Source: Acidobacteriota bacterium
GTDB taxonomy: Bacteria; Acidobacteriota; Terriglobia; Acidiferrales; UBA7541
Assembly: GCA_013286165.1 (NCBI GenBank)
Contig: JABDGF010000004.1
Coordinates: 1 to 64,000, forward strand
Direction of reading: 5' to 3'
Length of the DNA: 64,000 nucleotides
This document shows positions 1 to 64,000 of the stretch, one piece after another; positions within the stretch are counted from its first letter, which is position 1, and each line of letters starts with the position of its first letter. The position numbers and the translations under genes were made by a program. Under the pieces are notes generated by a model. That model was given only the letters and a program-made list of their open reading frames with translations. It did no database searches and was not told where the DNA came from.

Positions 1-850
1 ATCTTTGTACTGCGCGAGCTCGTGAAGAATGTCGGACGCCGGCGTTATGGGATACGAGCCAAGGAACAGCCGCGTCTTGGATTGTTGCGATGCGGCGACG
101 AATCCGAGAGCGAGAGCGGCATTGCCGCTGATGTTGCGATAGAGGCCCGGTTCGAGCTTCGCGGGCGGAATGTCGTAGGTGACTTGAAACGATTCCGAGG
201 CGTCGCAGTAGCTATAGCCCGCTTTCATCGCGAGCAGGTTGGCCTGCACCAGAATCGGCTTGTTCTTGAATTTATCGTTGAGCCAGCGCTCGGTGGATTC
301 CATCGAGCGGTTGTAGAGCCAGTAGCACATGCCGAGCGCAAAAAAGTTTTTGCACCGGTCCATGCTTTTCGTATCGAGACCGAGATCTTTTAGCGCGGCG
401 CGGGTTAGCTTGGTGAGTTCAACTTTGAAAAGGCGATAGCCATCGAGAGTGTGGTTCTCGAGCGGGTTCTCGGTCTGGTTCGCCTTGCGTAGATCGGTTT
501 CAAGGAAATGGTCCACGTTGACGATCAGGATGCCGTTCGGCTTCAGGTCGGCGAGATTCATCTTCAGCGCGGCAGGATTCATCGCGACAAGCGCGTCAAC
601 CGCATCGCCCGGCGTGAAAACGTCGGTGGATGAGAAGTGAACCTGGAAACCGCTGACGCCCGGCAGCGTACCCGCAGGGGCGCGAATTTCGGCGGGGAAG
701 TCCGGGAAAGTGGCGAGATCGTTGCCGAAAAGGGCGGCCGTATTGGTGAACTGGCTGCATGCCGTCGCCCGAGTCGCCGCAGAAGCGGATGACCGCGTTT
801 TCAACGGTCTCGCGACGGCGCGCCAGAGGTTCAGTAATCGTCGAAGCCAT
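1..850 (-). CDS. korA: 2-oxoacid:ferredoxin oxidoreductase alpha subunit (KorA-like), 5' part, frameshifted
   Basis: Catalytic alpha subunit of a 2-oxoglutarate-type 2-oxoacid:ferredoxin oxidoreductase, which decarboxylates a 2-oxoacid to acyl-CoA and reduces ferredoxin. The start at 850 reads MASTITEPLARRRETVENAV and then the gamma-domain signature CGDSGDGMQ. The frame then breaks near 754-760. In the second frame the protein continues QFTNTAALFGNDLATFPDF and stays open to the window edge, ending in the alpha-domain motif GSYPITPASDILHE. Homologues normally have about LTGS between GMQ and QFTN, so roughly 11 bases seem missing. About 280 of some 600 residues are in the window. The family assignment is secure; whether the gene is broken or the break is a sequence error cannot be told here. 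The beta subunit, usually the next gene, would lie outside the window. Confidence 0.85.
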
Positions 851-1176
851 TCGTAGTCAGGACCTCAAAGTTGAGATGGCAAAAAGCGAGTGCCGCCTAC
901 TTGAAAGATGCGCGGATTGTCTCGCAGGATGCGGCAGGAACCGCGAACGGTCGAAACGGCAGGCCCAAGCTGCACGTCTCAACATTAAGCGGTCGGTACG
1001 CCGGCGCGAATCATCCGAGGCGCCATCCGATGCTCAGCGCTTTTCGGCGGAAACCGTCGGCGCGCACGGGCGGCAAGTATGCAAAGACCGCGGATGAAGC
1101 TCGTGCATCTTCTTTTGTAGGTTAGCATAACGATGCGCGTTTCGCCCCAAAGCGTGCCTGCTGTGTTGTTACTCGG
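851..1176. other. Divergent intergenic region, korA/DedA
   Basis: This 326-base gap separates two divergent genes and should hold both promoters. I could not find a convincing -35/-10 pair on either strand. Short open frames cross it but show no family signature and no good ribosome binding site, so I see no gene here. Confidence 0.4.
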
Positions 1177-1851
1177 ATGCATACAAAAATGAAATTGGAC
1201 TTTGTGAGCTTCGTGCAGGGGCAGGCGCGGAAAGCGCCGGATACCTCCGCGTCCCATGCGGTGCGGCGCTGGTTCTTCCACCTGGGAGGGCCGGGGCTGA
1301 TTTTGCTGGGCGTGATCGATAGCTCGGTGATCCCCGTGCCGGGCAGCGTCGATGCGATGACGATTATTCTCTCCGCGCACGAAAAGACGCTTTGGATTTA
1401 CTACGCCGTGATGGCGACGATTGGTTCGGTGCTGGGCGCGTACCTCACGTTTCGGATTGCGCGGACACAGGGCGAGAAGGCGATGAGCAAACGATTCAAG
1501 CCCCGCACGATCAAGAAGGTGAATGCGATTTTCGAGAAGTACGGCTTCAGTTCGATTGCGATTCCGGCGCTGCTGCCGCCGCCATTTCCGATGGTTCCGT
1601 TTACGATTGCGGCCGGAGCGATGAAGTATCCGGTGCAGAAATTTCTACTGGCGATGACGATTGGGCGCGCGACGCGGTACGCGATACTGGCGTATTTGGG
1701 CGCGAAGTATGGGCGGCAGATTTTCGCGGTGGTGGTGGCGCACGGGTGGACGTTTCTCTACATACTGATCGGAGTTGCGGTGGTGGTGTTTCTGATTTGG
1801 TGGTTTGGGTTCCGGCACAAGAAGGCGGCGCTGGCGCACGGGGCGGATTGA
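1177..1851 (+). CDS. DedA/YqaA-type VTT-domain membrane protein
   Basis: Inner-membrane protein of the DedA/SNARE-associated (VTT) superfamily, members of which act in phospholipid flipping and envelope homeostasis; this one's substrate is unknown. The 224-residue protein has a cytoplasmic N-terminus, a re-entrant-type segment with DSSVIPVPGSVDAM (about residues 48-61), a hydrophobic stretch YYAVMATIGSVLGAYLTF (about 73-90), the Pro-rich LLPPPFPMVPFTIAAG (about 131-146), and a last hydrophobic helix near 190-212 followed by a basic tail. Length fits the short YqaA-like branch. ATG at 1177 is taken as the start; a second ATG at 1189 is possible, and neither has a strong ribosome binding site. 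It stands alone on its strand, 270 bases from the next gene. Confidence 0.85.
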   Translation: MHTKMKLDFVSFVQGQARKAPDTSASHAVRRWFFHLGGPGLILLGVIDSSVIPVPGSVDAMTIILSAHEKTLWIYYAVMATIGSVLGAYLTFRIARTQGEKAMSKRFKPRTIKKVNAIFEKYGFSSIAIPALLPPPFPMVPFTIAAGAMKYPVQKFLLAMTIGRATRYAILAYLGAKYGRQIFAVVVAHGWTFLYILIGVAVVVFLIWWFGFRHKKAALAHGAD

Positions 1852-2121
1852 GGGTGGCGCTTAGGCGCGGGTCGCTGGCGTTGGTGAAAACGAAGAGAGA
1901 TCTTCGGCCGTGTACGGCCTCAGGATGACGACGCTGGTAGTTGTTGGCGCTGTGCGACGAGTTGAGTTGCCCCGTAACGGTTCGCGACCTACGTCGGAGA
2001 ACAGCCTGCGCGGCAGGCTATTCCACTGACCCTGGGTCTAGTTCTATACGTACCCACCTTTACCCTTTTCGCACAGTTTCGGAAGGTTCATCTCGCGTCC
2101 CAGCGGGAAGTGCTAGCGTTA

Positions 2122-3057
2122 ATGAAAGCCCCTGGGGAGTGGTGTGTGACCGAGTTAGCTGACGCCAATATGCCCGGCGCCGAGAAGCGCCGAAGCACAC
2201 GGATCATCAAGTCCGTCCCGATTACGGTGACGGGTACCGATGCGTTGGGACAGGAGTTCCGCGAGTCAACCAACACGGTGATGATCAACTGCTACGGGTG
2301 TAAGTATCAGTCGGTCCACTACGTACCGAAGAGCACGCACGTCTCGATCGAGGTTCATCGCACACACAAAGGTTTGCCGCCACGAACGGTCCGCGGCAAA
2401 GTGATTTGGGTACAGCGGCCGCGTTCGTATCAGGACGTGTATCACATCGGGTTGGAATTCGAAGTTGCGGGAAATGTATGGAGTCTCGCGGCGGCGCCGG
2501 CGGATTGGTTTTCGTTTCCCGGCGACGAAGAAGACGCGCGCGAGCTGGAGACGGCGAAGGTTGCGCCCATCAGTTCGGGAAGGCGTGGCGCGGAAGCGGA
2601 GCAGGTGCTTCTGGTGCCTACGTCGGTTGCGGTGAGTGAAGCGTTTGAGGTGGACTTCACCGCGGAAATTCCTGCGGCGGAAAAATCGACGCCGCATCGC
2701 GCGACGGAACGTGTTCCGGAGCGGGCCAGCATCGGCGAGCGCCAGCGGGAACGGCAGAATCTTACGATGCGCGAAATGGTGCGCGAAGTGGTGGACGAAC
2801 GATTGACGGAACACTCTGCAACCATGCGGCGGCATTTCGACGATTCGCTGCAGCAGCTACTTGAAAAAGTTTACGAGCGGATGCAGGCGATGGCGGACGA
2901 ATCGAAGCAGGAGATCCGGTCTATTCGCGAATCACTCACCGTTGTGCCCTCACCCACAACATCGGCGTCTGCAATCTCGGCAAGCGCACCCACGCAGAAG
3001 GGCCGTCCGAACAGGCGCCGGCGCGGCGGATTCAGCGGCGGAAACGCAAACTCGTAA
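2122..3057 (+). CDS. PilZ-like domain protein with coiled C-terminal half
   Basis: Cytoplasmic protein resembling acidobacterial PilZ-like proteins, a family often linked to cyclic-di-GMP signalling. The N-terminal domain (about residues 15-115) carries EKRRSTRI, then TVMINCYGCKYQS where a classical PilZ domain has D/NxSxxG, and ends HIGLEFEVAGNVW. The second c-di-GMP motif is therefore degenerate, with two cysteines (NCYGC), so ligand binding is uncertain. The second half is charged and probably helical (about 195-275), followed by a basic tail RPNRRRRGGFSG. ATG at 2122 follows GGGAAG at 2104-2109. GTG at 2110 and ATG at 2167, which directly precedes the conserved RRSTRI block, are alternatives. 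It is not obviously in an operon with lexA, which has its own promoter. Confidence 0.7.
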   Translation: MKAPGEWCVTELADANMPGAEKRRSTRIIKSVPITVTGTDALGQEFRESTNTVMINCYGCKYQSVHYVPKSTHVSIEVHRTHKGLPPRTVRGKVIWVQRPRSYQDVYHIGLEFEVAGNVWSLAAAPADWFSFPGDEEDARELETAKVAPISSGRRGAEAEQVLLVPTSVAVSEAFEVDFTAEIPAAEKSTPHRATERVPERASIGERQRERQNLTMREMVREVVDERLTEHSATMRRHFDDSLQQLLEKVYERMQAMADESKQEIRSIRESLTVVPSPTTSASAISASAPTQKGRPNRRRRGGFSGGNANS

Positions 3058-3126
3058 GTCCTCGTTTTCCACACCCATAGCCCTTTAGGACTGGAAATTA
3101 AAAAGGGCAACTGTCCCTAAGTACCA

Positions 3127-3155
3127 TTGACTTTCGCTTTTGATTCGCCCATAGT
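3127..3155 (+). promoter_or_regulatory. lexA promoter
   Basis: TTGACT at 3127-3132 and CATAGT at 3150-3155 are separated by 17 bases, a sigma-70-type arrangement ending 33 bases before the lexA ATG. LexA normally represses its own gene, so an operator is expected in this region. I do not recognise one by eye. Confidence 0.6.
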
Positions 3156-3188
3156 TGCGCAAGATACTGCGACCCAAAGGGGCGTTCG

Positions 3189-3812
3189 ATGGCGTTAACG
3201 AAGCGGCAAAAAGAAGTACTCAACTACCTCGTAGGATTTCTGAACAAGAACGGCTACTCGCCGAGTTTCGAGGAGATCGCGCACGCGCTGAAGCTGACGT
3301 CGCTTGCGACGGTGCACAAGCACCTGTCGACGCTCGAGAAGAAAGGTTTCGTGCGCCGCGGCTACAACCAGAGCCGCTCGATTGAAATTTTGCAGCTTCC
3401 GAAGCCGGTGCGCGAGCAGGTGCTCGACCGCCAGGTGTCGGAACTTCCGCTCGCGGGCCGCATTGCTGCAGGCCGTCCGCTGGAAGCGGTGGAAGTAAAC
3501 GAGACGATTTCGCTCGCGGATTTTTCGCGCGGGCAGGGAACGTACGTGCTGCAGGTGAAGGGCGAATCGATGCGCGACGATCACATCCTTGACGGTGATT
3601 ACATCGTGGTGGAATCGACGCAGGTGGCGAATCCGGGCGAGATTGTGGTGGCGCTGGTGGGCGAGGACGACGCGACGGTGAAGCGTTTCTATCGTGAGCC
3701 GGGCGGCAAAGTCCGGTTGCAGCCGGCAAACTCGACGATGTCGCCGATCATGGTGGCGGCGGCGGATGTGAAGATTCAGGGGCGCGTGGTCGGCGTTCTT
3801 CGCAAATATTAA
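3189..3812 (+). CDS. lexA: LexA SOS repressor
   Basis: Transcriptional repressor of the SOS regulon that cleaves itself when RecA is activated by DNA damage. The 207 residues fit the family. An N-terminal winged helix (about 1-70) has recognition-helix sequence SLATVHKHLSTLEKKG. The scissile Ala-Gly lies at 94-95 (RIAAGRPLE). The C-terminal S24 peptidase domain has catalytic Ser127 (VKGESM) and Lys165 (TVKRF). It ends with a strong hairpin terminator 26 bases downstream, so it is probably a single-gene transcript. All catalytic residues are intact, so it should be functional. Confidence 0.97.
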   Translation: MALTKRQKEVLNYLVGFLNKNGYSPSFEEIAHALKLTSLATVHKHLSTLEKKGFVRRGYNQSRSIEILQLPKPVREQVLDRQVSELPLAGRIAAGRPLEAVEVNETISLADFSRGQGTYVLQVKGESMRDDHILDGDYIVVESTQVANPGEIVVALVGEDDATVKRFYREPGGKVRLQPANSTMSPIMVAAADVKIQGRVVGVLRKY

Positions 3813-3837
3813 TTAAAGGTTCGCACCAGCGGAACTG

Positions 3838-3897
3838 CGGCCGCGGTGTTTGGCGATCAGTGAGTCACCTGACGCTGGATACCGCGGCCGTTTTGTT
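3838..3897 (+). terminator. Intrinsic terminator of lexA
   Basis: CGGCCGCGGT at 3838-3847 is perfectly complementary to ACCGCGGCCG at 3881-3890 and is followed by TTTTGTTT. The 33-base loop contains a smaller GTGA/TCAC stem. Confidence 0.8.
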
Positions 3898-4023
3898 TGT
3901 GGCGGGGCGCGAAATAGTCGCTTGCCTTCCCGCGGCGGACGGGTTCACACTCATCGAGCCCACAACCAGCAGCCCTCAATCGTGTGACCTTATCGGGTCA
4001 GACACATCTGTTTCATTTTGAAT

Positions 4024-4052
4024 TTGGCACCGACCCAGCGCGGGACTACATT
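4024..4052 (+). promoter_or_regulatory. Probable bactofilin promoter
   Basis: TTGGCA at 4024-4029 and TACATT at 4047-4052 are 17 bases apart. This would give a roughly 205-base untranslated leader before the bactofilin gene. The remaining part of the 453-base gap (3813-4265) holds the lexA terminator and no gene that I can see. Confidence 0.5.
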
Positions 4053-4265
4053 CAAAGACCCGGTCCTTATATTGATCCGATTTTTCTGGGCTCCTCCTTC
4101 GAAAACCGGGGAGAGCGCATGTGGGGAGAGTAAAAGCCGGACAGCGCGGCGAGTCCGCTCCCTCAGCAGCAGTCGAACGGGCAGCCGGTTCAGAACGGTA
4201 GAAGGGCAAGCAATCCGAACGCGCCGAGTGCGAAGGCACCGGCACTCACTGGGGAGGCAAGAACA

Positions 4266-4676
4266 ATGGCATCGAATTCGACTTTTGGGAACACCACGCC
4301 GAGCGGAATCGCGCGGTTGGGATCGACCCTTCACGTGAAGGGCGAGATCACGGGCAACGAAGATCTGCTGATCGACGGCAGCGTCGAAGGCCTGGTGCAG
4401 CTGGAAGACCGCAAGTTGACCGTGGGCGCGAGCGCCAAGGTGACGGCGGACGTGATTGCGCGGGAAGTGGTGGTGTACGGCAACGTGAAGGGCAATCTTC
4501 GCGCGCGCGACCGTATCGAGATCAAGAAGGACGGCTCGGTGGTAGGCGATTTGACCACCGCGCGTATTTCGATCGAAGACGGCGCCTACTTCAAGGGCTC
4601 GATCGAGATCGACAAGACGGGCGATCTGGCGGACGACAAGTCGCACGCGCGCAAGACCGCCAACGTAACGACGTAA
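4266..4676 (+). CDS. Bactofilin cytoskeletal protein
   Basis: Bactofilins form nucleotide-independent polymers that scaffold cell-wall or envelope machinery. This 136-residue protein has a short disordered N-terminus, then a right-handed beta-helix core starting STLHVKGEITGNEDLLIDGS (about 20-39). The core continues with regular short beta turns such as KVTADVIAREVVVYGNVKG, and a polar tail follows from about 120. Length and the G-rich six-residue periodicity match the DUF583/bactofilin family. It lies between a long leader and a strong terminator, so it is probably monocistronic. Its cell-shape role here is inferred from the family alone. GGGGAGG at 4252-4258 is the ribosome binding site. 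Confidence 0.92.
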   Translation: MASNSTFGNTTPSGIARLGSTLHVKGEITGNEDLLIDGSVEGLVQLEDRKLTVGASAKVTADVIAREVVVYGNVKGNLRARDRIEIKKDGSVVGDLTTARISIEDGAYFKGSIEIDKTGDLADDKSHARKTANVTT

Positions 4677-4705
4677 GCCCTCGAGTCACGCAGGTCCGGA
4701 ATTAG

Positions 4706-4759
4706 AAAGCCCACGGTGGTCCGCTTTTTAGCGGGCAAGCGTGGGCTTTTTGTTTTTTT
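4706..4759 (+). terminator. Intrinsic terminator of bactofilin gene
   Basis: AAAGCCCACG at 4706-4715 pairs with CGTGGGCTTT at 4740-4749. The right arm runs into a long T tract (TTTTTGTTTTTTT). An inner CCGC/GCGG stem lies in the loop. Confidence 0.88.
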
Positions 4760-4844
4760 GTCACACCCCTACTCATTATACGTGAGGGTCTTGCGTCAAG
4801 AGTAACAATGAGGTATTAAGGCGGCGTCGGAGGTACTGTCAACC

Positions 4845-6776
4845 ATGGCGCTCGCTCCTGAAAGATCAAGGCTGGTCTCACTTAAAATCAGGAATCTCGG
4901 ATGCATTGGCCCTGAGGGCGTCGAAGTCCAATTAGACAAAATCGTCTGCCTAGTGGGGCGCAACAATTGCGGCAAGTCCACGGTCCTAAGGGCTTACGAG
5001 TTAGCGCAAGGCGGCAAGATCATTAGCGGTCATGACAAATGTGCATGGGCTCCGGAAAACGACCATCCAGAAGTCGAACTATGCGTTCACATCCCTGACG
5101 GAACAATGAACGTTGACGAAAAATGGAAAGTAATCAGTGGTGACAATAAGTTGGTTAAGAGCCGGTGGCAGTGGAGGGCGATCGGCGAAAAGCCGATCCG
5201 CCAGACTTGGGATCCTGAAGCGGCTGACGGGAACGGCGATTGGGCTGAACAGGAAAAGGCCGGAGGTGCGGACAACGTCTTCAAATCCAGATTGCCGCAA
5301 CCTCTTCGGGTAGACTCGCTGGTCGATTCAATAACCGAACACGATCAACTTCTGAAACTAATAATCGAGCCAATCGCGACGAAACTGCGCACACTCCAAC
5401 AGACTCAAGGTACGGCCCTGCAAACCGCGATTAACGAGCTCCTCAAAGCAGTCGATCTACCTCTTTCTGAGTATCAGCGAGAGGTAGATAAGGTAGGAGA
5501 TAGCGTCCACAAGCGCTTTGCCGGTGTGTTCCCTGAATTAAATATCCAGATCAAGCTGCGAATGGACAATCTCACGTTCGACCCTGTGAAGGAGTTAAGC
5601 GCCGGTTCTGGCGTTCGGTTCATTCAGGGCGATTCGGAAACCGGAATTAGGCAACAGGGGACGGGCTCGCGCCGCGCCTTGTTCTGGACGCTTTTACAGA
5701 TTCGAAATCAACTCCAACGAGAAGAGAAGCTTAAGAGGGACGAGGAAAAGCGGCACGAGCAACAGGCTTCGGCGATTTCCGGGCTTAAGACGAAGATCAA
5801 AGCGGAAGAGGAAAAGGCCAAGCCTAACGACGGGAGATTGGAGAAGTACAAGCAGGAACTAGCCGCGCTCGTGGCAGAGCCCGCGTCATCCGGAGACGAA
5901 GCTTCACTTCCTGGGTTCATTCTTTTAATCGACGAGCCTGAAAACGCGCTACACCCACTTGCGGTTCGCGCTGCTTGTAGTCAGCTCTATGATTTGGCCG
6001 AGGACCCCAATTGGCAGGTGATGCTATCAACCCATTCGCCGTACTTTATTAATCCTCTTCATGACAACACAACGATCCTGCGGATCGATCGCGACGGAAA
6101 GACGACTCGGCCCCGGGCTTTTCGTGCAGCTACAGCAAAGTTCAGCGACGAGGATAGAGAGAATTTGCGGGCTTTACTCCAGCTAGACGCATCTCTCGCC
6201 GAAATGTTTTTTGGCTCTTACCCGATCGTCGTTGAGGGCGACACCGAAATTGCATCGTTTTGGGCGGCGCTCCCGCCGGAGAAAGGTCAAATCGAATTCT
6301 TCGTCGTTCCTGCGCGTGGGAAGATGCTAATCCCCTCTATCGTTCGGTTGTTGGCGCATTTCAAGATGAATTTTGGCGTGTTACACGATGTGGACTCGCC
6401 ACGGCATCAGGGCGGCGGAAAGAATCCTGCGTGGGCGATGAACCGCAATATTGCTGAAGCAATTTGGGAAGCTCGCACTCAGGGTGTAGAGATTAGGCAT
6501 CGGGTGAGCGTTCCAGATTTCGAACGCCGACTAGGCTGGGGAGAGGAAGGAAAAGACAAACCGATCCGAGCGCACAGGAAGGTAAAATCAGACCTCAAAT
6601 TGCAGTCTGAAGTTGAAAAGCTCTTTGGGCAGCTCGTAACCAGCAGTCAGGCTCAGCCATTTCCGCACGTGGCGCCGACTGCGACAGTGGACGAGTTGCT
6701 TGCCGCTATCGAACTCTCCGTCAAATCGTGGGCCCAAACTAACGCCGCACAGGATCCGAGGTATGCGTTCTCTTGA
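4845..6776 (+). CDS. OLD-family ATP-dependent nuclease (AAA15 ATPase + TOPRIM)
   Basis: Overcoming-lysogenization-defect (OLD) type nuclease: an ABC-like ATPase joined to a TOPRIM nuclease, a family with anti-phage members. Walker A is GRNNCGKST (residues 38-46). A charged coiled coil covers about 285-345 (QLQREEKLKRDEEKRHEQQ). Walker B is ILLIDEPENALHP (about 358-370), followed by the switch histidine in STHSPYF. The TOPRIM part has VVEGDTE (about 460) and the DxD motif HDVDSPR (about 513). At 643 residues it is full length and all motifs are intact. GGAGGT at 4829-4834 precedes the ATG. It stands alone between a terminator and the rplM promoter, with no UvrD-like helicase, so a class 1 OLD is more likely than Gabija. 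AGA, AGG and TTA codons are commoner here than in flanking genes, suggesting transfer. Confidence 0.88.
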   Translation: MALAPERSRLVSLKIRNLGCIGPEGVEVQLDKIVCLVGRNNCGKSTVLRAYELAQGGKIISGHDKCAWAPENDHPEVELCVHIPDGTMNVDEKWKVISGDNKLVKSRWQWRAIGEKPIRQTWDPEAADGNGDWAEQEKAGGADNVFKSRLPQPLRVDSLVDSITEHDQLLKLIIEPIATKLRTLQQTQGTALQTAINELLKAVDLPLSEYQREVDKVGDSVHKRFAGVFPELNIQIKLRMDNLTFDPVKELSAGSGVRFIQGDSETGIRQQGTGSRRALFWTLLQIRNQLQREEKLKRDEEKRHEQQASAISGLKTKIKAEEEKAKPNDGRLEKYKQELAALVAEPASSGDEASLPGFILLIDEPENALHPLAVRAACSQLYDLAEDPNWQVMLSTHSPYFINPLHDNTTILRIDRDGKTTRPRAFRAATAKFSDEDRENLRALLQLDASLAEMFFGSYPIVVEGDTEIASFWAALPPEKGQIEFFVVPARGKMLIPSIVRLLAHFKMNFGVLHDVDSPRHQGGGKNPAWAMNRNIAEAIWEARTQGVEIRHRVSVPDFERRLGWGEEGKDKPIRAHRKVKSDLKLQSEVEKLFGQLVTSSQAQPFPHVAPTATVDELLAAIELSVKSWAQTNAAQDPRYAFS

Positions 6777-6803
6777 GTGTCGGGGCGGTGAAGATGACTT
6801 TGG

Positions 6804-6832
6804 TTGACAGACCCCGGTTGTTACCTTAGACT
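6804..6832 (+). promoter_or_regulatory. rplM-rpsI promoter
   Basis: TTGACA at 6804-6809 and TAGACT at 6827-6832 with a 17-base spacer lie 37 bases before the rplM ATG. This is one of the best sigma-70-type matches in the window, as expected for ribosomal protein genes. Confidence 0.8.
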
Positions 6833-6869
6833 CTACGTTTGTCTCTACACGGAAGGGTGTGACTAGCTG

Positions 6870-7319
6870 ATGGCTACATATATACCGCGGGGACGTCAGG
6901 CGGAAGAACTGATGGTCGGTGGCAATTGGTTCGTGATCGACGCGAGTGGCGTGGTATTGGGACGACTCGCGACGAAGGTCGCGCGCATGCTGATCGGCAA
7001 GGACAAGCCGACGTACACTCCGCATCTCGATTGCGGTGACCATATCGTCGTAGTGAATGCCGACAAGGTGAAACTGACGGGGAACAAGATCGACCAGAAG
7101 GTCTATCACCGTCACAGTGGATGGCCGGGCGGTTTGAAGACCACACCGATCCGGTCGATGCTGCAACGTCGTCCAGAAGAGGTCGTACGTGAAGCGGTAT
7201 TGGGCATGCTGCCCAAGAACAAGCTTCGTGCACGGAGAGCAAAGAAGCTGCGTGTTTATGCCGGAAGTGAAGGCCTCGCGCGCCACACCGGACAAAAGCC
7301 TCAGCCGATCGCGCTGTAA
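6870..7319 (+). CDS. rplM: Ribosomal protein L13
   Basis: Large-subunit protein L13, an early assembly protein that binds 23S rRNA. The 149 residues include the family features WFVIDASGVVLGRLATKVA (about 20-38), the KVKLTGNKIDQKVYHRHSG block and GMLPKNKLRARRAKKLRVY (about 112-130). It is paired with rpsI downstream as in most bacteria and has its own strong promoter. The 105-base gap to rpsI contains a small hairpin, GACGGA/TCCGTC at 7355-7370. Slightly longer than E. coli L13 through its N- and C-termini. Confidence 0.97.
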   Translation: MATYIPRGRQAEELMVGGNWFVIDASGVVLGRLATKVARMLIGKDKPTYTPHLDCGDHIVVVNADKVKLTGNKIDQKVYHRHSGWPGGLKTTPIRSMLQRRPEEVVREAVLGMLPKNKLRARRAKKLRVYAGSEGLARHTGQKPQPIAL

Positions 7320-7424
7320 CCTCGCACCATTCGGTCCATACATTTTTTGAGCCGGACGGAAAACTCCGTCAGGCCTACTTGTCTCCGCAGGGACGCTGCG
7401 CGAGGCGCTGTACGAGGGGGAGCT

Positions 7425-7841
7425 TTGAGTTCGACGAACACGTTTCAGGGATCAGTGAAGCAGCACTACGGCACGGGCCGGCGCCGCGAGTCGATCGCGC
7501 GCGTTTACATCAAGCCCGGCGCGGCGAAATTCACGGTGAACGGACGCCCGGTGGAAGACTACTTCCGCAACGTGGCGTGGCACAAGGCGGCGACCGAGCC
7601 GCTGTCGTTCACGCAGATGCAGGATCAGGTGGAAGTGCGCGCCGTGGTGAAGGGCGGCGGCACGGGCGGGCAGGCCGGCGCGGTGCGCATGGGCCTTTCG
7701 CGCGCGCTGTCGATCTTGAACCCGGAGCTGCGGCCGTCGCTGCGCACCAACGGATTCCTGACGCGCGATTCGCGTATGAAGGAACGCAAGAAGTACGGAC
7801 AGAAGGGCGCGCGTCGCCGCTTCCAGTTCAGCAAGCGTTAA
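7425..7841 (+). CDS. rpsI: Ribosomal protein S9
   Basis: Small-subunit protein S9, whose C-terminal tail reaches the P-site tRNA anticodon stem. The core runs from YGTGRRRESIARVYIKPG (about 15-32) to the conserved terminal RRRFQFSKR. I choose TTG at 7425 because GAGGGGGAG at 7414-7422 is an almost perfect ribosome binding site and the protein then has 138 residues, near the family length. An in-frame upstream TTG at 7347 would add 26 residues with no family similarity. Cotranscribed with rplM. Confidence 0.95.
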   Translation: MSSTNTFQGSVKQHYGTGRRRESIARVYIKPGAAKFTVNGRPVEDYFRNVAWHKAATEPLSFTQMQDQVEVRAVVKGGGTGGQAGAVRMGLSRALSILNPELRPSLRTNGFLTRDSRMKERKKYGQKGARRRFQFSKR

Positions 7842-8030
7842 AGCTTGCGCGCCGCGCGGGCGCGTGAAGCTGGCGCGACGGCGGTGCGAAAAGTTTGGAC
7901 TCGAGTCTCGCAGTTGGGAAACGAGACCGGGTTACATCACGGCCGGCAAGATGCCGGCAAAAAAGGAAGCTGCCGAGCGGGGAGCACGATTCGCCGCCGC
8001 GCAAAGCTTCCCTTTCTGAAAAGGAGAACC
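7842..8030 (+). promoter_or_regulatory. Structured leader upstream of rpsB
   Basis: The 189 bases between rpsI and rpsB hold two clean hairpins. GCCGGC at 7942-7947 and 7953-7958 form a six-pair stem with an AAGAT loop. GGAAGCT at 7965-7971 pairs with AGCTTCC at 8005-8011, just before the ribosome binding site AAGGAG. A stem next to the S2 start suggests autoregulation by S2, which is known in other bacteria; here it is inference. I see no clear promoter. Confidence 0.4.
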
Positions 8031-8903
8031 ATGGGAGTCGAGATCACAATGAAAGAGCTGCTGGAGGCCGGAGTTCACTTTGGCCACCAGACGCGCCGCT
8101 GGAACCCCAAGATGAAGGAATACATCTTCGGGGAGCGCAACGGGATCCACATCATCGATTTGCAGAAGACCCTGAAGATGTTCCGCGAATCCGCGCGGTA
8201 CGTCTCGGAAATCACGTCGCAGGGCAAACGAATTCTTTTTCTCGGCACCAAGCGCCAGGCGCAGGAAGCCATCGCTGAAGAAGCGAACCGCTGCGGCATG
8301 TTCTACGTGAACCACCGCTGGCTGGGCGGCACGCTGACGAACTGGGTCACTCTTCAGAAATCGATCAAGCGCCTGAAGCTCTTGAAGGCGATGATCGAAG
8401 ACGGCCGCATGGCGGAGCTTTCGAAGAAGGAAGCAGCGCGCCTCGATCGCGAATTGAAGCACCTGAAGCAGAATTTTTCGGGCGTCGAGAACATGACGAC
8501 GCTGCCCGATGCGATGTTTGTAATCGACCCGAACGCGGAGCTGATCGCGGTGCGAGAAGCGCGCCGGATGGGCATCCCTGTGGTCGCGATTGTCGATACG
8601 AATTGCGATCCGGACTTGGTTGACTGGGTTATTCCGGGCAACGACGACGCGCTGCGTGCGATTCGGTTGTTCACGTCGAAGATTTCGGATGCCGTGGTGG
8701 TTGGCAGCCAGTCTTTCGAGCAGACGCAGATTGCGGATCAGAAAGCGTCGGACGGCTCGGACGACAACGTCGACTACGTTGATACGAGCGCCTACGAAGT
8801 GTATGAGAAGCAGGAAGGCGACTTCGTGGAAGGCGAGCCGACGGAAGCAGCCGCAACCGATGAAGTGGTGACGGCGCCGACGGAAGACGAAGTTCATAAG
8901 TAG
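8031..8903 (+). CDS. rpsB: Ribosomal protein S2
   Basis: Small-subunit protein S2, needed for binding S1 to the 30S subunit. The start ATG at 8031 follows AAAGGAGAACC and gives [20 protein letters not shown]. Further signatures are [20 protein letters not shown] (about 21-40) and [12 protein letters not shown] (about 95). The 290 residues include a long acidic tail (from about 235) rich in D and E. Genes rpsB-tsf-pyrH-frr follow in the order common in bacteria. The 172-base gap to tsf contains a GGGCGG/CCGCCC hairpin (8941-8964) without a T tract. Confidence 0.97.
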
Positions 8904-9075
8904 TTTCAAGTCTCGGAACAACTTCGCAAGAGCTTCAAACGGGCGGTGCATCGCGGCGCCGCCCGCACGCAAGAACTCCGAACCGAATTTCTTGGGTACG
9001 GGATTGCGCCATGCCGCTAGACGGAGAGCTGTGGGGCGCGTAGCCAGAATTCACAAATAAGGGATTGGTGTAGAA

Positions 9076-9735
9076 ATGTCAGACAAGCCAAACATTTCAG
9101 CGCAACAAGTGAAAGAGCTCCGCGACCGCACGGGCGCGGGATTTTCCGCGTGCCGCGATGCTTTGACGGAAGCCAAGGGCGACCTGCAGCAGGCGATCGA
9201 CGTGCTGCGCAAGAAGGGACAGGCAGCTGCGGCGAAGAAAGCGCAGCGGTCCACGTCCGAGGGCCTGGTGAGCTGCTACATTCACGCGGGCGGCAAGATT
9301 GGTGTGCTGATCGAAGTGAATTGCGAGAGCGACTTTGTGGCGCGCACAGACGATTTCCAGAAGCTGTGCCACGACATCGCGATGCACATCGCCGCGCTCG
9401 ATCCGCGTTTTCTGCGCCGCGAGGAAGTGACGCAGGAAATCCTCGACCGCGAACGCGAGATCTACAAGGATCAAGCGAAGCAGACCGGAAAGCCGGAAGC
9501 CGTGGTGGAGAAGATCGTCACCGGAAAGATGGAGAAGTTCTACGAGGAAAATTGCCTCTACGAACAGCACTTCATCAAGGACGAAGGCGTAACGATCAAG
9601 GAATTGGTGGATCAGGCGATCGCGAAGATCGGCGAGAACATCACCGTGAGCCGCTTTTCGCGGTTCAAGGTGGGCGAGCTCGAGAGCGGCAAGGATGCTG
9701 CGGCGGACACGGCCGTAGCGGTGCCGTCGGTCTAA
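9076..9735 (+). CDS. tsf: Elongation factor Ts
   Basis: Nucleotide exchange factor that releases GDP from EF-Tu. The N-terminal UBA-like domain has [19 protein letters not shown] (about 12-30). The EF-Tu contact core contains [19 protein letters not shown] (about 74-92), with the conserved C-E-SDFVA element. With 219 residues it is the shorter EF-Ts form, with one core subdomain reduced compared with E. coli (283 residues); this is common outside gammaproteobacteria. A strong terminator follows, separating it from pyrH. Start ATG at 9076 after AAGGGATTGGTGTAGAA, a modest ribosome binding site. Confidence 0.96.
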
Positions 9736-9770
9736 ATTTGAAACGCGCTTTACATTTCGAAGCGAAAGAA

Positions 9771-9800
9771 AATCCGCCGCAACCACGGCGGATTTTTTTT
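9771..9800 (+). terminator. Intrinsic terminator of tsf
   Basis: AATCCGCCG at 9771-9779 pairs with CGGCGGATT at 9786-9794 across a six-base loop and runs into eight T residues. Confidence 0.9.
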
Positions 9801-9923
9801 GCGCGGACGACGCTTGGGTTCGACGACGCGATTGCGGCGGTTCAAAAGCGAACGGAACATTTGAGATAGTCCATCAAACTGCCCATTTTCGGGCATCTTG
9901 CGGAGCGTCGCCCGGCGATTCTC

Positions 9924-9932
9924 TGCTAGAAT
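9924..9932 (+). promoter_or_regulatory. Extended -10 element for pyrH
   Basis: TGCTAGAAT at 9924-9932 matches an extended -10 (TGn then TAGAAT) and lies 34 bases before the pyrH ATG. No convincing -35 is visible at the right distance. Its position downstream of the possible TTG start at 9898 argues for the ATG at 9967. Confidence 0.45.
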
Positions 9933-9966
9933 GCTCGGCGGGCCAGAGAGGCTGGCCAATCCTGCG

Positions 9967-10731
9967 ATGACGAAAGCACAGCTGGCAAAAGACAAAAAGC
10001 AGCCGACCGGTGCGCCGGTGTATGAACGAATCGTGTTGAAGCTGTCGGGCGAGTCGATGTCGGGCCCGGCCGAGAGTGGCATTCACGCCGAGACGGTGCA
10101 CGAGATGGCGCGCGAGGTGAAAGAAATTCACGACCTGGGCGTGCAGGTGGCCATCGTGGTGGGCGGCGGAAATATTTTCCGCGGCGGCCGGCAGAAGGAT
10201 GCCAACCTTTCGATCGAGCGCGCGACGGGCGATTACATGGGCATGCTCGCAACAGTGATCAATGGCATGGCGCTGGTGGACGCGCTGGAGAAGAACGGCT
10301 GCCACACGCGATTGATGAGCGCGATCGAGATGCACCAGGTGGCGGAGCCGTTTATCCGGCGGCGCGCGACGCGGCACATGGAGAAGGGCCGCGTGGTGAT
10401 TTTCGCGGCGGGCACGGGCAATCCGTATTTTTCCACGGACACGGCTGCGGCGCTGCGCGCGATGGAAATCAAGGCCAACGTGATCCTGAAGGCCACGCGC
10501 GTCGATGGCGTGTATGACGCCGATCCCGAAAAGGTAAAGACGGCGAAGAAGTTCGACCGCATCACTTACATCGACGTGCTGAAGAAGGGCCTTTCCGTGA
10601 TGGATTCGACCGCCATCTCGCTCTGCATGGACAACAAAATGCCGATCGTAGTGTTCGACATGAATGTGTCGAACAATTTGCGCCGCGTGGTGATGGGCGA
10701 GCCGATCGGATCTGTGGTGACGGCCGAGTAA
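9967..10731 (+). CDS. pyrH: UMP kinase
   Basis: Hexameric bacterial UMP kinase, converting UMP and ATP to UDP in pyrimidine synthesis; often allosterically controlled by GTP and UTP. Motifs: [11 protein letters not shown] (about 22-32), the phosphate loop [10 protein letters not shown] (about 65-74), [13 protein letters not shown], and [20 protein letters not shown] (about 145-164), all amino-acid-kinase-fold signatures. From ATG 9967 the protein has 254 residues, slightly longer than E. coli (241) because of a basic N-terminus. An upstream TTG at 9898 is unlikely because it precedes the promoter element. Followed 45 bases later by frr, the usual partner. Confidence 0.95.
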
Positions 10732-10776
10732 CGCATCGCTGGGAATCTGCTGGATTCGTCCGGAGGCAATTTTTCG

Positions 10777-11349
10777 ATGACTGCAATCGCAACGAGCAAA
10801 GACGCCCTGGCCCAAGCGCGCACGCGCATGGAGAAGGCCGTTGAAGATTTTAAGAAGGAGCTTTCCACGGTGCGCACGGGGCGCGCGAACGTCTCGCTGC
10901 TGGATCATGTGCGAGTGGATTTCTACGGAACGCCGACGCCGCTGAATCAGGTGGGCACGCTGAGCGTTCCGGATTCGTCCACGATCGTGGTTTCGCCGTG
11001 GGATGCTTCGATCGTTCCGCTGATCGACAAAGCGATTCGCACCGCCGACCTTGGGCTGAATCCGACGAACGACGGGAAAGTGGTGCGCGTGCCGCTGCCG
11101 TCACTGACCGAAGACCGCCGCAAAGAAATGGTGAAGCACATCCACAAAATTTCGGAGAATCATAAGACCGCGCTGCGCAACGTCCGCCGCGACATCAAGG
11201 AAGCGGTGGAGAAGCTCGAGAAAGAAAAGAAGATGAGCGAGGACGACAAGAAGCGCGCGCTGGACGAGTTGGAAAAGGTGACGCACTCCGAGACGAAGAA
11301 GGTGGACGACCTGCTCGCCGCGAAAGAAAAAGAATTGATGAGCGTGTAG
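10777..11349 (+). CDS. frr: Ribosome recycling factor
   Basis: Splits post-termination ribosomes together with EF-G. The 190-residue protein shows the family's three-helix bundle pattern, with the conserved ELSTVRTGRANVSLLDHV (about 29-46), SSTIVVSPWDASIVPLIDKA (about 68-87) and the RRKEMVKHIHKISENHKTALRNVR helix. Length is close to the usual 185. It follows pyrH and ends the rpsB-tsf-pyrH-frr block. The next gene, a methyltransferase, starts 44 bases later and could share the transcript. Confidence 0.97.
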   Translation: MTAIATSKDALAQARTRMEKAVEDFKKELSTVRTGRANVSLLDHVRVDFYGTPTPLNQVGTLSVPDSSTIVVSPWDASIVPLIDKAIRTADLGLNPTNDGKVVRVPLPSLTEDRRKEMVKHIHKISENHKTALRNVRRDIKEAVEKLEKEKKMSEDDKKRALDELEKVTHSETKKVDDLLAAKEKELMSV

Positions 11350-11393
11350 GCCGGTGCCGCACGTCGCGGCGCCTGTCGCTGCAGGGAATTGAA

Positions 11394-12254
11394 ATGATCG
11401 AAGCGCGTCCGAGTACCACCGCACACCGAGTGGCGATGCGGCGCGCCGCCCACCAGCTGTTCGACCATCCCCTCATACTTGACGATCCAATCGCGCTGCC
11501 GATTCTCGGCGAAGAAACGCGGGCGCGACTCCGCGCGGAGGAGCGCGAAGCCCGCGGCCGCGCGCAGGCGTCGTTCCGCGCGTTCATGGTGGTGCGCAGC
11601 CGCTTCGCCGAAGACGAACTAAAAGCCGCGGTGCCTCGCGGCGCGTCGCAATATGTGATCCTCGGCGCGGGACTCGACACGTTCGCGTACCGCAGTCCGT
11701 ACTCGCCGGCGCGGCTTCGTGTGTTTGAAGTGGATCATCCCGCGACGCAGGCTTGGAAACGGAAGCGGCTCGCGGATGGCCACGTTGTAGTGCCGCCGGC
11801 TGAGGCTCTGGCGTACGTGGCTGTCGATTTTGAGACCCAGTCGCTCGCTGGCGAACTGGCCAAGGCCGGATTCGATCCCGGACGCGTCACATTTTTCGCG
11901 TGGCTTGGCGTGACGCCATACCTTACGAAGCCGGCGATGGATTCTACGTTGGGATTCATCGCGAGTTGCGCGAAAGGAAGCGGCGTGGTGTTCGACTATG
12001 TGTGCGAGAGGCGGCAGATGGGAATTTTGGGGCGGCTCGCGTTCGAACGTCTCGCGCAGCGTGTGGCGATGGCGGGCGAACCGTTCAAGCTGCTCTTTGA
12101 CCCGAAGACTCTAATCGCGGAAATGCGTGGCATGGGTTATTCGCACTTCGAAGACTTGGGCGGCGCACAGCTGAACGACCGGTACTTCGCCGGACGTACA
12201 GACAATCTTCGCGTGCTCGGGCGTGTAGGACGAATCATGAGTGCGCGGACTTGA
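11394..12254 (+). CDS. Class I SAM-dependent methyltransferase (leucine carboxyl methyltransferase-like)
   Basis: S-adenosylmethionine-dependent methyltransferase of the leucine-carboxyl-methyltransferase-like (TIGR00027-type) family; substrate unknown. The N-terminal lid has TAHRVAMRRAAHQLFDHPLI (about 8-27). SAM motif I is YVILGAGLDTFAYR (about 86-99), followed by the acidic motif II residue in VFEVDHPATQAWKR (about 109-122). VTFFAWLGVTPYL (about 165-177) corresponds to motif IV. With 286 residues it is full length. It trails the pyrH-frr block, and a 116-base convergent gap separates it from the minus-strand gene. No biosynthetic cluster surrounds it, so a specialised-metabolism role is not supported. 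Confidence 0.85.
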   Translation: MIEARPSTTAHRVAMRRAAHQLFDHPLILDDPIALPILGEETRARLRAEEREARGRAQASFRAFMVVRSRFAEDELKAAVPRGASQYVILGAGLDTFAYRSPYSPARLRVFEVDHPATQAWKRKRLADGHVVVPPAEALAYVAVDFETQSLAGELAKAGFDPGRVTFFAWLGVTPYLTKPAMDSTLGFIASCAKGSGVVFDYVCERRQMGILGRLAFERLAQRVAMAGEPFKLLFDPKTLIAEMRGMGYSHFEDLGGAQLNDRYFAGRTDNLRVLGRVGRIMSART

Positions 12255-12370
12255 GGAGTTTGGCGCTGCGCTCGCTCTGGCGCTTCTCGCACGCGGGGAA
12301 TCGGCGCTGCTTCGCCGTGCATTCACACCGGCAGGATTGCCCATGCTACTGGATTGCGGCGCTACGCCAA

Positions 12371-15300
12371 TCAGTTCAGCGAGTGGATCTCTTCCGGCAG
12401 CAGCAGCGTGAAGGTGCACTTGCCTGTGTTGGCGGAGCAGGTTGCGGTGCCGCGGCGGACGATTTTTGCGGGAGATGAGTCCGGGAATACGGCGCCAAAG
12501 TCGATGGCCTTCAATTTTTCGGCGAAGGGGCGAAGATCCTGGCTGCCGTTGACGAATTTCGCGGCGTCCACGTTTGCGTGTTTCGATCCTGCGTCGGCAG
12601 GCGAGAGCAAAACGAAGAAGTCGGCCTTCGCGTCTTCTTTCAATCCATCGGCAATCGAAAACTCGCGCTGTTTGAGAAGCGACGGCTTCGCTTTGGCGAC
12701 GAGCGCGTCGATGCCTTCGTTTGTCCCGAGTAGCTTGATGAGGCGGGCGCGCGTTTCCGGCACGGAGTGTTGCGCTGCGATCGCTTCGGCGTAGAGGTCG
12801 ATGGCCTTTTGTCTGTCGCCGCGCTTTTCGTAAATCTGCGCGAGGTGATCGCCCACTTCGCCGTGCTGATTCAGCAACCATGATGCGCGGACGAAGCGCT
12901 CTGCGTCATCGAGATCGCCTTGCCTGAAGCGAACCCAACCCAGCGTGTCCCAATAAACTCCGAGGCTTGAAACCTGATTGAGATCGTCGAGCGTGAGGTG
13001 CAGCAGGCTCACGTTGCGCAGCGCCGTGGCCGTGGCAGAAACGGCGGATTCGGCGTACTGGCGCGCCTTTTCGAGTTCGAGGCCGTCTTCGGACAAATTG
13101 TAGGCGACGTTGTTCCACACGACGGGCGTCTGCGCCGTGTCGATGGCTTTGTCGAACGCGTCCATCGCTTTTTCTTTTTGGCCGGAGTTGAGCAGCGCGC
13201 GGCCAAGGCTCACTTCGAGTTCGGCGTTTTCAGGCGCGAGGACGGTGGCTTTGTCGAGTTCGGGCACGGCGTCCGCGAATTTGTGCTGGTCGAGATAAAT
13301 TCCGCCGAGCGCGGCGTGCGCGACGTTGTCGAGCGGATTGATTTCGACCTGCTTTTTGAATGCTGCGATGGCTTCGGGAAACTTTTCCTGCTGCGTGAGC
13401 GTGAGGCCGAGATAGTTGTAAACGTGCTCGTCGTACGGATCGGCGTCGATCTGTTTGTGGAATGCGGCGGCGGCATCGTCGAAGCGGCCGAGGCGCAGGT
13501 AGGCGAGGCCGAGATCGTTCCAGACTTGCTTGGTTTTCGGATCAAGTTCGGTGACGCGCTTGAGTAGAGGAATTGCTTCGGTGGGATTGCCGGCGTTGAG
13601 CGCGGCGATGCCGGATTCGAGCAGCTCCTCGGCGGTGGCCGTCTTCGGAATTTCGGGCGAGCCCGGCGTCGGATTGTCGACTTGCAGAGCTTGCGATTCG
13701 TCGGCTGCGACGGTGCGCGAGAACGTCAGATACTCGCTGGTGCGCGAGGCAGGCAGTTCGCGCAACTTGAAATTCAGCACGCGCTCGGCGGTGAGCACGC
13801 CGTCGGTGAAGTGGTAGATCGATTTGTAGGCGGCGTAATCGCGATCGACGTTCACGCCGAAAGGCGGCTGCGCGGTGAAACCTTTCGGCAGAGTGAGCGT
13901 GAGCTTTTCGGTGACGTCGAGCGGGCTACCCAGCTTGATGGGATCGACTTGGTCTGAAGATGCTTCGGGAAGGCCCATCGATAGCATCGGGATTTCCACT
14001 TTGGTTTTCTTGCTGGACCAATCGAGATAGCCGGCCTGCGAATATTCGAGATCGAGTTCGAAAGGGTTCGCGGTGTCGGACGGATCGCTGGGCTTCACGC
14101 TGGTCACTTCGCCCTTGATGCCGTCGAGCGATGCGATGGTCTGGCCGAGTTCTTTCCATTGATTTTGCGGAGTGCGGCGGAATGCGACGCGCAGGACGAA
14201 TTCGTTATCGCCGCGCAGGAAATATTTCAGCTTTACGTTGAGCTTGCCGAGGTCGGTGACTTCCGCGTTCATCTGGACGACTTGCGTTGACGTCCAAGGC
14301 GGATCGACGGGTGTTTCGACCAGCTTGCCTGCGCCATCGGGCGGCACGAGGAGCGCTTGTTTATCGCGGAGCGGCGAAGCGAGCAGACGGAACGGCGCGA
14401 CTTCGGCGGTGGAATCCATCCAGATGAGTTTGTCGTCGTGCGGAACCGCGGTGATCAGGTGATCGAACTGCGACGGTGAAGGGACGGTGGGATCGATTTT
14501 GCGCGCCGAGGGAATCAGAACAGCGTCGGACGGGACGTCGATCGCGTTGAGCATCGCGGCGAGCAGCGTGACTTTATCTTTGCAGTCGCCGTATTGATTT
14601 TTGAAAACGTCGGCGGCGGTGTGCGGCTGAAAGCGGCCGAGGCCGAAGGAAAGGCTTACGTAGCGGATGTTCTGCGCGACGTAATTGTAGAGCGCGGCCA
14701 TTTTGTCGAGCTGGGCGGTTTTATCTTTGGTCAGCTCGAGCGCTTTGGCGCGAATGTCCGGCGTCGGCGTGGTGCGGCCTTTTTGCAGATCGGCGTACCA
14801 CGCGGCGACGGCGGGCCAGTTCTTGAAGGTGGTGATTTGGACGTCGGCCTGTTTTTCTTTTGTGGGCTCGGATTTCTTTTTCTTTTGCTCTTCGTCGGTG
14901 GGGCGCGTGAGCACGCTGTGCTTCCACGAATAGAGCGTGCGACCGTCTGCGTCTTTTTTTGAAAAGGTAGCGGAGTTCGCCGCGGGCTTCGCGCCGTCGG
15001 TGATGGAGTAGTCCGCGGATTTCACGATCAGGTCGCGGCCCTCGGGCACGCTGATCTCGAGTTGCTCGTCGAGAATGATCGCGTCCTCGAGGAAATCCTG
15101 CGAATACCAGAACTCGTTGGGCGCGAGAGCTTTTACCGTTTTGGTAACGATGTCGTATTCGATCGCGTCGCCTGAGTGGAGAGAGGGGACTGTGATGTGC
15201 TTTTCTTTGTAGTCCGTGTACTCGGGTGCGTCGCGCTCAACCGCGGCGGTCATTTCCTTGATCGCGTCGGGCGTGGCGGTGACGACGGTGCCGTCGGGCT

Positions 15301-15625
15301 TTACGACGCGGACGGACTGCACGTCCATTTCTTCGTTGGCGGAGTTGTAACCGAAGACGAGTTCGCCGAGCTGCTGCACGCCGGCGTCGCTTTGCACTTT
15401 GATCCGCGCAGTGAGTTCGCGCTCACCGGTGCCGTCATTTTCAAAGCGCGCTTTGGTGGAATATTTTTCGACGACGAAAGGCTCGCTCGAATAGTCGGGC
15501 GCGAGCTTCTGCATCGGCGCGGGCACCGGCGCGGACGGAGGCGTGGGAGCCGGCGAGAGTTGCTGCTGCGCAAATGCGGTGGATGTGAATAGGAAAACGA
15601 GAAAGGCCGCGCAGAAATTCTTCAT
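12371..15625 (-). CDS. Exported DUF3857-transglutaminase-TPR protein
   Basis: Large probable periplasmic protein (1084 residues). ATG at 15625, preceded by GGGAGATGG, begins the Sec signal peptide MKNFCAAFLVFLFTSTAFAQ; 37 further upstream codons are open but non-family-like. A Pro-rich linker is followed by a DUF3857 domain (about 50-250), then a transglutaminase-like fold. Its triad looks intact: Cys in QYGDCKDKVTLLAAML, His in SQFDHLITAV and Asp in IWMDSTAE. The C-terminal third has tetratricopeptide repeats (for example AIPLLKRVTELDPKTKQVWN and DDAAAAFHKQIDADPYDEHV), then a short tail domain. Similar proteins are frequent in Acidobacteriota and Bacteroidota, with unknown substrates. Divergent from the str cluster; nearest upstream gene is 757 bases away. 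Confidence 0.85.
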   Translation of the reverse strand: MKNFCAAFLVFLFTSTAFAQQQLSPAPTPPSAPVPAPMQKLAPDYSSEPFVVEKYSTKARFENDGTGERELTARIKVQSDAGVQQLGELVFGYNSANEEMDVQSVRVVKPDGTVVTATPDAIKEMTAAVERDAPEYTDYKEKHITVPSLHSGDAIEYDIVTKTVKALAPNEFWYSQDFLEDAIILDEQLEISVPEGRDLIVKSADYSITDGAKPAANSATFSKKDADGRTLYSWKHSVLTRPTDEEQKKKKSEPTKEKQADVQITTFKNWPAVAAWYADLQKGRTTPTPDIRAKALELTKDKTAQLDKMAALYNYVAQNIRYVSLSFGLGRFQPHTAADVFKNQYGDCKDKVTLLAAMLNAIDVPSDAVLIPSARKIDPTVPSPSQFDHLITAVPHDDKLIWMDSTAEVAPFRLLASPLRDKQALLVPPDGAGKLVETPVDPPWTSTQVVQMNAEVTDLGKLNVKLKYFLRGDNEFVLRVAFRRTPQNQWKELGQTIASLDGIKGEVTSVKPSDPSDTANPFELDLEYSQAGYLDWSSKKTKVEIPMLSMGLPEASSDQVDPIKLGSPLDVTEKLTLTLPKGFTAQPPFGVNVDRDYAAYKSIYHFTDGVLTAERVLNFKLRELPASRTSEYLTFSRTVAADESQALQVDNPTPGSPEIPKTATAEELLESGIAALNAGNPTEAIPLLKRVTELDPKTKQVWNDLGLAYLRLGRFDDAAAAFHKQIDADPYDEHVYNYLGLTLTQQEKFPEAIAAFKKQVEINPLDNVAHAALGGIYLDQHKFADAVPELDKATVLAPENAELEVSLGRALLNSGQKEKAMDAFDKAIDTAQTPVVWNNVAYNLSEDGLELEKARQYAESAVSATATALRNVSLLHLTLDDLNQVSSLGVYWDTLGWVRFRQGDLDDAERFVRASWLLNQHGEVGDHLAQIYEKRGDRQKAIDLYAEAIAAQHSVPETRARLIKLLGTNEGIDALVAKAKPSLLKQREFSIADGLKEDAKADFFVLLSPADAGSKHANVDAAKFVNGSQDLRPFAEKLKAIDFGAVFPDSSPAKIVRRGTATCSANTGKCTFTLLLPEEIHSLN

Positions 15626-16038
15626 TCCATCTCCCAAGTGAGAAACGCCCGAACCAGTGTAGGTGCGGCGCAAGCGGGAGTAAATGCCGGGAGGCGGGGG
15701 TGTTGAGCAAACGCAAATGGTGCAAGGGCAGGGCAAAACCCAGCAAAATCGCGTCGATCCGAGAGACCCATCGCAAGCGACCGTTCAGATTTTTGTCCCG
15801 TCGAAACCCAAGACGCTTCTAAGCTGTTGATATTAATGCGCTTATGCGTCAACTAACGATGGCGTGAGCAGGTGTTCCAAATGTGCTCAAACGGTCAACA
15901 GTTTATGGTACTATTACGGGGTTCCGAGGTCGGCGCGGCAGGTTCATGAGCTGATTTGGAAGTTGGAAGCAGGGCGTTTAGTTGCTATTGGCACGATTCG
16001 GTCCAAAGCCTCGGATTTATTTTTTGGATTGATTCGAG
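15626..16038. other. Intergenic stretch between the DUF3857 gene and the str promoter
   Basis: About 410 bases without a recognisable gene. It holds an inverted repeat (GTTGA at 15826-15830, TCAAC at 15849-15853, with GCGC/GCGT near the centre). An open frame from 15864 runs across the promoter and leader and looks non-coding. Confidence 0.4.
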
Positions 16039-16067
16039 TTGACAAGGCGTGCTGGTTCTCCTATACT
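16039..16067 (+). promoter_or_regulatory. str operon promoter (rpsL-rpsG-fusA-tuf)
   Basis: TTGACA at 16039-16044 and TATACT at 16062-16067 with a 17-base spacer: a near-consensus sigma-70-type promoter. Transcription would begin near 16075, leaving a leader of about 308 bases before rpsL. It is the only strong promoter seen ahead of the 21-kb ribosomal cluster. Confidence 0.85.
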
Positions 16068-16074
16068 CCTGCGG

Positions 16075-16382
16075 TTGCATTGAGCAGTTGCATGTGTGTG
16101 ATTAGGGAAGTCTTTCAGTCCCCCGAACAAAGAACGACGGATGGGGGAGTTGAAAGAGCGGCCGAAATGGGGCGCCAGCCCCGCAAAGCCGTGACAGCCT
16201 CCTCCGCAGTCGAGTAGATGCAGTTCACTCCTTGGAGTGGAAACGCGTCGCCGCCGGAGTACCTAGGTTTAATCCTACGGTTTGGCACCTTTTCTGTTCA
16301 TTCACTCGCCGATTTTCGCGCGGGGCGGAACACTGCGCTTCAAAATCGGATTTATTCGATCGATAGGAATTAGGAGAGACTC
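16075..16382 (+). promoter_or_regulatory. Long structured 5' leader of the str operon
   Basis: Two strong nested hairpins are visible. CTTTCA (16112-16117) pairs with TGAAAG (16151-16156), enclosing CCCCC (16120-16124) with GGGGG (16143-16147). Then CGGC (16159-16162) pairs with GCCG (16188-16191), enclosing GGGGC (16169-16173) with GCCCC (16178-16182). The segment GCAAAGCC resembles a strand of GEMM riboswitches, but the rest does not match, so I do not assign a class. Control by a ribosomal protein such as S7 or S12 is a possibility only. Confidence 0.45.
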
Positions 16383-16766
16383 GTGCCGACGTTTTCACAG
16401 CTCGTGCGCCACGGCCGCGAAAAGATTCGCGTCAAGACGAAATCGCCGGCTTTGGAAGGCTGCCCGGAAAAGCGCGGCGTTTGCGTTCGCGTTTACACCC
16501 AGACGCCGAAGAAGCCGAACTCCGCGCTGCGCAAGGTTGCGCGCGCCCGGCTGACCAACAGCGCTGAAGTGACCACCTACATTCCCGGCATTGGCCACAA
16601 CCTGCAGGAGCACTCGATCGTGCTCGTGCGCGGCGGCCGTGTGAAGGACCTGCCGGGCGTTCGCTACCACATTATTCGCGGCACGCTCGATGCGGCCGGC
16701 GTTGAAAATCGCAAGCAAGCGCGCTCGAAGTACGGCGCCAAGCGGCCCAAAGCCGCACAGAAGTAG
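16383..16766 (+). CDS. rpsL: Ribosomal protein S12
   Basis: Small-subunit decoding-centre protein and streptomycin-resistance locus. GTG start at 16383 after AGGAGAG; 127 residues. The conserved loops [16 protein letters not shown] (about 42-57), [20 protein letters not shown] (about 70-89) and [14 protein letters not shown] are present. The lysines at which streptomycin-resistance changes usually occur are the unmutated residues (KKPNS and GRVKDLPG). First gene of the str operon; rpsG starts 12 bases after its stop. Confidence 0.98.
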
Positions 16767-16778
16767 GAGGCTGGATAG

Positions 16779-17249
16779 ATGCCACGCAAGGGTTGGGTAC
16801 TTCGCCGCAAGATTCCCGGGGATCCGGTTTTCGGTTCGGACCTGGTGCAGAAGTTCATCTCGAGCATGATGTACGACGGGAAGCGCGCCACCGCGCAGTC
16901 GATTTTCTACAACGCGATGGATCAGGTCGCGAAGAAATCGAACGACGACGCGTTCAAGCTTTTCAAGAAGGCGGTTGAGAACTGCAAGCCGGCGCTGGAA
17001 GTGAAGACCCGCCGCGTCGGCGGCGCGAACTATCAGGTTCCCGTCGAAGTGAACCCTTTCCGCAAGCAGTCGCTCGCGATTCACTGGCTGGTGCTGTATT
17101 CCCGCACCCGCAGTGGCCGCTCGATGACCGACAAGTTGGCTGAAGAAATTTTGGACGCTGCGAATGGACGTGGCGGCGCCGTGAAAAAGAAGGAGGACGT
17201 GCACCGCATGGCGGAGGCTAACAAAGCTTTCGCGCATTATCGCTGGTAA
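16779..17249 (+). CDS. rpsG: Ribosomal protein S7
   Basis: Small-subunit head protein that nucleates 3'-domain assembly of 16S rRNA and contacts the E site. The 156 residues start MPRKGWVLRRKIPGDPVFGS and contain the signature MMYDGKRATAQSIFYNAMDQ (about 28-47), TRRVGGANYQVPVEV (about 78-92) and the C-terminal KKKEDVHRMAEANKAFAHYRW. ATG at 16779 after AGGAGGCTGG. In E. coli, S7 is the translational repressor of this operon; whether it is here is unknown. Confidence 0.98.
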   Translation: MPRKGWVLRRKIPGDPVFGSDLVQKFISSMMYDGKRATAQSIFYNAMDQVAKKSNDDAFKLFKKAVENCKPALEVKTRRVGGANYQVPVEVNPFRKQSLAIHWLVLYSRTRSGRSMTDKLAEEILDAANGRGGAVKKKEDVHRMAEANKAFAHYRW

Positions 17250-17267
17250 GCACGGGCCTAGGGACAC

Positions 17268-19538
17268 ATGCCACGTCAGGTACAACTCGATCAGACCCGT
17301 AACATCGGGATCATGGCTCACATCGACGCCGGTAAGACCACGTCGACCGAGCGCATCCTGTTCTATACGGGTGTGACCTACAAGATCGGCGAAGTTCATG
17401 AAGGCACGACGGTCATGGACTGGATGGAGCAAGAGCGCGAGCGCGGCATAACGATTACGTCCGCCGCGACGACGGCTTCCTGGACACGCTACGGAAAGAA
17501 GTACCGCATCAACATTATCGATACGCCGGGCCACGTGGACTTCACGGTAGAAGTCGAACGCTCGTTGCGTGTGCTGGACGGCGCGGTGGCGATTTTCGAC
17601 GCCGTCGCCGGCGTGCAGCCGCAATCGGAAACTGTTTGGCGCCAGGCGGACAAGTACCGCGTGCCGCGCATCGCGTTCATCAACAAGATGGACCGCATCG
17701 GCGCGGACTTCGATCACTCGATTCGCACGATTCGCCAACGTCTCGGTGCGCATCCCGTGCCGCTGCAATTCCCGATCGGCCGCGAAGATAATTTCATCGG
17801 CGTCGTGGACTTCCTCGAAGAGCGCGCCATCATCTGGAAAGACGAAACGCTTGGCGCGGAATACGAAACCGTCGCGCTCGAGAAGCTTTGGGATGCGGCG
17901 TATCTCGCGGAGCATCCGGAAGTTGAAAAGGCCGTGAAAGCTTCGGGCCTGACACAAGAATTCTACAAAGAGCACCACGACAAGGTCGTGGAATACATCG
18001 CCGAACATGATGACGCCATCATGGGTAAATACCTCGAACAGCACAAAATCGAGGCGGCCGAGCTGCGCGCATCGCTGCGCAAGTCGACGATCGCGCTGAA
18101 GCTGGTTCCGGTTCTAGCGGGCTCCGCGTTTAAGAACAAGGGCTTGCAGCCGCTGCTCGACGCTGTGATCGATTTCTTGCCCGCGCCGATCGACGTTCCT
18201 CCGGTGGAGGGTCAGGATCCGAACGGCAGCGAAACGCTGGTCCGCAAGGTTTCGGACGACGAGCCGTTTTCGGCGCTGGCGTTCAAGATCATGACCGACC
18301 CGTTCGTCGGCCACGTGACTTACATTCGCGTTTACTCCGGCGTGTTGAAGGCCGGACAGAACGTGTACAACTCGACGCGCAAGACGCGCGAGCGCATTGG
18401 CCGCCTGCTCCGCATGCACGCCAACAAGCGCGAAGAAATCGACACGATCGAAGCGGGCGACATTGCCGCGTGCGTTGGTCTTAAGAACGTAACGACCGGC
18501 GACACGCTGTGCGATGAAGACAAGCCCATCACGCTGGAGAACATTGACTTCCCGGCGCCTGTGATTCAGGTGGCGATTGAGCCGAAGACCAAAGCCGACC
18601 AGGAAAAGATGGGTGTCGCGCTGGGCAAGCTTGGGCAGGAAGACCCGACGTTCCGCATGCACACCGATGCGGAAACGAATCAGACCCTCATCTCGGGAAT
18701 GGGCGAGCTGCACCTGGAAATCATTGTCGATCGCATGATGCGCGAATTTGGGGTGCAGGCGAACGTCGGCCGTCCGCAAGTCGCGTACCGTGAAACGGTA
18801 CTGAAGGAAGCGGAAGGCGAAGGTAAATACATCAAGCAGACCGGCGGACGCGGACAGTATGGCCACGCGGTGATCAAGCTGTTGCCGCTGCCGCAGTCGG
18901 CGCATGACGACATGCATGAATTGTCGGAAGAAGAACTCGCCGACCTCGCGAAAAACATTAGCGGCGGTAAGCCCGGCAAATTCAGCTTCGACAAAGAGCA
19001 TCGGCTGCTTTTCATCGACAAGATCATCGGCGGTTCTGTACCTCGCGAATTCATCAAGCCGATCGAAGAAGGCATTCGCGAAGCGATGGAGACCGGCATT
19101 CTGGCGGGCTACGAAATGGTGGACGCGGCGGTCGTGCTGACCGACGGTAGCTATCACGACGTGGACAGCTCGGAAATGGCGTTCAAAATCGCGGGCTCGA
19201 TGGCTTTTAAGGATGCTTGCAAAAAGGCCAATCCAAAGCTGCTCGAACCGATCATGCGAGTGGAAGTTGTGGTGCCGGAAGATTACATGGGCACCGTGAT
19301 TGCGGACTTGAACTCCCGCCGCGGCCAGATGCAAGGCCGTGAGTCGCGCGGCGGCACGGAAATTATCAACGTGCTGGTTCCGCTCTCGACCATGTTCGGC
19401 TACGCGACGGAAATCCGAAGCCGCACGCAGGGTCGCGGCAGCTTCACGATGCACTTCTCGCATTACGAGCAGGCGCCGAACAACATTTCGGACGAAATCA
19501 TCAAGGGTAAGAACGGCGGCGCGCCTGGCAAGAAGTAG
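17268..19538 (+). CDS. fusA: Elongation factor G, with domain IV insertion
   Basis: Translocase GTPase that moves tRNA-mRNA after peptide bond formation and recycles ribosomes with RRF. G motifs: AHIDAGKT (G1, about 16-23), RGITITSAA (G2), DTPGH (G3), NKMD (G4). Domains II-V follow in normal order, ending in the domain V motif [20 protein letters not shown]. At 756 residues it exceeds the usual 690-700. Extra sequence lies in the G' region ([20 protein letters not shown], about 205-225) and, more notably, in domain IV between [10 protein letters not shown] and [15 protein letters not shown] (about 541-572; [19 protein letters not shown] and onward). ATG at 17268. Single fusA in the window. 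Confidence 0.97.
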
Positions 19539-19600
19539 GCCGCGCTTCCCGAAAAGCTTAGCAACACAACCGGATTGAATTGAGGAGCTGAGAGAGAAAA

Positions 19601-20788
<1,188 letters not shown>

Positions 20789-20791
20789 CCT

Positions 20792-21127
20792 ATGGCAAAC
20801 GGCGAAAAAATTCGAATTCGTTTGAAAGCATACGACCACCGCATTCTCGATCAATCGACTCGCGAGATTGTGGACACCGCAAAACGCACCGGCGCGGATG
20901 TGGCTGGCCCGATTCCTCTGCCGACGGTGATCAACCGCTGGACCGTGCTGCGCTCGCCGCACGTCGATAAGAAGTCCCGCGAGCAGTTTGAAATGCGCAC
21001 GCACAAGCGCTTGATCGACATTCTGGAGCCGACGCCGGATACGGTGGACGCGCTGATGAAACTCGATCTTCCGCCGGGCGTGGACGTTGAGATCAAGGCG
21101 TTTGGCCGCGAGCACGCAGCGAAGTAA
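20792..21127 (+). CDS. rpsJ: Ribosomal protein S10
   Basis: Small-subunit head protein, also the NusG/NusE partner in transcription-translation coupling (NusE). 111 residues with [16 protein letters not shown] (about 8-23), [20 protein letters not shown] (about 39-58) and [12 protein letters not shown]. Its ATG lies 3 bases after the tuf stop, so its ribosome binding site must lie inside tuf's end and translation is probably coupled. C-terminus extends slightly beyond the usual length (GREHAAK). Confidence 0.97.
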
Positions 21128-21194
21128 CCGGCCGCACTAGCAGGGCGCAGCCGTTTCGAACCGGCCGCGACTTACGAAGGAAAGAGCGAACGAA

Positions 21195-21836
21195 ATGGCA
21201 GTTAACGGAATTCTCGGCATCAAGCTCGGCATGACTCAAGTCTTCGCGGAAGACGGCACGGCGGTACCGTGCACCGTGTTGCAGGCCGGCCCGTGTGTGG
21301 TGGTTCAGCGCCGCACGAAAGATAAGGACGGCTACGACGCGGTTCAGCTCGGTCTTGTCGAATTCATCAAGCCCCAGCGCGTGAATAAGGCTCGCACCGG
21401 CCACTTCAAGAAGTCGAATGTGGCACCGATGCGCTACCTGCGCGAAGTGCGGATCGAAGATTCGAAGGACGAATCGAAGTCCGGCGACCGCGTGCTGGTG
21501 GACAACTTCAAGATCGGCGAGTGGGTCGATGTCACCGGCGTCAGCAAAGGTAAGGGCTTTCAGGGCGGCGTGAAGCGCTGGCATTTCCGCGGCGGCGACG
21601 CGAGCCATGGCTCGATGTTCCACCGTGCACCGGGCGGCATTGGCGCCAGCTCTTTCCCGTCGCGCGTGTGGAAGGGGCAGCATTTTCCCGGACATATGGG
21701 CAACGAGCAGAAGACCGTGCAGAAGCTGAAAGTCGTAAAGATCGACTCCGATGAAAATTTGCTGCTGGTTCGCGGTGCGGTTCCTGGCCCGTCCGGCGCG
21801 TACATTCTGATTCGCAGAGCCAAGAAAGCGAAGTAG
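21195..21836 (+). CDS. rplC: Ribosomal protein L3
   Basis: Large-subunit assembly initiator reaching the peptidyl transferase centre. 213 residues. Begins NGILGIKLGMTQVFAEDGTA, and the conserved extension KGFQGGVKRWHFRGGDASHG (about 116-135) followed by MFHRAPGGIGASSFPSRVWKG contains the HGS..HR.PG signature. The extension glutamine that is methylated in E. coli is in this stretch. AAGGAAAG before ATG 21195. Fits standard S10 order rpsJ-rplC-rplD. Confidence 0.97.
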   Translation: MAVNGILGIKLGMTQVFAEDGTAVPCTVLQAGPCVVVQRRTKDKDGYDAVQLGLVEFIKPQRVNKARTGHFKKSNVAPMRYLREVRIEDSKDESKSGDRVLVDNFKIGEWVDVTGVSKGKGFQGGVKRWHFRGGDASHGSMFHRAPGGIGASSFPSRVWKGQHFPGHMGNEQKTVQKLKVVKIDSDENLLLVRGAVPGPSGAYILIRRAKKAK

Positions 21837-21878
21837 CAGGATTCCGAGGCCTTCGGGCCCGCATAAGAGAAGACGACG

Positions 21879-22673
21879 ATGCCAGTAGTTGACGTAAAAA
21901 ATCTCGCAGGAAAAACGGTTGGCCAAGTTGAACTGGCCGACGACGTGTTCGGCGTAACGCCCAACCAGCACCTGCTGCACGAAGCTGTGCGGCACCATCT
22001 GGCGGGAAAGCGTTCCGGCACGCACAAGACGAAAGACAAGAGCGAAGTTTCCGGCTCGGGCAAAAAACTCTGGAAGCAGAAGGGCACGGGCCGCGCGCGT
22101 GTGGGCTCGATCCGGTCGCCTCTCTGGCGCCACGGCGGCACGGTTCACGGACCGGTTCCGCGCAAGTACGACTATGCGCTGCCGAAGAAGATGGTGTTGG
22201 GCGCGCTGCGTTCGGCGCTGTCTGCCAAGCTTGCCGAGCAGAAGCTGACGATTCTGGATAGCTGGAAGCTCGACACGCACAAGACCAAGCCGTTTGCCGA
22301 TGCGCTGGGCAAGCTGCACAAAGAAACGCGAACGTTCCTTTTGGTGGAATCGGGCAACAACGAGAACCTCGAACGCGCTAGCCGCAACATTGACGGCGTG
22401 ACGTTGGTTCCGGCGTCGGGCCTTGACGCGTACGACTTGCTCCGCCATGAGCAGCTGTTGCTCTCACGCGAAGCAGTGGCGAAATTGAGCCGCGCGCTTT
22501 CGGCGACCAAGCCTGAAGTTCCGGTGCAGATCGAAGCGGCTCCGGCGACGAAGCCTGCGGCAGAAACGAAGGCCGCAAAAGCTCCGGCGAAGAAAGCGGC
22601 TGCTCCGAAAGCGGCAAAGAAGCCGGCGGCGAAGAAGGACGAAAAGTCCAAGCCCAAAGCGAAGAAGGGTTAA
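21879..22673 (+). CDS. rplD: Ribosomal protein L4 with Ala/Lys-rich tail
   Basis: Large-subunit exit-tunnel protein; in E. coli it also represses its operon. 264 residues, about 55 longer than usual. The tunnel loop KLWKQKGTGRARVGSIRSPL (about 65-84) with WRHGGTVHGPVPR is canonical, as is LLRHEQLLLSREAV near the end of the globular domain. After about residue 215 there is a low-complexity tail of Ala, Lys and Pro (KAPAKKAAAPKAAKKPAAKK), resembling histone H1 tails. The ATG at 21879 follows GAGAAGACG. rplW starts 3 bases after the stop. Confidence 0.96.
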   Translation: MPVVDVKNLAGKTVGQVELADDVFGVTPNQHLLHEAVRHHLAGKRSGTHKTKDKSEVSGSGKKLWKQKGTGRARVGSIRSPLWRHGGTVHGPVPRKYDYALPKKMVLGALRSALSAKLAEQKLTILDSWKLDTHKTKPFADALGKLHKETRTFLLVESGNNENLERASRNIDGVTLVPASGLDAYDLLRHEQLLLSREAVAKLSRALSATKPEVPVQIEAAPATKPAAETKAAKAPAKKAAAPKAAKKPAAKKDEKSKPKAKKG

Positions 22674-22676
22674 GCG

Positions 22677-22973
22677 ATGGATTCCAAGGTATTCAACATC
22701 ATCCGGCGCCCGATCATCACTGAGAAGGGACTCGGCGTGAAGGAAACGCAGCACACGGTGGTCTTCGAAGTTTCGAAGGATGCCACCAAGACCCAGATCC
22801 GCGAAGCCGTTCAACGCGTCTTCAAGGTGAAGGTCGATCACGTCCGCACGGCGATTTTTCACGGCAAGATGCGCCGTAGAGGGCGTTCCGAAGGCTTTCG
22901 CAGCGATTGGAAGAAAGCATACGTTCGCCTGGCCAAGGGCGAAAAGATGATCGAATACGCCGAGAACATGTAG
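22677..22973 (+). CDS. rplW: Ribosomal protein L23
   Basis: Binds near the tunnel exit and docks trigger factor and SRP. 98 residues: VFNIIRRPIITEKGLGVKE (about 4-22), YTFEV-equivalent HTVVFEVSKDATKTQIREAV and VFKVKVDHVRTAIFHGKMRR (about 48-67). Length and order are normal. ATG at 22677 is 3 bases after rplD, again indicating coupling. Confidence 0.97.
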   Translation: MDSKVFNIIRRPIITEKGLGVKETQHTVVFEVSKDATKTQIREAVQRVFKVKVDHVRTAIFHGKMRRRGRSEGFRSDWKKAYVRLAKGEKMIEYAENM

Positions 22974-23032
22974 TTGGCGGCATTACCCGGGCCCGCTTGG
23001 CCGGCAGCAAGCACAAGCAAGAGGCAATCTAG

Positions 23033-23851
23033 ATGGCACTGAAAACTTTTAAGCCGTACACACCGTCGCGTCGCTTTTTGACGATGCTCGATAAGAGCGA
23101 GATCACCAAGCAAACGCCGGAAAAGTCCCTGACCGAGTCGCAGAAGCGAACCGGTGGACGCAACTCGCACGGCGAAGTCACCAGCTGGCACCGTGGCGGC
23201 GGCCACGCGCAGAAGTACCGCGTGATCGATTTCCGCCGCGATAAGACTGGAATTCCCGCGAAGGTTGCGGCGATCGAATACGATCCGAACCGTTCGGCGC
23301 GCATCGCGCTGTTGCACTACGCCGATGGCGAGAAGCGCTACATCCTGCAGCCGGTGGGCCTCGAAGTTGGCATGACCGTGCAGAACGGACCGGCGGCTGA
23401 AATTATGCCGGGCAATGCGCTGCCGATTTCCGCGATTCCTCCAGGCACGATGATTCACAACCTTGAGCTGTATCCCGGTAAGGGCGGCCAAGTGGTGCGT
23501 TCGGCGGGCGGCGCGGCGCAGTTGATGAGTAAAGAAGGCGACATCGCGCTGGTGAAGCTGCCTTCGGGCGAAGTTCGCAAGTTCAGCGTCGGTTGCATGG
23601 CTTCGATCGGCCAACTCGGCAACCTCGACCACGAAAACGTCACCTACGGAAAGGCCGGCCGCACGCGTTGGCACGGCAAGCGTCCGACGGTTCGCGGCGT
23701 GGCGATGAACCCGGTGGACCATCCGCACGGGGGTGGTGAAGGCCGCGTGAAGGGTAACCATCCGCAGACTCCGTGGGGCTTCCCCACGCTTGGCGCGAAG
23801 ACGCGGAAGAAGCGCCGCAGCGACAGCGTAATCGTCGAACGGCGGAAGTAA
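23033..23851 (+). CDS. rplB: Ribosomal protein L2
   Basis: Universal core 50S protein near the peptidyl transferase centre, required for subunit joining. 272 residues. Begins [20 protein letters not shown], has [20 protein letters not shown] (about 41-60) and the diagnostic [20 protein letters not shown] (about 221-240), with the essential histidine in DHPHGGG. TGGGFP-type ending [17 protein letters not shown]. It is followed by a 77-base gap and then an unexpected small gene rather than rpsS directly. Confidence 0.98.
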
Positions 23852-23928
23852 GCGGTAGAGCTTGTACGGCAGCAAAGCACGAGAAGTGTACGGACCCGGC
23901 GCGGGGGAAAAATGGGGAGTCAGAAACT

Positions 23929-24273
23929 ATGACAGCAGCCCGTTCGTCTCGTCGTCGTACAAGCCGGCGTGCATCTCGCACTCGCAAGCCGGCAGCGCGC
24001 AGAGCAGCAAAAACGGCAGTGCGCCGTGCAGTGAAGCCGGCCGCGAAAGCGGCGGTGAAAGTGAAGGCGACGGCGAAAGCAGCCGCGCCGCAGGTGCAGT
24101 TCAGGTTGTGCCGGTCGGGATGGGCTGTGATTGTGGAAACGCAGCCGAATGCGCAGGGGACGCGGTTTGTATGTCCTTTCTGCCCGATGTCGCACCGGGT
24201 ATCCGGACCGGTGAGAGGATTTAAGAGAGTTCGCCGCGCGCAGTGGATGAAGCTGCGCCGAGTGGAAGGATAA
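23929..24273 (+). CDS. Unrecognised small basic Cys/His protein inside the S10 cluster
   Basis: I do not recognise this family. The 114-residue product has a very basic, Ala-rich N-terminal half (residues 1-55: repeats such as [19 protein letters not shown]) like histone H1 or ribosomal tails. A compact C-terminal half follows, [19 protein letters not shown] (56-74), [14 protein letters not shown] (80-93) and basic [13 protein letters not shown]. Cys61, Cys82, Cys85 and His89 could form a small zinc site (C-x20-C-x2-C-x3-H). GGGGAG at 23914-23919 is 9 bases before the ATG, and rpsS starts 8 bases after the stop, so it is well set into the operon between rplB and rpsS, where other bacteria have no gene. 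Base composition is like its neighbours. An rRNA-binding or ribosome-associated role is inference from composition and location. Confidence 0.72.
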
Positions 24274-24281
24274 GGAACAAG

Positions 24282-24611
24282 ATGCCGCGTTCGCTGAAAA
24301 AGGGACCGTTTATCGACGACCACCTCCGCAAGAAGGTGGAAGGCATGAACACCCGCAACGAAAAGAAAGTGGTGAAGACCTGGTCGCGCCGTTCGACGAT
24401 TCTGCCGGACATGATCGGCCACACCATCGCCGTTCATAACGGGAAGAAGTTCATCCCGGTGTACATCACCGAGCAGATGATCGGACACAAGCTGGGCGAA
24501 TTCGCGCCGACGCGCACGTTCAAAGGCCACGCGGTGAAAGCGGCCCTGGAACGTGCGGCAGCGGCGGCTCCGGCGGGCGGAGCGGCACCGGCTCCGGCGG
24601 CGAAGTCGTAA
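24282..24611 (+). CDS. rpsS: Ribosomal protein S19
   Basis: 30S head protein bound to S13 near the A-site finger. Start ATG 24282 ([19 protein letters not shown]) is preferred over the in-frame ATG at 24243, which adds 13 unrelated residues, because AAGGAAC lies just before it. Signatures: [20 protein letters not shown] (about 29-48) and [20 protein letters not shown]. 109 residues; the last 20 or so are an Ala/Pro extension ([18 protein letters not shown]) absent from typical S19. Confidence 0.96.
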
Positions 24612-24636
24612 CGGATTGAAGGAAGAGGAAGAGACG

Positions 24637-25152
24637 ATGGCAGAGGCAACAACAGCGGCACCACAACTGGGCGGAACGGCGAAGTTGCGCTACGCGCGCG
24701 TGTCACCGCAGAAGGCGCGCCTGGTGGTCGATCTGATCCGCGGCAAGCGCGCCGAAGATGCGCTGCAGACTTTGCGCTTCACGAAGAAGCGCGTGGCGAA
24801 AGATGTGGAGAAGACACTCCGCAGCGCGATCGCAAACGCCGAGCGCAAGGCGGAAGATGCGGGTGAAACGCTCGACGTGGATGAACTCTACGTCACCACC
24901 TGCTACGTAAACGAAGGTCCGCGCTGGAAGCGCATGCGTCCGGCTCCGATGGGCCGCGGCTTCCGCTACCAGAAGCGTACTTCGCACATCATCGTGGAAG
25001 TGGCCGAGCATCACCGCGCAGTTTCACAGCGCGTGGAAGCGGCGGCGACGGAAGCCCGAGAATCGAAGGGCGTGAAGGGCGCGGTCCGCAAGGCGCGCAA
25101 GGCCCTGGATCAACAACGGAATAAGCAAGGCCAACCGAAAAAGAAGAAGTAG
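24637..25152 (+). CDS. rplV: Ribosomal protein L22 with basic C-terminal tail
   Basis: 50S protein whose beta-hairpin lines the exit tunnel. ATG 24637 follows GGAAGAGGAAGAGACG. Core: KLRYARVSPQKARLVVDLIR (about 16-35), AIANAERKAEDAG and the hairpin/C-terminal PRWKRMRPAPMGRGFRYQKR (about 94-113), then THIIVE-like SHIIVEVAE. At 171 residues it is about 55 longer than E. coli L22 owing to a charged helix-like tail ending QRNKQGQPKKKK. Macrolide-relevant hairpin residues are not obviously altered. Confidence 0.96.
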   Translation: MAEATTAAPQLGGTAKLRYARVSPQKARLVVDLIRGKRAEDALQTLRFTKKRVAKDVEKTLRSAIANAERKAEDAGETLDVDELYVTTCYVNEGPRWKRMRPAPMGRGFRYQKRTSHIIVEVAEHHRAVSQRVEAAATEARESKGVKGAVRKARKALDQQRNKQGQPKKKK

Positions 25153-25167
25153 GAGCGGGAGGACAGT

Positions 25168-25839
25168 TTGGGCCAGAAAACACATCCATACGGTTTTCGC
25201 CTCGGCTACAACAAGGGCTGGAAGTCGCGGTGGTTTGCGAAGAAAGACTACGCGGATCTTCTGCACGAGGACGTTCAGCTCCGCAAGGTGCTGAAGGAAA
25301 AGCTGAAGTCGGCGGGCATCAGCGGCATTGACGTGGAACGCGCCGCGAACAAGCTCGTGATCCGGATCTACACCGCGCGCCCGGGCATCATCATCGGCCG
25401 CAAGGGTTCGGAAATCGACAAGCTGAAGCAGGACGTTCAGAAGCGCACCAAGCGCGAAGTGCACATCGACATTCAGGAAGTGCACCGTCCCGAGCTCGAC
25501 GCTCAGCTGGTGGCTGAATCGATTGCGCTGCAGCTGGAAAAGCGCGTGGCATTCCGCCGCGCGATGCGCAAGAGCGTGGATTCGGCGCTGCGCTTCGGCT
25601 GCAAGGGCATCAAGGTTCGCGTTGCCGGCCGTTTGAACGGCGCGGAAATCGCGCGCAAAGAGTGGTACCTGCAGGGACGCCTGCCTTTGCAGACGCTCCG
25701 CGCGGACATCGACTTCGGCACCGCCGAAGCGAACACCACCTACGGCGTGATCGGCGTGAAGTGCTGGATCTATCAGGGCGAGAAGATTCCGCAACGTTCC
25801 AAAGCAAAGCAGCAACCGAAAGAACAAGCGCAAGCGTAA
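25168..25839 (+). CDS. rpsC: Ribosomal protein S3
   Basis: 30S protein at the mRNA entry tunnel. TTG start at 25168 with GGGAGGA (25157-25163) upstream, giving [22 protein letters not shown] domain signature [20 protein letters not shown] (about 71-90) and C-terminal [17 protein letters not shown]-type sequence are present, followed by the [20 protein letters not shown] block (about 173-192). 223 residues, normal length. No upstream ATG is available in frame, so the TTG is well supported. Confidence 0.96.
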
Positions 25840-25857
25840 GGACACGGACAAGCAACT

Positions 25858-26274
25858 ATGTTGATGCCGAAAAAAGTTAAGTACCGCAAGCAACAGCGCG
25901 GGCGCCGCACCGGCAAGGCATGGCGCGGCGGTGCGCTGGCGTTTGGCGAGTACGGACTGAAGGCTCTCGAACCGGCCTGGATTACGGACCGGCAGATCGA
26001 AGCCTCGCGCGTCGCGATTTCGCGGTTCATCAAGCGCGGCGGAAAATTGTGGATTCGCATTTTTCCGGACAAGCCGTACACCAAGAAGCCGGCCGAGACT
26101 CGTATGGGTAAGGGCAAAGGTCCCCCGGAGAAATGGGTGGCCGTAGTGAAGCCCGGACGCGTGATGTTTGAAATGGCCGGCGTCGATCTCGCGACGGCTA
26201 CTGAGGCAATGAAGCTGGCGTCGCACAAGCTGCCGATCAGGACGAAATTCGTCAGCCGTGCGGAGGAACTGTAA
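25858..26274 (+). CDS. rplP: Ribosomal protein L16
   Basis: 50S protein at the A-site and elbow of tRNA. 138 residues: [20 protein letters not shown], then [20 protein letters not shown] (about 37-56) and [39 protein letters not shown] (about 82-100) all match. Its stop codon shares a base with the ATG of rpmC, so the two are translationally coupled. Confidence 0.97.
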
Positions 26275-26495
26275 TGGCGGAACGGAAGAAGAAGACGGGA
26301 CAACTCGAGAAGCTCCGCGATCTGAACGCGAACGAGCTCGAAGTACGCCAGAGCGAGCTCGCCGAGCAGATCTTCCGCCTCCGGTTCCAGCTTTCGACCG
26401 GCCAGTCCGAAGGCCTCACGAAACTCAGAGAAGCCAAGAAAGACATGGCACGCGTGAAGACGCTTCAGCGTGAGAACGAATTGAGGAAGGCGTAA
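26274..26495 (+). CDS. rpmC: Ribosomal protein L29
   Basis: Small helical 50S protein near the tunnel exit, contacting L23. 73 residues with LRDLNANELEVRQSELAEQI (about 13-32), FRLRFQLSTGQSE (33-45) and KTLQRENELRK at the end. Overlaps rplP by one base at its start and rpsQ by one base at its end. Confidence 0.96.
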   Translation: MAERKKKTGQLEKLRDLNANELEVRQSELAEQIFRLRFQLSTGQSEGLTKLREAKKDMARVKTLQRENELRKA

Positions 26496-26791
26496 TGGAA
26501 AACGAACAAGCCGTCGCGAATCAGGAAGTAAAAGAGCGCGGCGTCCGGCAGGAACTCACGGGCGTCGTCACCAGCACCAAGATGGCCAAGACCATCGTGG
26601 TGAAGGTGACGCGGACGGTGCAGCATCCTCTGTATCAACGAGTGGTGCGGCACGCTAAGAAATACTACGCGCACGACGAAACCGGCGAAGCCAAGCTCGG
26701 CGACACGGTGACCATCGTTTCGACGCGCCCGCTTTCGAAGTTGAAGCGGTGGCGTTTGCACGGCGTCTTGCAGCGTTCAACGCGCGCGTAA
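26495..26791 (+). CDS. rpsQ: Ribosomal protein S17
   Basis: Primary 16S rRNA-binding protein with an OB fold. 98 residues; an extra N-terminus of about 15 residues (ENEQAVANQEVKERG) precedes RQELTGVVTSTKMAKTIVVK (about 18-37), then HPLYQRVVRHAKKYYAHDE (about 47-65) and GDTVTIVSTRPLSKLKRWRL. Starts in the rpmC stop codon (one-base overlap). A 68-base gap to rplN follows. Confidence 0.96.
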   Translation: MENEQAVANQEVKERGVRQELTGVVTSTKMAKTIVVKVTRTVQHPLYQRVVRHAKKYYAHDETGEAKLGDTVTIVSTRPLSKLKRWRLHGVLQRSTRA

Positions 26792-26859
26792 TTCTGCGCG
26801 GTCTCGGGCGTTCGGTTGAGTGACGCCGGGCGCGGTGGTTGGAATAGGGGAGCAAGCAA

Positions 26860-27228
26860 ATGGTTCAGATGAGAACGTGGCTGACGGTGGCCGATAATTC
26901 CGGCGCTCGCCAGCTCACCTGCATCCTGCCCGTTGGCGGCGATGCAGGTCTTACGGCCAGTCTCGGCGATGTGATCACCGCGGCTGTGAAAGAAGCGGCG
27001 CCGGATTCGCAGGTGAAGAAGGGCAAAGTGGTGAAGGCCGTTGTGGTTCGCGTGCGCAAAGAACAGCGCCGCAAAGACGGCACCTACATCCGCTTTGACG
27101 ACAACGCCGCCGTATTGATCAACGATGCGAACGAGCCGGTGGGCACGCGCGTTTTCGGGCCGGTGGCTCGCGAACTGCGCGACAAGAAGTTCACCAAGAT
27201 CATCTCGCTCGCGCCGGAAGTGTGGTAA
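26860..27228 (+). CDS. rplN: Ribosomal protein L14
   Basis: 50S interface protein forming bridge B5 and the binding point for the silencing factor RsfS. The 122-residue length is exactly typical. Starts [20 protein letters not shown] (1-20), contains the [20 protein letters not shown] signature (about 64-83) and ends [20 protein letters not shown] followed by LAPEVW. GGGGAG lies ahead of ATG 26860. rplX follows six bases later. Confidence 0.98.
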
Positions 27229-27234
27229 CCGACG

Positions 27235-27582
27235 ATGCCGAAACCAGCGATTAAGCCAAATCCGATCAGCGTCCGCCATGGCGACCAGGTGAAGGTGATT
27301 TCCGGCCGCGCCAAGGGCCGCACCGGCAAAGTGCTCTCGGTGAATATCGACAAGCACACCGTCACCGTCGAGCACGCGAACATGATGAAGAAGCACACGC
27401 GCCCGAATCCTGCGAAGAACATCAAGGGCGGCATTCTGGAAAAAGAAGGTCCGATTCACGTTTCAAACGTGATGCTGATTTGCCCGGGCTGCGGCAAGCC
27501 GACGCGCGCCGGACACACGCATCTGCCCGATGGCCGCAAGGTGCGAAGCTGCCGGCACTGCAAAGCAACGTTTGAAAGCTAG
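27235..27582 (+). CDS. rplX: Ribosomal protein L24 with zinc ribbon
   Basis: 50S assembly-initiator protein. KOW motif [20 protein letters not shown] (about 13-32), then [20 protein letters not shown] (about 42-61) and [20 protein letters not shown]. The C-terminal part has paired cysteines, CPGC (about 82-85) and CRHC (about 106-109), forming a probable zinc ribbon, a feature seen in L24 of several phyla. 115 residues, slightly longer than E. coli. Confidence 0.96.
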
Positions 27583-27609
27583 TTTTTAGAGGCGAAGAGA
27601 GACTCGAAA

Positions 27610-28164
27610 ATGATTACGCGTTTGCATGAAAAATACCGGAAAGAAGCGGTTCCCGCTCTCGCGAAGAAGTTCAATCTGACGAATTCGATGGCGATCCCGA
27701 AGATCAAGAAGATCACCTTGAATATCGGAATGGGCGAGGCGAGCGCGAACGTGAAGCTGCTCGACACGGCAGCCGCGGAACTGGGCCAGATTACCGGGCA
27801 GAAGCCGGTGATCACACGCGCGAAGAAGTCGATCGCGAACTTTAAGATCCGCCAGGGCATGCCCATCGGTTGCATGGTCACGCTGCGCGGCGAACGGATG
27901 TACGAATTTCTCGACCGGTTTGCGTCGATCGTGCTGCCGCGCGTCCGCGACTTCAAGGGCTTGCCGCCGAATTCGTTCGACGGCCGTGGCAACTACACGA
28001 TCGGCCTGAAAGACCAGCTCGTGTTTCCGGAAATCGACTACACGCGCGTGGACAAGATCAAGGGCATGAACATCACCATCACGACTTCCGCCCGCAACGA
28101 CGAAGAAGGCCGCGAGCTGCTCAAGCTGCTCGGCGTCCCGTTCCGCGTTCAGGAAAAGAGTTAA
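27610..28164 (+). CDS. rplE: Ribosomal protein L5
   Basis: 50S protein that binds 5S rRNA and contacts P-site tRNA. 184 residues. Signatures: [20 protein letters not shown] (about 29-48), [20 protein letters not shown] (about 62-81), [20 protein letters not shown] and the C-terminal [20 protein letters not shown] (about 152-171). ATG at 27610 after AGAGAGACTCG, a modest ribosome binding site. rpsN begins 15 bases beyond the stop. Confidence 0.97.
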
Positions 28165-28179
28165 GGAGAGTTTTAATAC

Positions 28180-28365
28180 ATGGCTCGCACCAGTCAGATC
28201 GCGAAGACCAAAAAGAAGCTGAAGTTCAAGATCCGCCAGCGCAACCGTTGCCGCATTTGCGGCCGTGCGCGCGCGGTTCTTTCGAAGTTCGAAATGTGCC
28301 GTATTTGTTTCCGCGGCCTGGCGCTGAAGGGCGAAATCCCCGGCGTCGTGAAGTCCAGCTGGTAA
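28180..28365 (+). CDS. rpsN: Ribosomal protein S14, zinc-binding type
   Basis: 30S head protein. The short 61-residue, C+ (type Z) form with a CxxC-x12-CxxC zinc site: [20 protein letters not shown] (about 25-44). Begins [20 protein letters not shown] and ends [11 protein letters not shown], all standard. AAGGAG lies upstream of ATG 28180. No zinc-independent S14 paralogue is in the window. Confidence 0.97.
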
Positions 28366-28375
28366 GGAAAACAGA

Positions 28376-28774
28376 ATGACGACCGATCCGATCGCCGATT
28401 TGCTCACCCGCATTCGCAACTCCTCGCGCGCCAAGCACCCGCGTGTCGATGTGCCGAGTTCGAAGCTGAAGGTGGAAGTAGCCCGCATCCTGAAGGAAGA
28501 GGGCTACGTTGCGAACTACAAAGTAGTGGAAGAACAAAAGGGCAAGAAGACGCTTCGCGTGTTCTTGCGCTACACCCCGGACCGCCGCAGCGTGATTACG
28601 AACTTGAAGCGCGTGTCGCGTCCCGGTTCGCGCCGTTACGTCGCGAAGACGGACATCCGCCAGGTCGTAGGCGGCATGGGAATTTCGATCGTCTCCACCG
28701 CGCAAGGCCTGATGACGGGTCAAGCGGCTCGCAAGGCCGGCATCGGCGGCGAAATGATGTGCGAAGTTTGGTAG
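28376..28774 (+). CDS. rpsH: Ribosomal protein S8
   Basis: Central 16S rRNA-binding protein and, in E. coli, translational repressor of the spc operon. 132 residues: [20 protein letters not shown] (about 3-22), [20 protein letters not shown] (about 63-82) and the terminal signature [20 protein letters not shown] (about 102-121) then [14 protein letters not shown] at 28376 after AAGGAAAACAG. A 59-base gap to rplF follows. Confidence 0.97.
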
Positions 28775-28833
28775 TTCGGACTTCCGCCAGGCGAAACAGT
28801 TTTTGAAATTGGTTCTCTAAGGAAACAAGACAC

Positions 28834-29376
28834 ATGTCGCGAATTGGAAACAAAATCATCCCGGTGCCCGCGGGCGTGAAGATCAACATCAAGGCCCACG
28901 AAGTGGAAGTTCAGGGCCCGAAGGGCAAGCTCAACGTGGCGCTGCCGGCCGGCATCAGCTTCGAGCAGAAAGACGGCATTCTCACTGCGAAGCGTGCGTC
29001 TGACGATCAACGCGCGCTGCACGGCCTTTCGCGCGCGCTGGTTGCCAACGCCGTCACCGGCGTAACGACCGGCTTCAAGAAGGACCTCGACATCGTCGGC
29101 GTTGGTTACCGCGCTGAAGTAAAGGGCAAGAACGTAGTGCTCGCGCTCGGTTACTCGCACCCGATCGAATTTGCGATTCCGGAAGGAATCACGATCGCGA
29201 TCGAAAAGCAGACGCACATGACCGTGACCGGCGCCAATAAGGGCCAGGTCGGCCAGGTTGCCGCGAATTTGCGCGCGCTGCGTCCGCCCGACCCGTACAA
29301 GCAGAAGGGCGTCCGCATCACTGGCGAGAGATTGAAGAAGAAGGCTGGCAAGGCCGGCGCGAAGTCCGCGGCCTAG
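28834..29376 (+). CDS. rplF: Ribosomal protein L6
   Basis: 50S protein near the sarcin-ricin loop and factor site. 180 residues in two repeated domains: [20 protein letters not shown] (1-20), [35 protein letters not shown] (about 86-105) and the C-terminal [17 protein letters not shown] with GER. Ends with a short Ala/Lys tail. AAGGAAACAAG before ATG 28834. Confidence 0.97.
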
Positions 29377-29394
29377 GCCAGGAGGAGAAAGAAC

Positions 29395-29772
29395 GTGGCA
29401 GCACCAGTTCGCAGATTGTCGCGGCAAGCGCACCGCCGCCGGATTCATGTCCGGACGCGCAAGACTTTGATCGGCACCACCGAGCGTCCGCGTCTTTGCG
29501 TGCACCGCACGTCAAAGCACATTCGCGTGCAGGTGGTAGACGATCAGAAGAATCACACCATCGTCTCGGCCAGCTCGCTGGACGCAGCCGTCAAGAAGGA
29601 CATCAAGGGCGGCGGCAACATCGCAGCGGCGAAGGTCGTCGGCAAAGTGATCGCCGAACTCGCCAAAGCGAAAGGCGTCGAGAAAGTCGTTTACGATCGC
29701 GGTGGTTATCAATATCACGGGCGCGTCAAGGCGCTCGCCGAAGCGGCCCGAGAGGCGGGCCTGAAGTTCTAA
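29395..29772 (+). CDS. rplR: Ribosomal protein L18
   Basis: 50S protein carrying 5S rRNA together with L5. GTG start at 29395 after GGAGGAG; 125 residues. Signatures: [20 protein letters not shown] (about 14-33), [20 protein letters not shown] and the terminal [20 protein letters not shown] (about 100-119) with EAGLKF. Typical length and order. Confidence 0.97.
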
Positions 29773-29779
29773 TCTGCCT

Positions 29780-30319
29780 ATGTCGAAACAAGAGCTCAAA
29801 GATACGTTGTCGGTTCGCCAGATCATTCATACGAACCAGGCGAACTTGAAAGATCAGGTCGTCGCGATCAACCGCTGCACCAAGGTTGTGAAGGGCGGCA
29901 AGAACCTCAGCTTCTCCGCGCTCGTCGTGGTTGGCGATCAGGGCGGCCATGCCGGATTCGGAATGGGCAAGGCTCGCGAAGTGCCCATGGCGATCCGCAA
30001 GGCGATCGAGTCGGCGAAGAAGAACATGGTGAAGCTCAATATGAAGGGCTCCACGATTCCGCACCAAGTGCTCGGCCGTTACGGCTCGGGACAGGTGCTG
30101 CTCAAGCCCGCTCCGGAAGGAACGGGAATCATCGCCGGCGGCGCTGTGCGCGCAGTGATGGAGGTTGCGGGCATTCAGAACGTGCTGACGAAGTCTCTCG
30201 GCACCTCGAACCCGCACAACGTGATCAAAGCCACCTTTGACGCGCTGATGCACTTGAAAGACGCGGCCAAGGTTGCCGAAGGCCGCGGCAAGGGAGCGGA
30301 AGAAGCCGCTGCGGTCTAG
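29780..30319 (+). CDS. rpsE: Ribosomal protein S5
   Basis: 30S protein near the mRNA entry, a ram/fidelity locus. 179 residues. [20 protein letters not shown] (about 28-47), [20 protein letters not shown] (48-67) and the double-stranded RNA-binding fold sequence [20 protein letters not shown] (about 105-124) are canonical, then [20 protein letters not shown]. The start ATG lies 8 bases after rplR, so the two are coupled. Confidence 0.97.
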
Positions 30320-30337
30320 CGCTTCTCGTACCGGATT

Positions 30338-30550
30338 ATGGCTACCGAAAAGAAATCCGCCAAGAAAGCGGGCGGCACGTTGAAGATCAAGTGGGTGGTC
30401 AGCTTCATCGGCTGCCCGAAGAGCATGCGTCAGACGGTTCGCGGTCTCGGATTCCGCCGCATGCAGCAAGTCCTGGAAGTTCAGGACACGCCGTCGATTC
30501 GCGGCATGATCGCGCGCGTACATCATCTTGTTGAGGTCCAGAATGGCTGA
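30338..30550 (+). CDS. rpmD: Ribosomal protein L30
   Basis: Small 50S protein, absent in some lineages. 70 residues: an added Lys-rich N-terminus ([13 protein letters not shown]) then [20 protein letters not shown] (about 15-34), [20 protein letters not shown] and [13 protein letters not shown]. Its last codons overlap the start of rplO by 8 bases. Confidence 0.95.
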
Positions 30551-30998
30551 GAAACCGACACTTTCTAATTTGAAGCCGCCCCGAGGCTCGCGCCACCGCA
30601 AGGTTCGCGTCGGCCGTGGTATGGGCTCGAAGCTGGGAAAGACTTCCGGCGCCGGTAACAAGGGCCAGCAGTCCCGCCGCGGCTACTCGCGCCGTCCGGG
30701 ATTTGAGGGCGGTCAGATGCCTTTGCATCGCCGTCTTCCGAAGCGCGGATTCGTTTCGCCGAACGCGACCGAATACGCGGTGGTGAACGTGGAAGAACTC
30801 AACAACTTCGAGAAGGGATCGACCGTTTCGCCCGAACTTTTGTTCGGCGTCGGCATCCTGCGCGCCAAGCGCGACATCGTGAAGGTTCTTGGCGATGGCG
30901 AGTTGAAAGTCGCGCTCACCGTGCAGGCTCACGCATTCAGCAAATCGGCGCAGGAAAAAATCACTGCCGCCGGCGGTAAGGTCGAAGTTATTCGATGA
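30543..30998 (+). CDS. rplO: Ribosomal protein L15
   Basis: 50S late-assembly protein. ATG 30543 lies inside the rpmD end; the further-upstream ATG-less extension is not needed. 151 residues: [20 protein letters not shown] (about 7-26), [20 protein letters not shown] (28-47), [20 protein letters not shown] and the terminal domain [20 protein letters not shown]. Overlaps secY by four bases (ATGA), a typical coupling arrangement. Confidence 0.97.
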
Positions 30999-32401
30999 AC
31001 AAGCTCGTCCAGGCATTCCGGAACATCTTCGCCACGCCGGATCTGCGCAACCGTGTGCTTTTCACGCTCGGGTTGCTCGCGGTGTATCGCCTGGGCGCGT
31101 TTATTCCCACGCCTGGGATCAACACCGACCTGCTGCAGCAGCTCTTCCAGCAGGGCCAAGGCTCGGTACTCGGCATCATCGACCTATTCAGCGGCGGCAA
31201 CTTCCGCCGCTTGACGATTTTTGCGCTCGGCATCATGCCGTACATCACGGCATCGATCATTTTGCAGTTGATGGTGGTCGTGTGGCCGTACCTCGAGCGC
31301 CTTCAAAAAGAGGGCGAACTCGGCCGCCGCAAGATCACGCAGTACACGCGCTACCTGACGATCATTTTGAGTTTGTTCCAGTCGTTCACGATCGCGCAGA
31401 CGCTGATGCACCAGAATTCTTCGGGCGGCATGGCGCTCGTGTATCACCCTGGCGTTCGCTTTACGCTGATGACAATGCTGACGCTCACTACCGGCTCGGC
31501 GTTCATCATGTGGCTCGGCGAGCAGATCAGCGACCGCGGCATTGGCAACGGCATGTCGCTCATCATCTTCGCCGGCATCGTAGTCGGGCTGCCGCGCGCG
31601 GTGAACGATCTGTGGAGCAAGGCGATGAACCAGCAGTGGGGTTCGGCGACGCCCCTTGCCATCATCGGAATCATCGTGATGATGCTGATCGTGGTCGCGT
31701 TCATTATTTTCATGGAGCAGGGCCAGCGGCGCATCCCGGTGCAGTATGCCAAGCGCGTGATGGGGCGCCGTGTGATGGGCGGACAGATGACGTACCTGCC
31801 GCTGCGCGTGAATTCCGGCGGCGTGATTCCGCCGATTTTCGCCAGTTCGTTGCTCACGTTCCCGCAGACTATCGCGCTGCTGTTTGCCTCGAAATCCGAG
31901 GGCTTGCAGAAGTTTGCGAACGCCATCAAGTGGGGCGAGCCGCTCTACACCGTGATTTACGTGACGCTGATTATTTTCTTTGCGTTCTTCTACGTGGGCA
32001 TCATTTTCAATCCCACGGAGCTTGCGGACAACATGCGGAAGTACGGTGGCTTCATTCCGGGTATTCGTCCGGGGCGGAACACGTCGGAATACATCAATCG
32101 CATCCTGACGCGCTTGACGCTGGTCGGTGGCGTGTATCTCGCGATTGTTTGTTTGCTGCCGGAGTGGATGATTTCGGGAATTCACCTGCAACACTTGCCG
32201 CTGCTCGGCAATTGGTTCGATACGCACACGCCGCGCTTCATTCTTGACGGCTTGAACGTGCAGTTCTATTTCGGCGGCACCTCGCTTTTGATCGTCGTAG
32301 GCGTCGCGATGGATACGGTGCAGCAGCTCGAAGCGCAGCTCGTGATGCGCAACTACGACGGTTTTGTTCGCAAGGGCCGGGTGCGGGGACGCCGCAACTA
32401 A
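30995..32401 (+). CDS. secY: Preprotein translocase channel subunit SecY
   Basis: Inner-membrane pore of the Sec translocon, working with SecA (encoded at 50783). 468 residues with ten expected transmembrane helices. Signatures: [20 protein letters not shown] (about 25-44), the first SecY motif [18 protein letters not shown] (about 74-91), and the C4/C5 loop residues [20 protein letters not shown] (about 353-372). Slightly longer than E. coli SecY (443). Its ATG overlaps the rplO stop. SecE and SecG genes are not in the window. Confidence 0.97.
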
Positions 32402-32402
32402 C

Positions 32403-33071
32403 GTGGCCGGCGCTGCGAAGGCACTCATTTTTCTCGGGCCTCCGGGGGCCGGTAAAGGCACGCAAGCCAAGCGGATTGCAAAAGAGCTTGGCGTGCCGCA
32501 CCTCTCCACCGGAGACATGCTGCGGGAGGCCGTAGCCAACGGCACCGCGCTGGGCAAGCAGGCCAAGCCGATCATGGATCGCGGCGACCTGGTGCCGGAC
32601 TCGATCGTTCTCGGAATGGTCGAAGAGCGGTTGCAGCGCCCGGATTGCGGTAACGGATTTATCTTCGACGGCTTTCCGCGGACGCTGCCGCAAGCCGAAG
32701 AGCTGGACCGGATTTTAGTGCGCCGCGGGTTTGGCAATCCGCTGGTGATTGAGTTTCAGGTGGCCGAAGACACGCTGATCAAGCGCGTTTCCGGCCGCTG
32801 GTCGTGCCCGGTAGGCGGCGAGACTTACAACGTCTACGAGCGCGCGCCGAAAGTTCCGGGCATCTGCGATGTGGACGGCGGAAAGCTGGTCCAGCGCAAC
32901 GACGACCGGCCTGAAATTGTGAAGGAACGCTTCGCGGCGTACGCGAGGCAAACCATGCCGCTTTCCCAGTATTACCGGAAGCGCGGCGTACTGAAGGCGA
33001 TTGACGGCGGCCTGGGCGTGGACGATGTGACCCGCACGCTCAACGGCATCCTGAATGTCGCCGGCGCGTAA
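32403..33071 (+). CDS. adk: Adenylate kinase
   Basis: Interconverts AMP and ATP with two ADP. GTG start at 32403, one base after the secY stop, giving MAGAAKALIFLGPPGAGKGT; 222 residues. P-loop GPPGAGKGTQ (about 12-21), AMP-site STGDMLREAVANGT and DGFPRTLPQAEEL, and the long LID (about 125-165). LID zinc ligands are reduced: CPVG then CDVD, so two of the usual four cysteines are replaced by Gly and Asp, and stable zinc binding is doubtful. Position between secY and map is the common spc-end order. Confidence 0.96.
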   Translation: MAGAAKALIFLGPPGAGKGTQAKRIAKELGVPHLSTGDMLREAVANGTALGKQAKPIMDRGDLVPDSIVLGMVEERLQRPDCGNGFIFDGFPRTLPQAEELDRILVRRGFGNPLVIEFQVAEDTLIKRVSGRWSCPVGGETYNVYERAPKVPGICDVDGGKLVQRNDDRPEIVKERFAAYARQTMPLSQYYRKRGVLKAIDGGLGVDDVTRTLNGILNVAGA

Positions 33072-33089
33072 GAGGCGCAAAGAATAGAG

Positions 33090-33863
33090 ATGGTTATCTG
33101 CAAGTCGCCGTCGGAACTGGAAAAGATGTACAAGGCCGGGCAGATCGTTTGGGGCGCGCTCGATAAGATGCGCACGATGGTCAAGCCCGGAGTGACGACG
33201 CAGGATCTCGATGAGTTTGCTGAGGCCTGGACGGTTCAGCACAAGGCGCGCCCGGCATTCAAGGGCTACCGAGGGTACCCAGGTTCGGTGTGCACTTCCA
33301 TCAATCAGGAAGTGGTGCACGGGATCCCGTCGAAGTCGCGGAAGCTGAAAGAGGGCGACATCCTCTCGATGGATTTCGGAGTCGAGTTGGATGGCTACTA
33401 CGGCGACGCGGCGTTGACGGTGCCGGTCGGTAAAGTGAGCCCGACGCGCGAGAAGCTGTTGCGCGTGACGCGCGAGTCGCTCGAGCAGGCCATCGACAAA
33501 GTCCGGCCGGGAAACCGGTTGGGCGATGTTTCGGCGGCCGTGCAGGCTTGGGTGGAAAAGAACGGCTACTCGGTGGTTCGCGAGTTTGTGGGGCACGGCA
33601 TCGGAACCAAGATGCATGAAGACCCGCAGCTTCCGAATTACGGTTCGCCCGGCCACGGTGTGAAGCTGCAAGAGGGCATGGTGCTCGCCATCGAACCGAT
33701 GGTGAATACAGGTGGCCCCGGCGTTCGAGTGCTGGACGACGATTGGACGGCGGTTACTGCCGATGGCAGCGACTCCGCCCACTTCGAACATACGGTGGCG
33801 GTTACGGCGAACGGGCCCTGGATTTTGACTCGGCCGCGGGACGCGGAAGGGCCGGTCTGGTAG
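33090..33863 (+). CDS. map: Methionine aminopeptidase, type I
   Basis: Removes the initiator methionine from nascent proteins. 257 residues, type I length. Metal ligands are visible in order: Asp in [20 protein letters not shown] (both Asp, about 90-109), His in [14 protein letters not shown] (about 170), Glu in [10 protein letters not shown] and Glu in FEHTVAVT. Lacks an SH3 zinc-finger N-terminus. Ends with PRDAEGPVW. Works with the peptide deformylase, not seen here. Starts 18 bases after adk. Confidence 0.96.
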
Positions 33864-33917
33864 GGCTGAATCCCGCCAGCATCTAATTGGTAGAAGTACC
33901 GGAAACGACAAGGACGC

Positions 33918-34181
33918 ATGAATCGAAGGCCGGAAAAGAAAGAGAAGAAGGCGAACGACAGTAGCGGCAAGGAAGAAGCCATTGAAGTGATGGCGACTGT
34001 CCTCGAGCCGCTACCCAACGCGATGTTTCGCGTTGAGCTGGAGAATAAGCACCAGGTTCTGGCCCACATTTCCGGCAAGATGCGCAAGAATTTCATTCGC
34101 ATCCTGCCGGGCGATCGAGTGGCGGTGGAGCTCTCGCCGTACGACTTGACGCGCGGCCGGATCGTTTACCGGTACAAGTAG
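33918..34181 (+). CDS. infA: Translation initiation factor IF-1
   Basis: Occupies the A site during initiation. The S1-type OB fold runs [20 protein letters not shown] (about 22-41), [20 protein letters not shown] and [20 protein letters not shown] to the end. At 87 residues it is about 15 longer than usual because of a charged N-terminal extension ([20 protein letters not shown]). The extension is in frame from ATG 33918 and no other start is available closer to the fold, so it is probably real. Confidence 0.94.
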
Positions 34182-34220
34182 ATCGCGCAAGCAGCACCGC
34201 GCGGCAAGGACGAGTGAAAC

Positions 34221-34334
34221 GTGAAAGTCAGGGCATCGGTAAAGAAAATCTGCATGAAGTGCAAGATCGTTCACCGGCGCGGCGTGGTGCGCGTGATTTG
34301 TGAAAACGCGAAGCACCGCCAGCGCCAGGGCTAA
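34221..34334 (+). CDS. rpmJ: Ribosomal protein L36
   Basis: Smallest 50S protein; 37 residues from GTG 34221, ending TAA at 34334. Reads [20 protein letters not shown], then [17 protein letters not shown]. The zinc set Cys11, Cys14, Cys27 and His32 marks the C+ form, so it probably binds zinc. Located between infA and rpsM as in many bacteria. A GGACGAG ribosome binding site lies 8-14 bases upstream. It is easily missed because of its size. Confidence 0.95.
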
Positions 34335-34352
34335 AGGCAAGGAGAATAGCGA

Positions 34353-34739
34353 ATGGCTCGTATCGCAGGTGTGGATTTGCCGCCGAACAAGCGGCTCTGG
34401 GTTGGCCTCACGTCGATTTACGGCATCGGGCAGCCCCGCGCGAAGGTGATCGCGGAGAAGGCCAACGTGGACTTCTCCAAGAAGATCAAGGACCTGACGG
34501 AAGAAGAACTCACGCGTCTGCGCGCGGCGATTGAAGCCGAAGGCGGCGTTGAGGGCGACCTCCGCAAGGACATTCAGATGAACATCCGCCGCCTGATTGA
34601 AATTCAGGCGTACCGCGGATTGCGTCATCGCCGCAGCCTGCCGGTACGCGGCCAGCGCACGCATACCAATGCCCGCACCCGCAAGGGTCCGCGCAAGGGC
34701 GCAGTGGCTGCCAAGAAGAAGACCATGGCGCGCAAGTAG
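34353..34739 (+). CDS. rpsM: Ribosomal protein S13
   Basis: 30S head protein forming intersubunit bridges and contacting P-site tRNA with its tail. 128 residues: [20 protein letters not shown] (1-20), [20 protein letters not shown] and the C-terminal signature [20 protein letters not shown] (about 94-113). AAGGAGAATAGCG before ATG 34353. First gene of the alpha segment; a 75-base gap to rpsK follows. Confidence 0.97.
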
Positions 34740-34814
34740 TTTGATTGCCGGAACGCAGCTTGTTCCGGCGTGACGGAAACAAGGTTTATGGGGCGCTGCC
34801 CCTGAGGACGGGAA

Positions 34815-35261
34815 ATGGCGAAAGAACCAAAAGAAGCAGCGGCGGGCGCAGCAGCAGGAGCGCCGGCAGCCAAGCGCAAGAAGGAATTCCGCAAGAAGCG
34901 CGAGAAGCGCGTGGTGCCGCACGGCGTCGTGCACATTCAGGCGACGTTCAACAACACCATCGTGACGCTCACCGATCCCGATGGCCGCGCCGTCAGCTGG
35001 TCTTCGGCCGGCTCGGTCGGCTTCAAAGGCTCCCGCAAGGGAACTCCGTACGCCGCGCAGCAGGCTGCGGCCACGGCAGCGGGCGTTGCGCGCGACCAAT
35101 ACGGAATGAAGTCCGTTGAGGTCCGCGTGAAGGGCCCGGGCGCCGGACGCGAATCCGCGGTGCGTGCGCTCGCTTCGGCGGGCTTGCACATCAACGCGAT
35201 CAAGGACGTTACGCCCGTGCCGCATAACGGCTGCCGTCCTCCGAAGCGTCGCCGCGTCTAA
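34815..35261 (+). CDS. rpsK: Ribosomal protein S11 with N-terminal extension
   Basis: 30S platform protein. The core starts at [20 protein letters not shown] (about 33-52), followed by [20 protein letters not shown] (53-72) and the terminal [18 protein letters not shown], all standard. At 148 residues it carries about 20 extra N-terminal residues rich in Ala and Lys ([20 protein letters not shown]). The start ATG 34815 follows GGACGGGAA. The 168-base gap to rpsD is structured. Confidence 0.97.
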
Positions 35262-35429
35262 CGTAGAGTTTATCGGGCTGCTGCTCGCAGCTTGCAGCGC
35301 CCGATTCTGTATCGCTCACCGTGAGGCGAGCGATACAAGGCAGCAGTGCAGCAAACGAAGTGGATCAGGAAGAAGGGTCGCCAGCCCGTAAACTGATCGT
35401 CAAAAGTGAAGTCATAAGGAGAAAGTTAA
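35262..35429 (+). promoter_or_regulatory. Hairpin-rich gap before rpsD, candidate S4 control region
   Basis: ATCGGGC at 35272-35278 pairs with GCCCGAT at 35299-35305. A perfect nine-pair stem follows: GTATCGCTC (35309-35317) with GAGCGATAC (35328-35336). AAGGAG precedes the rpsD start. Neither hairpin has a T tract, so they are not simple terminators. S4 represses the alpha operon in other bacteria; applying that here is inference. Confidence 0.4.
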
Positions 35430-36062
35430 GTGGCAAGACATCGTGATGCAGTTTGCCGGTTGTGCCGTCGAGAAGGGCAGAAACTATTCTTGAAAGGCCT
35501 CCGGTGCTTTACCGAAAAGTGCGCGATCGAAAAGCGCAACTTCGTTCCGGGCCAGCACGGCCAAGCACGCCGCGCCAAGATGGTTGGATACGGCGTGCAG
35601 CTTCGCGAAAAGCAGAAGGTGAAGCGCACCTACGGCTTGCTCGAACGCCAGTTCCGCAACTACTTCGAGAAAGCGCAGCGCATGAAGGGCGCCACGGGTT
35701 CGAACCTGATGGTTACCCTCGAGCGCCGGCTGGACAACGCCGTGTACCGCATGGGTCTCGCGGGCTCGCGCTCGCAGGCACGCCAGCTGGTTCTCCACGG
35801 CCACATCCGCGTGAAGGGCCAGAAGGTCAACATTCCGAGCTATCAAGTTCAGATCGGCGACGAAATCGCGCTGAAGGACGGCATGCACGAGAACGCCATG
35901 ATCCTCGAGGCGCGCAATCTCGCCAAGAGCCAGGGCGTGGCTCCGTGGCTCGACATCGATCCCGCCAATTTCAAGGCGCGCGTCGTGGCTCTGCCGCGTC
36001 GTGAAGACGTGCAGACTCCGCCGATGAACGAGCAGCTCATCGTCGAACTGTACTCGAAGTAA
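35430..36062 (+). CDS. rpsD: Ribosomal protein S4 (C+ form)
   Basis: 16S assembly initiator, fidelity protein and regulator in several phyla. GTG start at 35430, read as MARHRDAVCRLCRREGQKLF. Cys9, Cys12, Cys26 and Cys31 form the N-terminal zinc site of the C+ type. The S4 RNA-binding domain RLDNAVYRMGLAGSRSQARQ (about 95-114) then LVLHGHIRVKGQKVNIPSYQ is intact. 210 residues, normal. Located between rpsK and rpoA as in many bacterial alpha clusters. Confidence 0.97.
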   Translation: MARHRDAVCRLCRREGQKLFLKGLRCFTEKCAIEKRNFVPGQHGQARRAKMVGYGVQLREKQKVKRTYGLLERQFRNYFEKAQRMKGATGSNLMVTLERRLDNAVYRMGLAGSRSQARQLVLHGHIRVKGQKVNIPSYQVQIGDEIALKDGMHENAMILEARNLAKSQGVAPWLDIDPANFKARVVALPRREDVQTPPMNEQLIVELYSK

Positions 36063-36137
36063 GCGCCGCAAAAAGATTCACTTGGGTATGTTGTTTGTTC
36101 GAAGGTCCGCCCCGGCGGGCCAGGAGGAACATTGAAT

Positions 36138-37169
36138 ATGTGGAAGGGCTTTCAGAAACCGAAGCGTTTGGCGGCCGAACCGGAGACGCTGACCGACAAG
36201 TTTGGCAAATTCGCCGCTCAGCCGTTTGAGCGCGGATGGGGCACCACGGTCGGCAACTCGCTGCGTCGCGCTCTTTTGAGCTCGATCGAAGGCGCGGCCA
36301 TTACCGCCGTAAAGATCGAAGGTGTGCTGCACGAATTCTCTCCGATCCCCGGCGTTGTGGAAGACGCGACGGATATCATCCTGAACCTCAAGCAGGTTCC
36401 GCTGAAGTTGAACACCGACCAGCCGAAGACGATCAACCTGATCGTCGATACGCCGGGCCCGGTGACTTCCGCGAAAATCGCCGAAGACGCCGACATCGCC
36501 GTCCTCGACAAGAACATCTACATCGCTACCGTCAGCGAAGGCGGCAAGCTCGAACTCGAGCTGCGCGTCAAGAACGGCCGCGGTTATGTTGCCGCCGACC
36601 GCAACTTCGACGAGGATCTGCCGATCGGCTACATTCCCATCGACTCGATCCACTCGCCGGTGCGCAAGGTCAACTACGCCGTGGAAGCCGCCCGTTTGGG
36701 GCAGATGACGGACTACGAAAAGCTCACCCTGGAAGTCTGGACCAACGCCGCGATCACTCCTCAGGATGCGATCGGCCTGGCGTCGAAGCTGGTGAAGGAT
36801 CACATGAGCATCTTCATCAACTTCGAAGAGACTCCGGATCTTCCGGACGAAGTAATCGAAAATTTCAGCGATCCTCGCCTGGAATTCCTCGACCGCTCGG
36901 TGGAAGAACTCGAGCTTTCCGTGCGCTCCTACAACTGCTTGAAGAACGCCAACATTCAGAACCTGCGCGAGCTTGTTCAGAAGACCGAATCCGAAATGCT
37001 GAAGACCAAGAATTTCGGCCGCAAGTCGCTGAACGAGATCAAGGACATCCTTCACAAGATGGGCTTGAGCCTGGGCATGAAGTTCGACGAGCACGGCCGC
37101 ATCATCTGGCCGCCGCTCCCCAGCCAGACCGCGCCGCCGCCGTCCGAGGGGGATGCATCGGCTCTGTAA
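36138..37169 (+). CDS. rpoA: RNA polymerase alpha subunit
   Basis: Assembles the core polymerase and binds UP elements and activators. ATG at 36138 follows AGGAGGAAC (36122-36130) and gives [20 protein letters not shown]; a TTG six bases earlier is an alternative. N-terminal domain: [20 protein letters not shown] (about 25-44) and [16 protein letters not shown]-terminal domain: [20 protein letters not shown] and [20 protein letters not shown] (helix-hairpin-helix DNA-binding determinants). 343 residues, full length. Ends with a Pro-rich tail. Confidence 0.97.
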
Positions 37170-37192
37170 TTTAAGATCCGAGGCCTACGCTT

Positions 37193-37642
37193 ATGCGACA
37201 CCTTAAATCAGGCTCGAAACTTGGCAAGCAGCCCGCGCATCGCCGCGCGGTGTTGCGCAACCTGGTGACGAACCTCATCGAAAAAGAACGCATCCACACC
37301 ACCATTCTCCGCGCCAAAGCGACTCGTCGCCTCGCGGAGAAGATGATCACGCTCGGCAAGCGCGACTCGCTTCACGCGCGACGTCAGGCGGCTGCGTTCC
37401 TGATGACCCCCCTTGCCACAGAGAAACTCTTCAAGGACCTCGCACCGCGCTTCGCTCAGCGGCCGGGCGGTTACACCCGCATCGTCCGCGCCGGCTGGCG
37501 CCTCGGCGACGGCGCCGAACTCGCGATTTTGGAGTTCATCGGCTCCGAGCTGAAGAAGAAAGAGAAGAAGGCGCGCCGCAAGCCCGCAGAAGAGGCTCCC
37601 GAAGAAGACACCGAAAAGGAAGCGGTCGCGAACAAGAAGTAA
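37193..37642 (+). CDS. rplQ: Ribosomal protein L17 with charged tail
   Basis: 50S protein at the tunnel exit and the last gene of the cluster. MRHLKSGSKLGKQPAHRRAV (1-20) and LRNLVTNLIEKERIHTTILR (21-40) are diagnostic; then FAQRPGGYTRIVRAGWRLGD (about 84-103) and AELAILEFIGSE. A Lys/Glu-rich tail (KKKEKKARRKPAEEAPEEDT onward) lengthens it to 149 residues versus about 120. A strong terminator follows 18 bases after the stop. Confidence 0.96.
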   Translation: MRHLKSGSKLGKQPAHRRAVLRNLVTNLIEKERIHTTILRAKATRRLAEKMITLGKRDSLHARRQAAAFLMTPLATEKLFKDLAPRFAQRPGGYTRIVRAGWRLGDGAELAILEFIGSELKKKEKKARRKPAEEAPEEDTEKEAVANKK

Positions 37643-37660
37643 GCTTCCTCAACGCAAGTC

Positions 37661-37704
37661 AAAAAGCCCGGCGACGCGAATTGCGCAGCCGGGCTTTTTC
37701 TTTA
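37661..37704 (+). terminator. Terminator of the ribosomal supercluster
   Basis: AAAAAGCCCGGC at 37661-37672 is perfectly complementary to GCCGGGCTTTTT at 37688-37699, followed by CTTTAG. The A and T arms make it plausible in both directions. Confidence 0.9.
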
Positions 37705-37757
37705 GATTTAAGATTTCAATGTAGCGCCGCCGGACTTTAGCGCGGCAACTCTTCAGT

Positions 37758-37873
37758 GGGACAGGCTCTCAGCCTGTCTGCACCCCGCTCTCAGCGGGGT
37801 GTGCCCCGGGCGAGCGCAGCGAGCTGTAGCTTAGACTTTCGAGTCTGAGCGGGACCAACTCTCAGTTGGTCCC
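37758..37873. repeat. Cluster of palindromes sharing a CTC loop
   Basis: Three perfect hairpins have different arms but the same three-base loop CTC: GACAGGCT/AGCCTGTC (37760-37778), CACCCCGCT/AGCGGGGTG (37781-37801) and GGGACCAACT/AGTTGGTCCC (37851-37873). A fourth, AGACT-TTCG-AGTCT (37833-37846), has a tetraloop. They lie between the rplQ terminator and the convergent DUF1697 gene, with no coding sequence beneath. Function unknown. Confidence 0.8.
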
Positions 37874-37923
37874 GGGTTGAGCCACTGCAACCGCACCTCG
37901 CGCGCATCCGCGCAGGACTCGGC

Positions 37924-38595
37924 TCACTCATCCTTTGTACCACTCACCATCTCCGCTAGCGCCAACACCGTCCGCCAATTCCGCGCCGTACCCACCGTCT
38001 TCAACCTCGAATCAAAATACTGGCTGGTCAGCTTGTTGTTCGCGAGTCCCGTCGGGAACAGCAAATAAATCTCCCGCCCCAACACCGTAAACGAATCTCC
38101 GGGCGACCGCTGCGGATCCAGCAGCGCCACGTGTTCCGCCAGCGGCTCATCCGCCAAAAAGCTCACGTGCGGCCGATCGCGCTCCTGATCGCACTTCGGA
38201 TAAGGATTCGCCGCGATCACCGCGAAAAGCTCTTCCGCCGTCCGCAGCACCACAGGCGCCTCAAATCCAAACCGCTTCGCGATCCGCGCCTCGATCGCCG
38301 CCGCGTCGATCCCGCTTGCGGGCGCCGTGAACGCGACGTTCCCGCTCTGGATGAACGTCGTGACGTCCGTGCACCCGCACGCCTCAAACACCGCCACGAG
38401 GTCCTTCATCGACATCCGCTTGTGCGCCGCGAGGTTGATTCCACGCAGCAACGCAACCGAGCGGCCGCGCACAGCACGCGAAGGCGACTTCGCGACGGGA
38501 AACAGCTTGCTCTTACCCACCGCGCTCTTTTTTGCGCGAGCTACGCCCTTCTTCTTCGAACTTGCGGCCCGTGCGGTTTTCTTCTTCATAGCCAT
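37924..38595 (-). CDS. DUF1697 family protein
   Basis: Member of the DUF1697 family, of unknown function. The family core begins VALLRGINLAAHKRMSMKDL (about 48-67), with FIQSGNVAFTAP (about 81-92), and continues to TVGTARNWRTVLALAEMV near the end. It is preceded by a basic Lys/Ala-rich N-terminal extension of about 40 residues (KKKTARAASSKKKGVARAKK), not typical of the family. 223 residues. The start ATG lies 4 bases after the M61 peptidase stop, so the two are probably coupled, although no functional link is evident. Confidence 0.85.
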   Translation of the reverse strand: MAMKKKTARAASSKKKGVARAKKSAVGKSKLFPVAKSPSRAVRGRSVALLRGINLAAHKRMSMKDLVAVFEACGCTDVTTFIQSGNVAFTAPASGIDAAAIEARIAKRFGFEAPVVLRTAEELFAVIAANPYPKCDQERDRPHVSFLADEPLAEHVALLDPQRSPGDSFTVLGREIYLLFPTGLANNKLTSQYFDSRLKTVGTARNWRTVLALAEMVSGTKDE

Positions 38596-38599
38596 AGCG

Positions 38600-40498
38600 T
38601 CACTTGATCCCCAGCCACGAATTGTAAATCGCCTTCTGCTGCGGCGTGGGATTCTCCATCGGCTTCAGCGAGTACGTGGGGTTCGGATTCGCCGCGAACG
38701 TAAGCGTCAGTTCTCGGAACTCGCCTAGCCTCACCACCGTCACCTTCACCGTGTCTCCCGGCTTGTGCGCGCCAAGTTCCTTCGTCACCGCGTCGCCATC
38801 GAGCACGCGCCCGTCGATGCCGAAAATCTCATCGTTCACGTCGAGTCCCGACGTTTCCGCCGGGCCACCGGGAATAATGTTCTGAATTTTCAGGTGGCCG
38901 TTGTCACCGGCCGTAGTCGTGAGCCCGGCCCAGCCCTTGGTGGTGTCGAATTTCTTCTCCACCGTCACGCCCGCATACGCAAAGTACTGCTCGTAGGGAA
39001 TCGGCTCCTTGCCCGAAATGTATTTCGTGAAGAGCGGGCTCAAATCTGTTCCGGCTATTTCCGACGCGGCCCTAACGGGGTCTTCCGGCTGAAAGCCCGG
39101 TTTCGGCAGCGCGTAACGCGAGTAGAGCAGGCGCATCCAGTCGTCCAGCGACTTCTGATTGTTCGTCGCATTCCGGATCGCGAAATCCAGAATGTGGCCC
39201 ATCACCTGGCCGCCGTCGTAATACGAATAGTTCGTATTGCGCAGATTGTTTTCCTGCGAGACCACGCTGCGCGAATACCACGTGTCCCAGCTCGTGTCTT
39301 CGATGCTGCGCTCTTTGCGCCCCGGCATCGCGTCGAAATTCGTCATCAGCCGCGCGATGCCGTCGAGATATTTCTGCGGCTCCAGCACTCCCGCGCGCAC
39401 CAGCATCAACGCGCCGTAGTAGCTCGTTAGCCCCTCGGAAATCCACAGCGACGGCGTGTGCACCATCTGCGTGTAATCAAATGGGCCCAGCGGCAACGGC
39501 CGCAACCGTTTTACGTTCCACGCGTGGAAAAATTCATGCGACGTCACAAACAATTTCAGCATGGCCTGATCGCCGTAGCCCGGCACAGGATCGGTGGAAT
39601 CCCAGTCCTTGCCAAAATCGATCTGCGTCGAATTCAAGTGCTCGAGCCCGCCGCCCGTATTCGGCCAGATATGAAAGATGAAGTAATACTCCTTGAACGG
39701 CGCCGCCTGGCCCACGCTGCCCGCCACGGGCTGCCACATCGCCACAGACTGCGCGACGGTCTTCTGCAGGTCGTCCGCGAATTTCGAAAAATCCGCCTTG
39801 CCCACCACGTCGTGAACGATCACGTGATACGTGGTGCCGCTGATCTGAAAAGTCTTCTCCTGAATGTCGCCGCTGATCTCTAGCGGTGCGTCGGCGAACC
39901 AATTGTAATCTGCGGCGCGGAACGTGTGCTCGCCGGTGTGCTCCATGCCCGTCGCGACCTTCCAACCCGTCGGCACATCGATCGAAAGTTCCGCCGGCCG
40001 CTCCTTGCCGCCCACCAGATACATCCACACCGACGGACCGCCGATGAAAACGTGCCGGTCGTTGTACTGCGCGATGTTGTTCTGCAGCGTGTTCGCAAAA
40101 ATCTGGTAGCTCACGGTGATCGACGTCGCGCCCGCCAGATCGATCTGCCAGGTCTGGCTGTCGGTCTTGCGCCATTTCAATTCCGCGCCGCCGCTCTCGG
40201 GCCGCACCTTGAATCCCTGCACGTTCGCCGAGTAGTTTTCGATGTAGTAGGAGCCGGGCGCCCAGTCGGGAATCGCCACGTCGGCCGTCGCGCCGCTCAG
40301 CCCGTCGATGTGCATCGTCACGTCGAGCAGATGCGTATTCGGCTTTTCAAATTTCAATTCGTAGCGGATTGGGCTCAGAGGCGTCGGCGCAGCGACCGCT
40401 GACGCAGCGGCAGAACCGGCAGCAGTGGAACCAAAAGCGGGAAGGCCAAACACCAGCGAAGCGCACAGCAGGGAAGCGGATAGCATTCTTGAGGGCAT
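38600..40498 (-). CDS. M61 family glycyl aminopeptidase-like protein with PDZ domain
   Basis: Probable exported zinc metallopeptidase. N-terminal signal peptide (PSRMLSASLLCASLVFGLPA). A beta-rich N-terminal domain (about 45-220) includes ADVAIPDWAPGSYYIENYSA, characteristic of M61. The zinc motif HEFFH is in VTSHEFFHAWNVKRLRP (about 316-332); the downstream Glu is in LWISEGLTSYYG. A PDZ domain (about 515-600) has NDEIFGIDGRVLDGDAVTKE. At 632 residues it is full length with the catalytic motif intact. The start ATG follows AAAGGA. It is in a minus-strand run guaB-vanZ-M61-DUF1697. Substrate unknown. Confidence 0.9.
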   Translation of the reverse strand: MPSRMLSASLLCASLVFGLPAFGSTAAGSAAASAVAAPTPLSPIRYELKFEKPNTHLLDVTMHIDGLSGATADVAIPDWAPGSYYIENYSANVQGFKVRPESGGAELKWRKTDSQTWQIDLAGATSITVSYQIFANTLQNNIAQYNDRHVFIGGPSVWMYLVGGKERPAELSIDVPTGWKVATGMEHTGEHTFRAADYNWFADAPLEISGDIQEKTFQISGTTYHVIVHDVVGKADFSKFADDLQKTVAQSVAMWQPVAGSVGQAAPFKEYYFIFHIWPNTGGGLEHLNSTQIDFGKDWDSTDPVPGYGDQAMLKLFVTSHEFFHAWNVKRLRPLPLGPFDYTQMVHTPSLWISEGLTSYYGALMLVRAGVLEPQKYLDGIARLMTNFDAMPGRKERSIEDTSWDTWYSRSVVSQENNLRNTNYSYYDGGQVMGHILDFAIRNATNNQKSLDDWMRLLYSRYALPKPGFQPEDPVRAASEIAGTDLSPLFTKYISGKEPIPYEQYFAYAGVTVEKKFDTTKGWAGLTTTAGDNGHLKIQNIIPGGPAETSGLDVNDEIFGIDGRVLDGDAVTKELGAHKPGDTVKVTVVRLGEFRELTLTFAANPNPTYSLKPMENPTPQQKAIYNSWLGIK

Positions 40499-40526
40499 GA
40501 GTGTCCTTTCAGGTTGAAACGATGGG

Positions 40527-41021
40527 TTATTTGACGTGCGTTGTCTCCAACGGGGTACCGGAAATGTGCGGAAGCCCGCGTTTTTGACGGTGATTGCTCC
40601 AAACCATTACGAGGCCAGCCGCGACCTGCGCCACAATCCCGCCAAACGCGTCGATCATCACATCCGTCACCAGCGCCGTCCGCCCCGGCACAAACGATTG
40701 GTGAAACTCATCGAGCGCCGCATAGCCGACCACCAGCAGAATGCTAACCAGCGCCCAGCGCAGATGCGTGCCCGCGTGGCCCGCGCGAATGCCACGCAGT
40801 ACGAGCAGGCTGAAAATAAAATATTCGGTGAAGTGCCCGGTTTTGCGGATGTAGTGGTGATACAGCTCAAGCGTTGCTGGCGTTGCGTGCGGCATCAGCC
40901 ATCGGAGGAATGGCAGGATGAAGTGCCCGGTGTGTTCGGAGGAAAATCCGGCCGTCGAAAAGCCGGACATAACTGCGCCCCACGCGAGCGCCGGCCACCA
41001 ACGCTTCAGCCAAGCCTTCAT
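40527..41021 (-). CDS. VanZ-like membrane protein
   Basis: Small inner-membrane protein of the VanZ family, named from the teicoplanin-resistance gene but found widely without resistance functions. The core has SSEHTGHFILPFLRWLM (about 28-44), HYIRKTGHFTEYFIFSLLVL (about 56-75) and ALDEFHQSFVPGRTALVTDV (about 102-121), the diagnostic E/D-E-x-H-Q-x-F-x-x-G-R motif. About four hydrophobic segments. ATG 41021 gives 164 residues; an upstream TTG at 41051 is possible, and neither has a clear ribosome binding site. It follows guaB by 67 bases. Resistance cannot be inferred. Confidence 0.85.
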   Translation of the reverse strand: MKAWLKRWWPALAWGAVMSGFSTAGFSSEHTGHFILPFLRWLMPHATPATLELYHHYIRKTGHFTEYFIFSLLVLRGIRAGHAGTHLRWALVSILLVVGYAALDEFHQSFVPGRTALVTDVMIDAFGGIVAQVAAGLVMVWSNHRQKRGLPHISGTPLETTHVK

Positions 41022-41088
41022 GCCGCGCAATCTGCCCACTCGTGCGCGCAATTCGAGCGGCTGTGTGCCTTCGATTCAAGCAGCGCCA

Positions 41089-42549
41089 TTATTCCAGCCG
41101 GTAGTTCGGCGCCTCGCGCGTGATAATCACGTCGTGCACGTGGCTCTCGCGGAGCCCCGCCGACGAGATCCGGATGAACTTGCCGCGCTCCTGCAGCTCT
41201 TTCAAATTCTCAGTGCCACAGTAGCCCATGCCGCTCTTCAAGCCGCCCACGAGTTGTTCGACGAGCGCCGAAAGCGGCCCCTTGTATGGCACCTGCCCTT
41301 CGATTCCTTCCGGCACAGACTTGCCGCGCGCTTGGCCTTCCTGCGCGTATCGGTCCGCCGATCCCGCTTCCATCGCGCCGAGTGATCCCATGCCGCGGTA
41401 CGACTTGAACGTCCGGCCTTGATAGAGAATCGTCTCGCCCGGCGATTCTTCCGTGCCCGCGAAAAGGCTACCGATCATCACCGCGTTTGCGCCCGCTGCG
41501 ATCGCTTTCGTGATGTCGCCCGAAAATTTGATCCCGCCGTCCGCAATCACAGGTACGCCAGTACCTTTCGCGGCCTTCGTTGCTTCGATGATTGCCGTGA
41601 TCTGCGGCACGCCCGCGCCCGTCACCACGCGTGTGGTACAGATCGATCCCGGCCCGATCCCCACCTTCAGTCCATCTACGCCCATCGCGATCAGGTCGTG
41701 CGCGCCTTCCATCGTGGCCACATTACCCGCCACAAGTTCAATATCCGGCAGCGCGTGCTTCACGGCTTTGATCGCTTCCATCACGCGCGTGCTATGCCCG
41801 TGCGACGTGTCGATCGCCAGTACATCCGCCTTCTCTCTCGCCATTTCCTGCGCGCGCTCGAGGAAGTCGCCCGTCGCGCCGATCGCCGCGCCTACACGCA
41901 GCCGGCCGTGGTCGTCCTTCGTCGCGTTCGGAAACTCCATTTTCTTCTGAATGTCTTTTACGGTGATCAGGCCCTTCAAATTGAAATCGCCATCGACCAC
42001 CAGCAACTTCTCGATGCGGTGCTTCTGCAAAATTTTCTCGGCTTCATCGAGCGTTGTGCCTACCGGAACTGTCACCAGGCCGTCTTTCGTCATCACTGCG
42101 CTTACCGGCTGATCGAGGTTGCGTTCAAACCGCAGGTCGCGGTTCGTCATGATGCCTACGAGGCGCGTGCCGCGCGTCACCGGCAAGCCCGACACTTTGT
42201 ACTTATTCATGATGTCGAGCGCCTGCCGCACCGAAATTTCCGGCGCGATCGTGATCGGGTCCACGATCATGCCGCTCTCCGATCGTTTCACGCGGTCCAC
42301 TTCCTCCGCCTGCCGGTCGATCGTCATGTTGCGGTGAACGAAGCCGAGGCCGCCCTGTCGCGCCATCGCGATTGCCAGGCGCGCATCCGTCACCGTATCC
42401 ATCGCAGCCGCCACGATCGGAATGTTGATCGCGATCTTTCTCGTCAGGCACGTGCGCGTATCGGTTTGCGTGGGCAGCACGGAACTTTTTCCCGGCAAAA
42501 GCAACACGTCGTCAAACGTGAGCCCTTCGGGGATGGGACCATCGATCAT
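41089..42549 (-). CDS. guaB: IMP dehydrogenase
   Basis: Oxidises IMP to XMP, the committed step of guanine nucleotide synthesis. 486 residues. The barrel begins [20 protein letters not shown] (about 10-29). Two CBS domains (about 95-215) include [20 protein letters not shown]. The catalytic cysteine loop [19 protein letters not shown] (about 297-315) and flap region [18 protein letters not shown] are intact. ATG 42549 follows CAGGAGAAGCA. It has its own promoter and a roughly 100-base leader. No guaA is nearby. Confidence 0.97.
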
Positions 42550-42656
42550 TGCTTCTCCTGTGGTGGTGCGAAGCCGCCGCGGCGCGCTTCCGTGCAGGTT
42601 GGATTTTCAGTGGGGAAAATAGAATTGTTGCGCAGGCCCTTCATGAGTGAACCCTA

Positions 42657-42685
42657 ATTTTATAAGGTCCGCGCACACCATGCAA
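42657..42685 (-). promoter_or_regulatory. guaB promoter
   Basis: Read on the minus strand, TTGCAT (42685-42680) and TAAAAT (42662-42657) are 17 bases apart, about 108 bases upstream of the guaB ATG. The rest of the 306-base gap (42550-42855) holds a palindromic repeat at 42689-42720 and no gene. Confidence 0.6.
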
Positions 42686-42688
42686 GCC

Positions 42689-42720
42689 GTCGGACAGCCT
42701 CGCAGGCTGCCCTCCTGCGA
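42689..42720. repeat. Dispersed 32-base repeat with three-base-loop palindrome, copy A
   Basis: Contains CAGCCT (42695-42700), loop CGC and AGGCTG (42704-42709). The 32 bases match 46048-46079 at 25 positions. The arms resemble the first palindrome of the 37.76-kb cluster in mirrored form. Lies between guaB's promoter and the end of the adjacent gene. Confidence 0.6.
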
Positions 42721-42855
42721 AGAATCAGCACACTTCAGGCAGCTCCACGCTCGCACCTCAATCGCCATAAGGGAGAAAGCAGATGCACAGGCTGGAGTTC
42801 GCCTGCGTGCCTTTGAATTTGTTCTAGTAGAAATTACCCAAATCAGAAGACATCC

Positions 42856-43548
42856 CTACCGCGCCTGGGCCTCCGCCACCTTCGCGCGCCTAGCCACCAC
42901 CACCAAATACCACGCCGGCCAAACCACCGCCCAGGCCGACATCCACCCCGGCTGCGTCGTAAGCTTCGGCAGCAAAAACGAAGTCACAATCACCGCCAGC
43001 GTCATCGCAATCGGGAAGGGAATTCGCCGAATCCGCAGCCCCATCAGGACGCCGGCGAGCGCGGGAATCAGAAACACCATCAGGCACGGCCGCGACAACG
43101 TCTGGCTCCGGAACTCGGCGAGACAGACCGTGCACGGCGACAAACAGAGCGCCGCGCTGACCCACAGCGTTCGCCGCGAAATCGAACCCACCACGAATCC
43201 GCCGGTCCATGACCACGCTACCAGCAGCACTGCTTCGCAAATTAGCTGCGCGCTTGCCGCCGGCGTCAACGCGCCGCCGTAAATCCACGCCGCTGCGCCC
43301 GCACTCACCGAAATCGACGCGCCCATCAGAAAGAAACTTCCCGGCATCGCCACGCCAAACGCCGCAAGCCACGGCCGCCACTCGCGCCACGCCGTCACTT
43401 GGCGCCACGCGATCAGCCCCAGCACGCCGAGCACAGCACGGAGTCCTTTTTCGCCGGCCTCTGCCAGGTCGCCGAGCACCACTTCGCGCTCCTCCGGCTC
43501 CAGCAACAGCGCTGCGGCTTCCACCAGTGACCAGTGTGTGCTGCTCAC
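42856..43548 (-). CDS. Polytopic membrane protein with permease-prefix-like N-terminus
   Basis: Integral membrane protein of unknown function. GTG at 43548 overlaps the PadR stop by four bases (GTGA) and gives MSSTHWSLVEAAALLLEPEE; a longer open frame upstream lies in the PadR gene and is not real. The N-terminus (LLLEPEEREVVLGDLAEAGE, about 12-31) resembles the prefix domains of MacB-like permeases that accompany PadR genes in Acidobacteriota, but no permease domain follows. Five to six hydrophobic segments cover about 60-215 (for example LLVAWSWTGGFVVGSI). 230 residues. Coupled to, and presumably regulated by, the adjacent PadR repressor. Confidence 0.7.
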   Translation of the reverse strand: MSSTHWSLVEAAALLLEPEEREVVLGDLAEAGEKGLRAVLGVLGLIAWRQVTAWREWRPWLAAFGVAMPGSFFLMGASISVSAGAAAWIYGGALTPAASAQLICEAVLLVAWSWTGGFVVGSISRRTLWVSAALCLSPCTVCLAEFRSQTLSRPCLMVFLIPALAGVLMGLRIRRIPFPIAMTLAVIVTSFLLPKLTTQPGWMSAWAVVWPAWYLVVVARRAKVAEAQAR

Positions 43549-43871
43549 GACGTGCTCCCGCGATGCGTCACCCAGCTTGCGCCGCGGCTCACCTTCGCCA
43601 CGGCATCGTAGAAATCCTTGGCCGCGCGAACGCCCTTCGGCGTCACGCGAATCATGCGTTTCGCGCGGCCGCCACGCTGCGCCGTCGCTTCGCCCATCCA
43701 GGTCTTCAGCAGGCCTTTGGTTTCGAGCCGCTCGATCGTGGTGTAGAGCGCGCCGATCGAGCACGTCCGTCCCGTGCTCGTTTCGATTTCTTCGCGGATC
43801 GCCGCGCCATAGGCGCCGTCGCCGAGGCCAGCGGCGGCAGTGATCAGCAGGTATTCAAATTCGCCCAGCAT
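43545..43871 (-). CDS. PadR family transcriptional regulator
   Basis: Small winged-helix repressor of the PadR-like subfamily 2 type. 108 residues: EFEYLLITAAAGLGDGAYGA (about 4-23), TCSIGALYTTIERLETKGLL (about 36-55) as recognition helix and wing, and VTPKGVRAAKDF. ATG 43871 sits only one base downstream of a 25-base operator-like site and lacks a ribosome binding site, suggesting a leaderless message. Overlaps the downstream membrane protein gene. PadR proteins usually control their own operon; the same site is also found 20 bases before the gene at 43938. Confidence 0.9.
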   Translation of the reverse strand: MLGEFEYLLITAAAGLGDGAYGAAIREEIETSTGRTCSIGALYTTIERLETKGLLKTWMGEATAQRGGRAKRMIRVTPKGVRAAKDFYDAVAKVSRGASWVTHRGSTS

Positions 43872-43872
43872 A

Positions 43873-43897
43873 ATTAGAACTGCATTGTGATACTAAT
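43873..43897. promoter_or_regulatory. Operator-like site upstream of padR (copy 1)
   Basis: Imperfect palindrome: ATTAG at 43873-43877 and CTAAT at 43893-43897 flank a centre containing TGCATTGTGATA. It ends one base before the padR start and is identical at 24 of 25 positions to 44590-44614. Probable autoregulatory PadR binding site, by inference from repetition and position. Confidence 0.6.
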
Positions 43898-43937
43898 GGG
43901 GAAGCGCGTCAAGCGCGTTTTAACTGGGCGCGAGTCA

Positions 43938-44570
43938 CTAACTCTCGATGGGCCGCGTGCGGTCGCCGGGAATTACGTCCACCAGCTGGATCGATTCGAG
44001 CGTGTGCTTCCAGTGCAGAATCAAAAACGGCGCGGTCTGCGCGTCGATGAAAAGATCCTGCCGCATCAGGGCCCACGGGCTCACAAACGGAAGAGGCGGC
44101 ATCGGCCCGCTCAGCCGGTCCGGCGTGTAGCCAAACGCCTGGATGTCGCTCGCGACGGCTTGCTCCACCGCCACAAATTCGTCGATCGGCGGCTTCGGGT
44201 CGATGCGCCGGTCGTGATCGATTGTCACCACGCGTTCACGCAGCTTCACCGGCACGCTGGCAGGGGATTGCGAGGAAAAATGGTAGATGGCCACAGCGAG
44301 CGCTCCGCGAAAATTCGAAACGCAGCCTTGATCCGGCGCGCTCGGCTCGCCCACGCACATCCGCTGGTTCGTCGTGCGATCGATGAATCCCAGGTCGTTC
44401 GTCGAGATCTTGCCGTAAGACTTCACCGTCATTTCCACTTCGCACTCCGGCAGCGCGAACCGGTACGTCGGGTCGCTCGAGGTTTTGTGCTTCACCATCG
44501 CATCTGTCGCAGTGACCGGCATCAACGCTGCCAGTGTTCCCAGAAACGATCGTCGGCTGGTGGTCTGCAC
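43938..44570 (-). CDS. Unknown protein with Tat signal peptide, PadR-linked
   Basis: I do not recognise this family. GTG at 44570, with GGGAGG six to twelve bases upstream, gives MQTTSRRSFLGTLAALMPVT, a twin-arginine signal (RRSFLG), so the protein is probably exported folded. ATG 44591 would put seven residues ahead of it. The mature part (about 185 residues) includes FALPECEVEMTVKSYGKIST, a CVGEP segment, one cysteine in DQGCVSNF and ALMRQDLFIDAQTAPFLILH. It shows no membrane segment. The operator-like site shared with padR lies 20 bases upstream, so it is probably in the same regulon. Confidence 0.65.
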   Translation of the reverse strand: MQTTSRRSFLGTLAALMPVTATDAMVKHKTSSDPTYRFALPECEVEMTVKSYGKISTNDLGFIDRTTNQRMCVGEPSAPDQGCVSNFRGALAVAIYHFSSQSPASVPVKLRERVVTIDHDRRIDPKPPIDEFVAVEQAVASDIQAFGYTPDRLSGPMPPLPFVSPWALMRQDLFIDAQTAPFLILHWKHTLESIQLVDVIPGDRTRPIES

Positions 44571-44589
44571 GGCGCTATCCTCCCGCCCC

Positions 44590-44614
44590 ATTAGAACTAC
44601 ATTGTGATACTAAT
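44590..44614. promoter_or_regulatory. Operator-like site upstream of the Tat-exported gene (copy 2)
   Basis: ATTAG at 44590-44594 and CTAAT at 44610-44614, with one mismatch (A for G at the centre) to the site upstream of padR. Suggests control by the same regulator. Confidence 0.6.
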
Positions 44615-44808
44615 CGTTGAGCCTTGTCAATCGGCCACACTTCCAGCGTTCTAAGCCTTCACTCGATCGATTCGCCCGCTACGCCCGCCGTGTGAGTGCC
44701 TCACCACGACAGCCGCAACTAGCTGTAGCGGCGCGTTGCCCGGTTCTGGCAAGGCGGCGCTTTTGTAGGACCTTCCGCTAACTACCCCTCTGCAAGATCG
44801 TCGCCAAT
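44615..44808. other. Intergenic stretch between the PadR module and the YheT gene
   Basis: No gene is visible in the 430 bases between 44615 and 45042. The stretch contains copy 2 of the operator at its left edge and a pair of tandem repeats at 44809-44866; otherwise nothing recognisable. Confidence 0.4.
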
Positions 44809-44866
44809 CTCTCTCCTGTTGGTTGTATAGAGGAGGGCGTCTCTCTCCTGTTGGATATATAGAGGA
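44809..44866. repeat. Two tandem 26-base repeats, period 32
   Basis: Copies at 44809-44834 and 44841-44866 begin CTCTCTCCTGTTGG and end TATAGAGGA, differing at two positions between. CTCT and AGAG at the ends make each an imperfect inverted repeat. The 32-base period is about three helical turns, which suits a tandem binding site. No tie to a known motif. Confidence 0.6.
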
Positions 44867-45042
44867 AAGCCTTCAGTTTTGAATACGGACTGCGCGGGAA
44901 GAACGTTCCGTGCGAGTTGTAAATCGTTTTAGCGTCCGACAGCCGTCCCGCAACTGGGACGTTTCCGCTCGAAATCGAACAAAAACCGCGCCGCGAGCGC
45001 GTCTTGGTTGCGCGAAATGTCACGGCCCTTTAACATTTTCAG

Positions 45043-46047
45043 GTGAAGCAATTCCACCCGCTCCGCCCGCTGCGCAATCCGCACGCGATGACCATCGCCT
45101 CGAATTTCTGGCCGCGCCCAACACGTCGCCTTGGCCCGAGCGTCGCCCGCGATTTTGAGACCGAGCCCGGCTCGCGCGTCCGCGGCGATTGCCACTGGCA
45201 GAAAAATCCCACGCAGCATCCGACGCTCGTCGTCGTTCACGGCCTCGAAGGCTCCAGCGCATCGGGCTACGCGCGCGGCACCGCTGAGAAAGCCTGGCTC
45301 GCGGGATTCAATGTGGTGCGCCTCAACCAGCGAAACTGCGGCGGCACCGAAAAACTCAGCCCCACGCTGTATCACTCCGGCTTGAGCGTCGATATTCTCG
45401 GCGTGGTCGGCGAGCTGATCGAACGCGACGGCCTGCCCGAAATTTTCACCGCAGGCTATTCGATGGGAGGTAATCTCGTCCTGAAGATGGCCGGGGAACT
45501 GGGCGACGCGGCGCCGGATCAGTTCCTCGGCGTCGTTGCGATCGCGCCGGCGCTCGATCTCGCTTCGTGCGCCGATGCGCTCGAACGCCGCGAAAACTTC
45601 ATTTACCAGAATCACTTCGTAAAACGGCTCAAGCGCCACATGCGCTACAAAGCCAGCCTCTATCCCGAAATTTATCCGATTGAGAAATTAGAGGAGTTCG
45701 CGAAAGCAAAAACGGTCCGCGATTTTGACGACGCGATCACCGCGCGCTTCTGCGGCTTTCGCAGCGCCGACGATTACTACGAAACCTGCAGCGCGCTTCG
45801 CGTCATCTCCGGTATTCGCCGCCCCACGCTGATTATCACGTCGAAAAACGATCCGTTCGTGCCGTACGAGCCGTTCGAAGATCCCGCGATCGTCGGCAAT
45901 CCCTTCATCACCACAATCGCCACGGACCACGGCGGCCACTGCGCCTTCATCTCCAGCTCCAGCGGCGATGAACGCTTCTGGGCCGAGGCTCGCCTAGTGG
46001 AATTCTGCAAAAGCAAGTCGCTGCTCGCCGCCAACCCCGAATTCTAA
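45043..46047 (+). CDS. YheT-type alpha/beta hydrolase
   Basis: Serine hydrolase of the YheT/ABHD (AB hydrolase 4) group, with hydrolase activity on esters or lipids in characterised relatives; substrate unknown. GTG 45043 gives MKQFHPLRPLRNPHAMTIAS, which matches the family's usual start (FHP..LRN.H). Oxyanion region LVVVHGLEGSSASGYA (about 62-77), nucleophile GYSMGGNL (Ser about 144), acid TSKNDPFVPYEP (about 266-277) and His in DHGGHCAF (about 300). 334 residues, full length, catalytic set intact. Convergent with the M24 peptidase gene. Confidence 0.9.
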   Translation: MKQFHPLRPLRNPHAMTIASNFWPRPTRRLGPSVARDFETEPGSRVRGDCHWQKNPTQHPTLVVVHGLEGSSASGYARGTAEKAWLAGFNVVRLNQRNCGGTEKLSPTLYHSGLSVDILGVVGELIERDGLPEIFTAGYSMGGNLVLKMAGELGDAAPDQFLGVVAIAPALDLASCADALERRENFIYQNHFVKRLKRHMRYKASLYPEIYPIEKLEEFAKAKTVRDFDDAITARFCGFRSADDYYETCSALRVISGIRRPTLIITSKNDPFVPYEPFEDPAIVGNPFITTIATDHGGHCAFISSSSGDERFWAEARLVEFCKSKSLLAANPEF

Positions 46048-46079
46048 GTCCGACAGCCTACCAGGCGGTCCTCCCACGA
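46048..46079. repeat. Dispersed 32-base repeat, copy B
   Basis: Matches 42689-42720 at 25 of 32 positions. Contains GACAGCCT (46052-46059), loop ACC and AGGCGGTC (46063-46070), an almost perfect hairpin with one mismatch. Located in the 55-base convergent gap between YheT and the M24 gene. Confidence 0.6.
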
Positions 46080-46102
46080 TTTCCCGCACACCCAAGGCCC
46101 CA

Positions 46103-47449
46103 TCACGAAACCGGCTTCTCCAGCGATTCTTGAAATCCGTACGTCAGCAATTTCGCCGGTCCTGAATCCGAAACCACCATGTCGTCCTCGCACCGCATCC
46201 CAAACTCACCGGGCACATAAATCCCCGGCTCATTCGAAAACGTCATGCCCGGCTGCAATACAATCGTGCCGCCTTTCACCAGGTACGGCGACTCGTGTCC
46301 ATCCATGCCGATTCCATGCCCGAGCCGATGCTCGAAGAATTTGTACCCCGGCCCGTAGCCCGCATCGACCACCACTTTGCGCGCCTCATCGTCCACCGAG
46401 CCGCAAGCATGGCCCGCCGCGGCAGCCGCGAGCGCCGCATCTTGCGCTGCACGCACAATTTCAAACGCGCGCTGAAATTTTTCAGACGGCTTGCCGAGGA
46501 CGCCCATCCGCGTCACGTCCGACTGGTAGCCTTCCACGACGCAGCCGTCGTCGATCATCACGCCCGTGCCTTCGCGCAACACCTGCTCCGCGCTCGAACC
46601 GTGGGGCAGGGCAGACGATGCCCCGAATTCCACCGACGCGCCGCCACGCAACTGCATCTTGGCGTAGCCGCGTTGCACCAGCTTCTCTACGTCGCCCTGG
46701 GTCATGCCCTCGCGCAGCGACGCAAAAGTCGCCTTGTACACCGCGCAGGTTGCCTCGCACGCGAGCCGCATCAATTCCAATTCGTGCTCGCTCTTCACCG
46801 CGCGGCAGCCGACCGTGATCGGATCGCCGCTGGTGTACGTGAGCGATGACACCGTCTTGCGCAGTCCGTCTGAAAACATATACGCCGTGGTCTGCTCAAT
46901 GCCCACCGTGCCCGTGCGAATCCCGCGCTCGCGGAACCATTTCGCCGCCACCGCGTAGGGATTTTCGTCCTCTTCCCACGTGCGCACCGGAACTTCCCAG
47001 CGCAACTGCTCGCGCATCCGCGCTTCTTCGAACGCCGGAACGATCACCAGCGGATCGCCCTCGCGCGGAATCAGCAGCGCCAGGATGCGTTCGCTCGGCC
47101 ACCAGCGGAATCCGAGGAAATACGTGAGCGTCGTACCTGGCGCGATGAACACCGCATCGATGTTCGGAGCCGCGCCCCCGCCCACGTTCGTCATCGCGCC
47201 GGCGGACGGATCACTCATCAGCTTCTGCGCCTTCGCGATTCGCGCCTTATATTCGTCCGTCGTGATGGGCTTCACGCGGTCGCCCAGCGGCTTCAGCCCG
47301 TCAAACGCCGCCGGCAACGCACCGCCTGCGCCGGGCGCCTGCTGCAAAGCCTCCGCCGCACTTGCCACACGCGCCCCGCGACCCGCGGCTACGGCAACTC
47401 CCGCCGCCACCGCGCCCGCGCGCAATGCATCCCGCCGCGAAATTTTCAC
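46103..47449 (-). CDS. M24 family Xaa-Pro-type metallopeptidase, Tat-exported
   Basis: Pita-bread-fold metallopeptidase (aminopeptidase P or prolidase group). GTG at 47449 after CAGGAGACGC gives MKISRRDALRAGAVAAGVAV, a Tat signal with twin Arg; an earlier GTG at 47482 is possible. The N-terminal creatinase-type domain spans about 40-215. Metal ligands in the C-terminal domain: Asp residues in GVMIDDGCVVEGYQSDVTRM (the second in SDVTR), His in GHGIGMDGHES, Glu in SNEPGIYVPG, Glu in RCEDDMVVSD. 448 residues. Expected to act on dipeptides or X-Pro peptides in the periplasm; substrate not shown. Confidence 0.88.
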   Translation of the reverse strand: MKISRRDALRAGAVAAGVAVAAGRGARVASAAEALQQAPGAGGALPAAFDGLKPLGDRVKPITTDEYKARIAKAQKLMSDPSAGAMTNVGGGAAPNIDAVFIAPGTTLTYFLGFRWWPSERILALLIPREGDPLVIVPAFEEARMREQLRWEVPVRTWEEDENPYAVAAKWFRERGIRTGTVGIEQTTAYMFSDGLRKTVSSLTYTSGDPITVGCRAVKSEHELELMRLACEATCAVYKATFASLREGMTQGDVEKLVQRGYAKMQLRGGASVEFGASSALPHGSSAEQVLREGTGVMIDDGCVVEGYQSDVTRMGVLGKPSEKFQRAFEIVRAAQDAALAAAAAGHACGSVDDEARKVVVDAGYGPGYKFFEHRLGHGIGMDGHESPYLVKGGTIVLQPGMTFSNEPGIYVPGEFGMRCEDDMVVSDSGPAKLLTYGFQESLEKPVS

Positions 47450-47490
47450 TCGCGTCTCCTGAGAATCTGAAATTGTGAGCACGATCGAAA

Positions 47491-50451
47491 TCAGTGGAAG
47501 TGAGAAATCAAAACCGCATCCGTCACGGTGCGTCCGCGCGCCAGCGCCATCTGCTTCCCATCCGGCGAAACCGCAAACGAGAAAATCTTCAAGTCAGTGA
47601 AGTTCGTCACCTGTTTCGGCCCCGCAGACGGAGCGCCCGGAACGGTCGCCACCGGCTGTGCCCACAGATTCGCCACGCCCCCGCGCGTCACCGGATAGAG
47701 AATCGCGCGTCCATCCCTCGTCCAACTCATCAACGACACAGCATCTTGATTGAACGACACGCCATCCGGTGCATCGTACATGTGTTCGATCGCGCCCGTC
47801 GCGAGATTCATCACGGCCACCTTCGCCGGTTTCGAGACGTCGGGCGTGTACGTCACCGCCACGCTCTTCCCATCCGGCGAAATCGCCGGAGTGGCGACGA
47901 TGTCGCCCGTCTTCGAAAGCTGCGTAGGCGCTCCGCCGTCGATGCTCACTTTCTCCAGCGCCACCGCCTGCCCACTCGATTGCACGTACACTACAAACGT
48001 CCCGTCCGGCGAGCACGACGGCAGAACGTTGATCGGCCCCGCGGTAATCGCCTTCGCGTTAGAGCCATCCACTTCCGCGCGATAAATTTTCAGAGAGCCG
48101 TCGTCACCTAGCGACGTGAACACGAAGCGCTTCCCATCGCCGCACCCCGAAGGCCCCAGTACCGACATATTTCCCAACGCTAAATCGCGCGAGTCGCTGC
48201 CGTCCGGCGTCACCGACGCGAACTTGATCGCGCCGCCCGCATAAATCGAGTAGAGAATCGCTCCAGGCGTCGGCCAAATGATTCCAGTCCGTCCGTCCGC
48301 GCGGTCGATTCCAGACGTAATCTGCTTCGGCCCCGAAAATGCCGATCCCGCCGCGCTGCTGGTCCACAAGCTCGACGTGATCGACCACGCTACCGTCGCC
48401 AGCGTCTGGCCGTCGCCGGTTACGCTCGCGCCCGAGTAATAATTCAAATCGTTGGTGATGCGCCGCGCTTCGCCGTCAGGATACGTGAGCTCCCAAATCT
48501 GCGAGTTGAACGTCATCGTGTTCAGCGGCGCCGTGAAGACAATCCCGGAGCCGTCCGGCAGCCAACTCAGTTTGTTTAGATTCGCGAATCCTCGCGATCC
48601 GAGCGGCTTCACTTCTCTGGTGTCGAGGTCCATCACCTGAATCATGTTGCCGTTCGGACTTTTCGCATCGACGCGCGCCACCGCCAGCTTCTTGCCGTCG
48701 TCTGACCAGCTCGGCCCCACGCCGTTGTACATGTCGGGGAAGTGCAGCGTAGAAATCGCCTGCTCGTTTCCGCCATTGGCATCGGACAAATAAATGGACG
48801 ACGAATTGGTCTTTGACGAAATGCGAATCCACGCGATCCGTTTCGCGTCCGGTGAAAATGCCACCGCGCTATCCACGTCGGTAATCAAATGCTCAGGCGT
48901 CCCGCCCAGCGACGGCACCTTCCACAAATTCCCCAGGCCCGATCCTTCGGCTTGGCTGCGGTAGTAGAGGTAATTTCCATCCGGAGAAAAAACAATGTCT
49001 TCGAGTTCCGCGTCCTCGGTGCCGGGCACCACCTTCGCCGTGCTGCCCGTCCCAAGCTGCCGCACCCAGATCGCGTGGCCTTGTTTTGAGTCTTGTGTGT
49101 AAGCCAGAAATTTTCCATCGCGTGAAATTGTCACCGAGTGTACGTCGCCGCTCGTCGTCACTGGCGAAATCTGCATCTGCATGAACGCGTCTTCGCTGGT
49201 GTGTTTCGGCGTGGGTTTCTCGTCGGATTTATAAACCTTGAAGTAGTAGAAACCGCCTGCTATTAGCAGGAAAATCGCGATTCGCACAAGCGGCGGCAGC
49301 GAACGAAATGCCGATTTGATGCCCCACCCCTCGTTGCGCCGGTCATCGTCATCGTCGTCGCGATTTCGGCGGCCTCGGCGCCCGCTGGGATCGTCGGGAT
49401 TGGCGGACGGAATCGGCGGCACGGTCGCCGCGGGCATTGCCGCGCCTGGCGTTTGCGAAGCCGGTGAAATTTGCGTGGCGGACGTCTGCCATGTGGAACT
49501 ATCGCGCCGCGCGCCCGGAACTGCGGCCGGCACTTGCGCCGTCCATGTAGTTGCAGAGCTTCCGGCGCGGCCGGAATCCACGTCGCGCTTCAGCCGCTTC
49601 AGATCGCCGCGCAGCTCAGCCGCTGTCTGGTAGCGCAGGTCGCGCTCTTTTTCGAGCGACTTGCCGATGATTTCCTCGAGCTTCGGCGGCATCGCCGGAT
49701 TCAACGAAGTCGGCTGCGCCGGCGTGCGATTCAAAATCGCATCGAAAATCACAGCGGAGGTGCCGCCGCTAAACGCGGGCTGCCCCGTGGACATCTCGTA
49801 CAGCACTGCGCCGAGGCTGAAAAGATCCGTCCGCGCATCCAGCTCTTCACCGCGCGCCTGCTCGGGGGACATGTATGCAATCGTGCCAATCGCCGAGCCG
49901 GGGCTCGTTACGAACACATTGTCCGTAGTAGCGGCCGTCACGGAATTTCCGCCGCCCACAGCTTCCGCCACGCGCCGTGAAGCGCCTTGCTTCGCCAAGC
50001 CAAAATCGAGCACTTTGGCCTGCCCGCGCGTGGTTATGAAAATGTTCGCCGGCTTGATGTCGCGATGAATGATCCCGCGCGTGTGCGCCGCGTCGAGCGC
50101 GTCCGCAATCTGCGCGCCGTAGTCCAGCAGGGAATCGGTGGCCAGCGGCCGCCCCCCGATCCGTTCGCGGAGCGTCTGCCCCTCCATCACTTCCATCACC
50201 AGGTAGGGTCGGCCGTTGTACTCGCCCGTATCGTGAATCGTGCAGATGTTCGGGTGATTGAAGGAGGAAGCGGCGCGAACTTCGCGCTGGAAGCGTTCGA
50301 GTGAGATGGGATCGCGCGCCAGCTCTTCAGAGAGGAATTTCAGCGCGACTTGGCGGCCCAGTCGCGTATCTTCGGCGCGAAACACCTGCCCCATCCCGCC
50401 CGCGCCGAGGGGTTCAATGATTCGGTAATGTGAAATTATTTCGCCTATCAT
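47491..50451 (-). CDS. Serine/threonine protein kinase with periplasmic WD40/TolB-like repeats
   Basis: Transmembrane Hanks-type kinase, typical of Acidobacteriota. The cytoplasmic kinase domain (about 8-270) has [14 protein letters not shown] (catalytic Lys about 37), [10 protein letters not shown] (about 129), DFGLAK and APE-equivalent YMSPEQARG, so it should be active. A Pro/Ala linker and an [13 protein letters not shown] stretch (about 345-360) precede one membrane helix (about 383-402). Outside, about 570 residues form beta-propeller-like PD40 repeats, with [28 protein letters not shown] and [14 protein letters not shown]. 986 residues. Divergent from secA; follows M24 and Tat genes on the minus strand. 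Ligand of the propeller unknown. Confidence 0.9.
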
Positions 50452-50622
50452 GCCCAGAATGAAGGTTCATCGTAGCCAAGTCATCACACACACGCAACGG
50501 CGATTCCGCGGACTGTTCGCAACGCATCACAAAGCCTACGTTCGGCGATTTGAACCGAGCGAAATCCGGCACGAGGAAACTTGCCGCACGACCCATGCGT
50601 AGAACACAGTGTGCGGCGCGCT

Positions 50623-50651
50623 TTGCACCAAAACCAGCAAGCGGCTACAAT
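50623..50651 (+). promoter_or_regulatory. secA promoter
   Basis: TTGCAC at 50623-50628 and TACAAT at 50646-50651 with a 17-base spacer. It would give a leader of about 125 bases that includes a GGCCC/GGGCC hairpin near 50745-50760. The rest of the 331-base gap (50452-50782) between the kinase gene and secA has no gene. Confidence 0.7.
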
Positions 50652-50782
50652 AGAGATTGTTGGAATTCTGCGTCGTGTGCGCAGCCACCTGCCATACAGC
50701 ACTGTTCCACCACATTCGTTCTGGGGGATCCCTTTCGCCGCACCGGCCCGCCTGTGGGCCAGTACGCGCCTAAAGCAACGTT

Positions 50783-53700
50783 ATGGACGTTGAAAAGCTC
50801 ATAAACAGTGTCGTCGCGCGCTTCATCGGTACCAAGCACGAACGCGACATCAAGGCCATGCAGCCGATCGTTGCCGCTATCGCCGAGCTCGAGCCGGAGA
50901 TGAAGCAACTCAGCGACGCGCAGATCACCGCGAAGACCGCCGAGCTGAAGCAGCAGGTGCAGGAACGCGTCGCGACGCTCGATCCCACCGATCCCAATTA
51001 CAAAGTTCTCTTGAAGGAAGCCGTCGAGCCGGCACTGATTCCCGCCTTTGCGCTGGTGCGCGAAGCGGGCCGCCGCACTCTCGGTATGCGCCACTTTGAC
51101 GTGCAAATGATCGGCGGTATCACCCTTCACCAGGGCAAGATCGCCGAAATGAAGACGGGTGAAGGCAAGACGCTCGTCGCCACGCTGCCCGCGTATTTGA
51201 ACTCGCTCACCGGCTTGGGCGTTCACATCGTCACCGTCAACGACTACCTCGCCCGCCGCGACGCTGAATGGATGGGCCCGATCTACAAGATGCTCGGCCT
51301 TTCGGTCGGCGTGATCGTTCACGACCTGGACGACGCACAACGCCGCGCCGCCTATGCTGCGGATATCACCTTCGGCACCAACAACGAATTCGGCTTCGAC
51401 TATCTGCGCGACAACATGAAGTACGAGCTGGCCCAGTGCGTCCAGCGCGGCCACCACTTCGCCATCGTGGACGAAGTGGACTCGATACTGATCGACGAAG
51501 CGCGCACCCCGTTGATCATTTCCGGGCCGGCCGAGGAATCCACCGACAAGTACGTCCGCATCGACAAAGTGATGCCCAAGCTGATCCAGGACATCGACTA
51601 CACGCTCGATGAAAAGCACAAAACCTCGACGCTCACTGAAGAAGGAATCTCCAAGACCGAAAAGCTGCTCGGCATCAACAATTTGTTTGATCCGGGCAAC
51701 ATGGACATCTTCCACCATGTCCACCAGGCGCTGCGCGCGCATGCGCTTTTCCAGAAGGACGTCGATTACGTCGTGAAAGACGGGGAAGTGGTGATCGTCG
51801 ATGAATTCACCGGCCGACAGATGCCGGGCCGCCGCTGGTCGGACGGCTTGCATCAGGCCGTGGAAGCCAAAGAAGGCGTGAAGATCGAGCGCGAGAACCA
51901 GACGCTCGCGACCATCACTTTCCAAAATTATTTCCGCATGTACAAGAAGCTCTCCGGCATGACCGGTACGGCGGAAACCGAAGCGCCCGAATTCGACAAG
52001 ATCTACAAACTCGAAGTCGTCGCGATTCCCACGAACCGCACGCTGATTCGCATCGAGAATCCCGACGTTGTGTACCGCACCGAAGCGGAGAAATACGAAG
52101 CCGCAGTAAACGGCATCCTGCAGGAAGACGGCACGACGCGCGTCGGCGGCGTTCGTCAATACTGGGAACAGGGCCAGCCCGTGCTCGTCGGCAGTATCTC
52201 CATCGAAAAATCGGAGAAGATCGCGGCGCACCTCAAGAAGGCGGGCATTCCGCACCAGGTGCTCAATGCTAAGCAGCACGAGCGTGAAGCGATCATCATT
52301 TCGCAAGCGGGCCGCAAGGGCGCCGTCACCGTTTCCACCAACATGGCCGGCCGCGGAACTGACATTCTGCTCGGCGGCAACCCTGAAGCGATGACGCGCG
52401 ACCATTTCCTGCGCAACAAGCTCGCGCTTCCGTACGCTCCGGCGAGTTCGGTGATCAACGCGCCGCAGGGAACGGAAACCGCCGCGCAAGCCGATGCAGC
52501 CGCTGTTGCAGCGCTGGCGGGTAATTCCGCCGCCGCACCGGGTGGAAATGGACAGCCCGCGTCAGGCAACGGCAATTCCAGCGGCAACATGGTCCTCTTC
52601 CAGATCGAAGGCAAAATTTTTCAGGTGCCGCTCGAGCAGTGGAAGCCCGTGTTCGACGCATTCGCTGCGCAATGCAAGACTGAGCACGACGAAGTGGTCG
52701 CAATGGGCGGCTTGCACATCCTCGGCACCGAACGCCACGAAGCGCGGCGCATCGATAATCAGCTTCGCGGTCGCGCGGGACGCCAGGGCGATCCCGGCTC
52801 GTCGCGATTCTTCCTCTCGCTCGAAGACGACCTGCTCCGCATTTTCGGCGGCGAGCGCGTGAAGAACCTGATGTTCCGCCTCGGCATGACCGAAGGCGTC
52901 CCCATCGAATCGAAAATCATCAGCAACCGCATTGAGAACGCGCAGAAAGCAGTCGAGGCGCAGAACTTCGAAGCCCGCAAACACCTGCTCGAATACGACG
53001 ACGTAATGAACAAGCAGCGCGAGACGATCTACAATCTCCGCCGCTCGTTCCTCGAAGGCCGCGATCAGAAGGAATTCGTCCTCGAGCGCGCCGACGCGAT
53101 CGCCAACGAACTCGTCGATAACTACTGCCCGCGCGAGCAGCATCCCGATCAGTGGAACACCACGCAATTCTCAAATGAAGTCCTCAACCAGTTCGGCTTC
53201 GACCCCAAGGCCGTGGGCTTCGACTTCGCAAAGCTGAATCACGATCAGCTCGTCGACGAGCTGCACGACAAAGTGATTGCGCGCTACGAAGAAAAGGAAG
53301 CTCTGTTCAGCGGGCCCACGCTTCGTTGGCTCGAGCGCCACATCCTGCTCGATGTGGTCGATGGCCAGTGGAAAGATCACCTGCTCACCCTCGACCACCT
53401 GAAAGAGGGAATTGGCCTGCGCGGCTACGGCCAGAAAGATCCGCTCGTCGAATTTAAGAAGGAAGCGTTCACGCTGTTCGACGATTTGATGAACCGCATC
53501 GACACCGAAGCGGTCCGCTTCCTGTTCCTCGTGCGTCCGGCCGATCCGGCCAGCGCGCCGCCACAGCAGCGCCCCGTGCCGCCCGCGCCGTCAGCTCCCG
53601 GCGCAACGGCTACTCCTTCGAGCGCATCCTCCGCGGCCAGCGCCACAGCTTCAGCTGCTCCAGCGCAGCCGCCCTCGAACGCTACATCCACCGGCGGTCC

Positions 53701-53917
53701 GCGTCCTCCTGCTCTCGGCGGACTTTCGCAGTTTTCACCGGAAGAACTCGAACGTCGCCAGCGCCGCCAGCAGCAACAAATGCAATTCCAAGCCGGTGGC
53801 GGTACGCCCACCGAAGCGCCTAAGCCCGCGCGCGGCGCGGCGAAAGTCGGCCGCAACGACCTCTGCCCCTGCGGCTCTGGCAAGAAATACAAGAAGTGCC
53901 ACGGCACAGACAGCTAG
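50783..53917 (+). CDS. secA: Protein translocase ATPase SecA
   Basis: Motor that drives preproteins through SecYEG. 1044 residues. DEAD motor: [19 protein letters not shown] (Walker A, about 121-139), [20 protein letters not shown] (about 231-250), and second half [32 protein letters not shown]-type and [14 protein letters not shown] low-complexity insertion of Ala, Gly, Asn and Ser (about 550-605) interrupts the second nucleotide domain before [20 protein letters not shown]. The C-terminus carries the zinc motif [14 protein letters not shown] (about 1026-1039), used for SecB and membrane contacts. Longer than E. coli (901) through this insertion and a Pro/Ala linker. ATG 50783 with its own promoter. 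Confidence 0.97.
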
Positions 53918-53937
53918 ATTTCGACCAACGTGTATCG

Positions 53938-53990
53938 AGCGTGCGATTCCGGACGGTCCTTATCAGCCCGGGACGCACGCTTTTTCTTTT
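53938..53990 (+). terminator. Intrinsic terminator of secA
   Basis: AGCGTGCG at 53938-53945 pairs with CGCACGCT at 53974-53981, with an inner CCGG/CCGG stem, then TTTTTCTTTT. Confidence 0.75.
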
Positions 53991-54056
53991 GAACATTTCC
54001 CGCGCCCGCTGCGTATCCTCGTGTGACACGCACCATTCCGTCTGGAGGACTTCGCC

Positions 54057-55166
54057 ATGAAATTGCAATCCGCGCTTCTGCCCACCGTCGCAGCGCTGTC
54101 GCTCGGCGTCGCGATCGCCGCGCCACCTGTAATGCAAGCGCACGGCTGGAACGTAACCGCGCCTGAGATGAATAAGGTCACTTCCTACGTCCCCGCGCCT
54201 ACGGCTCCCACTACGGTGCCCCACGCGTCATCCGTATTAGCGATTCCACACACACGCACGCCATTCAGCGAAGACGGCCACTTCGATCGCACTCTCACGG
54301 TCAGCGGCCCCGTCGATCTCGACGTGCAGACCGGCTCCGGCAATATCGTCGTGAAAACCGGCGACGCCTCGAAAGTGGAAATCCACGCGAAGATTCACGC
54401 GAACCGCGGCAGCTCCGGCGACGTCCAGAAGTACATCAGCGAGATCGAAGCCAATCCGCCCGTCGAGCAAAACGGCAACTCGATTCGCGTCGGCCACATC
54501 GACAACAACGATTGGAAGCACAACATTTCGATCAGCTACGAAATCACCACGCCGGCGCAAACCAAACTCGTCTCGCAGTCCGGCTCGGGCGATGAAACGA
54601 TCGAAGGCGTCGCCGGCCCGCTCGAAGCCAATAGCGGTTCCGGTTCGCTGAAGATTTCGAACATCGGCAGCGAAGTGCACGCGCGCACAGGTTCGGGCGA
54701 GATCGACCTCTCCGGCGTGAAGGGCGGCGCGAAACTTTCCGCGGGCAGCGGCTCGATTTCCGCGAAGGGAATTGCCGGCGGGCTTGATGCGTCGAGCGGC
54801 AGCGGCAGCATCAGTCTTGAGCAGACCGCGCCTGGTAACGTTGAAATCCAAACCGGCTCGGGCAGCGTGGAAGTGACCGGAGCAAACGGCGCCGTGAAAG
54901 CGCAGACCGGCAGCGGCGGAATTTCGGTTGCAGGAAATCCTACCGGCGAGTGGACGCTACACTCCGGCTCCGGCGACGTGGAAGTCAAACTTCCGCCGCA
55001 AGCATCGTTCAATCTCGTGGCGCACACCGGCTCCGGCTCGATCGATTCCAATCGCGAGATCGCCGTGCAGGGCAAAATCAGCCCGCGCGAACTCAATGGC
55101 AAAGTCGGCGGTGGCGGACCCACCGTCGAGCTCAGCACCAGCTCTGGCTCGATCCAGATTCGCTAA
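54057..55166 (+). CDS. DUF4097-type exported protein with GSG repeats
   Basis: Exported repetitive beta-strand protein of the DUF4097 (putative adhesin) type. Sec signal peptide KLQSALLPTVAALSLGVAIA. The mature protein (369 residues in total) is a series of short strands joined by Gly-Ser-Gly turns at fairly even spacing, such as LDVQTGSGNIVVKTGD, LVSQSGSGDETIEG, ARTGSGEIDLSG and SASGSGSISLEQ-like segments. This pattern suggests a right-handed beta-helix or solenoid. Gram-negative outer-surface localisation is an inference. It lies between two terminators (53938-53990 and 55184-55257), so it forms its own transcript. Confidence 0.85.
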   Translation: MKLQSALLPTVAALSLGVAIAAPPVMQAHGWNVTAPEMNKVTSYVPAPTAPTTVPHASSVLAIPHTRTPFSEDGHFDRTLTVSGPVDLDVQTGSGNIVVKTGDASKVEIHAKIHANRGSSGDVQKYISEIEANPPVEQNGNSIRVGHIDNNDWKHNISISYEITTPAQTKLVSQSGSGDETIEGVAGPLEANSGSGSLKISNIGSEVHARTGSGEIDLSGVKGGAKLSAGSGSISAKGIAGGLDASSGSGSISLEQTAPGNVEIQTGSGSVEVTGANGAVKAQTGSGGISVAGNPTGEWTLHSGSGDVEVKLPPQASFNLVAHTGSGSIDSNREIAVQGKISPRELNGKVGGGGPTVELSTSSGSIQIR

Positions 55167-55183
55167 ACACAACGCATCATCAA

Positions 55184-55257
55184 AATCCTCGCCGCGTCCG
55201 GATCCGCGCAACGAAATGCGCTGCGCGAAAATCCCGGGCGCGGCGAGATTTATTTTG
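55184..55257 (+). terminator. Probable terminator of the DUF4097 gene
   Basis: AAATCCTCGCCGCG (55184-55197) pairs with CGCGGCGAGATTT (55240-55252) apart from one bulged base; the loop of about 42 bases is long and contains smaller stems. ATTTTGT follows. Confidence 0.55.
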
Positions 55258-55278
55258 TCTAGTGTTGTTTTCGCACCG

Positions 55279-55308
55279 TTGACATTCGCTCCCGGAAAAA
55301 TGTGCTAC
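55279..55308 (+). promoter_or_regulatory. Possible promoter for the small Cys-rich gene
   Basis: TTGACA at 55279-55284 is a perfect -35. A weak -10 candidate TGCTAC begins 18 bases after it (55303-55308). Confidence 0.4.
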
Positions 55309-55348
55309 TCTCCCCCCTCTCGGGACAGGCTTAGACCGGAGTAAGACG

Positions 55349-55684
55349 ATGAGCACCACCGCAAGACAATGCCACCGGCCCGGATGTTCCAGCGCGATCC
55401 CTCCCGCGCTCGTTTGCACGCAGCTGTGCGTGAATCATTTTCTCGATGAAGCTTCCGTGCGCGCCGAGCAAGCCTTCGCCTACTGCCAGCGCGGCGAACC
55501 GCTCCGCTCCGCCGATTTGGAGTGGCTCCTTTCCGACGCTCTCGCCACCGTCCAGCATCTCGAAGCCGGCGCCGACGAGCCGGACGCCGATCAACGCGAC
55601 CGCATGCTCGAACTCGTGCTGAGCCTCGCGAATCTTCACGAATACGCCGCACACCACTCGATTCCCATCAAGCGCCCCGCGTAG
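55349..55684 (+). CDS. Small protein with N-terminal cysteine cluster, unknown
   Basis: Unrecognised 111-residue protein. Four N-terminal cysteines (CHRPGC at 8-13, CTQLC at 23-27) plus His29 could bind a metal; the remainder is helical and acidic, for example EWLLSDALATVQHLEAGADE, ending SIPIKRPA. The ATG at 55349 is preceded by a perfect -35 and GTAAGACG. It stands alone between two other genes of unknown role. Composition is like the neighbours and codon bias looks coding, but I do not know the family. Confidence 0.6.
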   Translation: MSTTARQCHRPGCSSAIPPALVCTQLCVNHFLDEASVRAEQAFAYCQRGEPLRSADLEWLLSDALATVQHLEAGADEPDADQRDRMLELVLSLANLHEYAAHHSIPIKRPA

Positions 55685-55796
55685 CGCGTGCATTGCTCGA
55701 AACGCGCCCGACCGCCTCGTGCTTACCGCGAAACAGCAGGCCGCTCCAGCCTTGTAAACATCCGCGATTCGTTCCAAGCTGGAACTTCCTTAATCT

Positions 55797-56528
55797 ATGG
55801 CCGACGAACCCAAGAAGCCCGACTCTTTTCGCCCACAGGACCCGCACATCCCTGGCGTTACGGACAATCCCAAGCGCGAACAGGAAGCGGAAAAGCTCCG
55901 AAAGCTCGCCGAGAAAGCGCAGCGCGGTGCATCGTCGTCTTCACCCGCCATCTCGCCCGCGCTCATCGGCATCATCGTTGGAATTATCGCGGTGGTCGGC
56001 CTCGCGTATGTTGGCGTGAAATGGTGGGAGACGCAGCGCGCGCTGAAGCAGGCGGAAAATCCGCCGGTCGCCGCCGGCACAACGGATTTGCCGCCGACAA
56101 ACACCACTGTGGCCGACTTGCCGTTTGGACCCGGCCCCGTCGCCACCACCGCTGAACTCTCGAAGGAGTGGTCGTCGAAGCGCTTCATCTTTCGCGCGCC
56201 GCAGACCGCCGATAACATCCCTGCCGTCGTGATCAAGCTTCCGAATAATGTTTATTGGGGCGTTTCGCTGCGCGAGCCGTTTGGCACCTGCGAAATGGAA
56301 TACGTCACCGACACCGAAAAAATCAGCGCCGTGTACCGCTTCCAGGCCGAACATCCGATGATCGGAGATCCGTGCACCAAAGCCGTTTTCGATTTGTTGA
56401 AGTACGGACCCGCTCCCGGCGGAGTCGTCCGCGGCGAAACCGTCAGCGGCCAGGCCGTCCGCCCTCCAATCGCGATTCAAATGGTCGTGAAAGGCAAAGA
56501 CGTGGTCGCCGTGAAAATCGAAGAGTAG
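55797..56528 (+). CDS. Single-span membrane protein with possible Rieske-like domain
   Basis: 243-residue protein with a charged cytoplasmic N-terminus, one transmembrane helix (LIGIIVGIIAVVGLAYVG, about 56-73), a Pro-rich linker and a folded C-terminal domain (about 115-243). That domain (LREPFGTCEMEYVT, then DPCTKAVFDLLKYGPAPGG) resembles the end of Rieske domains, where FDL..G.V..GPAP follows the second Cys-His ligand pair, but the ligands CxH and CxxH are absent. A cluster-less Rieske relative is therefore an inference, and the function is unknown. ATG 55797 is chosen because the 5' neighbour ends at 55684. Convergent with the DUF962 gene. Confidence 0.6.
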   Translation: MADEPKKPDSFRPQDPHIPGVTDNPKREQEAEKLRKLAEKAQRGASSSSPAISPALIGIIVGIIAVVGLAYVGVKWWETQRALKQAENPPVAAGTTDLPPTNTTVADLPFGPGPVATTAELSKEWSSKRFIFRAPQTADNIPAVVIKLPNNVYWGVSLREPFGTCEMEYVTDTEKISAVYRFQAEHPMIGDPCTKAVFDLLKYGPAPGGVVRGETVSGQAVRPPIAIQMVVKGKDVVAVKIEE

Positions 56529-56549
56529 AAAGTTTTCCAGCGTGTCACG

Positions 56550-56900
56550 TCAACTCGCAACCGGTTTCGCTAAAGCCTCACTCGCGCAGCGCTTCACCTC
56601 GTCACCCATTCTCCCCGATAGCACCATCGCCACCATCTTCTGATCCGCCGCAAAACTCCAGAGCGGATGCCCAAATGTCGCCGGCGTATTGTGCTCCACG
56701 AAAAAATGCGAGAACCACGCCAGCGCGTACGGCACCGCGAGCGCCGCAAGAATGAACCATGGCCGCCGGAACACGATCGCCAGCACGAGGATCATCCACC
56801 CCGTTAGCGTGCCGATCGTGTGAATCGCGCGCGTCATCGGATCGCGATGCGCCAGCACGTAGAAGCTCCAGAATTCGCGGAACGTCTTAGGCGTCTCCAT
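56550..56900 (-). CDS. DUF962/Mpo1-like membrane protein
   Basis: Small membrane protein of the DUF962 family related to yeast Mpo1, whose members oxidise long-chain hydroxy fatty acids in eukaryotes; the bacterial role is unknown. 116 residues: FREFWSFYVLAHRDPMTRAI (about 8-27), two hydrophobic segments (MILVLAIVFRRPWFILAALA) and the family's conserved AWFSHFFVEHNTPATFGHPL (about 61-80) with the His and Glu residues used in the iron site of Mpo1. ATG 56900. It lies downstream of the DUF4382 gene but behind a terminator. Confidence 0.85.
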   Translation of the reverse strand: METPKTFREFWSFYVLAHRDPMTRAIHTIGTLTGWMILVLAIVFRRPWFILAALAVPYALAWFSHFFVEHNTPATFGHPLWSFAADQKMVAMVLSGRMGDEVKRCASEALAKPVAS

Positions 56901-56941
56901 GCCGCGGAGTGTAGCGCCGCCCCTGCGCTCCCTTCAAACAC

Positions 56942-56978
56942 AAAAAAGCGGGCCCGCATCGCTGGGATGCAAGCCCGC
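56942..56978 (-). terminator. Intrinsic terminator of the DUF4382 gene
   Basis: On the minus strand GCGGGC (56978-56973) pairs with GCCCGC (56953-56948), with an inner GCATC/GATGC stem (56956-56970), then TTTTTTG. The plus strand also shows a T tract, so it could work both ways. Confidence 0.75.
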
Positions 56979-57026
56979 CGTTTTGTTTGTTTGGCCGTTG
57001 TCTCGAGTTATAAATCGTATGAAAAA

Positions 57027-58430
57027 TTAATTCGAAGAAGCGGTGAGCCCCTCCACCGACCGCGCCACCATCACCGGCGATCCCGTCGCAGGATCTTCCA
57101 AAATGAATCCCACCACGCGAATCGAAATCGGTGACGCGCCGCTGAGCGCCGAAAGCCCGCTCAGGTTAATGAAGTTCGTATCGTTGGTCGTCAGCACAGG
57201 AAGCGGTTGCGGCAACAGCACGCCCGCGGTCCAATCGTCGGTCAGCGAGAACGAACCCGCGTTGCCATTCTGAATCACCGTGCTGCCGGGAACCCACGTG
57301 CCGGCCTGCCCTTGCCGCTGAAGCACGACGCGCTTCACCGCCAGCTGACTTTCGCCGTTCGTCGTGGTCAGCGATCCGGAAATTCCGACGCGCTGTCCCG
57401 CCGCGAGCGCCGAGTTGTTGAAGAGCAGGGTGGTGAGCGGCAGGTTGATATGTTCGATGTGATAGTTCTCGCTGCCGTTCAGGCTGAGCGTTTCGATCTG
57501 CCCGTCGCTGATGCCATTGATCGCGGGCAATTCGTCTCGCACGTAAAGGTCGGCCGCCGTGGCGCCGCCCGACGGTGGGCGAACGCTCGTCAGCAAGCCA
57601 TCCAGGTAAAACTTGTTCATCGACACCACGTCGATCTCCGACGCGTCGATGTTGTGCGTCACCGGATCGATCGTGCCCGAGACTGCAACGATCGTGTCCG
57701 TCGTGAATGTGTTCATCGCGATCGTCGGATCGTCGAGCACCGTGCTGTCGCTCGTCGTCACCGTCCACTGCCGCCCGTGCGGCCCCTGAATGTTGAACGT
57801 GTTCGCGCCCGTTACGCCGATCACGCCGCCCATGAATTCGTCGATGGGGATTTCGTCGGTGAGCGCGTTTTTGAGCGCCACTTCAAACACCGGATTCACC
57901 GCGCCTGTGATCTGCCCGTTCGCATCCGTTGCAAGCGATTGCCGCAGATCGAATTCCATGCGCAGGCCGAATAGATCGGAACTCGTGACGCTCACCGGCT
58001 GATTGAAATTCACCGTTACGCTGTTTGTCGAAAGCGTGCCGTCGATCGTGCTCACCGCCGGCGGATTCACCGTCGTGTCGATGTAACCGATCACGGGCGC
58101 GGAGATCGTGATTGTCGCGGAGGAATAGGTGCCCGTCGGAACCGACGTCAGATCGAGAAGCTGGTGCAAACCGCTCAGTTTTGCAAAATCCACTACGGCC
58201 GGCTGCGTCAGCACGCTCACGTTCGTCGTGCCGTTGTTGAGCGTGATGCCGGTCACTGTAACTTCGCACGAAACCACGCTGGGAAGCGGCGCGTCCGTGC
58301 CGATGCTGTACACCGAAGCTTGCTCCTGCGTTGGCGGCGTGGACGATCCGCCTCCACCGCCGCTGCAACTGGATAGTCCTACTGCTGATAAGATTGCGAT
58401 GAACACACCCGTAGCTTTCGAGTAACGCAT
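57027..58430 (-). CDS. DUF4382 domain lipoprotein
   Basis: Probable surface lipoprotein. Lipobox LSSC near residue 22 (VGLSSCSGGGGGSS) then a Gly/Ser linker. The DUF4382 domain (about 38-175) begins ASVYSIGTDAPLPSVVSCEV and includes LQQLLDLTSV-like HQLLDLTSVPTGTYSSATIT. The C-terminal 280 residues are beta-rich, with repeats of SLNGSEN and GISGSLTTTNGESQ character. 467 residues. Such proteins are frequent in Acidobacteriota; function unknown. Transcribed alone, ending at the terminator 56942-56978. Confidence 0.85.
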   Translation of the reverse strand: MRYSKATGVFIAILSAVGLSSCSGGGGGSSTPPTQEQASVYSIGTDAPLPSVVSCEVTVTGITLNNGTTNVSVLTQPAVVDFAKLSGLHQLLDLTSVPTGTYSSATITISAPVIGYIDTTVNPPAVSTIDGTLSTNSVTVNFNQPVSVTSSDLFGLRMEFDLRQSLATDANGQITGAVNPVFEVALKNALTDEIPIDEFMGGVIGVTGANTFNIQGPHGRQWTVTTSDSTVLDDPTIAMNTFTTDTIVAVSGTIDPVTHNIDASEIDVVSMNKFYLDGLLTSVRPPSGGATAADLYVRDELPAINGISDGQIETLSLNGSENYHIEHINLPLTTLLFNNSALAAGQRVGISGSLTTTNGESQLAVKRVVLQRQGQAGTWVPGSTVIQNGNAGSFSLTDDWTAGVLLPQPLPVLTTNDTNFINLSGLSALSGASPISIRVVGFILEDPATGSPVMVARSVEGLTASSN

Positions 58431-58734
58431 TGCGTTTCTCCTTATGATGACGGACCGGTATGAAATGCCGGACTTCTAGGCCCCGAAATACCTGCGTGTG
58501 GAACCCACCGCGTGTGGAATAGTTTCGATAAATTTCGCGGAATCTGAATCGCTACCCGGCCGCTCGGTATCACGCGCGTGCAACAATTTGTTCGCTTTTG
58601 CATCGCCTTCGCGCCGAATTGGCTCTTGGCCCGCACGAGCCCTCCTTGCTGCGCTTCCACCGGCGGTTTATCATTGTGGATTCAATCTTTCATCGCTGAC
58701 GCGACTGAAGAGCTTCGCACTCAAAAGGGAACTG
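58431..58734. other. Divergent intergenic region upstream of mrp
   Basis: 304 bases between the divergent DUF4382 and mrp genes. It must hold both promoters but I see no convincing pair. A plus-strand open frame from 58498 in phase with mrp lacks similarity to the family and is not taken as coding. Confidence 0.4.
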
Positions 58735-59592
58735 ATGCCTCCGGGACACGCACACGGAACACCGAACGCGCCAACGCTGGAAAAAAAGCCGCCCATCGCA
58801 GGCGTGAAAAATCTCGTCGCTGTCGCCAGCGGAAAGGGCGGCGTGGGTAAGACCACCGTCGCCGTGAACGTCGCGCTCGCCTTGAAATCGATGGGCTACT
58901 CCGTCGGCCTGATGGATGCGGACGTGTACGGCCCCAACGTGCCTGTGATGCTCGGCACAAACGAGCAGCCGCAAGCCGTGAACGACAAGACCATCATCCC
59001 CATCACCACGCACGGCCTGAAAATGATCTCGATGGGCCTGCTCAACCCCGGCGACCGGCCGCTCGTGTGGCGCGGCCCGATGCTGCACAGCGTGATTCAG
59101 CAATTTCTGCGCAGCGTGCAGTGGGGCGAGCTGGATTATCTGCTCGTCGATTTGCCGCCGGGCACGGGTGACGTGCAGCTTTCGCTGATTCAGAGCGTCG
59201 CGGTCACCGGCGCCGTCGTCGTCACCACGCCGTCGATCGTCGCGCTTGCCGACGTCCGCAAAGCCGTCGAAATGTTCCGCCAGGTCAACGTCGAAATTCT
59301 CGGCGTCGTCGAAAACATGAGCTACTTCGCGTGCCCGCACTGCAATGGCCGCATCGACGTCTTCGGCCACGGCGAAGGCCAGCACATGGCCGAATCGTTT
59401 CGCGTCCCATTTCTTGGGGAGATTGAGATCGACCCGCAGATTCGCATCGGCGGAGACACGGGGAAGCCCGTTGCGTCGCTGGGCGAAGACGCGCCGGGTG
59501 GCAAGAGCATTTTCAACGTTGCGCGCCGGCTCGTTGAACGGCTCGATCAGGTGAACGCGGCAGCCGCTGGACCTGTGGTTCAGATCCTTTAG
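58735..59592 (+). CDS. mrp: Mrp/NBP35 family iron-sulfur carrier ATPase
   Basis: P-loop ATPase that carries and delivers [4Fe-4S] clusters. ATG 58735 follows AAAAGGGAACTG. Deviant Walker A VASGKGGVGKTTVAVNVALA (about 32-51), then GLMDADVYGPNVPVMLG, LLVDLPPGTGDVQLSLIQSV (about 137-156) and the CPHC cluster-binding pair (about 200-203, in FACPHCNGRIDVFG). 285 residues, the standard short form without a DUF59 domain. Precedes a gamma-carbonic-anhydrase-like gene and hisS in a tightly packed run, suggesting cotranscription without an obvious functional link. Confidence 0.95.
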   Translation: MPPGHAHGTPNAPTLEKKPPIAGVKNLVAVASGKGGVGKTTVAVNVALALKSMGYSVGLMDADVYGPNVPVMLGTNEQPQAVNDKTIIPITTHGLKMISMGLLNPGDRPLVWRGPMLHSVIQQFLRSVQWGELDYLLVDLPPGTGDVQLSLIQSVAVTGAVVVTTPSIVALADVRKAVEMFRQVNVEILGVVENMSYFACPHCNGRIDVFGHGEGQHMAESFRVPFLGEIEIDPQIRIGGDTGKPVASLGEDAPGGKSIFNVARRLVERLDQVNAAAAGPVVQIL

Positions 59593-59610
59593 TTCGAGAA
59601 CGAGGGAAAT

Positions 59611-60129
59611 TTGATTCGACCCTACCGCGGACGCATGCCCCAGATCGCCGCCACCGCCTACGTGGATCCGGCGGCCGTGATCATCGGTGACGTGGTGCTC
59701 GGCGAGCACTCGAGCGTGTGGCCCTGCGCCGTGATTCGCGGCGACGTGCATTACATCCGCATCGGCGCGCGCTCCAATGTGCAGGATAATTCCGTGCTGC
59801 ACGTGATGCGCGATACGAACCCGCTCGTGCTCGGCGACAACGTCACCGTCGGCCACAGCGTCACGCTGCACGGCTGCACCATCGAATCGCGCTGCCTGAT
59901 CGGAATGGGTAGCATCATTTTGAATGGTGTTGTGATCGGCACCGGCTCGATCGTCGCCGCGGGCACATTGATTCCGGAGCGCACCGTGATCCCTCCGGGC
60001 AGCCTCGTGATGGGCTCGCCCGGCAAGGTCCGCCGCCCACTCACCGACGAGGACCAAGCCTCCATCGACCGCTACGCGCAAAATTATTTCGAGTACAAAG
60101 AAATCTACAGGGCCGAGCCGACTGCGTAA
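59611..60129 (+). CDS. Gamma-class carbonic anhydrase-like protein
   Basis: Left-handed beta-helix (hexapeptide repeat) protein, similar to YrdA/PaaY and gamma carbonic anhydrases. TTG at 59611 follows GAGGGAAAT and gives 172 residues. The hexapeptide pattern is VWPCAVIRGDVHYIRIGARS, VQDNSVLHVM, VTVGHSVTLHGCTIESRCLI (about 83-102). Histidines in VLHV, VGHS and LHGCT could form the zinc site of the trimer. Whether it hydrates CO2 is uncertain: many relatives are catalytically inactive or act on other substrates. Its stop shares a base with the hisS start. Confidence 0.85.
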   Translation: MIRPYRGRMPQIAATAYVDPAAVIIGDVVLGEHSSVWPCAVIRGDVHYIRIGARSNVQDNSVLHVMRDTNPLVLGDNVTVGHSVTLHGCTIESRCLIGMGSIILNGVVIGTGSIVAAGTLIPERTVIPPGSLVMGSPGKVRRPLTDEDQASIDRYAQNYFEYKEIYRAEPTA

Positions 60130-61451
60130 TGAACGAGAAGAAACAATTTCGAGCCATTAAAGGGACGCGTGACATCACGCCGCCAGATTCAGCGCTTTGG
60201 AACTGGTTTGAGCGCACCGCGCGCGACACTTTTGAAAGCTTCAATTTCCGCGAAATTCGTCTGCCAATCTTCGAGGAGACGTCGCTCTTCGCTCGCTCCG
60301 TCGGCGGCGAGACCGACATCGTCTCGAAGGAGATGTACACCTTCGCCGATCGGTCGAGTTCGGCCACGCCTGAGGGCGCGCCCGCCGATCCCGGCGATTT
60401 GATTTCGCTCCGTCCCGAAGCCACAGCCAGCACGATGCGCGCCTACATCGAGCACGGCATGCACGCGCTGCCCGGCAACGTGAAGCTCTACTACATCGGC
60501 CCGATGTTCCGCCGCGAACGCCCGCAGAAGGGCCGCTACCGCCAGTTCTACCAGATCGGCGCCGAAGTCCTCGGCTCGTCCGACGCGCCCGCCATCGACG
60601 CCGAAGTGATCGAGATGCTGATGCTGTTTTTCCAGCGCGTCGGCCTTACGCGCACCACGCTGTACATCAATTCGATTGGCGACAAGAATTGCCGCCCCGC
60701 CTACGTCGAACTGCTGCGCGCGGAACTCCAAAAAGTAAAAGAACAGCTGGGAGCAGACAGCCAGCGCCGCATCGATACGAATCCGCTTCGCGTACTCGAT
60801 TCCAAAGTTCCGCACGAACAGGAAATCATCGCGAAACTCCCGCGCATCGCCGACCACCTGTGCGACGCGTGCAAAGAAAACTACGCCGGCCTCAAGAGGG
60901 AACTCGCACTCCGCGGAATCACCTACGAAGAAAACTGGCGCCTCGTCCGCGGTCTCGACTACTACACGCGCACCACGTTCGAAGTGATCGCCGAAGGCCT
61001 CGGCTCGCAGAATGCCGTCTGCGGTGGCGGCCGCTACGACGGCCTTGTGGAATTGCTCGGCGGCCAGCCCACAAAAGGCATCGGCTTTGCCATCGGCAGC
61101 GACCGCTCGATTCTTTCCATCCAGGAATCGGGAAACTTGCCGCAGCTGCCCGGCCTCGACGTCTTCGTCGCGTGGATGGGCATGGACACGTACCCGACGG
61201 CCGTGAAAATCGCCCGCAGCCTCCGCGATGCAGGCTTCGACGTTGAGCTGCCCGCCGAAGAAATGAAATTCAAGAAGTTGCTCAACCTGGCGGACCGCCT
61301 CGGCGCCCGCTACGCCCTGATCATCGGCAGTGACGAAGTAGCGTCAGGGACGTTTACATTGAAACGGCTCTCGGATGCGGACCAAAAGAAGCTGAACGAA
61401 GCGAATTTGCTGGAAACTTTGCGAAGTGAAAGACGAGGAACACGTGCTTGA
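60129..61451 (+). CDS. hisS: Histidyl-tRNA synthetase
   Basis: Charges tRNA-His. 440 residues, class II. Starts [20 protein letters not shown] (about 6-25); motif 2 region [20 protein letters not shown] (about 119-138); HisA motifs RPEATAS (about 98) and [20 protein letters not shown] (about 275-294); motif 3 [12 protein letters not shown] (about 316). C-terminal anticodon domain from about 340. ATG 60129 overlaps the previous stop by one base. It overlaps aspS by several bases, and synthetase pairing is common in bacteria. Confidence 0.97.
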
Positions 61452-63222
61452 TACTTTGGGTGAACTAAAACGCACAAATTATTGCGGAGCTTTGCGCGCA
61501 TCCGACGCGGATAAAGAAGTAGTTCTCATGGGCTGGGTCCATCGCCGCCGCGACCTCGGCCAGCTGATCTTCATCGACCTGCGCGACCGCGCGGGCATCG
61601 CGCAAATCGTGTTCAATAAAGAACTCGACGGGGAAGCGCATAAGAAAGCCGAAGAGCTGCGCTCCGAATTCGTCGTCGCTGTGAAGGGGAAAGTCACGAA
61701 GCGCCAGAAGGCCAATCCCGACCTGCCCACCGGCGAAGTGGAAGTGATGGCCTCGTCGCTCTCGATCCTCAACACGTCGAAAACGCCGCCCTTCCAGATC
61801 GAAGACGAAGTCACCGCCAGCGAAGAAACGCGCCTGCGCTACCGCTATCTCGACCTGCGCCGCCCGAAGCTCCACAGCAATATCGAGCTGCGCCACCACA
61901 TCGTCCTCACGATGCGCAAGACGCTCAGCGACCTCGGCTTCTTCGAGATCGAAACGCCGCTGCTCACGCGCTCCACGCCCGAAGGCGCGCGCGACTGCCT
62001 CGTCCCCAGCCGCATCCATCACGGCCAGTTCTACGCGCTGCCGCAGTCGCCACAAATTTTCAAACAGATCCTGATGATCTCCGGCATGGACCGCTACTTC
62101 CAAATCTGCAAATGCATCCGCGACGAAGATTTCAGAGCCGACCGCCAGCTCGAATTCACGCAGCTCGACCTTGAAATGTCGTTCCCGCGTCAGGAAGATA
62201 TTTTCCACATAATCGAGCAGGTCATGGTCGCAACGCTTGGCGTGATCGGCGTGAAAGCCACCGCGCCCTTCCGCCATCTTGATTACAAAGTCGCGCTCGC
62301 AAAGTACGGCTCCGACAAACCCGACCTGCGCTTCGGCATGGAACTGCACAACGTCACGCCGCACTTCGAGCCCGCGCGCGAGACCTTCAAATTTGAAGGT
62401 AACATCCAGGCCGTCGTCGCGCCCGGTGCTGCCGCGTGGTCGCGCAAGCAGATCGACGAACTCGTCGAAGCAGGGAAGGCCGCCGGAGCGAAGGGCGTTT
62501 ACACCGTGAAAGTCACCGCCGAAGGCATCACCTCGGCGCTCGAAAAAAATCTCGGCGCAGACGGGCTCAAAAAACTCGTCGAAGCGCTCGGCGCGAAACC
62601 TGGCGATCTGATCGTCGCCGCATCATCGAAGGACCAGATTCCTCACACTGATACCTCGCTCAACGTCGGCGGCGCGCTTCGCCTTTACCTCGGCGACAAA
62701 CTCAACCTCATCGACCGCTCCAAGTGGGAGTTCGCGTGGATCACCGGCTTCGCGCTGTTTGAATGGAGCGAGCGCGATAAACGCTGGGTCAGCGCGCAGC
62801 ACCCGTTCACCGGAATCTACGAGGAAGACATCGAGAAACTCGAAACCGCGCCGTGGGAGTGCCGCTCGAAGGGCTACGACCTCGTGCTCAACGGCAACGA
62901 ACTCGGCTCCGGCTCGATTCGAATTCACCGGCAAGACGTGCAGGCGCGCATGTTCAAAGCGCTCGGTCTCTCGGACGAAACGGCTCGCCACCGCTTCGGC
63001 TTTTTCCTGGACGCGCTTACCTACGGTACGCCTCCGCACGGCGGCATCGCGCTCGGCATCGACCGCATCGCCATGCTGCTCGCCGGCGAAAAATCGCTGC
63101 GCGACGTGATCGCGTTCCCGAAAACCACCAAGGCCCAGGACCTGATGTCCGAAGCACCCTCGAGCGTCGATCCCGACCAGCTCGACGAACTCGGCATTCA
63201 GATCAAGCCGGAAGTGAAGTAA
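61444..63222 (+). CDS. aspS: Aspartyl-tRNA synthetase (bacterial type)
   Basis: Charges tRNA-Asp. I choose GTG at 61444 ([20 protein letters not shown]), whose ribosome binding site GAGGAA is only three bases away; GTG 61426 adds six residues and is the alternative. Anticodon OB fold about 15-120 with [20 protein letters not shown]; the Leu after RRRD is typical of discriminating enzymes rather than those charging tRNA-Asn (inference). Motif 2 [20 protein letters not shown] (about 220-240), GAD insertion domain about 290-405, motif 3 [14 protein letters not shown] (about 538-551). 592 residues. Overlaps the end of hisS by eight bases. Confidence 0.95.
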
Positions 63223-63321
63223 CCTGTCGCGCGTGTTTCGATGTGAAACGCGGCCGCGAGCGCCGAAAGTGTTTCAGAACGAGATGGCGCGCGACTTGCA
63301 CTTGTTTTTACGGGCCTAACG

Positions 63322-64000
63322 ATGAGCCGCATACGCATTCTTCCGGAAAACGTCGCCAATAAAATCGCCGCCGGCGAAGTTGTCGAACGCCCCGCGTCGG
63401 TCGTAAAGGAGCTCCTCGAAAACGCGCTCGACGCCGGCGCGAAATCGATCCGCATCGAAGTTGAATCCGGCGGCAAGCGCCTGATCCGCATCACCGACGA
63501 CGGCTGTGGCATGAACCCGGACGATTCGCTGCTCGCCTTCGAGCGCCACGCCACCTCGAAAATCCGCGGCGCGGAAGACCTGCTCTCGATCGCCACGCTC
63601 GGCTTCCGCGGTGAAGCGCTTCCGACGATCGCCGCCGTCTCGCGTCTCGTGCTTGAAACGCGCGCCACCGAAGAAGACGCCGGGACGCGCGTCGAATTCG
63701 CCGGAGGCAAGCTCGTCAGCGTGAAGCCCGCCGGCGCGCCTTCCGGCACCTCCATCACCGTCAGCGATATTTTTTACGCCGTCCCCGCGCGCCGCAAATT
63801 CCTGAAGTCCGAAACCACCGAACTCGGCCACATCGCCTCGCTCGTCACGCACTACGCGCTCGCGCATCCCGAAGTTCACTTCGTCTTGAAAACTCCCACA
63901 CAAGACATTCTCGACTGCGCTCCCGTCGAACGTCTCGCCGATCGCGTTTATCAAATCTTCGGCCGCCAGGCGCTCGAAGAACTCACCGAAATTCCGTTCA
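63322..64000 (+). CDS. mutL: DNA mismatch repair protein MutL, 5' part
   Basis: GHL-ATPase that couples MutS recognition to repair. The partial gene begins at ATG 63322 (MSRIRILPENVANKIAAGEV) with the conserved N-motif VVKELLENALDAGA (about 27-40), G1-box ITDDGCGMN (about 56-64) and TLGFRGEALPTIAAVS (about 92-107), all intact. About 226 residues are in the window, covering the ATP-binding N-terminal domain; the C-terminal endonuclease domain, if present, lies beyond. Starts 99 bases after aspS; this gap is short and I see no terminator. Confidence 0.97.
   Translation, partial: MSRIRILPENVANKIAAGEVVERPASVVKELLENALDAGAKSIRIEVESGGKRLIRITDDGCGMNPDDSLLAFERHATSKIRGAEDLLSIATLGFRGEALPTIAAVSRLVLETRATEEDAGTRVEFAGGKLVSVKPAGAPSGTSITVSDIFYAVPARRKFLKSETTELGHIASLVTHYALAHPEVHFVLKTPTQDILDCAPVERLADRVYQIFGRQALEELTEIPF

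Follow-up and report, generated by a model that had tools for sequence, protein, structure and literature searches.

A small basic Cys/His protein encoded between rplB and rpsS in one family of Candidatus Acidiferrales

An additional gene in the S10 cluster

Few gene orders in bacteria are as well conserved as that of the S10 operon, and the set of proteins it encodes is usually thought to be closed. In the window, i.e., the whole stretch of 64,000 nucleotides analyzed here, genes named from their sequences form an otherwise ordinary S10-spc-alpha cluster in which one additional gene resides between rplB (uL2; 23033-23851) and rpsS (uS19; 24282-24611). All window features described in the following lie on the forward strand. 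The additional gene occupies positions 23929-24273, with its ATG at 23929 and its stop codon at 24271-24273, and encodes a basic Cys/His protein of 114 amino acids. It is separated from the end of rplB (23851) by 77 bases and from the ATG of rpsS (24282) by 8 bases. A Shine-Dalgarno sequence, GGGGAG (23914-23919), is located 9 bases 5' of the start codon. Gene length, ribosome binding site and distance to rpsS are in full agreement with the preliminary description of this DNA.

The same description held that rplB is followed directly by rpsS in almost all bacteria and raised the question whether the extra gene always lies between the two. Scanning 84,980 species genomes with two peptide patterns, which distant kin would escape, yielded 77 loci, most of them titled Acidobacteria, Terriglobia or Candidatus Acidiferrales/Acidiferrum. 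Without exception (77/77) the gene was found to follow rplB and to precede rpsS on the same strand, at a distance from rpsS of 0-126 (mostly 4-10) bases, and its linkage to ribosomal protein genes is therefore stable. The short gap to rpsS, usually 4-10 bases, is consistent with translational coupling. Outside the family to which the window belongs, all 18 genomes examined (six from the order, eleven from the class and one from the phylum) have rplB and rpsS as direct neighbors, the distance between the two, -4 to 130 bp, being too small for the gene.

Distribution and inheritance

The taxonomic search used a profile built from the C-terminal 60 residues of the protein. Among 95 genomes of the order Candidatus Acidiferrales, which NCBI places in the class Terriglobia, 77 yielded a match. 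These were 77 of the 89 genomes of the window's family, with all 13 of its genera represented, while the gene was not found in the six genomes of the two other families. The order contains 79 strong matches (E <= 7.4e-32), none of them interrupted by a stop. In the 12 family genomes that the profile did not match, rpsS gave no match either (0/12), so that the S10 region is most likely absent from these assemblies.

Beyond the family, a protein search of 61 relatives matched 36 genomes, and the three of these that lie outside the family gave weak and partial matches. In a class sample, 74 of 299 genomes matched the profile, 66 of them belonging to the window's family and the other eight showing weak partial matches; in a phylum sample the count was 9 of 396, with the window's own genome as the sole strong match. 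Neither the class sample nor the phylum sample thus contains a convincing homologue outside the family. The weak extra-family profile matches (eight in the class, eight in the phylum; E 2.3e-4 to 9e-3) were rejected as distant homologues. They cover 18-41 of the 60 positions and several cross stops, and the best of them (L053), the one that was inspected, has no comparable open reading frame. The preliminary description had suggested a lineage-specific protein of the Acidobacteriota; lineage specificity is borne out, while the lineage is narrower, namely one family of one order.

A tree of rplB was calculated with 71 holders of the gene (the window and those 70 of the 77 loci with >= 200 aligned residues) and 18 non-holders. 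The holders make up one side of a branch with a support of 100/95, and a genome of family f2 adjoins them. The tree fits a single gain on the family stem, which would be enough to explain it. Taken together, profile search, rpsS check and rplB tree describe a gene that is present throughout one lineage and is inherited vertically.

Some irregularities concern the assemblies. Two loci are titled Betaproteobacteria and Bacillota (L091 and L131), and their rplB genes sit inside the Acidiferrales family; these are probably mislabelled metagenome-assembled genomes (MAGs). Two MAGs contributed two gene copies each (L061/L116 and L087/L089; JABCZK01, JAIQEV01). The two rplB genes of L061/L116 lie in separate parts of the tree, pointing to a mixed bin and not to paralogues. 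In many family genomes the S10 contig starts about 3 kb 5' of the gene, roughly at the place of tuf in the window, and a duplicated tuf may break the assemblies there.

The protein, its codon usage and its leader RNA

The protein is composed of two parts. The N-terminal tail (residues 1-57; 23929-24099) is rich in arginine, lysine, alanine and proline. It varies in length, with 40-92 residues preceding the core in the family (R 20%, A 19%, P 11%, K 9%), and is probably disordered, AF2 giving pLDDT values of about 46-48 over residues 1-50. The core (residues 58-114; 24100-24270) has exactly 57 residues in 77 of 77 loci. As a whole the proteins are small and highly basic, with a pI of 10.9-12.0 and a length of 97-149 amino acids in the 77 loci, a range that rests on start codons assigned by rule. 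All loci share C61 (24109-24111), C82 (24172-24174), C85 (24181-24183) and H89 (24193-24195), and G64, W65, T78, R79, P83, F84, S88, R90, V91 and the motif GPVRGF are likewise invariant; RRxxWxxLRR is nearly so. Note that some of these residues fall within the scan patterns. A recount was therefore made on 52 loci from the protein and profile searches with a regular expression that does not demand Cys or His, and all four residues of the quartet were kept in 32 of 32 distinct sequences. The quartet, the Arg/Ala/Lys-rich N-terminal half and the basic C-terminus are found just where the preliminary description had placed them.

For the core, median NG86 values were 0.13 for dN, 1.15 for dS and 0.10 for dN/dS (dS was usable in 379 of 435 pairs), i.e., it is under strong purifying selection. 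The combination of missing homologues and excess non-synonymous change, which the preliminary description had considered as evidence against the gene, was not encountered in the family. We thus state with confidence, on the basis of the conserved core and the dN/dS ratio, that the gene is real and more than a chance open reading frame. The opposite assumption of a spurious or non-functional frame could draw on low codon adaptation in the window (see below). It is already contradicted by the conservation, with strong profile matches uninterrupted by stops and, in most loci, a start codon preceded by a Shine-Dalgarno-like sequence, and its chances are negligible.

An in-frame ATG is present about 36 bases upstream of the assigned start in many loci. 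A longer N-terminus (MNPARR...) was nevertheless rejected, because other loci have an interrupted reading frame or no such ATG and yet keep the nucleotide element. We read this stretch as a nucleotide element and not as a protein extension, and an upstream start may still be used in some species.

The arrangement of the quartet, with one CxxC, a histidine four residues on and a lone cysteine 21 residues before, differs from that of a classic two-knuckle zinc ribbon. The latter was rejected because it requires two CxxC/CxxH knuckles and the core has a single CxxC. The four residues probably bind one metal ion. We infer this site from the invariance of the quartet, since the AF2 models are of low confidence, with a mean pLDDT of 57.4 (full protein, 73 rows) and 58.2 (core, 66 rows), and contain short strands only. 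A Foldseek search with one such low-confidence model (pLDDT 57-58) returned no matches at E values up to 0.001.

Runs resembling KPAAK are known from bacterial histone H1-like proteins, and their occurrence in the Ala/Lys/Pro/Arg-rich tail, joined to a small core, brings to mind a DNA-binding nucleoid protein that is merely housed in a highly expressed operon. We consider this very improbable: the C-terminus of the window's rplD product is similar, which deprives such tails of diagnostic value in this case, conservation resides in the core and not in the tail, the gene never leaves its place between rplB and rpsS in the 77 loci, and neither Pfam nor NCBIfam gives a match to families of this kind.

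Codon adaptation of the 114-codon frame in the window is 0.436, below that of all 27 cluster genes tested (0.55-0.74) and within the range of the 11 other long open reading frames of the window (0.38-0.69). This suggests modest expression here, unlike that of a maximally expressed ribosomal protein. Across the family (66 of the 77 loci with complete neighbors), the values are 0.618 for the core, 0.616 for rpsS and 0.517 for the whole frame. Overall, the codon data neither favor nor oppose expression like that of a ribosomal protein. The interpretation in the preliminary description, an extra ribosomal or rRNA-binding protein, stands in part: the protein is lineage-specific, conserved, fixed in position, equipped with an invariant quartet and outside every named family searched, and it may bind the ribosome, rRNA and a metal. 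Its codon usage is mixed, with a low value in the window and agreement of core and rpsS across the family.

Immediately 5' of the gene's Shine-Dalgarno sequence, 34 loci (within L074-L136, essentially the largest genus) have the potential to form a hairpin of 9-10 pairs, 15-45 bases before the ATG. In an alignment of these leaders, 86.1% of 339 cells pair, compared with 28-48% for slid structures, and nine of ten pairs show two-sided changes. Cells with two-sided changes number 33 versus a shuffled mean of 10.2, a value reached by none of 500 shuffles, although the set was picked with hairpins already noticed in single folds, and relatedness is not removed by shuffling. RNAalifold recovers the same helix. 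A conserved, covarying structure is thus present at the translation start of this ribosomal protein operon gene in one genus, which is not that of the window. A model of the hairpin found its best match upstream of the gene in all ten largest-genus genomes searched, some of which may be the model's own sources; the hairpin is therefore not a dispersed repeat. Leaders of other genera are not recognized by this model, L115 giving a faint match (E 8.4). The model also matches at almost one and the same place upstream of rplB in three deep-branching loci, L125 (1186-1223; E 0.00076), L133 (1189-1226; E 0.31) and L113 (1199-1235; E 1.6), where the matched stretches may be coding sequence.

At the place of the hairpin, the window carries a copy of a GC-rich leader element, CCYGGCGCGGCGGG, with two mismatches (23895-23908). 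The element is present in many genera other than the largest: with at most one mismatch, it occurs within 100 bases after rplB in 23 of the 43 non-hairpin loci, compared with 0/43 each in the final 100 bases of rplB and in a 100-base stretch of rpsS. As the hairpin model misses the leaders of other genera, we do not equate the element with the hairpin. Shuffled sequences fold as well as the leader of the window itself (z +0.75), the mean folding z of 68 leaders is only -0.74, and the leaders of the deep-branching loci L113, L125, L130, L132 and L133 are, at 17-28 bases, too short for the hairpin. Leader structure is, in consequence, limited to part of the family.

A hairpin before the Shine-Dalgarno sequence is a setting typical of the control of ribosomal proteins. 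Our hairpin resembles the leader RNAs of autogenously controlled ribosomal protein genes in that it adjoins the Shine-Dalgarno sequence of a gene in such an operon and shows compensatory changes. It differs from the known ones in that no meaningful Rfam match was obtained for the window segment 23700-24400 and that this form is confined to one genus. The protein might be a dedicated RNA-binding operon regulator that is not itself part of the ribosome, senses a metal or a free ribosomal protein, and controls rpsS and the downstream genes via the leader hairpin. The invariant Cys/His quartet, the covarying hairpin of the largest genus and the short gap to rpsS would suit this role. Given that the hairpin is not universal, with the very short leaders of the five deep-branching loci, and that the fold of the window's leader does not surpass that of shuffled sequences, we regard such a regulator as unlikely.

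Proposed function and comparison with known systems

The preliminary description had singled out the gene as a candidate for something undescribed, and the searches agree. No match above cut-off was obtained in Pfam or NCBIfam for the window protein and 18 family members, none in PHROG, none by tblastn in 50,697 phage records and no significant one by sequence in the PDB (best profile match E 0.027). In the literature, searched at the level of titles and abstract openings, no description of this gene was found. Within the libraries and literature covered, the family therefore appears undescribed. With PHROG and the phage records devoid of matches, a phage origin was rejected. Descent from a neighboring ribosomal protein was also rejected, since the core, aligned by hhalign with 27 proteins of the window, reached a probability of 10% at best (rpmD, 23 columns). 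Replacement of a lost ribosomal protein is likewise not indicated: in a genome-wide check that covered bL33, bL31, bL25 and bS21, the last three were present in 17 of 17 genomes each and bL33 in 16 of 17, the single miss being an outgroup. Judged from their sequences, uL30 and bL36 are encoded in the window.

Strict retention in the S10 operon, a basic tail, a small invariant core and a single vertical gain are best accommodated by an additional, family-specific ribosome-associated protein, either an extra ribosomal protein or an assembly factor. We favor this reading with some reserve, as the low codon adaptation in the window and the poor AF2 models count against certainty. Ribosome binding, metal binding and autoregulation are properties that we infer for the protein. 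Expressed from the S10 operon, it would appear together with uL2, uS19 and other ribosomal proteins. Its small, presumably beta-rich core, holding one metal ion on the quartet, could dock on a defined site of rRNA or a ribosomal protein with GPVRGF and RRxxWxxLRR as the docking surface, and the tail may thread into or coat rRNA, as the tails of ribosomal proteins do. The RNA structure just before the Shine-Dalgarno sequence would probably tune translation of the gene and rpsS, perhaps via the protein itself.

Present data do not separate a structural ribosomal protein from an assembly factor. A substoichiometric factor for ribosome biogenesis or translation, i.e., an assembly chaperone, an rRNA-processing or a hibernation factor, does not oppose the favored reading and instead splits it; we hold it to be possible, on a tentative basis. 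Low codon adaptation in the window is in line with such a factor, as are the youth and restricted distribution of the gene and sets of ribosomal protein genes that are complete as far as tested. The residence of the gene inside the operon most densely packed with ribosomal protein genes, the lack of a catalytic domain recognizable by Pfam or NCBIfam and the match between core and rpsS in codon adaptation across the family speak against it. A more far-reaching proposal sees in the protein a bona fide ribosomal protein that is new and has a Cys3His metal site. A single gain at the base of the family would have been followed by fixation in the S10 operon, and the protein would repress translation of its own gene and rpsS by binding the leader hairpin, part of which would mimic its site on rRNA. 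This is speculative and rather doubtful as a whole; if it were true, a complete ribosomal protein with its own regulation would have been added late to a highly conserved operon.

An extra S10 gene kept throughout a widespread uncultured soil family points to an unlisted ribosome component or a dedicated assembly factor, and, as an instance that can be placed, illustrates how such proteins are acquired. No searched library has a model for it, and the ribosomes of uncultured lineages can thus not be read by annotation transfer.

The closest resemblance in the PDB is to eL43 (L37a), a eukaryotic zinc-ribbon ribosomal protein, over 20 residues around the CPFC knuckle (E 0.14 and 0.027). Identity with eL43/L37a was rejected, since even the better value is not significant and eL43/L37a is not among the Pfam matches. 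In eL43, a second CxxC follows the first, whereas here the partners of the CxxC are a lone cysteine before it and a histidine after it. A different parallel is provided by bacterial ribosomal proteins. Two such proteins, bS22 and bL38, were missing from annotation and were found in the ribosome of a spirochaete, Borrelia (PMC10618245). Like bS22, bL37 and bL38 as presented there, the protein described here is small, basic, lineage-restricted and of a kind at times overlooked by annotation. Unlike them, this putative ribosome constituent carries a Cys/His quartet and sits in the S10 operon.
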